Origin: a virus
Direction: 5' to 3' (one strand)
DNA: 31,022 bases
IMG/VR virus record: IMGVR_UViG_3300044695_001234
Location: 1 to 31,022 of that record
In this document: in pieces, positions 1 to 31,022 of the stretch
Layout: every line of letters starts with the position of its first letter
Position numbering within the stretch: position 1 is the stretch's first letter
Notes under the pieces: generated by a model
What the model was told of the DNA's origin: nothing
Database searches by the model: none
What the model saw: the letters and a program-made list of their open reading frames with translations, nothing else
Made by a program: the position numbers and the translations under genes

Positions 1-244
1 GCGCTAGAAATTGCCCGAAATATTGAGCAATCTGTTGCGGTAATATTTAGAAACCGTGCCAAGTTAATTGCACGAACGGAAATGGTAACTGCAACCAATG
101 TGGCCGCAATGGAGTCCTCTAAAACGTCGGATTTCATGTACGAAAAGAAATGGATTCCAGCGACCGACACGCGCACGCGACCTGACCATGCAGAAATGAG
201 GTCTAAGCCTTGGATTCCATTTGACGAAAATTTTATTGTTGGCG
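1..244. repeat. Terminal redundancy, left copy (same as 30779-31022)
   Basis: The first 244 bases recur at the end of the window with an offset of 30778. The only difference is C at 117 against T at 30895, a synonymous change in a serine codon. This is the signature of a circular or circularly permuted genome written slightly past one turn. Confidence 0.97.
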
Positions 245-369
245 GCGTACAAATGGGCCAACCAGGTGACGCCTCAAAAGGTGCTGGCGCCGATCAAATA
301 TGTAATTGCCGCTGCAAGGTTGTATTTAGAATAATGCGAGACGTTGACGGCTTACCAATGCGCAAATGA
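1..369 (+). CDS. Minor head / head morphogenesis protein (Mu gpF / SPP1 gp7 type), C-terminal part
   Basis: This is the 3' part of the gene that begins at 30356. Base 1 corresponds to base 30779 on the circle and falls on a codon boundary, so the complete protein is 263 residues. Proteins of this family sit inside the head next to the portal and help head assembly. The C-terminal half has the family's pattern: an IARTE segment, a TDTRTRPDHAEM segment (DxRTR..H), and a cysteine cluster CNCRC close to the end. The stop overlaps the next start (ATGA at 366-369), indicating translational coupling with the glycosyltransferase gene. The family is clear from the motifs and from the position after the portal gene. 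Confidence 0.85.
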   Translation, partial: ALEIARNIEQSVAVIFRNRAKLIARTEMVTATNVAAMESSKTSDFMYEKKWIPATDTRTRPDHAEMRSKPWIPFDENFIVGGVQMGQPGDASKGAGADQICNCRCKVVFRIMRDVDGLPMRK

Positions 370-944
370 TTGCTTACGTTATCAACTTAGATCACCGCAA
401 AGACAAATGGCGGTCCTCAATGAATGAGTTGGCGCCTCATTTTAATTTAGAAAGGGTAAGCGCAATTAAACACGAATGGGGCTGGCTTGGATTAGCAAAA
501 ACGTTTAAAAAAATATTTCAAGAATGCGAGGGAGACGTTTTGATATTTGAGGACGATGCAACGTTTAGAGGTTGGGCGACTAATTTACAAGACGCAATTA
601 ATGACTTGCCAGCAGACTGGGATATGTTGATGCTTGGGGCTAATATAAAAGATTCAAGAATTGACCGAATAAGTAAGCGATTGGTTAGGACCTACGGCGC
701 TTGGACCACGCACGCAATACTCTACTCGCATCGCTTTGCAAAGGAAATGGCCCAATTGGATTTGGATATTCCAATTGACGAATATTTTAGGACAAAAGTC
801 CATCCACGGGGCAACAGTTATATTTGCGTGCCGTTCCTTTCATTTCAGCGCCCAAGCGAAAGCGATATTGAGGGAGGTTATAAAAATTATACAAGCCTTT
901 TCGAAGAAAGCGAAGCCAAAGCAATGCATTTCATTAATCAATAA
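366..944 (+). CDS. GT25-family glycosyltransferase
   Basis: The protein is 192 residues and resembles the GT25 / LPS-biosynthesis glycosyltransferase family. It has the N-terminal VINLDHRKDKW stretch (residues 5-15), where family members bind the nucleotide sugar, and an FEDDA motif (61-65) equivalent to the metal-binding DxD. The start codon overlaps the stop of the head morphogenesis gene, so the two are probably translated together. Its place between head morphogenesis and prohead protease is unusual. Modification of a virion protein or of a host surface glycan are both possible, and the substrate cannot be read from sequence. Codon use matches its neighbours, so it does not look like a very recent arrival. 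Confidence 0.8.
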   Translation: MIAYVINLDHRKDKWRSSMNELAPHFNLERVSAIKHEWGWLGLAKTFKKIFQECEGDVLIFEDDATFRGWATNLQDAINDLPADWDMLMLGANIKDSRIDRISKRLVRTYGAWTTHAILYSHRFAKEMAQLDLDIPIDEYFRTKVHPRGNSYICVPFLSFQRPSESDIEGGYKNYTSLFEESEAKAMHFINQ

Positions 945-953
945 TTTTATAGG

Positions 954-998
954 TTTGCTTTTTTTTTATAGCCTTTTATTTTTACAAAAAAAGACGCA
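954..998 (+). promoter_or_regulatory. Candidate late promoter with repeated element
   Basis: TTTG at 954-957 is followed after 19 nt by TATTTTTA (977-984), one base off the Bacteroidota -7 consensus TAnnTTTG at a normal spacing. From 977 to 998 the sequence TATTTTTAC, seven A, GACGCA is identical to 28970-28991 in front of the portal gene. The element ends directly at the ATG of the prohead protease, so the leader would be very short. Confidence 0.5.
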
Positions 999-1706
999 AT
1001 GATTTACAAGAATATAAGCCAGGGAATAATCGAAGACGTTGACGATGTTAAAGGCATCGTGACTGGTTATTTTTCTGCATTTAATAATATTGATTCGGAC
1101 GGCGACGTAATCGTTTCGGGCGCCTACAAAAAGACTGTTGCCGAAAACGGACCAATGGGACGTAACAGAATCATGCACCTTTTGCAACATAACCCTTTAA
1201 TGCCATTGGGTAAGCCTACGGAATTAATGGAAGACGCAAAAGGATTGCGCTTTACGTCTAAGATTACCGAGACCAGTTACGGCAAAGACGTAATAAAACT
1301 TTATGCAGAGGGCGTTTTTAACGAGCATTCAGTTGGGTTTGAAATTATTAAAGCCGACAACAAAGCTGGTTACCGAGAAATTCGAGAGATTAAACTATGG
1401 GAAGGATCAACAGTTACATGGGGAGCCAATCCAAATACGCCGATTGAGTCAATGAAATCATGGGACAAGCCAAAAAGCGAGGAAATGTTGGCTAAGTTTT
1501 GCAACATTTTGCGCAATGGGGACCTTACCGACGAGGGAATGATTCAACTTGAAATAGGATTAAAACAACTAGAAAACCATCTAAAGGCTTTGGAGTCAGT
1601 CCAAATTGTAGAATCCGAGGAAACTCAATTTAAAAGCGAAGAGGACCCGACAATAGCATTGGCTTTGGAATTTGAATACTACCAAAAACTTAAAAAATTT
1701 ATTTAA
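999..1706 (+). CDS. Prohead protease, HK97 family (U35-like)
   Basis: This 235-residue protein should cleave the capsid protein's N-terminal delta domain during prohead maturation. The N-terminal half shows the family pattern: GYFSAFNNIDSDGD (about 23-36), LLQHNP carrying the candidate catalytic histidine (H64), and NEHSVGFE with the candidate catalytic serine S111. It lies just upstream of the capsid gene with a 6-nt gap, the standard order in HK97-type phages. The C-terminal 60 residues are acidic and helical, with no recognised domain. The start at 999 is the first ATG after the candidate promoter. Confidence 0.9.
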   Translation: MIYKNISQGIIEDVDDVKGIVTGYFSAFNNIDSDGDVIVSGAYKKTVAENGPMGRNRIMHLLQHNPLMPLGKPTELMEDAKGLRFTSKITETSYGKDVIKLYAEGVFNEHSVGFEIIKADNKAGYREIREIKLWEGSTVTWGANPNTPIESMKSWDKPKSEEMLAKFCNILRNGDLTDEGMIQLEIGLKQLENHLKALESVQIVESEETQFKSEEDPTIALALEFEYYQKLKKFI

Positions 1707-1712
1707 AACAAA

Positions 1713-2915
1713 ATGGAAGCAATTAAATCACAATTGGACTCTGTATTGGCTAAATTGGAATCAAACGAGGCTTTGATTTCCGACGTAAAGTCAATGAAAG
1801 AAGCTGGCGAAGAATTTAGAAAATCTCTAAGCGCTGAAACCGCAAAACTAAACGAAAAAGCAGACGCGCTACAGGCTCAACTTGACGGCGTGGATGCACG
1901 CACCCAGGCTGGTTTTTCTAAGGCTGCAAAAGGTTATTCTTTTTCTAGCGAACTAGAGAAAGCGTTTAACTCTGACGCATTCGGAAACTACAAAAGCGGA
2001 AACGCTAACAAAGTAAAGTTGGACCTTGAATTGAAAGGCGGCGACATGACAATTGGAAACTCCTATACTGGCGAAGTTATCCCAGCAGAAAGAGTTCCTG
2101 ATTTGAAGTTTACTCCAAACAGAAAGGTAAACGTTCGTCAATTGTTGCCAGTTGGACAAACCTCTAGCAACCTTATCCGTTTCGTGCGTGAAAGCGCTTA
2201 CGACAACGCTGCTGCACCAACCGCTCAGGGTTCACCTAAGCCTCAGTCCGATTTCGATTTGACTGCGGTAGATCGTTCCATCCGTACAATCCCTACTTTT
2301 ATGAGATTGACAAAAGAAATGTTGGACGATACCCCAGGTCTTATCGCTTACCTTTCTAGCCGTGCGCCAAGCAAATTGTTGAACGTAGAAGATACTCAAC
2401 TTTTGTACGGAAGCGGTATTGGTCAGAACTTGAACGGTTTTGCAACTGACGGGTCTGCTTGGACAACTGTTAAATTTGGAACTCTAATTAACAGATTTGA
2501 CGTACTTGCTGCAGCGGTTGTTCAAACAACTAAAAACGAATACGCGCCAAATGCAATCATGATTAACCCATCTGACTATTTGCAGTTGGTATCTGTTAAG
2601 GAAAGCACTGGATCTTACATTATTCCATCTTACGTTACCATGTCAGCTGGTCAAATGTTTATCTTGGGCGTTCCAGTTTACGCAATCAATGGCGTTGTTG
2701 CTGGCGATTTCTTTGTTGGAGACTTTGCACTTGGTTCCCAGTTGTTCGTTCGTCAGGGCATCACGCTTGAATTCTTTGAGCAAGACGCTGACAACGTAAC
2801 TAAGAACTTTGTTACTGTACGCGTTGAGGAAAGAATTGCACTTGCAGTTTACACTACTCAATCAATCGTTTACGGATCATTTGCAGCCGCTTTGGCTAAC
2901 GGTTCCGCAGTATAA
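1713..2915 (+). CDS. Major capsid protein, HK97 fold
   Basis: The protein is 400 residues. Residues 1 to about 65 are charged and heptad-like, as expected for a scaffolding delta domain that the protease removes. The rest resembles the HK97-type capsid family, with segments such as EVIPAERVP and RVEERIALAVY near the end. Codon use is more biased than in neighbouring genes (many aac, gac, ggt, cgt), consistent with very high expression. An A-rich leader without a Shine-Dalgarno sequence precedes the ATG. A strong terminator follows 28 bases after the stop. The exact cleavage site cannot be placed from sequence alone. Confidence 0.92.
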   Translation: MEAIKSQLDSVLAKLESNEALISDVKSMKEAGEEFRKSLSAETAKLNEKADALQAQLDGVDARTQAGFSKAAKGYSFSSELEKAFNSDAFGNYKSGNANKVKLDLELKGGDMTIGNSYTGEVIPAERVPDLKFTPNRKVNVRQLLPVGQTSSNLIRFVRESAYDNAAAPTAQGSPKPQSDFDLTAVDRSIRTIPTFMRLTKEMLDDTPGLIAYLSSRAPSKLLNVEDTQLLYGSGIGQNLNGFATDGSAWTTVKFGTLINRFDVLAAAVVQTTKNEYAPNAIMINPSDYLQLVSVKESTGSYIIPSYVTMSAGQMFILGVPVYAINGVVAGDFFVGDFALGSQLFVRQGITLEFFEQDADNVTKNFVTVRVEERIALAVYTTQSIVYGSFAAALANGSAV

Positions 2916-2940
2916 GTAAAATAGGTGTTTAGTTTGATTA

Positions 2941-2972
2941 AGGCCCCGACAAATCGTCGGGGCTTTTTTTTA
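2941..2972 (+). terminator. Strong intrinsic terminator after the capsid gene
   Basis: The stem GCCCCGAC (2943-2950) pairs perfectly with GTCGGGGC (2956-2963) around the loop AAATC, and a run of eight T follows. It should end most transcripts leaving the capsid gene and so lower expression of the genes behind it. Confidence 0.93.
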
Positions 2973-3017
2973 TTTATCTAAAAATCAATACCTTTCAACG
3001 AATCAAAAATAAAAAAC

Positions 3018-4004
3018 ATGAATATCGTTTTTTTTGTACACGCTTGGGCTGGAACTCATAACTCGGGCGCCGAGTGGACCGTTCAGCATTACGCCAAATA
3101 TTTCCACCAAAAAGGCTGTAATATTGAGGTGATTTTACCCGAGGGCCAAATTTATCCCGACGGCGAAAAGTTTAGTTTTATCAAGTTTATTACTGGCTAT
3201 TATTCAAACGACTTTTTTTTAGCCTTACAAAATGCAAGCGTAATATTTACGCATTTAGATAATACAGGCGTTGCAATTAATTGGTCAAGACAATTTAAAA
3301 AGCAATTGATTTTTTTAAGTCACAACGATTCCGATTATAGAAACGTGCGATTTAAAGCGCAAAACATTCACGTTGTTTATAACAACAAGGCAAACGAAAA
3401 GAATGTACAAAACGGGCCTTACCCAAATGCGTCGATTGTTTGCAAGCCTCCCATTTTTCCTGAGGACGTAAAATATAACCGCAAGCATGGGCAATACATT
3501 ACCCTAATAAATTGTAACGAAAATAAAGGCGGCCAAATATTAATCGAACTGGCAAAGCGATTGCCTAAGCGTAAATTTCTTGGCGTGCTTGGTAGTTATG
3601 GCGAGCAAATTATGGACGACACTCTAAAAAATTTAAAGTATGTTGCGCAAACGCCTGACGTGCATTTGATTTATGGCAAAACAAACATTGTGCTTGTTCC
3701 ATCGTTTTATGAGTCCTATGGACGTGTAGGTTTGGAGGCGGCTATTAATCGACTGCCAGTTATTTGCACACCAACAGACGGATTAAAGGAATGTCTTGGC
3801 GCTGCTGGCCTTTACTTTGACCGCGACGACATTGAGGGAATGGCTGCAAAGATTGATGAGTTAATGAGTGACGAGATACTTTACGACTTTCACCAAAATA
3901 TAATGAGAAACCTTGCAGAGGAACGCCTTAAATACCAAGACCAAGAACTAGAAAGATTCTTTAATTTTATCGTTGACAAAGCAAAGAAACAATACAATGA
4001 GTGA
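3018..4004 (+). CDS. GT4-family (GT-B fold) glycosyltransferase
   Basis: The protein is 328 residues. The N-terminus (IVFFVHAWAGTHNSGAEW) matches the acceptor-side Rossmann domain of GT4 enzymes. The C-terminal domain has the family's donor-binding motif PSFYESYGRVGLEAA with the E-x7-E pair, followed by a CTPTDGLKE loop. It is the first gene after the capsid terminator. Its last codons overlap the next gene's ATG (3997-4004), so it is coupled to the head-tail connector. Together with the GT25 enzyme it brackets the capsid gene, so virion glycosylation is a reasonable guess, though host surface modification is not excluded. Acceptor and donor are unknown. Confidence 0.85.
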   Translation: MNIVFFVHAWAGTHNSGAEWTVQHYAKYFHQKGCNIEVILPEGQIYPDGEKFSFIKFITGYYSNDFFLALQNASVIFTHLDNTGVAINWSRQFKKQLIFLSHNDSDYRNVRFKAQNIHVVYNNKANEKNVQNGPYPNASIVCKPPIFPEDVKYNRKHGQYITLINCNENKGGQILIELAKRLPKRKFLGVLGSYGEQIMDDTLKNLKYVAQTPDVHLIYGKTNIVLVPSFYESYGRVGLEAAINRLPVICTPTDGLKECLGAAGLYFDRDDIEGMAAKIDELMSDEILYDFHQNIMRNLAEERLKYQDQELERFFNFIVDKAKKQYNE

Positions 4005-4584
4005 TTTACTATATACGCCAAGCAATGGCAGTTTTACAGGATACGCCGTACAACTAAGCACGGGAGCCGTGACCGAGCCAATTACTTTGGCAGAGGCTAA
4101 AGAATACGCAAGAATTGACGGATTTTCTGAGGATGCGCTAATTACCAGCCTTATAAAAATGGCGCGAGTACATTGCGAGTCATACATGGGCAAAAGCATT
4201 GTTTTAAAGACCGTAACAATTGACTCGTTTACGTTTCCATATCAATTCCAAATGCCATACGGACCGCTAACCAACGAGGCAAATATTAGCAAATGCGTAA
4301 CAATTGACCAAAACAATGTTGAGACGCCTTTACAATATCGCGTAAATGCTGGATTATACCCTAAGTTGTTTATTCTTGGCGGCGCTCAGTCGTATAAATT
4401 TAAACTGGTTTATACGGCTGGATTTACCACCGTTCCTGAGGACATTAAATTGGCCATTAAAATGATGGTAAACACGCTTTACGAACGCCGCGAGGATTTC
4501 AGCGACTTGCAAGCCATTGAATCACCTTTGGGAGTTAAAGCGTTATTAATGCCTTATAAAACTTATAACTGGTTTGGCGCGTGA
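3997..4584 (+). CDS. Head-tail connector protein (gp6 / gp15-like)
   Basis: The protein is 195 residues from the ATG at 3997. A longer version from a TTG at 3973 is possible but adds only eight residues deep inside the previous gene. The segment EPITLAEAKEYARIDGFSED is the hallmark N-terminus of this family (usually 'lslaeaK.hlRid...eDalI'), and VNTLYERRED near the C-terminus is also typical. These proteins form a ring under the portal. The order connector, closure protein, gp10-like, tail terminator is the standard one. The stop overlaps the next gene's GTG start. Confidence 0.85.
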   Translation: MSDLLYTPSNGSFTGYAVQLSTGAVTEPITLAEAKEYARIDGFSEDALITSLIKMARVHCESYMGKSIVLKTVTIDSFTFPYQFQMPYGPLTNEANISKCVTIDQNNVETPLQYRVNAGLYPKLFILGGAQSYKFKLVYTAGFTTVPEDIKLAIKMMVNTLYERREDFSDLQAIESPLGVKALLMPYKTYNWFGA

Positions 4585-4922
4585 GAACAAACAAAGAAAT
4601 TAAATCGGGCGATTTACGCGAACGAATTTCGTTTATTAATCCAAGCCTTTTTGGCGATGGTTACGGCGGCTTTTATTCGCAACCGACGTTAACTTATACT
4701 TGTTGGGCAAAGGTTACTAACGTAAGCGGACAGCGTCAAAATAGCGAGGATCAAATGGTAATTAAAAACCAATGGGAGTTGCTGATTAGAGACAATCCTT
4801 TGGTTACACTTACTAAGTCTATGCACATTCTTTACGCTGGCAAAACGCTTGTAATTAGCGAAATAGTTGACGTTTTAGAATATGACAGAATTATTAAAAT
4901 AATAGCAATTGAACGCGTTTAA
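4581..4922 (+). CDS. Head closure protein (SPP1 gp16 / HK97 gp7-like adaptor)
   Basis: The protein is 113 residues with a GTG start overlapping the upstream stop (GTGA). The pattern LRERISFINP, then DGYGGF, then CWAKV and a final IIKIIAIERV matches the head-tail joining / head closure family, whose members form the ring that seals the head after packaging. Its length and its position between connector and gp10-like protein agree. The product ends directly before the next ATG. Confidence 0.8.
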   Translation: MRTNKEIKSGDLRERISFINPSLFGDGYGGFYSQPTLTYTCWAKVTNVSGQRQNSEDQMVIKNQWELLIRDNPLVTLTKSMHILYAGKTLVISEIVDVLEYDRIIKIIAIERV

Positions 4923-5372
4923 ATGTTAACCATTGAATTTAACAAGCAAAGCCTAAACGCCTTTTATAAGTATTTAAAAAACTTAGAGGGCGACGTTGCC
5001 GATTATGTCCGCGCGGAAATAGAGGACTCAATGCTTGCTATTGAAAGCGGCGCGGCAAGCAATGTTGCGGTTGATACTGGCGCCCTAAAAAATAGCATTC
5101 AATCAATGCCCATAAAAGTAAGCAAAAACCAGGTAACTGGCGGAGTGGAGGTTGGGGCAAATTATGCGCCTTACGTTGAGTTTGGAACGGGAACTAAGGT
5201 AAAGGTCCCAAGCGAGTTAAGCAACTTTGCAGCACAATACAAAGGCGCTGGAGTTAAAGAAGTGAACTTGCCAGCAAGGCCGTTTTTTTATCCTGAGGTT
5301 TTTAAGCAACGCACGGAATTGCCAAAAAGAATTGAGCGCACGTTAACGACATTAATGAATAAAAAACAATGA
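4923..5372 (+). CDS. HK97 gp10-like tail component
   Basis: The protein is 149 residues. The central part has the signature of the HK97-gp10 family: VDTGALKNSI, VGANYAPYVEFGTG, and the late PARPFFYPEV. Proteins of this family act at the head-tail joint or in tail completion. The gene starts at the base after the previous stop and its end overlaps the next ATG by four bases, so it belongs to a tightly coupled translational chain. Confidence 0.88.
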   Translation: MLTIEFNKQSLNAFYKYLKNLEGDVADYVRAEIEDSMLAIESGAASNVAVDTGALKNSIQSMPIKVSKNQVTGGVEVGANYAPYVEFGTGTKVKVPSELSNFAAQYKGAGVKEVNLPARPFFYPEVFKQRTELPKRIERTLTTLMNKKQ

Positions 5373-5794
5373 GAAATATTAAACTATTTGTGCGCAAGGC
5401 TTACTGGACGGCTTTAAACAATACAATTACCTATAAAACTGTTCCTGTCCCTTGTTACGACACTTTTGCGCCTGACAATGCAATTTTCCCTTATATCTTA
5501 ATAGGAAATCAAACGCAAGAGGACGACAAAGACAACCAGGAGTTTAATTATATTACAACAATCACTTTGGACGTTGTAACTGCTGGCATTGCGCCTTTTG
5601 GACGAATGGACGCCGACACAATAGCCGACCAAATTTTGCAAATTGTTTGCCGTTATCCCGAAAACTATTTACCGCTAGACGTTGGCAAAATCGTAACTGC
5701 AAAACTTGTGCAGCAAACTAGCCTTTCAAGTATTACCGACACAAACATTGTGCATCGGGAAATTTTGACGATTGAAAATTGGATTGATGGCTAA
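5369..5794 (+). CDS. Probable tail terminator / completion protein (DUF3168-like)
   Basis: The protein is 141 residues. Sequence and position (after gp10-like, before tail tube) fit the DUF3168 / tail terminator group: an early P.Y..FAPDNAIFPYILIG segment, then alternating strands and a short helix (DADTIADQILQIV). Members cap the growing tail tube and connect it to the head. The assignment rests more on gene order and length than on a diagnostic motif. It overlaps the following gene by 8 bases. Confidence 0.65.
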   Translation: MRNIKLFVRKAYWTALNNTITYKTVPVPCYDTFAPDNAIFPYILIGNQTQEDDKDNQEFNYITTITLDVVTAGIAPFGRMDADTIADQILQIVCRYPENYLPLDVGKIVTAKLVQQTSLSSITDTNIVHREILTIENWIDG

Positions 5795-6251
5795 GGTTAA
5801 CGGCTCCGCTTTATTTGTAACTGTTGGACTTGACCGCGTGGCCAAGTCTACGGCTTACAATTTATCTGCAGAAATGAGCCAGTTGGATAAAACCAGCAAC
5901 GAATCGGGTTTTTTTACAGATCACGTTTCGCGTCTTGGGTCTTGGTCACTTTCTAGCGATTCGCTTTACATCCAAGACGGATTTTCCTTTGGCGATTTAT
6001 ACAACGCTTATATTAACCGCGAGCGCATTTATTTATCGGCTGGACAAGAAGACAATTTAACATTTATTGGCTTGGCAACGATTGAATCATTGAGCCAATC
6101 GGCGCCAATGGAGCAAGCCGCAAGCATCACGGCAACATTTAAAGGCGTTGGCGGTCTTTATCCAACCATTTTACCAGCCGAGCGTTTTATTATCGACGAA
6201 CTATTCGAAATTATTATTGACCAAGACGGAAACTTTTTGGTTTATACTTAA
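5787..6251 (+). CDS. Tail tube protein paralogue 1
   Basis: The protein is 154 residues from the ATG at 5787. A TTG at 5772 is an alternative adding five residues. It aligns by eye with the next gene's product along most of its length: a D.T....GFFTDHVSRLGSW segment, a second S.D.L..QD segment, GDLYNAY, then FIGLATIESLSQSAPMEQA and FKGVGGL. This is the pattern of TP901-1-type major tail proteins. The last 25 residues extend beyond the paralogue. One of the two is likely the bulk tube subunit and the other a minor or terminal variant. The promoter-like element before the second gene suggests the second is more abundant. Confidence 0.72.
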   Translation: MAKVNGSALFVTVGLDRVAKSTAYNLSAEMSQLDKTSNESGFFTDHVSRLGSWSLSSDSLYIQDGFSFGDLYNAYINRERIYLSAGQEDNLTFIGLATIESLSQSAPMEQAASITATFKGVGGLYPTILPAERFIIDELFEIIIDQDGNFLVYT

Positions 6252-6262
6252 ATTTTATTGTA

Positions 6263-6292
6263 TTGCATTTTTTGCAAGTCCTTTTATTTTTA
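6263..6292 (+). promoter_or_regulatory. Candidate late promoter before the second tail tube gene
   Basis: TTG at 6263-6265 is followed after 19 nt by TATTTTTA (6285-6292) and an A-run, the same arrangement as at 955-984. This is the largest gap in the tail region (70 nt), which also fits a promoter. Confidence 0.45.
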
Positions 6293-6321
6293 AAAAAAAA
6301 TAGAATTAACCTCTCAAAAAT

Positions 6322-6744
6322 ATGGCTACTACTGGCAAATTTAACGGCACGCTACTAAACGTTTACCTTAATAACGTAATGATTGGCTGCGCCACATCTT
6401 CTGAACTTTCTGTAAACGTTGACCTTGCAGATGCAACTTGCAAAGACGACGGAGGTTGGGCAGATCACATCGCTGGTCTTCGCGATTGGTCCGTTTCAAC
6501 TGACGGATTGGTTGCATTTGACGATACCAACAACGTTGGCGACATTTACACGCTATTAAGCGGTCGAACTGTTGTGGCTTTGAAATTTACTACCAACGTG
6601 ACTGGCGACTTGGTATTTTACGGAAATGCATCTGTTGCTTCAATCAGCGTTTCCGCTGAAATGGAAGCAGCGGTAACTTATTCCGTTGAATTTACTGGAA
6701 AAGGTCCTTTACTAAAAGCCACCGTAGTACCAGCATCTACTTAA
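6322..6744 (+). CDS. Major tail tube protein (TP901-1-like), paralogue 2
   Basis: The protein is 140 residues. It has the tail tube pattern: two ..D..T..DDGGWADHIAGLRDWS..TDGLV.FDD blocks, GDIYTLL, and a C-terminal ASVASISVSAEMEAAVTYSVEFTGKGPL. It shares this scheme with the preceding gene's product, so the two arose by duplication. Codon use is closer to that of the capsid gene (aac, ggt, gac), as expected for an abundant virion protein. With its own promoter-like element it is the better candidate for the main tube subunit. Confidence 0.82.
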   Translation: MATTGKFNGTLLNVYLNNVMIGCATSSELSVNVDLADATCKDDGGWADHIAGLRDWSVSTDGLVAFDDTNNVGDIYTLLSGRTVVALKFTTNVTGDLVFYGNASVASISVSAEMEAAVTYSVEFTGKGPLLKATVVPAST

Positions 6745-6763
6745 TTTCTATTATATTAGGCCC

Positions 6764-7132
6764 ATGAATCACACAGGCCGAACTATAATAACAATCAATG
6801 GCAGCACCTATTCCGTTAAATTCGGGATGGGTGCTTTAATGCATTTTAGCGAAACGTTAGGAAACGACGTGCAGCAAACCATTGAACAACTGACAACGCC
6901 AGGCGTTGGTCAAATTAAAGCAATTGCAAAGTTTATTTACTCCGCTTTGTACGTCGATGCGATTTACCACGACAAAGAATTTAATTTGGACACAATGGAT
7001 ATTATTGACTGGGTCGATTCAAATCCATCTGACCAGGTTACCAATGTCATGGTTGTAATTATGCAAGGTATTAGCGCAATAACAAAAATTGAGTATCCTA
7101 GCGAAGACGCTGGCGAGTCAAAAAAAAAATAA
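6764..7132 (+). CDS. Tail assembly chaperone, short form (G-like)
   Basis: The protein is 122 residues, mostly helical, between tail tube and tape measure genes, which is where lambda G and its analogues lie. It ends in SKKK and a stop directly after ten consecutive A. As in the lambda G/GT pair, most ribosomes would stop here, while a -1 slip on the A-run continues into the next frame without meeting a stop. The product should be a non-virion chaperone bound to the tape measure protein during assembly. Confidence 0.8.
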   Translation: MNHTGRTIITINGSTYSVKFGMGALMHFSETLGNDVQQTIEQLTTPGVGQIKAIAKFIYSALYVDAIYHDKEFNLDTMDIIDWVDSNPSDQVTNVMVVIMQGISAITKIEYPSEDAGESKKK

Positions 7133-7491
7133 CATTTAGAGACGTTTGCCATTATGCCATTGGGGAGTTGGGAATTAATCCTAACTCCTTTTATTTTATG
7201 TCATTCGCCGAGTATCAGTCAATTGCCTACGGTCACCAAATAAGACAAAGCAAAGAGGAGAATTTATTTAGGACGCTTTGGGTGCAGTTAAATAATGTAA
7301 ACGTTACGAAAAAATCGGACCTAATTAAAAAGCCTGATAAATACTGGCGCATTCCTTTATTAGACGCAAAACCTATTGTTATTCCGACCGCTGAGGAAAA
7401 AGCCAAGGCTTACGAAATTGGCAAACAATGGCAAAACCTTAAATTTGAAGAAGAAGCCAATTTTGACACAGTAACCAAGACCATAAAATGA
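6764..7491 (+). CDS. Tail assembly chaperone, frameshifted long form (GT-like)
   Basis: A -1 slip on the A-run at 7120-7129 joins the 122-residue short form to 120 more residues encoded by 7129-7491, for 242 residues in total. After the lysines the new frame reads ITFRDVCHYAIGELGINPNS and then FYFMSFAEY, which matches the 'G..P..F..m...E' pattern typical of the T part of these chaperones. That pattern begins upstream of any start codon in this frame, so the downstream frame cannot be explained as an independent gene (its only early start is a TTG at 7168). In the family, the short/long ratio matters for tail assembly. Confidence 0.82.
7120..7129 (+). other. Programmed -1 ribosomal frameshift site
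   Basis: Ten A in a row, read as lysine codons, contain the slippery heptamer A AAA AAA in several registers. The zero-frame stop TAA lies at 7130-7132, directly behind. The -1 frame is open from here to 7491. No clear stimulatory stem was identified just downstream. Confidence 0.85.
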
Positions 7492-9425
7492 GCGCAAAAT
7501 TAAATGTTGACATAGTCGCCCAATTAAAAGACTTTAATAAAGCCATGACTGACCTAAAATCTCAGGTCAATGACATGGGGTCGAACATTGAAAAAAACAA
7601 TAAAAAATCAGTTGAGTCGACGAAAAAAATGTCAGGCGCTTTTGCCGAAGTTGGTAAAACAATGGCTGGACTTTTTGCGGTAGACCAACTTGTTAATTTA
7701 GGTAAAAAAATTCTTGACACGACGGTTGAATTCCAAAAAATGGAGGCGGTTTTAACTACTGCGCTTGGCAGTAATTCGGCGGCTCAATCGGCAATGGACC
7801 AAATTGTAAATTTTGCCTCGTCGACACCTTTTCAAGTAAACGAATTAACCGACGCTTTCGTAAAACTAGCCAACCGCGGATTTATTCCGACCATGGAACA
7901 AATGAGACAATTGGGCGACCTTGCCTCGTCTGTTGGTAAGTCATTTGACCAGTTGACTGAAGCCATTTTGGACGCTCAAAGCGGCGAATTTGAACGATTA
8001 AAAGAGTTTGGTATTAAAGCCAGCCAGCAAGGTGACGTTGTCCAGTTTACTTTTAAAGGGATAACGACTGAGGTTGAGAAATCAGATAAGGCAATACAAG
8101 CATACTTGTTGGGCCTTGGTGATTTAGAGGGCGTTGCTGGATCAATGGAGGCTATTTCCAAGACTACAGGCGGCACAATTTCAAACTTAGAGGACAATAT
8201 CACCCAACTATTTAAAAGCATAGGTGAGTCATCTAGCGGATTTATTAATTGGTTTGTCAAAGATTTAAACAACGTTATTTCGTCCCTTAGAAATATGGGC
8301 GAAATTATGGAGTTAATGAACCCATTTAAAAACTTGGCAGAGTCTAGCGACGAAGCAAGGACTTATTTGTTAAAAGTTAACGATTCAACTGACGATTTAA
8401 CGCGAACAATTAAAGACGCGGCGTCTGAGTTTGATAATTTAAGCCTTTCGTTTTTAATAAGTGGTGAAGGCCAAACTAAATTCTTAAACGAAATGATTCG
8501 TTTGGGCAATACTGTTGAAGATTCAAAAGCGCTTTATACTACATACGTTAAATTAAGAAAAGAGCAAGCAAAATCTGAGCAAGAATTGGCTGGCGCAACT
8601 GCCACCACAACGGCGGCAACTCAAAAAAACACGGCCGAAGTTGAAAAGCAAGCGGCGGCTAGACAAAAAGCGCACGAACAAAGAGTTGAACAACTAAAAA
8701 GAGAAGAGGAAGCCATACAAAAATTATCTAGAAGTTACGAAATAGGATTTGAAGACATAACTTTTGCAACAAAAGATTTTAACGAACGCATCCAAAACTT
8801 AGCGCTTGGTTTAAAAAATGATGGAGCAACAACGACCACGGCAGAAACTCCAAATTTAGCGGAGGGGATTACCTACACTCCCGAAATGGACGAAGCGGAC
8901 AAGTTGCACATTCAAAACGCAATGTTGTTAAACGAACAATTTAAACAGCAAAGAGATTTGGGCCTTGAAATGTCAGGCATTTTTGGGCCTATGTTGGCTC
9001 AATCATTTACAGAAATGTTTGAAACTGGAAAATTTGGCTTTGCATCTTTGTTGGATGGACTTAAAAAAATGGCTATTCAATTAGCGGCTACTGCTGCGGC
9101 TGCATTTGCTTTAAACATTTTGCTTGGCGGTATTGGTTTGTCAGGATTTGGCGCTGGATCAGGGGGATTTAAAAAGATTCTTGGCGGCATGGGTGGAGGC
9201 GGTCCGCTTGGAGGTCTTATTCCTTTTGCCAATGGAGGTATTGTGTCGGGACCAACGCCAGCGCTTGTTGGTGAATATACAGGCGCGCGCACGAATCCTG
9301 AGGTCATTGCACCTTTGTCTAAATTGCAAAATATGATGGGCGGAAATGTTACCTTTACAATCAGCGGCGACAACTTAGTTGGAACGCTAAACCGAGCAAA
9401 TAAAACAAGAGCGAGAAAATTCTAA
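7488..9425 (+). CDS. Tape measure protein
   Basis: The protein is 645 residues. It sets tail length and is probably ejected ahead of the DNA. The N-terminal part has the tape measure family pattern: VEFQKMEAVLTTALGS, FASSTPFQVNELTDAFVKL, FERLKEFGIKAS. A long helical, charged middle follows (about 290-500), then an Ala/Gly-rich hydrophobic stretch (about 528-546) and the common C-terminal phrase FANGGIVSGPTPALVGE. Its length is moderate, so the tail should be shorter than lambda's. The start overlaps the end of the chaperone long form. Confidence 0.92.
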   Translation: MSAKLNVDIVAQLKDFNKAMTDLKSQVNDMGSNIEKNNKKSVESTKKMSGAFAEVGKTMAGLFAVDQLVNLGKKILDTTVEFQKMEAVLTTALGSNSAAQSAMDQIVNFASSTPFQVNELTDAFVKLANRGFIPTMEQMRQLGDLASSVGKSFDQLTEAILDAQSGEFERLKEFGIKASQQGDVVQFTFKGITTEVEKSDKAIQAYLLGLGDLEGVAGSMEAISKTTGGTISNLEDNITQLFKSIGESSSGFINWFVKDLNNVISSLRNMGEIMELMNPFKNLAESSDEARTYLLKVNDSTDDLTRTIKDAASEFDNLSLSFLISGEGQTKFLNEMIRLGNTVEDSKALYTTYVKLRKEQAKSEQELAGATATTTAATQKNTAEVEKQAAARQKAHEQRVEQLKREEEAIQKLSRSYEIGFEDITFATKDFNERIQNLALGLKNDGATTTTAETPNLAEGITYTPEMDEADKLHIQNAMLLNEQFKQQRDLGLEMSGIFGPMLAQSFTEMFETGKFGFASLLDGLKKMAIQLAATAAAAFALNILLGGIGLSGFGAGSGGFKKILGGMGGGGPLGGLIPFANGGIVSGPTPALVGEYTGARTNPEVIAPLSKLQNMMGGNVTFTISGDNLVGTLNRANKTRARKF

Positions 9426-9428
9426 CCA

Positions 9429-12400
9429 ATGGCATACGGCTTAAAATACACGATTCCATTTAAAGACGTTGACAACTATTCGAACGTCGTTGAGATTTAC
9501 CAGGACGGATTTGTAGGTACATCAACCGAGTTGATTGCAACAGACGTGCCAGCGGTTCATACTTACGAACGCGAGGACAACGAGGACCTCACGACGCCGA
9601 TTATGTCGACCACGTTTACAATTAGTTTTTACTCAACAGAAACGACCGATTTTAGGAATTTCTTTAGTTATTCAGATCGTGAGTTTTTGGTTGTGCATAA
9701 ATTTGAGGGCGACGTTGTATTTAAAGGCTACTTGCTTAACGACATTACTGGCGAGCCATTCCAAGACCCTCCTTACCCTGTTGTCGTTACCGCAACCGAC
9801 GGATTGGCGCAACTTAAAGAGGTTGCTTTGGTTGGTCCAAGCGTAGACACGGAACTTGGCAGCCTAATATTTGAGCAATTAAACCGCTTAGAATTAGACT
9901 TAGATATTGAGGTTTGTAATGACCTTTACGAGGGCCTAGTAATGGACAACACAAAGTCAATTTTCGACCAGGCGGTTGGCGAACAATTGCTAATCCAAGA
10001 GTTTACTTTTGACGAGTTAGGGCTAAATGCTTACGATTTTCTTTTGGAAATTTGCCGAACTTTTGGCTGGATTTTGCTACAAAAAAACGGCCGTTGGTTA
10101 ATCCAAAGACCAATAGCAAGAAACATTGAGGGGACAACTATTTACGTCCATAGTTACGTTGACGGCTCAGTTATTTCTAGTTTTGTAAATAACGCGATTG
10201 ATTCGGCAAAAGAATGGTATTCTAATTCGGTTGGGTCTTTTCCATATAGTGGCATTGCTTACGGAAATAACAAATTTGTGGCAATTTCAAATGGATCATT
10301 TACTTTAAGGCATTCAAATGACGGCGTTACATGGTCAAACGTAACAATTGGGTCCTATGGATTGTCAGGAATAACCTACGCAAATGGAAAATTTGTTGCC
10401 GTTGGAGGTGAATTTTCGGGTATTGATTTAATCGCAAACATTCAGGTTTCAACTGACGGAGTAAACTGGACTCGTTACACGCCGTTTACAAATGGACCAG
10501 CGCCAAAAGCAATTACTTACGGCAATGGATTATTTGTTGTCGTTGCAAATGGAGGCGGAAATAGGGTAATAACCTCACCTGACGGAATAAGTTGGACATT
10601 ACGCAACGCATCTGACAACAATAGTTGGCAATCCGTAGCGTATGGCAATGGGAAATTTGTCGCGGTGGCAAATACAGGCACCAACCGAGTAATGTATTCG
10701 ACAGATGGAATTAACTGGACTGGTGTAAATGCAAATTTAGGCTCTAACGCAATCACATTTGCCGAGGGAAAATTTACAACTGGCACGCATTATTCAACCG
10801 ACGGAATTACTTGGATAAACACTAATATTTCGCCAATTATTCCGTTTGGAATTACTTACGGAAATGGAATTTTTGTTGCCGTTGGCCAGGCTGGAACAAA
10901 CAGAATCGCAATAAGCGAGGACGCAATTACATGGCAATTGGTTGCTGCGCCTGAATTGACAACTTGGAATTCTATTGCTTATGGCGATTCAAAATTTGTT
11001 GCTTTGGCAGATTCAGGAACTAATCGGTCCATGCTTAGTTACTCAAATCAATCTGAGGAAATGCAAACAATTGCCGACCAAACAAACGCATCGACAAATT
11101 GGATTCCAGTAGGCGGCGACCAGTTGTTACAATACCAACGGCCAATCAAAAAACTAACTTTAACCCAGGGCGATTTGGGCCAATCAATTATTACCAATGG
11201 CGAATCGTTTAACGAATCCAGTTGGTTTTTGGAGGGTCCTTATAAACCTTACGACTGGACAATAACGCCTGATCCTGACACGCCAGTAATACAAATTTTT
11301 CCAAATAATATTCCAGCGCAAACGGGTTACGACAACGAGCAAGGCGTTTCGTGGGACATTAGATTTATGCCAAATGGCGAAGAGACGGACGAGCCAATTA
11401 TTTCAAAGCCTGTTTTCTTGGATTTTGCTGGATTAAGTTTGGATTTAGAAGTTGATATTAACTACTTGACCTCTGCCAGCGGCATGGCTATTGCGGTAAA
11501 GCACGTCGATTCTAGCGGAACAACTAGGTATTTAGGGACCACAATCGTTGGCAGTTTAAACCTTTTGGCATGGGACGAAACTTACTACACGTTCGTTTTT
11601 TACTCAACAAAAGACGACGATACGCGCAAGTTTAAACTTTCAAGTTTTGTGTTGCCAACGGCTGGCTTTTTGTCAATTGAATTAAAGTATTTCGGAGAGA
11701 CTGGCAGCGCAACAGTAACCGCGGCAAAAATAATTCCAACCTTTGAAGGAAAGAAAAACCCAAGCGAAGTAAAAAAGGTTTATGAAACGGCTAGGGCTTA
11801 CACTAGTTTGCGCGACGATACTTTAACGTTTAGCGATTTGTGCATTACTGCGTCGAAAAACTGGCTTAGAATAGGCGATTTGCCAGCCATTGTTTTTGTC
11901 GAAAAGTCATTGGCTGGAACGCCAGGAATTATTCAGGTGCCAAGCGGTGCAGTTACCCAGGTTAACCGACTGACTGACACTTTAGGAGCCAATACGCTTA
12001 ATTTCTCAGGCGGAACGGTGACGGGACAATACCAGCGCCAATTTGTGGCAGCCAGCACGTTTACAATTGATTCTGTTTTTATTTTAGTTAGCAGTTTGTC
12101 GGGTAATCCACCGCCGCCAAGCGCTCAATTAAACGTGTCTGTTACAACAATTAGCAGCACGCAAAGAAATGTAACAATAACCTTTAACGGTTACGATTAC
12201 ACAGGCGAGGCTAACGTACAAATTCAGGTCTTTTTGAAAGATTCAAACGGAAACAATTACCAAACCTCGACGTTTTTGTTGCAAGTCAATGCTAACGGGA
12301 CCATTACCTACACGCAAACAAATATTTCGTTTGAAAACCAAGCGCTTTTGGGCGGTTATTCGCCGCGTTTGCGCGATTGTTACGCGCGTAATGTTTTGAG

Positions 12401-12611
12401 TATATACAACGCTTTAAGTTACCGCTTAGAGGGGTCCTTTAGACGCAAAGGCGACACCTTTGGGACTGGTTATATAACCAATCAACTACTTTATACTGGC
12501 TATTCCACGGTCCGTTTGCAAGTCATTGGCTGGGAATACGACTTGGCAAGTCGCGTGGCAAGAATTACCTTTGGACAAGTACCGACGGCGTACGTTTACC
12601 CTATTAATTAA
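9429..12611 (+). CDS. Baseplate / tail hub protein with propeller-like insert
   Basis: The protein is 1060 residues, directly after the tape measure gene, where distal tail and hub proteins lie. Residues 1 to about 250 are strand-rich, with YVSGS-like structural sequence and the phrase NAYDFLLEICRTFGWILLQKNG, reminiscent of tail hub domains that resemble T4 gp27. Residues 273-540 hold seven repeats of the form GIxYGNGxFVAV, most followed by an Asp-box-like STDGxxW. This is expected to fold as a beta-propeller. After residue 540 a hub-like part resumes, followed by probable Ig-like beta domains near 890-960. The propeller is a candidate for sugar binding at the tail tip. Exact hub identity is uncertain. 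Confidence 0.72.
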   Translation: MAYGLKYTIPFKDVDNYSNVVEIYQDGFVGTSTELIATDVPAVHTYEREDNEDLTTPIMSTTFTISFYSTETTDFRNFFSYSDREFLVVHKFEGDVVFKGYLLNDITGEPFQDPPYPVVVTATDGLAQLKEVALVGPSVDTELGSLIFEQLNRLELDLDIEVCNDLYEGLVMDNTKSIFDQAVGEQLLIQEFTFDELGLNAYDFLLEICRTFGWILLQKNGRWLIQRPIARNIEGTTIYVHSYVDGSVISSFVNNAIDSAKEWYSNSVGSFPYSGIAYGNNKFVAISNGSFTLRHSNDGVTWSNVTIGSYGLSGITYANGKFVAVGGEFSGIDLIANIQVSTDGVNWTRYTPFTNGPAPKAITYGNGLFVVVANGGGNRVITSPDGISWTLRNASDNNSWQSVAYGNGKFVAVANTGTNRVMYSTDGINWTGVNANLGSNAITFAEGKFTTGTHYSTDGITWINTNISPIIPFGITYGNGIFVAVGQAGTNRIAISEDAITWQLVAAPELTTWNSIAYGDSKFVALADSGTNRSMLSYSNQSEEMQTIADQTNASTNWIPVGGDQLLQYQRPIKKLTLTQGDLGQSIITNGESFNESSWFLEGPYKPYDWTITPDPDTPVIQIFPNNIPAQTGYDNEQGVSWDIRFMPNGEETDEPIISKPVFLDFAGLSLDLEVDINYLTSASGMAIAVKHVDSSGTTRYLGTTIVGSLNLLAWDETYYTFVFYSTKDDDTRKFKLSSFVLPTAGFLSIELKYFGETGSATVTAAKIIPTFEGKKNPSEVKKVYETARAYTSLRDDTLTFSDLCITASKNWLRIGDLPAIVFVEKSLAGTPGIIQVPSGAVTQVNRLTDTLGANTLNFSGGTVTGQYQRQFVAASTFTIDSVFILVSSLSGNPPPPSAQLNVSVTTISSTQRNVTITFNGYDYTGEANVQIQVFLKDSNGNNYQTSTFLLQVNANGTITYTQTNISFENQALLGGYSPRLRDCYARNVLSIYNALSYRLEGSFRRKGDTFGTGYITNQLLYTGYSTVRLQVIGWEYDLASRVARITFGQVPTAYVYPIN
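10245..11048 (+). repeat. Seven propeller-like repeats with Asp boxes
   Basis: Within the hub protein, seven copies of a roughly 35-45-residue unit begin with variants of GIxYGNGxFVAV (near residues 274, 313, 361, 402, 440, 473, 515). Six are followed by an Asp-box-like segment such as NDGVTW, STDGVNW, SPDGISW, STDGINW, STDGITW, SEDAITW. The fifth copy is degenerate (AITFAEGKFTTG). Asp boxes in this setting are known from sialidase-type propellers. Confidence 0.85.
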
Positions 12612-12613
12612 TT

Positions 12614-15600
12614 ATGGCAAATAGACGGTTTATAGATTTTCCCATTGCGGCAAGTGTTGGCGACAATGATATTGTATTAATTTGGCAAGACGGACTAAAC
12701 AAACAGACGACCAAGGCAACGCTTTTGCAAGGTTCGCCACAAAGTTTGGCTGGATTAACCGACGTCGACATTGCTGGCCTAACAAATGGTCAGATATTGC
12801 AATACAATAGCACCTTGGGCAAATGGGAGAACGTAGATAGGACCGACATAAATTTAAGCGAGTTGGGCGACGTTACCATTGTGGCGCCAACCAATGGACA
12901 GGTCTTGGTTTATAACTCGTCGACCTCTAAATGGGAAAATTCAAGCGGCGGTTACGTCCCTTATACTGGCGCCGTTACTACGGTTAACCTTGGCGCTCAA
13001 TCCATTTTGGCTGGCACCTTTGTAAAGGCTGGCGGAACGTCTGCACAATTTCTAAAGGCGGACGGCTCGGTTGATTCCACGGCCTACGGGACTGGATCAG
13101 TAACCTCTGTCGGTCTAACAATGCCAAGCGCTTTCAGCGTGGCAAATAGTCCAGTAACAACGGCTGGGACTTTGGCCGTTACTGGCGCTGGCACGGTTGG
13201 GCAATATATTAGAGGCGATGGCTCTTTGGCTGACTTTCCAGCAACTACTGGCGGAGGCTCTTCAGTTAGTTACTATTTGAATGGTTCGGTTAGCCAAGGC
13301 ACAATTGGTGGCGTTGCTTATCGTGAAGTTAACAGAACGCCAATTTTTGGCGCTGGAACAGATATAACCACAAGCAGTAACGGCTACATTGCCAATTTTA
13401 TAACAGATGCTGGCGACCCGAATAAATTAGAAATTCCAGCTGGAAATTGGAACTTAGAAACCTATTTCAGCGCGTCAAGTGGCGGTGGCTCACCGACTTT
13501 TTACGTCGAGCTTTACAAGTACGACGGCACAACATTTACTTTAATTGCAACCAGTAGCGGAACCCCTGAGTTAATTGCGTTTGGAACTAACATCAACCCA
13601 TATTTCAGCACGTTAGCGGTGCCACAAACAACGCTGGCTTTAACAGATAGGCTGGCGCTTAGATTCTATGTAAATACCTCAGGACGCACAATTACTTTGC
13701 ATACTGAGAACAACCATTTATGCCAAATAATTACCACGTTTACTACTGGTTTAACGGCTTTAAATGGGTTGACCGCTCAGGTGCAAAACTTTGCAACTGG
13801 GACAACTGGAACGGACTTTAACATTGCCAGCGCAACGGCAACGCATACCTTTAACTTGCCGACTGCAAGTGCTACAAATCGAGGCGCTTTAAGTTCGACC
13901 GATTGGACTACATTTAACTCTAAGATAGGAGGCACACTAGCGACAGGTCAAGTAGCCTTTGGAACTGCTGCCAATACTATTGGGGGGGATAACGGATTGT
14001 TTTGGGATAACACAAACAAGCGTTTAGGAGTTGGGACGAATGCGCCTACAACTGCTTTAGATGTAAAATCTTATGTTAAAATAGATACTTATGCTGCTGG
14101 AACAACTTTACCAAATCTTGCTGGTTATTTAAGAATAGAATCAGAAGCTAAAACAGGATGGGCACCTAATGATGAGCTAGGAAAAATTGAGTTTTTCGGA
14201 AAAGACACTTCAGGCATTGGCCCTAGAAATGCCGCAAGTATTAGGGCAATAAATAGCCAAGGTAATGGAACGACCACAACAACATTTAATGGTGAACTTG
14301 CTTTTTACACTTCTGATGCTAATGCTTTAGAAACTGAAAAAGTACGAATTACTAGTACAGGAAATTTACTAGTTAATACAATAAACGAAGGCATTTATGT
14401 AACTAGGTCATCTGAAAATGCTTTTGGTTCTCACGTTAGAGCTAGAAAAGCAAGAGGAACAGTAGCTGCTCCAACTATTGTTTTAAATGGAGATACTGTT
14501 GCAAATTTAACATTTGAGCCTTATAATGGTACTGCTTTTTCAGAAGCAACAGGAATAAGAGGAGTTGTTAATGGAACAGTTAGTGTAGGTGTTACTCCAA
14601 CTGATTTAGTATTTTCAGCAGGTTCAAATGGAACAGTAGTTGTTAACGAAAGATGGAGAATCACCTCAGCAGGCATCCTTCAATCCAACGGAGCTCAGAC
14701 TATTCAAACCTCAACTGGTCTTTTATCATTACAAGCCAACGGAGGCAATGTAGGTATCAACACCACCACAGACGCAGGCTTCCGACTAGATGTTAATGGG
14801 TCTACTCGTTTCAACGGCTTATCAACTATCCAAGGTACTGCTGCATCTGACTCAGGGCAGTTAGGTGCTGAACTGCTAACCACAGGCACAGGCGATGCAT
14901 CTTGGACAGGAACATCATTTGCTACAGGATACACGCACGTTGTAGGGTCTACTACTACCTTGACAAGCACACTTGCAGGTGTAGTCAATACCTTCTATCA
15001 AATCACCTACACAGTAACAGGCAGAACGGCAGGTTCATTTACAATTGCCTTTGGAGGCTTTACTTCTGCTGCATTAACTGCAACAGGAGCAGTAGGACCA
15101 CAAGCAACCACAACAGGAACGCTTGTCATTACTCCGACAAGTGATTTTAACGGAACGATTGTTTTGTCAATTCGGACTATTTCAACGTCAAGTGCTAGTG
15201 TTACATTTAATAATAATAGTGGCACAGTTACTAATCAGATAAGAATTAGTAGCATAAACACAAATACTTTTGTTGGGCTAAATGCTGGAAGAACAAACAC
15301 AACAGGAGGCTCTAATGCTTTCTTTGGTGTAAGCGCTGGTCAAAATAATACAACGGCAAGCCAAAACTCTTTCTTTGGTGCAAGTGCTGGTCAAAATAAC
15401 ACAACAGGAGGCTCTAATGCTTTCTTTGGTACAAGTGCTGGTCAAAATAACACAACAGGAGTTGCAAATGCTTTCTTTGGAACAAGCGCAGGACAAAATG
15501 TTACCACAGGTGGAGATAATACTATTATTGGAACGCAAGCAGGTAGAAATGCTACAACAGGAATTTTTAATACCTATATTGGTTCTGTTGCAGGTAGAGA

Positions 15601-16882
15601 TAATGGAACAGGCTCACGAAATGTTTTTATTGGAAGACAATCAGGAACATTTATAGCCAATGGAACAACTGCTTTAACTATTGCAAATAACTCTATTTTT
15701 ATTGGTTTTGATACAAGAGCTAATGCAGACAGTCAAACAAATCAAATTGTAATTGGTGACCAAGTTACAGGCTTAGGCTCAAACACTACTGTGCTAGGCA
15801 ACTCATCTACTACTCATGGCAGATGGTACGGAAACTTGTTGATAGGTACAACTACCAACGCAGCGAGTTCAATCCTAACAATGGAGTCAACTACCCAAGG
15901 CTTTCTACCTCCACGTATGACTACAACTCAAAGGAATGCGATTGCATCTCCAGCGACAGGTCTTGTAGTATATGACACAACATTAAACGACCCATTCTAT
16001 TATAATGGAACGGCTTGGACAATGTTTCAGGATGGTATTACGCTTACCACAACAGGAACAAGTGGAGCAGCTACTTTAGTAGGTACTACATTAAATATCC
16101 CTCAGTATCAAGCAGCTTTAACCAACCCAGTTACAGGAACAGGTACGAGCGGACAAGTTGCTTACTTTAATGGAACAAGTAGCATAACAGGAGAGTCTAA
16201 TCTATTTTGGGATAGTACGAATGATAGACTTGGTATTGCTACAAATTCACCTTTACACAGACTGCAAATAACGCAGGCGGTGGATGGCTCTTATCCTACT
16301 TTGGGAACAGGTAAAGGAGCATTATTTGTTGCAGGCGATACTAATCTATATGGTTTGTATTTAGGCATAAATACAACTGATGGAAACTCTTGGTTTCAAG
16401 CAATGCGTAATAATACCGCTACTGCTTATAATATTGTATTAAATCCAGTAGGTGGCAACGTAGGGATTGGAACGACTTTGCCAAATTCAAGGTTGCACGT
16501 TGCTGGAGATTTTAGAACAGTATTAACTTCAGGGGTTGGTGGTGATACTTTAATAGCCGCAATAAATGGAGTTTCAAATGGTTATATTATTAATGTTGAT
16601 ACCAGCAATAATATAACGCACACTTGGAATACTGGAGCAAATGCAGCCGCTTTAAGAATTACTCCAGGCGGAAACCTACTTGTCGGCACGACAACGGACG
16701 TTGGGGCAAAACTTTACGTCAATGGCGGAATCAGAACGGCAAACCCAACTGGAAGCACGTCAAACGATTGGCTTTTGGGTCGCGCTTTGGTTTCGGGTTC
16801 GTCAACACCTGACCGCTGGATTAGAGTACAAATAGGAAATCTTTATTACGACATTTTAGCCGTATATATGGGAAGTGTTTAA
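12614..16882 (+). CDS. Tail fibre protein, mosaic
   Basis: The protein is 1422 residues and the likely receptor-binding fibre. The N-terminus (RRFIDFPIAASVGDNDIVLI) is of the type that attaches fibres in Bacteroidota phages. Two repeats, LTDVDIAGLTNGQILQYNS..KWEN and LGDVTIVAPTNGQVLVYNS..KWEN, follow. The shaft contains several blocks ending in RLGVGTNAPT, NVGINTTTD, NVGIGTTLPN or LLVGTTTDVG, each followed by a short L.V.G... stretch. Seven 17-residue repeats lie at 15284-15640. Codon use changes abruptly near 13,920 (more gga, gca, aca, fewer ggc, gac) and reverts near 16,660, so the central part seems to come from other phages. No intramolecular chaperone domain is recognised at the C-terminus. 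Confidence 0.85.
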   Translation: MANRRFIDFPIAASVGDNDIVLIWQDGLNKQTTKATLLQGSPQSLAGLTDVDIAGLTNGQILQYNSTLGKWENVDRTDINLSELGDVTIVAPTNGQVLVYNSSTSKWENSSGGYVPYTGAVTTVNLGAQSILAGTFVKAGGTSAQFLKADGSVDSTAYGTGSVTSVGLTMPSAFSVANSPVTTAGTLAVTGAGTVGQYIRGDGSLADFPATTGGGSSVSYYLNGSVSQGTIGGVAYREVNRTPIFGAGTDITTSSNGYIANFITDAGDPNKLEIPAGNWNLETYFSASSGGGSPTFYVELYKYDGTTFTLIATSSGTPELIAFGTNINPYFSTLAVPQTTLALTDRLALRFYVNTSGRTITLHTENNHLCQIITTFTTGLTALNGLTAQVQNFATGTTGTDFNIASATATHTFNLPTASATNRGALSSTDWTTFNSKIGGTLATGQVAFGTAANTIGGDNGLFWDNTNKRLGVGTNAPTTALDVKSYVKIDTYAAGTTLPNLAGYLRIESEAKTGWAPNDELGKIEFFGKDTSGIGPRNAASIRAINSQGNGTTTTTFNGELAFYTSDANALETEKVRITSTGNLLVNTINEGIYVTRSSENAFGSHVRARKARGTVAAPTIVLNGDTVANLTFEPYNGTAFSEATGIRGVVNGTVSVGVTPTDLVFSAGSNGTVVVNERWRITSAGILQSNGAQTIQTSTGLLSLQANGGNVGINTTTDAGFRLDVNGSTRFNGLSTIQGTAASDSGQLGAELLTTGTGDASWTGTSFATGYTHVVGSTTTLTSTLAGVVNTFYQITYTVTGRTAGSFTIAFGGFTSAALTATGAVGPQATTTGTLVITPTSDFNGTIVLSIRTISTSSASVTFNNNSGTVTNQIRISSINTNTFVGLNAGRTNTTGGSNAFFGVSAGQNNTTASQNSFFGASAGQNNTTGGSNAFFGTSAGQNNTTGVANAFFGTSAGQNVTTGGDNTIIGTQAGRNATTGIFNTYIGSVAGRDNGTGSRNVFIGRQSGTFIANGTTALTIANNSIFIGFDTRANADSQTNQIVIGDQVTGLGSNTTVLGNSSTTHGRWYGNLLIGTTTNAASSILTMESTTQGFLPPRMTTTQRNAIASPATGLVVYDTTLNDPFYYNGTAWTMFQDGITLTTTGTSGAATLVGTTLNIPQYQAALTNPVTGTGTSGQVAYFNGTSSITGESNLFWDSTNDRLGIATNSPLHRLQITQAVDGSYPTLGTGKGALFVAGDTNLYGLYLGINTTDGNSWFQAMRNNTATAYNIVLNPVGGNVGIGTTLPNSRLHVAGDFRTVLTSGVGGDTLIAAINGVSNGYIINVDTSNNITHTWNTGANAAALRITPGGNLLVGTTTDVGAKLYVNGGIRTANPTGSTSNDWLLGRALVSGSSTPDRWIRVQIGNLYYDILAVYMGSV
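15284..15640 (+). repeat. Seven tandem 51-bp (17-residue) repeats in the tail fibre
   Basis: Each unit encodes a variant of AGQNNTTGGSNAFFGTS, that is AGxNxTTGxxNxFxGxx. Units 2-4 are also close at the DNA level; later units diverge. The regular Gly/Asn spacing suggests a beta-roll or beta-helix shaft similar in principle to YadA-type heads. DNA-level identity makes unit gain or loss by recombination likely. Confidence 0.9.
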
Positions 16883-16903
16883 ACAACTTAAAATAAAAAA
16901 CAA

Positions 16904-17185
16904 ATGAAACCAATTGAACCAGTAACCGCGTGGAAAAATGGCGAGCAATTAGAGGCTAATTTGCTAAACGCCTACATTATTAACGACAACCTTGCAACGT
17001 CTTGCTCTTTTTACTATTCGCTAAATACTAGCGGAGACGGAACAGAGGCAATGCCTTTGGTATTGGGCCAAGTCGTGGCCGAGGGAAATTTAACAATTAG
17101 CGGAGACTATTATTTGGCTTGGGATGGAAATAACGATTACGCATTTACCTATATTGCTGAAAAATTAAACCTAACCCTAATTTAA
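16904..17185 (+). CDS. Hypothetical tail-associated protein
   Basis: The protein is 93 residues, and I do not recognise the family. It is mildly acidic, with an N-terminal helix (AWKNGEQLEANLLNAYIIND) followed by a strand-rich part (SGDYYLAWDGNNDYAFTYIAEK). No signal peptide or membrane segment is present. It follows the fibre gene after 21 bases with an AAAACAAATG start context, and its codon use is native to the phage. A small fibre- or baseplate-associated protein is plausible from position only. Confidence 0.7.
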   Translation: MKPIEPVTAWKNGEQLEANLLNAYIINDNLATSCSFYYSLNTSGDGTEAMPLVLGQVVAEGNLTISGDYYLAWDGNNDYAFTYIAEKLNLTLI

Positions 17186-17189
17186 ATTT

Positions 17190-17477
17190 ATGATTGTAAA
17201 TTTAGCAATCGCCTTGCAAGACATCGAAGGCAACAAAATCACGAACGAAAACGGCGACCAAATGCTGCTTAGCAAAATGGTCGGAAACGCTTTGTTTAGC
17301 GCTGAGGAAAAAGACGACCCGATTCGACTTTACGAGTTGGCCAAGAAAATTTACTATTCTGAAGGCGACATTGAACTAAGCAAAAGCGACGCCGATTTGA
17401 TTAAGGAAAAGGTCAAGGCTAAAGGCTTTACTGTGCTTGTTTTAGGGCCGCTTTACGAGGCTTTAAAGGAAAAGTAA
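17190..17477 (+). CDS. Small conserved-type phage protein of unknown function
   Basis: The protein is 95 residues, soluble, with a strand-like start (IVNLAIALQDIEGN) and then helices: LLSKMVGNALFS, DPIRLYELAKKIYYSEGDIELSKSDADLIKEKV. The pattern 'GN...DPIRLYELA.KIY....IEL...D...IKE.V' is one I associate with small phage proteins near tail or lysis genes, but I cannot give a function. It is the last gene before a terminator, starting 4 bases after the previous stop. Confidence 0.72.
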   Translation: MIVNLAIALQDIEGNKITNENGDQMLLSKMVGNALFSAEEKDDPIRLYELAKKIYYSEGDIELSKSDADLIKEKVKAKGFTVLVLGPLYEALKEK

Positions 17478-17502
17478 TGGTAAACCACCACCAACAATTT
17501 AG

Positions 17503-17527
17503 AGGGCTAGAAATAGCCCTTTTTTAT
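17503..17527 (+). terminator. Intrinsic terminator ending the tail operon
   Basis: AGGGCTA (17503-17509) pairs perfectly with TAGCCCT (17514-17520) around a GAAA tetraloop, followed by TTTTTATTT. It separates tail genes from the lysis-like region. Confidence 0.9.
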
Positions 17528-17543
17528 TTGGTTTAAAATACTT

Positions 17544-17551
17544 TATTTTTG
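17544..17551 (+). promoter_or_regulatory. Possible -7 element of a lysis-region promoter
   Basis: TATTTTTG matches TAnnTTTG and lies just behind the terminator, 25 bases before the ATG at 17576. A -33 TTG is present only at a too-short spacing (17528-17530, 13 nt), so this is tentative. Confidence 0.3.
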
Positions 17552-17575
17552 GTAAACGAATTAATTAAAAATGCA

Positions 17576-17785
17576 ATGCACCACATTCCTCCTTTTGAAC
17601 AAGTCTTAGGCTTAGGCATAATTGGCACGCTTGCCTCGATTATTGATATGAACGAAAGCTTAAAATTTCTTATTCTGCTTTTAACGTTTGTCGGTTTGGT
17701 TGTGAAGTTGTGGGAACAAATCAAAAAAAGCGAGTTTTTCCTAAAGGACATCCAAGGCATTTGGAAAAAAATCTTTAAAAAGTAA
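17576..17785 (+). CDS. Small membrane protein, holin candidate
   Basis: The protein is 69 residues from the ATG at 17576. A TTG at 17549 would add nine residues but would overlap the possible -7 element. The sequence has a weakly hydrophobic segment (VLGLGIIGTLASII) and a strong one (FLILLLTFVGLVVKLW), then a lysine-rich tail ending WKKIFKK. Two membrane segments with a basic C-terminus in a protein of this size, four genes before a peptidase, fit a small holin, but there is no family match I can name. Its stop overlaps the next ATG (TAATG). Confidence 0.6.
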   Translation: MHHIPPFEQVLGLGIIGTLASIIDMNESLKFLILLLTFVGLVVKLWEQIKKSEFFLKDIQGIWKKIFKK

Positions 17786-17907
17786 TGGCAAAGGCGGTAC
17801 AAGCAACTAAACCAACCTCCTTTGGGAAAAGAAGACACGGCAAAGCAAAAAAAGCCTATTCCAAAAGTGAGCAAAAGCCAAAAAAATATCGTGGACAAGG
17901 ACGCTGA
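17785..17907 (+). CDS. Small basic protein ending in KYRGQGR
   Basis: The protein is 40 residues. The reading frame starts at the ATG overlapping the previous stop and ends at 17907. The product is very basic (KPTSFGKRRHGKAKKAYSKS, ending KYRGQGR). I associate the FGKR..GKAKK and YRGQGR phrases with tiny proteins of Bacteroidota phages, of unknown function; nucleic-acid binding is plausible from charge alone. It overlaps the next coding region in another frame over 86 bases. Confidence 0.6.
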   Translation: MAKAVQATKPTSFGKRRHGKAKKAYSKSEQKPKKYRGQGR

Positions 17908-18049
17908 AAAATCAAAATACATCCGCCTAGGAATTTGGGCGGTTTTTTTAATTGTGGTGAGTGGTATTGCCGCTTTTTTTCTACCTGAGCATTCCGTAGC
18001 GTCGTTTTTTGACCTACTCAAAACAATAATAACCAGCCTAATCCTATAA
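17822..18049 (+). CDS. Small single-pass membrane protein (start uncertain)
   Basis: The frame encodes up to 75 residues from a TTG at 17822. In-frame GTGs at 17867 and 17891 are alternatives that would overlap the upstream gene less. A lysine-rich N-terminal part is followed by a membrane segment (GIWAVFLIVVSGIAAFF) and a second hydrophobic end (LLKTIITSLIL). The TAA abuts the next ATG. Given its neighbours it may help lysis (holin or spanin-like), but nothing diagnostic is visible. Confidence 0.5.
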   Translation: MGKEDTAKQKKPIPKVSKSQKNIVDKDAEKSKYIRLGIWAVFLIVVSGIAAFFLPEHSVASFFDLLKTIITSLIL

Positions 18050-18931
18050 ATGGAAGTAAAAAGAATTTCGAGGAATTTGCACCAAATTAACCTTGGCCAA
18101 ACTGAGTCCAAAATTGCTTTATTGTCGGACATACATTGGGACAATCCTAAATGCGACCGCGAAAAATTAAAGCGACATTTAGACTATTGCAAAGAGCAAG
18201 CCATTCCTATCTTTATCAACGGCGATTTCTTTTGTTTAATGCAAGGTAAGTACGATCCAAGGCGAAGCAAAAAAGACGTTTTGCCCGAACATAACAAGGC
18301 AAACTACATTGACGCAGTAATTGAGGACGCCGTAGATTGGTGGACACCTTACGCGCATTTGTTAACCGTTATTGGTTACGGAAACCACGAGACGGCAATT
18401 ATTAAGAATTTAGAAACTGATCCTTTGCAGCGCTTTGTTGACTTGCTAAACTATACGAATAAAACGAGCGTTTTTACTGGCGGTTATGGCGGCTGGCTTG
18501 TTATTAAAAGCCAAGTTGAAGGCAATACCTACATTTCTAAGATGCTTAAATATTTCCACGGCTCAGGGGGGGGTGGAGTCGTTACCAAAGGCGCCATTAA
18601 CTTGACGCGTGCGCTGGAACTTTACGAAAATATGGACATTTTTATAATGGGCCACATCCACGAAAACGCCAGCCGTAACGATGCAAGGGATACCGTACAA
18701 TATAACCCAGGTAAGCATTGCCACGAAATTGTGCAAAAGCAAATCCATTTGGCAATTACTGGCGCTTATAAAGAAGAATTTGAGGACGGCTTTGGAGGCT
18801 GGCACGTTGAACGTGGCGCCCCTGTTAAACCAACTGGCGGCCGAATTCTAACCTTAGACGCAAGCAGAATAAGAAGCCAGCAAAATGACTATTGGGAAAT
18901 GCTGGTTGATTCTTGTAAATTTCCGATATGA
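18050..18931 (+). CDS. Calcineurin-like metallophosphoesterase
   Basis: The protein is 293 residues with all core motifs of the two-metal phosphoesterase fold: LLSDIHWD (D27, H29), INGDFF (D59), GYGNHET (N112, H113), YFHG (H170) and GHIHENA (H202, H204). It is therefore likely active on phosphodiesters or phosphomonoesters, but the substrate is not apparent. Phage enzymes of this type have been linked to DNA or RNA processing, and here it lies in the lysis-like segment, overlapping the peptidase gene by four bases. No signal peptide is present, so it should act in the cytoplasm. Confidence 0.88.
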   Translation: MEVKRISRNLHQINLGQTESKIALLSDIHWDNPKCDREKLKRHLDYCKEQAIPIFINGDFFCLMQGKYDPRRSKKDVLPEHNKANYIDAVIEDAVDWWTPYAHLLTVIGYGNHETAIIKNLETDPLQRFVDLLNYTNKTSVFTGGYGGWLVIKSQVEGNTYISKMLKYFHGSGGGGVVTKGAINLTRALELYENMDIFIMGHIHENASRNDARDTVQYNPGKHCHEIVQKQIHLAITGAYKEEFEDGFGGWHVERGAPVKPTGGRILTLDASRIRSQQNDYWEMLVDSCKFPI

Positions 18932-19305
18932 AACTCTCGACCAACTTTAGCCTCGACGAATTTGCCAGCGCTGACGGAACTGCGCCAAGCGGTGAAGTGC
19001 TTAAAAACTTGACTGAGTTAGCCAAGAATTTAGAGGTATTGCGCAAGCATTTGGGCCAGCCTATTCGCATAACGTCAGGCTTTAGAAGTAAGGAACACAA
19101 CGCAAAAATCGGCGGCGCTTTAAATAGTTACCACGTTTTAGGAATGGCGGCCGACATCCAAGTTGCAAAAGTGAAACCTGAAGACGTGGCAAAGGCGATT
19201 GAGTTATTGATAAAAGACGGAAAAATAAAAGAGGGAGGTTTGGGTATATACCGAACTTGGGTGCATTACGATATTAGAGGGACAAAAGCACGCTGGAAAA
19301 TATGA
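18928..19305 (+). CDS. Peptidase M15 (D-Ala-D-Ala carboxypeptidase-like), likely endolysin
   Basis: The protein is 125 residues and contains the M15A zinc-peptidase signature: ITSGFRSKEHN, SYHVLGMAADI with ligands H69 and D76, and WVHYD with H113. Family members cut peptidoglycan cross-bridges. The length equals a bare catalytic domain, and there is no separate cell-wall binding domain and no signal peptide, so export would depend on a holin. It is the best candidate for the lytic enzyme. Confidence 0.9.
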   Translation: MKLSTNFSLDEFASADGTAPSGEVLKNLTELAKNLEVLRKHLGQPIRITSGFRSKEHNAKIGGALNSYHVLGMAADIQVAKVKPEDVAKAIELLIKDGKIKEGGLGIYRTWVHYDIRGTKARWKI

Positions 19306-19523
19306 AATCAATAATTGAGTTTAATTTGCCCGAGGAAAACGACAATTTCCAAGCCGCCATAAATGGCCACAAATACAAAAGCGCCATTTGGGATTTTGAC
19401 CAATTACTTAGATCGGAAATGAAATATAAAGATTTGCCAAACGACACTTATAAGGCTTACAAATTTTGCCGCGAGGAGTTAAGAAAAATATTACTAGAGG
19501 ACAATTTATTTATCGAGCAATAA
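19302..19523 (+). CDS. Hypothetical protein, lysis region
   Basis: The protein is 73 residues and soluble. It contains INFxLPEE-type and WDFDQLLRSEMKY phrases, a pattern I associate with small proteins of Bacteroidota phages of unknown role. Its ATG overlaps the peptidase stop (ATGA) and its own stop overlaps the next start, so it is part of a coupled chain. Confidence 0.72.
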   Translation: MKSIIEFNLPEENDNFQAAINGHKYKSAIWDFDQLLRSEMKYKDLPNDTYKAYKFCREELRKILLEDNLFIEQ

Positions 19524-19666
19524 TGCCATTACCTAAGCCAAAACCAGCCGAAAGCCAAAGCGATTTTGTCGCTAGATGTGTCGTTGACCCAGTAATGGAG
19601 CGCGAATTTCCCCGAATGGATCAGCGGTTGGTAGTTTGTTACGTTCAATTCAAAGGCAAAAAATGA
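19523..19666 (+). CDS. Small protein with PKPKPAES...DFVARC motif
   Basis: The protein is 47 residues from the ATG at 19523, which overlaps the upstream stop (TAATG). An upstream TTG or GTG would intrude into the previous gene. It consists almost only of the motif PLPKPKPAESQSDFVARCVV, then EFP..DQRLVVCY, a pattern I recall as a short recurring phage module (typically P.P..gE...DFi.RC...p.m..EFpd..QR.AVCy). The two conserved Cys are present (ARC and VCY). Function is unknown. Confidence 0.65.
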   Translation: MPLPKPKPAESQSDFVARCVVDPVMEREFPRMDQRLVVCYVQFKGKK

Positions 19667-20211
19667 GAGAATTACTAGATGACGAGCGGATAAGAATTGC
19701 AATTGTTTCGTTTTTAATTGGCGTTGTTTTGGCGTTTGTCGTTTATCCAAAGCCTGAGTTTGAAACGGTCTACAAAACAAAAACTGAGCGATTGACCGAT
19801 ACGCTTTACATTACATCAACCGATACGGTTTACATTCCAAAAACCAGGATTAAAACCCAGGTTTTACGCGATACGGTACTAATCGATTTTAAGCCACAAA
19901 TAAGCCGTTTTAGGACTACTTTTCCAAGCGACTATGGTAATACCTATATTAATGGCGAAGTCCTCGGAGAGGTGCTTAAAATGACCGCTACGAACGATTT
20001 TAAAATACCAGTCGTGACGAATACAATAACCGAGACAAAAACCGAAACAATCGTCGTAAAGCCTAAAGGAATTTACTTGGGTGCTGGCGTTAATTCATTG
20101 ATCCAGCCTAGCGCGTCAGTCTCTTATTTAGACAACAAATATTTGTTTACCTACCAATTCCAGCCATTTCAAGGCGTGCATCAAATCGGCGTGGCTAAGA
20201 AGATTTTTTGA
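19663..20211 (+). CDS. Membrane-anchored protein, spanin-like position
   Basis: The protein is 182 residues from the ATG at 19663, overlapping the previous stop. After a charged N-terminus (MRELLDDERIRIA) there is one membrane segment (IVSFLIGVVLAFVVY, about 10-26), then a strand-rich ectodomain full of Thr (DTLYITSTDTVYIPKT, ITETKTETIVVKPKG) and a C-terminal part with outer-membrane-like alternation (GIYLGAGVNSLIQPSASVSY). Position after the peptidase and N-in/C-out topology would fit a spanin-type protein linking inner and outer membrane, but this is inference. It resembles membrane proteins of the DUF6808 type. It is the last gene of the rightward late block. Confidence 0.65.
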   Translation: MRELLDDERIRIAIVSFLIGVVLAFVVYPKPEFETVYKTKTERLTDTLYITSTDTVYIPKTRIKTQVLRDTVLIDFKPQISRFRTTFPSDYGNTYINGEVLGEVLKMTATNDFKIPVVTNTITETKTETIVVKPKGIYLGAGVNSLIQPSASVSYLDNKYLFTYQFQPFQGVHQIGVAKKIF

Positions 20212-20259
20212 GGGTAAAAAATTGTAAAATTTACCTTTGTTATTCGGTTGTTATCCGAG

Positions 20260-20520
20260 TTAGCCGCTAATTTTTAGCAATACCAGGTAACCGATTAAAT
20301 CATTTACAACGTCCTCGTCGTCTTTTTCCAATGATCCGTTTTTAATTCGCTTTAGTTTGTCGTCAATTCTTACAAGTAGGCCCTCTTTTGCGGACAACTG
20401 ACTAAACACGCCAAGCGGCTCAAGTGCTGAGTTGCCGTACTTAAGATTTTTAGCAATTAGCAAGTCGCGTATTTCGTCAAGCGCTTGCCCAACTTGCACG
20501 GCAAAAAAGGTGTTATGCAT
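20260..20520 (-). CDS. Nmad1 / DUF1599-like protein (MazG-like all-alpha fold)
   Basis: The protein is 86 residues. It has the DUF1599 pattern: LLIAKNLKYGNSALEPLG, RIDDKLKRIKNG, then DEDVVNDLIGYLVLLKI, i.e. 'K..dYG', 'Ri.dK..Ri' and 'D...DL.gY'. The family has been linked to nucleotide metabolism or modification and is predicted to share the MazG-type helical fold, with acidic residues (here the EDVVNDL helix) as metal ligands. It is downstream of the other minus-strand gene, separated by 11 bases, and converges on the late operon. Confidence 0.68.
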   Translation of the reverse strand: MHNTFFAVQVGQALDEIRDLLIAKNLKYGNSALEPLGVFSQLSAKEGLLVRIDDKLKRIKNGSLEKDDEDVVNDLIGYLVLLKISG

Positions 20521-20531
20521 TTATAAAAATT

Positions 20532-20837
20532 TTAATAAGGCAAATTAATACCATAATCAATCCAAACATCGTTGGCGTCTTTTTCAGATTTCGCTTGGTT
20601 ATAAAACGTTTTAAAGTCCAAGTATTTTTCGCCTTTAACATATTGGCTGGATTTAAATTTTGATTTTCCTTTTTTGACTAGCAAGCCGTCAGCAAATAGA
20701 ACGTAAAATTCGTTTTCAGCAACGGCCTCGTTAAACTCTAAATATTGTAACCACCAATCGGATGGCTTTCGGTTTTCGTCTAGTACCTTGGATGCAACCA
20801 GGTACCCAAATGGGTTAATAATTTCCGCTTGTTCCAT
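20532..20837 (-). CDS. Hypothetical protein, minus-strand cassette
   Basis: The protein is 101 residues from the ATG at 20837. A TTG at 20843 would add two residues. I do not recognise the family. It has no membrane segment, is rich in aromatic residues (WWLQYLEF, FYVLFADG) and contains a lysine-rich part (VKKGKSKFKSSQYVKGEKY). It is the first gene of the only leftward transcript in the genome. Together with its downstream partner it may form an early or regulatory cassette facing the divergent early promoter. Confidence 0.65.
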   Translation of the reverse strand: MEQAEIINPFGYLVASKVLDENRKPSDWWLQYLEFNEAVAENEFYVLFADGLLVKKGKSKFKSSQYVKGEKYLDFKTFYNQAKSEKDANDVWIDYGINLPY

Positions 20838-20862
20838 ACGCAAGATAAAAGCAATAAAAACG

Positions 20863-20943
20863 ACACGAAAAAAAAATGCTGGCTTTTGTTGAAAAAAAAC
20901 TTACTTATTTTTTTGAATCTAATTTATTTGTTTAATTTCGTGT
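20863..20943. promoter_or_regulatory. Divergent early control region with inverted repeat
   Basis: A rightward promoter candidate is TTTG (20912-20915), 17 nt, TAATTTCG (20933-20940), one base off TAnnTTTG and with the same spacing as the two best promoters in the window. An 8-bp inverted repeat, ACACGAAA (20863-20870) and TTTCGTGT (20936-20943), brackets the region. Its right half covers the -7 box, as an operator would. The leftward promoter is not clear. Confidence 0.5.
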
Positions 20944-20957
20944 ATTCATTTAACTCA

Positions 20958-20968
20958 AAACACCTATG
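20958..20968 (+). promoter_or_regulatory. Early start-codon motif AAACACCTATG
   Basis: This is the exact motif, including the ATG of the 88-residue protein gene. It also occurs at 21239 and 23021, with one change at 22900. Confidence 0.5.
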
Positions 20969-21232
20969 AATTACGAGCAAGAAAGTTATTACGACCAAGA
21001 AATTGAGTTTACCTATGAGGGTAAAACTTACTACTGGCAAGGCGACTACACGGTTGCCAACTGGGGCGACGACGAAAGCGAATGGGCGCCAGCATACGGC
21101 GAGGTTGAAATTTCAATTGATTACACGGCGAGTTTATCTTATAACGACGAGAAAACCGACGAGGTAATTGAGGTTAAACCAACGCCAAGCATTTTGGCAG
21201 AATTAGAAATTGAAATTGAACGTAACCTTTAA
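20966..21232 (+). CDS. Acidic hypothetical early protein
   Basis: The protein is 88 residues and strongly acidic (many Asp and Glu, few Lys or Arg). It contains repeated aromatic stretches: YYDQEIEFTYEGKTYYW, then DDESEWAPAYGEVEISIDY. It looks strand-rich and soluble. As the first gene behind the early promoter it may be made at once after infection. Small acidic early proteins often act on host nucleic-acid binding proteins, but no family is recognised and no function can be assigned. Confidence 0.72.
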   Translation: MNYEQESYYDQEIEFTYEGKTYYWQGDYTVANWGDDESEWAPAYGEVEISIDYTASLSYNDEKTDEVIEVKPTPSILAELEIEIERNL

Positions 21233-21238
21233 ACAAAC

Positions 21239-21249
21239 AAACACCTATG
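21239..21249 (+). promoter_or_regulatory. Early start-codon motif AAACACCTATG
   Basis: This is the exact motif at the ATG of the ERF gene, preceded by further AAAC units (AAACAAACAAACACC). Confidence 0.5.
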
Positions 21250-21789
21250 AAAGAATTAATTTCAATCCAAGCGGAGTTAAAGGCTCCAAAAAACCAGTAC
21301 AATGCCTTTGGCAAGTACAAATACCGATCTGTCGAAGACATTTTGGAGGCCGTAAAGCCTTTGCTTTTAAAATACGGCTGCACCTTAATAATTGAAGACG
21401 AAGTTAAAGAGGTTGGCGGAATTGTTTTTATTGAGTCAACCGCAAGCATTCAAAAGGACATGGAGGGCCGAGCGGTAACGGCCCAGGCTGGCATCGACAT
21501 AAACCGAAAGGGAATGGACGTGGCGCAGTCGTTCGGCTCGTCGTCTAGTTACGCTCGAAAGTACGCGCTTAACGGTCTTTTTCTTATAGATGACACGAAA
21601 GACCCTGACTCGACAAACGACCACGGCAAAGGTCCAGCGGTTACCAAGACCAAGCCAACAGACGAGCAATTTGCCTATTTGGTTAGATACCTAAACGGAA
21701 CCGACGCGCAACGCAAGCAAGCCAAAGAGGCTTTGGTAAAATACGAATTAACACAGGAACAATTGGACACCTTAGACGGACTACTTTAA
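21247..21789 (+). CDS. erf: ERF-family single-strand annealing protein
   Basis: The protein is 180 residues. It starts with the ERF pattern (LISIQAELKAPKNQYNAFGKYKYRSVEDIL) and has the hallmark GSSSSYARKYAL (97-108) followed by DDTKDPD. ERF proteins anneal complementary single strands, allowing recombination and circularisation of phage DNA, which suits a genome with terminal redundancy. The C-terminus has a short helical domain (EQFAYLVRYLNGTDAQRKQA) seen in some relatives. Its TAATGG end overlaps the start of the Gp157-like gene, and the two are commonly neighbours. Confidence 0.92.
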   Translation: MKELISIQAELKAPKNQYNAFGKYKYRSVEDILEAVKPLLLKYGCTLIIEDEVKEVGGIVFIESTASIQKDMEGRAVTAQAGIDINRKGMDVAQSFGSSSSYARKYALNGLFLIDDTKDPDSTNDHGKGPAVTKTKPTDEQFAYLVRYLNGTDAQRKQAKEALVKYELTQEQLDTLDGLL

Positions 21790-22274
21790 TGGCAAGTTTA
21801 TACGAAATTACACGGGAGGCGCTAGAGTTAGCCTCCCTATTGGAAACCGAAGAATTGACGCCTGAGTTGGAGCAAATGCTAATAATTAATCAGGATCAAT
21901 TACAAGCAAAGGCTGGCAATTATGCCAAGGTAATTGCAAACATTCAAAGCGATGTTGACGCAATCGACAACGAAATAAAGCGTTTAAAAGCAATGAAAGA
22001 AAGCAAGGACCGAGCCATTACAAGGCTAAAGGACGCGGTTAAAAACGCAATGCTGGTAAGCGGTATTGAAAAAATAGAAAGTCCTCTGTTTAAACTTTTA
22101 ATACGTCGCAGCGAAGCGGTCGAGGTTGACATTGTGGAGGCTTTACCAGGTCAATTTTTAAACGTCAAAAACGTAGTAACCGCGGACAAGGTAGCAATTA
22201 AGGACGCAATCAAACGCGGCGAGAATGTCTTTGGCGCTAGAATAGTCGAAAACTTTAACCTACAAATAAAATGA
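21789..22274 (+). CDS. Siphovirus Gp157-like protein
   Basis: The protein is 161 residues. The opening SLYEITREALELASLLE, a central helical hairpin (DVDAIDNEIKRLKAMKESKDRAITRLKD), and the later stretch ending PLFKLLIRRSEAVEV match the Gp157 family. These proteins are usually encoded next to single-strand annealing proteins. Their role is not settled; the family was first linked to phage resistance in Streptococcus. The coiled coil lies at about residues 45-85. The ATG overlaps the ERF stop, and the end overlaps the next start (ATGA). Confidence 0.85.
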   Translation: MASLYEITREALELASLLETEELTPELEQMLIINQDQLQAKAGNYAKVIANIQSDVDAIDNEIKRLKAMKESKDRAITRLKDAVKNAMLVSGIEKIESPLFKLLIRRSEAVEVDIVEALPGQFLNVKNVVTADKVAIKDAIKRGENVFGARIVENFNLQIK

Positions 22275-22387
22275 AATTGATTGTAAAAAATGGGACTTAC
22301 GAGGCGGACACGCTTTGGCAGTTAATTATTGAGGTGCTAAAACATAGATTTTGGCACCTTAGAAAGCACGGAAAATGGATGGACTAA
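22271..22387 (+). CDS. 38-residue micro-protein
   Basis: The ATG overlaps the Gp157-like stop (ATGA), the usual coupling in this operon, and the frame runs to TAA at 22385. The product (MKLIVKNGTYEADTLWQLII, then EVLKHRFWHLRKHGKW) has a strand and a basic, aromatic helix. The family is unknown. Support comes from the stop-start overlap and from native codon use. Confidence 0.5.
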   Translation: MKLIVKNGTYEADTLWQLIIEVLKHRFWHLRKHGKWMD

Positions 22388-22398
22388 ATAAAACTAAA

Positions 22399-22536
22399 AT
22401 GATAAAATACACCTATTTAAACAAAGCAATTGAACGCCCAGGAGACTTGGCGCCAAAAGGCATCCGTTCAACTTACCAAAAAGAAAAATTACCATTTAAC
22501 GAAACATTCGAAAGGCTATGGAAACTCAAGAAATAA
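22399..22536 (+). CDS. 45-residue micro-protein
   Basis: The reading frame starts 11 bases after the previous stop, in an A-rich context (AACTAAAATG), and ends inside the next gene with a 19-base overlap. The product is basic and probably unstructured (RPGDLAPKGIRSTYQKEK). No family is known. It may be real, because otherwise a 130-base gap would remain in a tightly packed operon. Confidence 0.45.
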   Translation: MIKYTYLNKAIERPGDLAPKGIRSTYQKEKLPFNETFERLWKLKK

Positions 22537-22850
22537 TAGACGAAGTAAAGCGCTTGTATATTGAAGGATTTACGCGCAAAAAGATTGCTGCAAAGATTGG
22601 GCTGGATGCCGAAAAAGTCGGCTACCTACTTTACACCAAACTAAAGTTGCATGAAATTTACCCGAGAAAGTTAATGGACGAAAACATTTTTAACATATTA
22701 ACTGACCACCAAATTAATAGAATCCTTACGCTAGCGACTTACGGTTACAATTGCAGCGAAATTGCCGAGGATCAACAACTAGAATTCCGAAAGGTTAAAA
22801 AGTTGCTGGACGTTGCCCAGTCAAAAAATATGATTGAAAAAAAAGTATAA
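22518..22850 (+). CDS. Double helix-turn-helix DNA-binding protein
   Basis: The protein is 110 residues with two homeodomain-like HTH units: LYIEGFTRKKIAAKIGLDAEKVGYLL (about 12-38) and LATYGYNCSEIAEDQQLEFRKVKKLL (about 71-96). Both have the 'G....eIA..l.....V..LL' scheme. It probably regulates transcription or binds phage DNA. The 58-base gap after it suggests it ends a sub-operon. Targets are unknown. Confidence 0.72.
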   Translation: METQEIIDEVKRLYIEGFTRKKIAAKIGLDAEKVGYLLYTKLKLHEIYPRKLMDENIFNILTDHQINRILTLATYGYNCSEIAEDQQLEFRKVKKLLDVAQSKNMIEKKV

Positions 22851-22899
22851 AATCTTTTTTATTTCTTAGATTAGTTTTAATATTGCTAAACTTTAAACC

Positions 22900-22910
22900 A
22901 AACACCAATG
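22900..22910 (+). promoter_or_regulatory. Variant start-codon motif AAACACCAATG
   Basis: One base differs from AAACACCTATG. It lies at the ATG of the 33-residue membrane protein, in a 58-nt intergenic gap. Confidence 0.4.
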
Positions 22911-23009
22911 AAAAAAGTAACCAAAATAATCGGAAAAATCCTTTACATCATTTTTGCCTTTGCGCCAATCTTTGCGCTGGGCTACCTACTTGGCCTTAAA
23001 TTATTGTAA
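22908..23009 (+). CDS. 33-residue membrane micro-protein
   Basis: The product begins with a lysine-rich end (MKKVTKIIGK) followed by one membrane helix (ILYIIFAFAPIFALGYLLGL). The positive-inside rule predicts N-in. Support comes from the early start-codon motif directly in front and from a stop 19 bases before the next ATG. Function is unknown; such peptides can affect membrane potential or superinfection. Confidence 0.58.
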   Translation: MKKVTKIIGKILYIIFAFAPIFALGYLLGLKLL

Positions 23010-23020
23010 ACCTTTAAAAC

Positions 23021-23031
23021 AAACACCTATG
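23021..23031 (+). promoter_or_regulatory. Early start-codon motif AAACACCTATG
   Basis: This is the exact motif, and it decides the start at 23029 rather than a TTG at 22954 inside the previous gene. Of all copies, this start region has the longest complementarity to the structured RNA at 24089-24174. Confidence 0.5.
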
Positions 23032-23322
23032 GAGACGATTAAAATTAAAGCACGCACTTACACAGAAAACGAGTTTGAAATTCCTAAGTATTTTAAAATC
23101 GCCCATCATTTTTATATGATCTTGGACGACAACAATTACTTGTTTGTTAAATCTAACTTGGACGAGTTTTTTTACCCCGAGATATCAATTGGCAAAAATG
23201 AGGCATTTGCCAGCCGCTGGATGCAATACCTACAAAGTCAGGATTTAATCGCAATTAGCGAACAAGAATTTAAAGACGAGTATACAAAAGCCAATGTTTT
23301 ACTTTTAAACTTTGTTAATTAA
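23029..23322 (+). CDS. Hypothetical early protein
   Basis: The protein is 97 residues and of unknown family. The N-terminal half is strand-rich and aromatic (YFKIAHHFYMILDDNNYLFVK); the C-terminal half is helical and acidic (AISEQEFKDEYTKANVLL). No membrane segment is visible. The stop overlaps the next ATG (TAATG). Confidence 0.68.
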   Translation: METIKIKARTYTENEFEIPKYFKIAHHFYMILDDNNYLFVKSNLDEFFYPEISIGKNEAFASRWMQYLQSQDLIAISEQEFKDEYTKANVLLLNFVN

Positions 23323-23573
23323 TGGAATCGACCGACTCACAAAACGCACTAATTAAAGGCTGGCTACTAAATGGCTATTCCTTAACTCAATTGGAAGCCC
23401 TAACCCAGTTTGGATGCTTTAGGCTGGCAGCCCGAATTGCAAACCTTAGAGACGAAGGTTTTCACATTATTACTGAAATGGTAACTTTGGAAAATGGTAA
23501 ACGAGTTGCACGTTATACTTGTTTAAATAAAAAAATGCGCGAGGCTGCTGAAAAAATTAAATTGGATTTATGA
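23322..23573 (+). CDS. Winged helix-turn-helix protein (HTH_39-like)
   Basis: The protein is 83 residues. The pattern WLLNGYSLTQLEALTQFGCF, then RLAARIANLRDEGFHI, then GKRVARYTC is that of a small wHTH family common in phages, where the HTH is followed by a beta wing. It probably binds DNA and may regulate early genes or act in replication. Stop and start overlap on both sides. The family match is good, the role unknown. Confidence 0.82.
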   Translation: MESTDSQNALIKGWLLNGYSLTQLEALTQFGCFRLAARIANLRDEGFHIITEMVTLENGKRVARYTCLNKKMREAAEKIKLDL

Positions 23574-23938
23574 CACGCGAGGAAGCAATTTTGGAACTTA
23601 ACCATAGGGCGACCCAAAAGTACTTGGTATACTTGGCGCTCCAAGAAATAATGCTTGATTACTACGAAGATGTGACAATGCTTAAGGCTTTTGATTGTGA
23701 TCTAAAGACCAAACACAAAAATATGATTAACGCATTAAAGCGTAAGTCTACCGAGGCGTTTAGGTTTTTGGAAAATTACGACGGCGGCGAGGTAACTATT
23801 AAACAGTTCCACGAGTTCGTGAGTTTATTTGAGCGCTTGCACAATTCAATCGACCAGGGCGGTGCATTATTTCACGACTGCTTGGCAGCGATTGAGCAAA
23901 TTTTAAACGATTATGAAAAGGCGCAAAGTAACGGATAA
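23570..23938 (+). CDS. Helical hypothetical protein
   Basis: The protein is 122 residues, entirely helical by appearance (TREEAILELNHRATQKYLVY, MINALKRKSTEAFRFLENY, AAIEQILNDYEKAQ), without membrane segments. No family is recognised. It overlaps the preceding gene by four bases and the following HTH gene by 26, so it belongs to the same transcript. Confidence 0.68.
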   Translation: MTREEAILELNHRATQKYLVYLALQEIMLDYYEDVTMLKAFDCDLKTKHKNMINALKRKSTEAFRFLENYDGGEVTIKQFHEFVSLFERLHNSIDQGGALFHDCLAAIEQILNDYEKAQSNG

Positions 23939-24062
23939 AGAAAAAGATTTAATCTTTGAAGGCTGGCAAGACCGAAAGCGAATTAAGGTTATTGCTGCGG
24001 AACTTGGCAGATGTTATGGCACAATTTATACTGAACTAAAGCGTCGGTATTTAGTTGGATAA
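23913..24062 (+). CDS. 49-residue HTH micro-protein
   Basis: The product KRRKVTDKEKDLIFEGWQDR, then KRIKVIAAELGRCYGTIYTELKRR, is a single homeodomain-like HTH with a basic N-terminus. Its 'I..iA.eLgR...TI..ELKRR' core is similar to that of transposase-type and phage HTH units. The gene overlaps the end of the previous one. Its last codons contain the -33 TTG of the promoter for the structured RNA. Confidence 0.68.
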   Translation: MKRRKVTDKEKDLIFEGWQDRKRIKVIAAELGRCYGTIYTELKRRYLVG

Positions 24063-24082
24063 ATTAAAAATTGTTATATTTG
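24055..24082 (+). promoter_or_regulatory. Promoter of the structured RNA
   Basis: TTG (24055-24057), 17 nt, TATATTTG (24075-24082) is a perfect match to the Bacteroidota scheme TTG-N17-23-TAnnTTTG. The expected start, about 5-7 bases later, coincides with the first base of hairpin 1. Confidence 0.75.
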
Positions 24083-24088
24083 TTTATC

Positions 24089-24174
24089 GAGTCATTTTTG
24101 AGGTAGGAGCCAAAAATGATTCCATAGGTTAACTAAACCTAGCCTGTCAGACTCCTACCTGGCAGGCTTTTTTG
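24089..24174 (+). ncRNA. Small structured RNA with three hairpins and loop-loop pairing
   Basis: Hairpin 1: TCATTTTTG (24092-24100) pairs with CAAAAATGA (24111-24119), extendable to 24089/24122 with one G.U; its 10-nt loop is AGGTAGGAGC. Hairpin 2: TAGGTT (24125-24130) pairs with AACCTA (24136-24141). Hairpin 3: GCCTGTC (24142-24148) pairs with GGCAGGC (24161-24167, one G.U) and is followed by TTTTTT, so it is an intrinsic terminator. The loop of hairpin 3 contains CTCCTACCT (24152-24160), the perfect 9-nt complement of AGGTAGGAG in the loop of hairpin 1. A promoter lies directly in front. No meaningful reading frame lies in it. It could be an independent sRNA or the leader of the replication gene, whose ATG is at 24179. 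I do not know a described family with this layout. Confidence 0.72.
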
Positions 24175-24178
24175 TTTT

Positions 24179-24868
24179 ATGGAGGGTAAAAAATCTTTTG
24201 TATTGTACACGGATCAAAGAGAAGTCTTTGAGGAATTGAGCGACGAGGACGCTGGAAAATTGATTAAGCATATTTTTGCCTATGTCAATGACGAGGACCC
24301 AATAACAGACGATAAACTTTTAAAAGTTGCGTTTTTGCCAATAAAGACACAACTAAAAAGGGACCTAAAAACATGGGAAAACAAACAGGAACAACGAAAA
24401 GAAGCGGCAAAGAAATCCGTTGAATCTAGGCAACGAACGTTAACGAGCGTTAACGACCGTTCAATTTCGTTTGGTGTAAATGGTAATGTAAATGATAATG
24501 TTATTGTAAATGATAATGTTATTGTAAATGATAATGTAAATAAACAAATAAGCGCTGGCGCGTTTTTGTCTTTGGAAGATATTTTTATTGATTTTAAAAA
24601 AGAAAAACCTTTAAAGCGTCCGTATTTTGATAGAATGGCCCAAATACATTCTACCGATACCAAAACAATCGAAAAGCAGTTTGAAAAATGGGCAATTTTA
24701 AAAGAGGGAGAAAATATGACAATAGCCAAGGCTGAAAATAGTTTTAACCTTTACCTTGTAAACAATTTAAAAACGAGTTACAAGCCATCCGAAAAACCAA
24801 AAAGTCGAAACGTTTTCGACGAAATTTATGAAGATTTGCAAAAACAAAAACACCTAAAAAATGAATGA
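24179..24868 (+). CDS. DUF6291-like replication protein
   Basis: The protein is 229 residues. The N-terminal 80 residues (KSFVLYTDQREVFEELSDED, then LIKHIFAYVNDED and VAFLPIKTQLKRD) follow the DUF6291 pattern seen in phage replication modules. A low-complexity linker of Asn/Val/Asp (about 99-121) links it to a C-terminal domain (FIDFKKEKPLKRPYFDRMA...). Such two-domain proteins with Asn-rich linkers are typical of replisome organisers that bind an origin in their own gene. The DNA under the linker contains iteron-like repeats. The ATG lies 5 bases behind the RNA's terminator, so expression should depend on read-through or on the RNA's state. Confidence 0.7.
   Translation: MEGKKSFVLYTDQREVFEELSDEDAGKLIKHIFAYVNDEDPITDDKLLKVAFLPIKTQLKRDLKTWENKQEQRKEAAKKSVESRQRTLTSVNDRSISFGVNGNVNDNVIVNDNVIVNDNVNKQISAGAFLSLEDIFIDFKKEKPLKRPYFDRMAQIHSTDTKTIEKQFEKWAILKEGENMTIAKAENSFNLYLVNNLKTSYKPSEKPKSRNVFDEIYEDLQKQKHLKNE
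24432..24550 (+). other. Candidate replication origin: iterons plus AT-rich repeats
   Basis: Three 10-bp units stand in exact tandem: AACGAACGTT (24432-24441), AACGAGCGTT (24442-24451) and AACGACCGTT (24452-24461). Each is a palindrome of the form AACGNNCGTT, and all lie on the same helix face. About 15 bases later a very AT-rich tract has two identical 18-bp units (GTAAATGATAATGTTATT at 24488-24505 and 24506-24523) with partial units on both sides (24476-24540). Iterons plus an AT-rich tract inside the initiator gene is the layout of the lambda origin. Confidence 0.55.
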
Positions 24869-25490
24869 GATAATTTTAACGCACCTCCGCAAAATGGAAT
24901 TTGTTTGTGGGCTTAAGCAGTTTAAAGAATACAAAAAAGAAGAAGCCAACGAATTGCTGGCTTGCCTTAGCAAGTTGTTTGGTTCCTATGGATGGATGAC
25001 AGATCAGCGCGTTGACTATATTTTACACGCTGGAATGAGGGGCCAATACGGCGATTTTTACCACGTTAACGAAAAGACGGTAAGCGTTTGGATAAATCAA
25101 TATTATGCACACCACCAAAGCCAAATAGTTCAGGAAGTCCAAGCGCTAAACAACAAGGAGCGTGAATATAGCAACGAGGAAATCGAACACTGGAAGGAAA
25201 TTGGGCGCCAAACTTTTAGAGAGAATTACCAGCACGCCAAAGAAACTGGGACTTGCAGACACATTGCTGAATGGGGCGTTTATTGGTTTAACAGATTTCA
25301 AGAAAAAGGAATATTAAAGCCTTGGGAGTTTAACGTTGAAGAGTTAGAAAGCGACGTGCGCCGCGAATTGCGTTTAACAACGCGATACGTTGAAGAGTCA
25401 ACAGTTGGGGCCAAAACCAAAAATAAGATTTGGAAATTGTTTATTTTACAGGCGATTAAAGAGAATAAAAATTTAGATCAATTAATTTAA
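24861..25490 (+). CDS. Hypothetical replication-region protein
   Basis: The protein is 209 residues, mostly helical, without a Walker motif, zinc ligands or other diagnostic residues. The N-terminus (FKEYKKEEANELLACLSKLF) and the middle (QIVQEVQALNNKEREYSNEE) look like protein-protein surfaces. Immediate position after the DUF6291-like gene with an 8-base overlap suggests a partner such as a helicase loader, but this is inference from context alone. Confidence 0.68.
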   Translation: MNEIILTHLRKMEFVCGLKQFKEYKKEEANELLACLSKLFGSYGWMTDQRVDYILHAGMRGQYGDFYHVNEKTVSVWINQYYAHHQSQIVQEVQALNNKEREYSNEEIEHWKEIGRQTFRENYQHAKETGTCRHIAEWGVYWFNRFQEKGILKPWEFNVEELESDVRRELRLTTRYVEESTVGAKTKNKIWKLFILQAIKENKNLDQLI

Positions 25491-25501
25491 ACTAAACGAC
25501 T

Positions 25502-25792
25502 ATGTCAAAAATTTACGGCGGTAACGCAAAGATTATCCAAACAAAATTTGGCCAAATGACTAAGATTAGCCAAAGCAGAAGCGACTTAGAAAAATTGCTA
25601 AAGTACCTAAACGAAAACGATACTGAATGGGTTAACCTTGTTTTAAAAGAAAAGACCGAAAAGGTTGAGGGTAAGCCGACTCACTACTTAGAGGTTGACG
25701 AATGGAAGCCAGTTCAAGTGGCTAATAAAAACCAAGGCAATTTTAAGCCCGTTGAAAAGCGAATTGTTGAAAATGACGCCTTACCTTTCTAA
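25502..25792 (+). CDS. Short protein with an SSB-like C-terminal tip
   Basis: The protein is 96 residues. The first 70 residues alternate as beta strands would (KIIQTKFGQMTKISQ, EWVNLVLKEK, HYLEVDEW), a possible OB-like fold. A flexible segment with Asn, Lys and Gly follows, and the protein ends VENDALPF. Bacterial SSBs end in an acidic tip of the DDDIPF type that recruits partner enzymes. The match of the last residues, the linker and the place between replication and resolvase genes make a single-stranded DNA-binding role plausible. No sequence match to classical SSB was seen. Confidence 0.6.
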   Translation: MSKIYGGNAKIIQTKFGQMTKISQSRSDLEKLLKYLNENDTEWVNLVLKEKTEKVEGKPTHYLEVDEWKPVQVANKNQGNFKPVEKRIVENDALPF

Positions 25793-25942
25793 ATGAAAAA
25801 AAACGATTTGTATGCAATCTTTGTGGCGCTAGTGGGCATTTGCTTGCTAGTGCTGCTAAAAATTGCCAGCCTTTTGCTTTTTATAGTTTTGCTGGCATTG
25901 TGGACGTTGGCTTGGTCTTGGATTTACGAACGTTGTAAATGA
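25793..25942 (+). CDS. 49-residue membrane protein
   Basis: The gene starts directly after the previous stop (TAAATG). A charged N-terminus (MKKNDLY) is followed by a long hydrophobic run (AIFVALVGICLLVLLKIASL, then LLFIVLLALWTLAW) that can form two membrane helices, and a short charged end. The stop overlaps the ATG of the resolvase gene (ATGA), so coupling supports its reality. Function is unknown. Confidence 0.68.
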   Translation: MKKNDLYAIFVALVGICLLVLLKIASLLLFIVLLALWTLAWSWIYERCK

Positions 25943-26280
25943 TTGTTTTTAAAATAAATGAAAAGCCTTTAAGCGTTAATTTGGCGTGGCAAGGAAAACG
26001 TTTTAAAACGCCAGCCTACAAACACTACGAAAAGGCAATGCTTTTGCAAATGCCGCCAAAAAAGATTGATCCTAACCAAATGTTAAGAGTCGAGTTTTTC
26101 TTTGGATTTAGCAACCAAGCGAGCGACTTGGACAACCCAGTTAAGTTGTTAATGGACATTGCGCAGAAAAAATACGGCTTTAACGATTCTAAAGTTTTCG
26201 AGTTAAACGTTCGCAAATGCATTGTAAAGAAAGGAGAGGAATTTATACAAATGGGAATTTATCCGCTTTTGCCTTTTTAA
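25939..26280 (+). CDS. rusA: RusA-family Holliday junction resolvase
   Basis: The protein is 113 residues. The active-site region SDLDNPVKLLMD carries D63, D65 and K69, equivalent by position to E. coli RusA D70, D72 and K76, and the following GFNDSKV gives D83 as the last carboxylate. The N-terminal PLSVNLAWQGKRFKTPAYKHY is also characteristic. The enzyme cuts four-way junctions and resolves branched DNA before packaging, complementing the ERF annealing protein. Length and order are normal. Confidence 0.92.
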   Translation: MIVFKINEKPLSVNLAWQGKRFKTPAYKHYEKAMLLQMPPKKIDPNQMLRVEFFFGFSNQASDLDNPVKLLMDIAQKKYGFNDSKVFELNVRKCIVKKGEEFIQMGIYPLLPF

Positions 26281-26299
26281 CAAAAATCACCTTTATAAC

Positions 26300-26327
26300 T
26301 TGGAATTAAATCGCAACCTTATATTTG
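26300..26327 (+). promoter_or_regulatory. Promoter of the XRE-type regulator
   Basis: TTG (26300-26302), 17 nt, TATATTTG (26320-26327) has the same -7 box and spacing as the structured RNA's promoter. The ATG follows 17 bases after the box. Confidence 0.75.
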
Positions 26328-26343
26328 CATAAAGATTAAGCAA

Positions 26344-26547
26344 ATGAGCATTTACGAGGGTTTACTAATTAAGAAAGCACGAAAAGCCGCTGGTTACAAC
26401 CAATTGGATTTGTGCAAGAAAATTGGATTGAGTCACGCGCCAATTAACCACGTTGAAAACGGATTGGAGTCAATCAGCCTTTTTAACTTGCGTAAAATAT
26501 GCGACGAAATTGGTTTGGAGGTAGTAATAAAGCGAAAAGATGCCTAA
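26344..26547 (+). CDS. XRE-type (Cro/CI-like) HTH regulator
   Basis: The protein is 67 residues and is a single HTH_3 domain: LIKKARKAAGYNQLDLCKKIGLSHAPINHVENG with 'G..Q.dL....Gls...i...E.G', followed by LFNLRKICDEIGLEVVI. It probably represses or activates a phage promoter. It has its own promoter and no integrase nearby, so a role in timing gene expression is more likely than in lysogeny. The end overlaps the next ATG by 8 bases. Confidence 0.88.
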   Translation: MSIYEGLLIKKARKAAGYNQLDLCKKIGLSHAPINHVENGLESISLFNLRKICDEIGLEVVIKRKDA

Positions 26548-26791
26548 AGGTTATCCGATTTCGAAACCCGATTACTCGCTGGAAATTCGTTACCGATTAA
26601 GAGATGGCAACTGGTCGCCTTGGTCGAACAAAGGCAAGGGAAAATTTGAGTGCATTGAACTTGTCCAGCGGCAAATTAGGACATTGGCAGCCGCTTACCA
26701 AGGACGTGAGAAAGAAGTTAGATTTGAATGGAATGGCAAACTTTGCAATTTTGTAGGTGAGCCAACAGGCCAAACGATTTTATTAATGTAG
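26540..26791 (+). CDS. Basic hypothetical protein
   Basis: The protein is 83 residues, soluble, strand-rich and basic: IRYRLRDGNWSPWSNKGKGK, then a helix (CIELVQRQIRTLAAAYQ) and VRFEWNGKL. It may bind nucleic acid, but no family is recognised. It shares the promoter of the XRE-type gene and is followed by a terminator. Confidence 0.65.
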   Translation: MPKGYPISKPDYSLEIRYRLRDGNWSPWSNKGKGKFECIELVQRQIRTLAAAYQGREKEVRFEWNGKLCNFVGEPTGQTILLM

Positions 26792-26813
26792 TTTTTTTGG
26801 GTTTATGTTTGTT

Positions 26814-26847
26814 AAAAGCCTTGGCTAATCAGTCAAGGTTTTTTTTC
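26814..26847 (+). terminator. Intrinsic terminator after the regulator operon
   Basis: CCTTGGCT (26819-26826) pairs with AGTCAAGG (26831-26838; one G.U) around AATC, followed by eight T. Confidence 0.85.
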
Positions 26848-26868
26848 TAACTTTAAAAAAAAATAAAA

Positions 26869-27429
26869 ATGCAGATCAATGATTTAGGTTTTTGGGAAAC
26901 CACAGACGAAACAGGACACATTCACGACCGCAGTATTTGCGCCGCATTGTCGCAATATTTAGCCGATAAACAAGCCAAGACAGTTGTCGACTTTGGTTGT
27001 GGTTTAGGTGACTATGCAAAGGCTTTTAAAGCCGATGGTTACAAGGTGGAGGCATACGACGGAAACCCAAATACAGAAACGCTAAGCGGTGGAATTGCAA
27101 AGGTGCTGGACCTATCTAAACAATTTTATTTAGGCAAAAAATTTGATGTTGTTTTGTCTTTAGAAGTTGGCGAACATATTCCAGCGGAATTTGAAGAGCA
27201 ATTTATTGACAACATTACCAAGCACGCCAAAAAGCATTTGGTTATTAGTTGGGCAATAGAGGGCCAAGGTGGAAGCGGTCACGTTAACTGCAAGAATAAC
27301 GATTACATAATTGGCCAAATTGAGGATCGTGGATTTAAATTTAATTTTAACGATAGCGAAAAGATTAGAAAGGCCGCAACAAATGCGTCGTGGTTTGGAT
27401 ACACAATCATGGTATTTGATAAGGTCTAA
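26869..27429 (+). CDS. Class I SAM-dependent methyltransferase
   Basis: The protein is 186 residues. Motif I is VVDFGCGLGDYAKAF (about 40-54), followed by VEAYDGNPNT (acidic loop) and FDVVLSLEVGEHIP (motif IV region), the layout of the Methyltransf_23/11-type small-molecule or glycan methyltransferases. It lacks the DPPY/NPPY motif of DNA adenine or cytosine-N4 enzymes and the PC motif of C5 enzymes. A sugar or small-molecule substrate fits the presence of two glycosyltransferases elsewhere in the genome. It stands alone between two terminators like a separately expressed accessory gene. Confidence 0.8.
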   Translation: MQINDLGFWETTDETGHIHDRSICAALSQYLADKQAKTVVDFGCGLGDYAKAFKADGYKVEAYDGNPNTETLSGGIAKVLDLSKQFYLGKKFDVVLSLEVGEHIPAEFEEQFIDNITKHAKKHLVISWAIEGQGGSGHVNCKNNDYIIGQIEDRGFKFNFNDSEKIRKAATNASWFGYTIMVFDKV

Positions 27430-27449
27430 CTTTGGTTAGACTTTTTTTT
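27424..27449 (+). terminator. Intrinsic terminator overlapping the methyltransferase stop
   Basis: GTCTAAC (27424-27430, including the stop codon) pairs with GTTAGAC (27435-27441) around TTTG, followed by eight T. Confidence 0.85.
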
Positions 27450-27481
27450 ATTTTTGACAATCGATTAACCGATTTAAAACG

Positions 27482-27739
27482 ATGGCTGGAAAAGGCGGAT
27501 ATATACCAGGCTCGGGCAGAAAGCCAAAGGCCGACGAGATTAAGATAATTGAACAAATGGACGCGATAGCAGTCCCTGAGGACGCTTGGCGTGCGCTTTG
27601 GGTTAAATGCCAAGACGGCGACATTCAGGCAATCAAATGCTGGCTTAATTATCGTTTTGGAATGCCAAAGCAAGTCGTTGACGTAACAACCCAAGGCGAG
27701 AAAGTAACGCCGCCAATCGAATGGATAAAATCCAAATAA
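27482..27739 (+). CDS. terS: Terminase small subunit (short type)
   Basis: The protein is 85 residues. The basic N-terminus KGGYIPGSGRKPKADE is typical of short small terminases, which bind the packaging start site. The rest is a helical domain (LWVKCQDGDIQAIKCWLNYRFG) ending with PPIEWIKS. It overlaps the large subunit gene by 19 bases in a different frame. The small size and position directly before the large subunit support the call. Confidence 0.8.
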   Translation: MAGKGGYIPGSGRKPKADEIKIIEQMDAIAVPEDAWRALWVKCQDGDIQAIKCWLNYRFGMPKQVVDVTTQGEKVTPPIEWIKSK

Positions 27740-28938
27740 TTGACAAATACGAATCGCTATTTTTAGAGACGCCCAAAACGCGTTATTACCTAATTACTGG
27801 CGGTCGTGGCTCGGGTAAGTCGTGGACCTTGTCCATGTTTCTATTAAATCTGACTTACGAGGAGGGCCACGTTATTCTGTTTACCCGTTGGACGTTGACG
27901 AGTGCGTTTATTTCAATTATCCCTGAATTTATCGACAAAATTGAGTTGATGAATAAAGCGGAGGACTTTGAAATTACGCAAAGCGAAATTATAAATAAGG
28001 CCACAGGATCAAAGATTTTATTTAGAGGCATAAAGACCAGCCAAGGGACCGCAACGGCTAATCTGAAGTCAATTGCTGGCGTTACGACTTTTATTCTTGA
28101 CGAATCGGAAGAATTAATGGACGAGGACGTTTTTGACCGCATCGACCTTTCAATTCGTGCCGTAAATAAGCCAAACCGCGTTATTTTAGTAATGAATCCA
28201 AGTTATAAAAGTCATTGGATTTATAACCGATTTGTAAAGCATACGCGCAACGATACCAGTTACATTCATACCACTTATTTAGACAACGAGCATAATTTGA
28301 GCCAGTCATTTATTGACCAAGCGAAGCGCGTTGAACAAGAAAACCTCCACCGATACGAGCATTTGTTTTTGGGTAAGTGGCTAGACGATGCAGAGGGATT
28401 GCTATGGAATCGACCGATTATTGAACGCGCAAGGGTAAGCGCAAAGCCTGAATTGGCACGCATTGTAGTTGCCATTGATCCAGCGACGACCGCATTAATG
28501 GGCAGCGACGAAACTGGTATAATGGTTTGCGGAAAAGACGCCAACGGAAAAGGTTACGTTTTAGAGGACCTAAGCGGCAAATATTCACCAACGGAATGGG
28601 CAACAGTTGCCTTACAAGCGTTTAAAAATTGGAATGCTGACTGCGTGGTTGCTGAAAAAAACCAAGGCGGTGACATGGTCGAAAACGTTTTGAGGTCGCA
28701 AAACACGACCGCAAGAATAAAACTTGTAACCGCTACCAAAGGAAAATTTGTAAGGGCCGAGCCAATTTATTCGCTTTATGAGCAACACAAAATATTTCAC
28801 GTTGGCAGTTTTCCATTATTAGAGAATCAAATGGTTACCTTTGAACCTGACAAAGGCAAATCGCCTGACCGCGTCGACGCAATGGTTTGGGGATTTACTG
28901 AATTGATGTTAACAAGCCAAGATTTTTGGCACGTTTAG
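27721..28938 (+). CDS. terL: Terminase large subunit (PBSX-like)
   Basis: The protein is 405 residues. The N-terminal ATPase domain has Walker A GGRGSGKS (27-34) and Walker B TFILDESEE (123-131). The C-terminal nuclease has three acidic sites: VVAIDPATT (D253), VVAEKNQGG (E312) and DRVDAMVWG (D383/D386). The enzyme pumps DNA into the prohead and cuts it. Length is normal for the PBSX-type subfamily. ATG at 27721 lies inside the small subunit gene. Confidence 0.95.
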   Translation: MDKIQIIDKYESLFLETPKTRYYLITGGRGSGKSWTLSMFLLNLTYEEGHVILFTRWTLTSAFISIIPEFIDKIELMNKAEDFEITQSEIINKATGSKILFRGIKTSQGTATANLKSIAGVTTFILDESEELMDEDVFDRIDLSIRAVNKPNRVILVMNPSYKSHWIYNRFVKHTRNDTSYIHTTYLDNEHNLSQSFIDQAKRVEQENLHRYEHLFLGKWLDDAEGLLWNRPIIERARVSAKPELARIVVAIDPATTALMGSDETGIMVCGKDANGKGYVLEDLSGKYSPTEWATVALQAFKNWNADCVVAEKNQGGDMVENVLRSQNTTARIKLVTATKGKFVRAEPIYSLYEQHKIFHVGSFPLLENQMVTFEPDKGKSPDRVDAMVWGFTELMLTSQDFWHV

Positions 28939-28942
28939 GATA

Positions 28943-28991
28943 TTGAATCATTTTTTTATTTTATTACCCTATTTTTACAAAAAAAGACGCA
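28943..28991 (+). promoter_or_regulatory. Late-promoter-like element before the portal gene
   Basis: From 28970 to 28991 the sequence TATTTTTAC, seven A, GACGCA equals 977-998 base for base. A TTG is present at 28943-28945, but at a spacing of 24 nt, longer than at the other copies, so the -33 is unclear. The 57-base gap between terminase and portal genes contains nothing else. Confidence 0.42.
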
Positions 28992-28995
28992 CGGA

Positions 28996-30372
28996 ATGAA
29001 TTACATTGATAGAATTAAAGCAGCGCTAGGCTTTAACCAAAAAGATTCCACATATTTAAACGCGGTTTTTCCTTACTTAGGAAATAACGTGATTTGGACC
29101 GCACCAACAACGCAAAATTTTATCGAAAAAGGTCTTTACCTTAACTCTGACCTTTACGCAATTATCAACTTAATCATTAACAAGGTAAGCACAGCGCCAA
29201 TTGTTGTTTATGAAGTAAAGGACCAAAAGGCTTTGAATTATTACAAGTCAATGAGTCGCAACTTTGACAACTCAGGCGCTAAATTCCAGGCCGAGCGACT
29301 TAAGACTAAAGCCTTGGAAGAAGTTCACATTCCCGAACTTGAGAAACTATTTAAAAAGCCAAACGAATTCCAAACTTGGGACAACCTTTTAAAGGAAATT
29401 GCGGCATTTCGTCTAATTACTGGCAACGCCTACATCTACGGCGCTAGACGTGGGGAGCAACCAAACGCTCCAATTATTGCTTTATATTCGTTGCCAGCGC
29501 AGTATATGGAGATTATTTCAGGCGGTTTAAACCAACCGATTAAGGAATATCGATTAACCTATAACGGTTATGAGCGCATCAATGCCAATAACGTTGGACA
29601 CCTAAAAAATATTAATTTAAGTTATACCGCTGGAACTGCTAACCATCTTTATGGCGCCTCACCTTTGCGTTCTGCCGTTCGTGATCTAACAACCTCAAAC
29701 GATGGTAAGCAAGCGCTTTTGTCTATGCTTCAAAACATGGGCGCGCGCGGTATCTTAACAGGGGACGGAACGGTTAACATTACACGCGAGCAAGCGCAAG
29801 GTCTTAAGGAAGATTATTCTAACAATTACCAGGGTTCCAATCGTGCTGGCGACGTAATTATTACGCCAGCGAAATTGTCTTGGGTGCAAATGGGAATGAA
29901 CGCGGTTGATATGTCAATCATTGACACGCAAAAAGTTATTTTACGCTCATTATGCCGCGTTTATGGCGTGGATGCTAAATTGCTAGGCGATACTGAGGCC
30001 AGCACGTTTAATAATACCGAAACGGCTTACAAGGCTCTAATTAATAACGTTGTCCGTCCGTTGCACATTGAAATTAGAGACGTGCTTAACAACTGGCTTT
30101 TGTCCTCGTATGGTAACAAAAATCTTTTCTTGGATTTTGATTACATGGCATACCCTGAAATGCAAGACGACATGGACAAACTTGTTGGCCAATTATCCCA
30201 GGCTTGGTGGTTGACGCCAAACGAAAAGCGCGCGGCCATGAATTACGGCGAGTTTGAAAATACATTGATGGAGCAGCCATTTATACCGCAAGGTTTAATG
30301 ACCTTGTCTGAGTTTTCCGAGCAACCTATTGACGACGTAGACAACTTGGGAGATTATGCCCAATCCAACTAA
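28996..30372 (+). CDS. Portal protein (HK97 gp3-like)
   Basis: The protein is 458 residues. It follows the HK97-type portal pattern: NSDLYAIINLIINKVSTAPIVVYEV, a LLKEIAAFRLITGNAYIY segment, YTAGTANHLYGASPLRSAVR, and later SLCRVYGVDAKLLGD and NNTETAYKALINNVVRPLH, in which the ring's stem and wing are encoded. Twelve copies form the vertex ring to which the terminase docks. The acidic C-terminus (QPIDDVDNLGDYAQ) overlaps the next gene by 17 bases. Confidence 0.94.
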   Translation: MNYIDRIKAALGFNQKDSTYLNAVFPYLGNNVIWTAPTTQNFIEKGLYLNSDLYAIINLIINKVSTAPIVVYEVKDQKALNYYKSMSRNFDNSGAKFQAERLKTKALEEVHIPELEKLFKKPNEFQTWDNLLKEIAAFRLITGNAYIYGARRGEQPNAPIIALYSLPAQYMEIISGGLNQPIKEYRLTYNGYERINANNVGHLKNINLSYTAGTANHLYGASPLRSAVRDLTTSNDGKQALLSMLQNMGARGILTGDGTVNITREQAQGLKEDYSNNYQGSNRAGDVIITPAKLSWVQMGMNAVDMSIIDTQKVILRSLCRVYGVDAKLLGDTEASTFNNTETAYKALINNVVRPLHIEIRDVLNNWLLSSYGNKNLFLDFDYMAYPEMQDDMDKLVGQLSQAWWLTPNEKRAAMNYGEFENTLMEQPFIPQGLMTLSEFSEQPIDDVDNLGDYAQSN

Positions 30373-31022
30373 AAAAGATTTAGCGCTTGCAAAGCAATTG
30401 GATGCATTGCAGAGACGTTACGAGAAGCGGTACGAAAAGCAGATTTACACGGCTTTAAAGAAGCAAATGCAGCCTTATTTGGACGCTATTAAAGAGGCGC
30501 CAGGTAATTTAAACGAGTTCGACTTAATTAGTCCAGCGCCGTTGGCCGATACTTTGGAGAATCTCTACGTTGTGGCTGGCACGGCATACGCTGAGGCCAT
30601 GTATAACGCAATACAACCGCCAACAAAAGCGACAAAAGAAGCGTTACGCGCTGGCTGGCGTGACTTTATGCGCCTATTTGCAGTCAAAAACTTGCCGCAA
30701 ACGTTAATAGAGATCAACAGAACAAGTCAAAAGATAATCCGAAACATTGTTTTAGGCGGATTAAACGAGGGACTTGGCGCGCTAGAAATTGCCCGAAATA
30801 TTGAGCAATCTGTTGCGGTAATATTTAGAAACCGTGCCAAGTTAATTGCACGAACGGAAATGGTAACTGCAACCAATGTGGCCGCAATGGAGTCTTCTAA
30901 AACGTCGGATTTCATGTACGAAAAGAAATGGATTCCAGCGACCGACACGCGCACGCGACCTGACCATGCAGAAATGAGGTCTAAGCCTTGGATTCCATTT
31001 GACGAAAATTTTATTGTTGGCG
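30356..31022 (+). CDS. Minor head / head morphogenesis protein, N-terminal part
   Basis: The ATG at 30356 lies inside the end of the portal gene. The frame is open to the window end and, at the equivalent of position 1, continues to the stop at 367-369; the whole protein has 263 residues. The N-terminal half is helical and basic (LAKQLDALQRRYEKRYEKQI), with long helices as usual in this family, and the second half is the conserved gpF-like domain described for the window start. The overlap with the portal gene and the order portal, head morphogenesis, protease, capsid agree. Confidence 0.85.
   Translation, partial: MPNPTKKDLALAKQLDALQRRYEKRYEKQIYTALKKQMQPYLDAIKEAPGNLNEFDLISPAPLADTLENLYVVAGTAYAEAMYNAIQPPTKATKEALRAGWRDFMRLFAVKNLPQTLIEINRTSQKIIRNIVLGGLNEGLGALEIARNIEQSVAVIFRNRAKLIARTEMVTATNVAAMESSKTSDFMYEKKWIPATDTRTRPDHAEMRSKPWIPFDENFIVG
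30779..31022. repeat. Terminal redundancy, right copy (same as 1-244)
   Basis: Identical to the start of the window except for T at 30895 (C at 117). Confidence 0.97.

Follow-up and report, generated by a model that had tools for sequence, protein, structure and literature searches.

The window analysed here, a phage record from IMG/VR with a length of 31,022 bp, carries at positions 24179-24868 of the plus strand a gene for a DUF6291 protein of 229 aa (Pfam PF19808, E 4e-26), and the stretch immediately 5′ of it holds a compact leader on the same strand. A promoter of the Bacteroidetes type, recognized from the sequence, occupies 24055-24082 (TTGG at 24055-24058, −7 box TATATTTG at 24075-24082, spacing 16 nt), and transcription would be expected to start at ~24088, ~7 nt downstream of the −7 box. 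The folds place hairpin 1, the 5′ hairpin, at 24089-24122, with a 12-bp stem and a 10-nt loop at 24101-24110, and a spacer hairpin (hairpin 2) at 24125-24141, followed by an intrinsic terminator at 24142-24173 that is evident from both sequence and fold (9-bp G+C-rich stem at 24142-24167, T6 at 24168-24173). After the T6 come GTTTT and then the ATG at 24179. The consensus promoter, the three hairpins and the T-run 5 nt ahead of the DUF6291 ATG, all reported in a first-pass annotation of this DNA, are present in the window sequence. That annotation had also described a perfect 9-nt complementarity between two of the loops; it is exact, with the loop 1 sequence AGGTAGGAG (24101-24109) being the reverse complement of the loop 3 sequence CTCCTACCT (24152-24160), but the last C and T belong to the terminator stem, and the pure loop-loop pairing (the kiss) is 7 bp. 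A 49-codon ORF at 23914-24062, encoding a small helix-turn-helix-like protein (MKRRKVTDKEKDLIFEGW...), has its 3′ end inside the leader promoter region, and its terminal residues, ..RYLVG, recur 5′ of the leader in many relatives.

The predicted fold of the window leader has a free energy of -37.3 kcal/mol, compared with -22.3 ± 3.2 kcal/mol in 200 dinucleotide shuffles (z -4.7, with 0 of 200 as good), and in its final form it retains all hairpins. Within the 31,022-bp window this is the sole strong element of its kind, present as a single copy in the record, and a search elsewhere in the window for a second site complementary to the loop found none. Calculated as free duplexes, kisses of 7-11 bp have energies of -9 to -18 kcal/mol. 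While the terminator is still incomplete, the predicted folding path allows the 5′ strand of hairpin 2 to pair with the 5′ arm of the terminator (24123-24149, AUAGGUUA/UAGCCUGU), a possible additional antiterminator that is not clearly conserved.

When this upstream region is shuffled, 1.5% of the shuffles contain a 9-nt inverted repeat spaced 25-85 nt apart, and the match in the window alone is therefore only suggestive; it becomes certain through the comparative data. Relatives were retrieved by their DUF6291 protein and not by the RNA, and their upstream regions were then inspected. By eye, promoter, hairpin 1, terminator and ATG stand at the same distance at 44 of 47 DUF6291 loci, with strong divergence at L165-L167, and a leader is missing from the DUF6291 genes of L168, L169 and L170. 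In the homologues, hairpin 1 is immediately preceded by a TAnnTTTG-like box (sometimes TATATTCG), and its stem is widely divergent in sequence with the pairing largely retained; hairpin 2 varies in sequence and size, and the terminator T-run is kept. The loop pairs at these loci include GTAGGAG/CTCCTAC, GTCGGAG/CTCCGAC, GTCGCAG/CTGCGAC, GTGGTAG/CTACCAC, GTGAGAG/CTCTCAC, GTGGAAG/CTTCCAC and GAGTGAA/TTCACTC. Loop 3 (ACUCCUAC) resembles a universal stretch of 16S rRNA, and a reading built on that resemblance was dropped because other phages use other loops.

An automatic parser, which locates both hairpins without requiring complementarity, parsed 32 protein-anchored loci with 10 distinct loop combinations, all of which match by 7-9 nt, while swapped partners match by 4.2 nt on average. 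Seven distinct kiss pairs (one of them from the cultured phage lillamy) are 100% paired, and this full pairing was reached by 0 of 5000 column shuffles and, among the 5040 permutations, by the identity alone. Between two loci whose next genes are 98% identical (L243 and L320), loop 1 has changed from T to A and loop 3 shows the matching change from A to T. Kisses of 7 nt occur in 20-40% of per-locus shuffle tests and are hence weak singly, the strength lying in the comparison across loci, where locus counts are not counts of independent events and metagenome contigs are fragments. Collecting related phages and looking for covariation, as the first-pass annotation proposed, thus gave a strongly positive result, and loop changes without compensation, the outcome it had named as refuting such an RNA, were not seen. 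Chance complementarity, or inverted repeats at the DNA level with no role in RNA, could account for a single 9-nt match (1.5% per region), but compensatory changes in many lineages, together with the shared orientation of promoter and T-run, leave that explanation with a negligible probability, and for the RNA it is ruled out by the covariation. These sequence comparisons show that the loop-loop pairing of the leader RNA is real, being preserved in unrelated viruses by compensating mutations. Several loop types (those of L139, L152 and L153) share a C-A mismatch at one position of the hairpin-1 stem, and diverged leaders at L421 (1066-1200), L429 (1080-1200) and L401-L403 carry the pairs GTTCCACGC/GCGTGGAAC, TGTCGG/CCGACA (6-nt loops) and GTTGCAG/CTGCAAC.

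Among cultured phages, Flavobacterium phages 11b (CGGGCAGG/CCTGCCCG), lillamy9-1 (GTGAGACG/CGTCTCAC) and elemoA (TGAGAGC/GCTCTCA) have the element just 5′ of a short operon with DUF6291, which in lillamy9-1 and elemoA also includes a primase, and the leader of Cellulophaga phage phi13:2 kisses through CTCTCACAA/TTGTGAGAG. In all four the apical region of the terminator is larger and the kiss lies inside it. A BLAST search of the window leader against cultured phages returned no match, as expected for a motif that is free of fixed sequence. In bacterial and MAG genomes, 1 of 11 DUF6291 loci seems, by eye, to carry a leader (MAG contig L329).

The same arrangement, in the window and its relatives a promoter, a hairpin-1 loop complementary over at least 7 nt to the apical loop of the next terminator, and a start codon within ~20 nt of the T-run (Bacteroidetes type), stands 5′ of genes for DUF6291, Lin1244_N (which matches a replication-initiation PHROG), a DnaD-like helicase loader (MSGWIK...) and HTH_36 initiators (L228, L104), as well as 5′ of DNA methylase, HNH endonuclease, AntA/KilAC antirepressor and radical-SAM genes. 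Because these downstream genes are unrelated, the common factor is the element and no single gene product. Loop types and downstream genes are shuffled with respect to each other; AGGTAGGAG, for example, precedes DUF6291, Lin1244_N and DnaD-like genes. When the DnaD-like protein and a gut-phage replication protein served as anchors, a kissing leader was found at 54 of 97 loci, with 22 kisses of at least 9 nt compared with none in shuffled sequence. The genes behind the leader are early ones, for the most part for DNA replication; its layout is specific neither to replication genes nor to the phage group of the window. One phage contig with a kissing leader (L062, at ~2945) also contains an Rfam match to the DUF805b RNA at 389-425.

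A second type was recovered with a complementarity-based finder that was written for this analysis and tuned by eye; it is approximate, and some of its weak-stem matches in coding sequence are due to chance. The finder returned matches in contigs with ordinary TATAAT promoters and with portal proteins nearest to those of gut phages, hosts being assigned by distant similarity alone. In this gut type, represented by 13 cassettes in five contigs, the hairpin is typically CGATG-loop-CATCG, the kiss extends over 9-11 nt, hairpin 2 is missing and the start codon lies 10-20 nt past the T-run. One contig of 70.9 kb (G001, loci L339-L342) has six cassettes with loops that are all different (GATGACGGC, GGTACCAGC, GGTAGGAGC, GATTGCGGC, AGATTGGCCC and GGTTGCAGCTA), each immediately 5′ of a ribosome site and start codon; one of them lies ahead of a radical-SAM gene that contains an intein-like and LAGLIDADG insertion. 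When a loop-independent stem pattern was used, all matches in the gut-type promoter context had a kiss. Between hairpin 1 and the terminator, 14 of 15 gut cassettes have an extended −10 box (TGnTAyAnT-like); among distinct cassettes it is present in 13 of 14, compared with a shuffle mean of 0.4 from a control that ignores cassette relatedness. To judge from the sequence, this inner box would make RNAs with the terminator and without hairpin 1. Three other gut phages, taken as controls for the similarity of their portal proteins (Flavonifractor phage Chenonceau, a faecal phage scaffold and part of Dulem virus 33), showed no convincing kissing leader, and the layout is therefore not universal. 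The leaders of the two lineages may share ancestry or may have converged.

At the gathering score, Rfam release 15 (including RF03085 abiF, riboswitches and C4 antisense RNA) gave no match, and the best sub-threshold match (E 0.36) covers a hairpin plus terminator only. The leader sequence is too variable for a covariance model, and such models cannot carry the kiss. A literature search of open-licence papers likewise returned no description of a kissing-terminator leader, which together with the Rfam search bears out the initial impression that no described family has this layout. The leader is easily missed, as it has no conserved sequence and its key pairing is a pseudoknot. Among its closest parallels are the attenuators of pT181 repC and pIP501 repR, which also combine a rep-gene leader, a 5′ hairpin that senses by kissing and an intrinsic terminator before the gene, and for which orthogonal loop variants are possible (PMC4878617, PMC5703833); the antiterminator of pT181 is part of the 5′ hairpin and is controlled through kissing (PMC4878617). 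The phage leader shares with them the intrinsic terminator between the promoter and a replication(-like) gene. However, their regulator is a counter-transcribed antisense RNA and the 5′ arm of their terminator is what the antiterminator pairs with, whereas hairpin 1 of the phage leader pairs with the terminator loop plus 0-2 adjoining bases and not with the 5′ arm. Minus-strand TAnnTTTG boxes within 250 nt downstream were found for 7 of 44 instances, at scattered positions, and none lies near the window leader. With no conserved counter-transcribed promoter and no 5′-arm pairing, the leader is not a plasmid rep-gene attenuator, although it would probably work like one.

The parallel drawn at first pass with the IncB/IncI plasmids holds in so far as long-range RNA pairing precedes a replication initiator gene (repA/repZ of I-complex plasmids), but is not supported in detail. 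The IncI pseudoknot acts on translation through a leader peptide and the antisense RNAI (PMC10286972); there is no kiss with an intrinsic terminator there, and the phage leader is without a conserved minus-strand promoter for such an antisense RNA. A search for a leader peptide among plus-strand ORFs of at least 50 aa found none across 24083-24178. An unusual role for the terminator loop has been proposed for the HMP-PP (thiS) riboswitch, in which a pseudoknot at the terminator tip suppresses termination (PMC6478431). That riboswitch, however, needs a ligand and strictly conserved nucleotides, while the phage leader conserves complementarity alone.

The kiss most likely modulates termination, because polymerase must pass a strong-looking terminator and because, of all relations within the leader, only the one that links hairpin 1 to the terminator loop is conserved. 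Our preferred reading, which we hold tentatively and short of calling it probable, is that the leader opens an early phage transcription unit and acts there in cis as a transcription attenuator, independently of the gene that follows, with the kiss relieving termination. RNA polymerase would start ~7 nt past the −7 box, at hairpin 1, and would meet a strong intrinsic terminator ~80 nt later, ahead of the gene. The pre-folded hairpin-1 loop could then capture the terminator loop while the latter is emerging, and the 7-11 bp duplex across the terminator loop would hinder the stem from closing in the brief time it has, allowing a fraction of the polymerases to read through into the replication gene. 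Where hairpin 1 is occupied or missing, the terminator would work and only the short RNA would be made. This terminated RNA, which has the same loops, could compete in trans and provide a feedback that rises with template number, and in the gut type a terminator-only RNA from the inner promoter could compete likewise. In the Bacteroidetes type no second promoter was seen; the trans-feedback step draws on the gut type alone. We infer that the kiss lowers rather than raises termination, and likewise the feedback in trans and the link to genome copy number. Relief is favoured since a 7-11 bp duplex across the loop should impede stem closure, since the gut-type match extends past the needs of a relaxed loop-loop complex and since the terminator-tip pseudoknot is proposed to act in this direction in the HMP-PP riboswitch (PMC6478431). 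A terminator between promoter and gene needs a bypass and the terminators are textbook-strong; the kiss therefore more plausibly relieves termination than assists it.

The position of the kiss, in the terminator loop and barely entering the 5′ arm that a classical antiterminator would occupy, speaks against relief. Loop-loop complexes of 6-7 bp can coexist with both stems, so that kiss and terminator need not exclude each other. The effect could thus have the opposite sign, with the kiss locking or speeding the terminator hairpin and the gene being off until a ribosome, protein or RNA opens hairpin 1. The compatibility of kiss and terminator stem as kissing hairpins, a pairing that avoids the 5′ arm, and the retention of all hairpins in the final fold agree with this, but the terminators look strong unaided, and a terminator before genes needed early would require a further factor, for which no sequence conservation is seen; we regard it as unlikely. 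Slightly more credible, though still rather unlikely, is that the terminated RNA of ~80-85 nt is itself the product, with the kiss giving compactness and stability, and acts in trans on RNA or protein of the host or the phage; the downstream gene would then be merely a neighbour reached by leaky readthrough or upstream transcription. The separate promoter and terminator, the compact stable fold and the precedent of phage AbiF, where the leader terminator halts most transcription and the leader RNA, RCd22, is abundant (PMC12373285), are in line with such a product. No target sequence is conserved, however; loops and stems vary freely while the pairing holds, and one phage may have several copies, each linked to the start of another gene.

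Specificity of another kind is suggested by the discrete loop types in close relatives and the different loops among the copies of one phage, which resemble specificity groups: a resident phage might shut down the leader of an incoming phage whose loop type matches its own. The CI RNA of phage P4 and the c4 RNA of phage P1 are precedents for RNA-mediated exclusion; both derive from a leader, come from the same strand and use loop complementarity to act on the operon they belong to. Their partners, however, are separate RNAs made by processing, while those of the phage leader are both part of a single 80-nt RNA, which finishes with a terminator of its own and has no Rfam match. The related genomic loci that were checked are mostly without a leader, and the window holds no second complementary site, which makes loop-specific exclusion or incompatibility quite improbable. 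More improbable again is a ligand- or protein-sensing riboswitch, or an RNA like those of type III toxin-antitoxin systems or AbiF. Such systems usually have a leader with a terminator before a gene, and the phage-encoded AbiF RNA RCd22 (RF03085) has a phage promoter, an RNA of ~100-130 nt and a terminator before its gene, with the majority of transcripts terminating (PMC12373285). RCd22, however, has abiF motifs and an Abi_2 gene downstream, whereas the kissing-leader loci have no RF03085 or other Rfam match, no conserved unpaired nucleotides and an RNA that is not repeated, and their downstream genes are mutually unrelated and not toxin-like.

The kissing-loop leader is apparently an undescribed gene switch, a putative variant of the transcription attenuator. 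Terminator loops are usually regarded as irrelevant to termination (PMC6478431); here, in many phages, the loop is conserved as the partner of a hairpin upstream of it, and two matched mutations can change the specificity. If the attenuator reading is true, these leaders would offer synthetic biology a compact, ready-made set of orthogonal attenuators and would explain, in concrete and testable terms, how the dose of replication-initiation genes is set in these phages. A wider proposal, which we consider doubtful, is that they form a sequence-free family of RNA switches in phages of at least two lineages, each attenuator being made orthogonal by its loop pair, with the same-strand terminated RNA serving as its own antisense regulator and replication-gene expression falling as template copies rise.

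Control in cis of a replication gene, as suggested at first pass, is plausible, as the leader precedes DUF6291, Lin1244_N/replication-initiation, DnaD-like and HTH_36 genes in different phages, but identification of the window DUF6291 protein as the initiator is unsupported, its match to a primosomal protein PHROG being weak (E 9e-6). The elemoA homologue carries the annotation "replication protein." Inside the window gene, an in-frame repeat at 24479-24543 (VNDNVIVNDNV...) varies in length among homologues. Elsewhere in the window, two glycosyltransferase-looking genes (366-944 and 3018-4004) lie amid phage structural genes.
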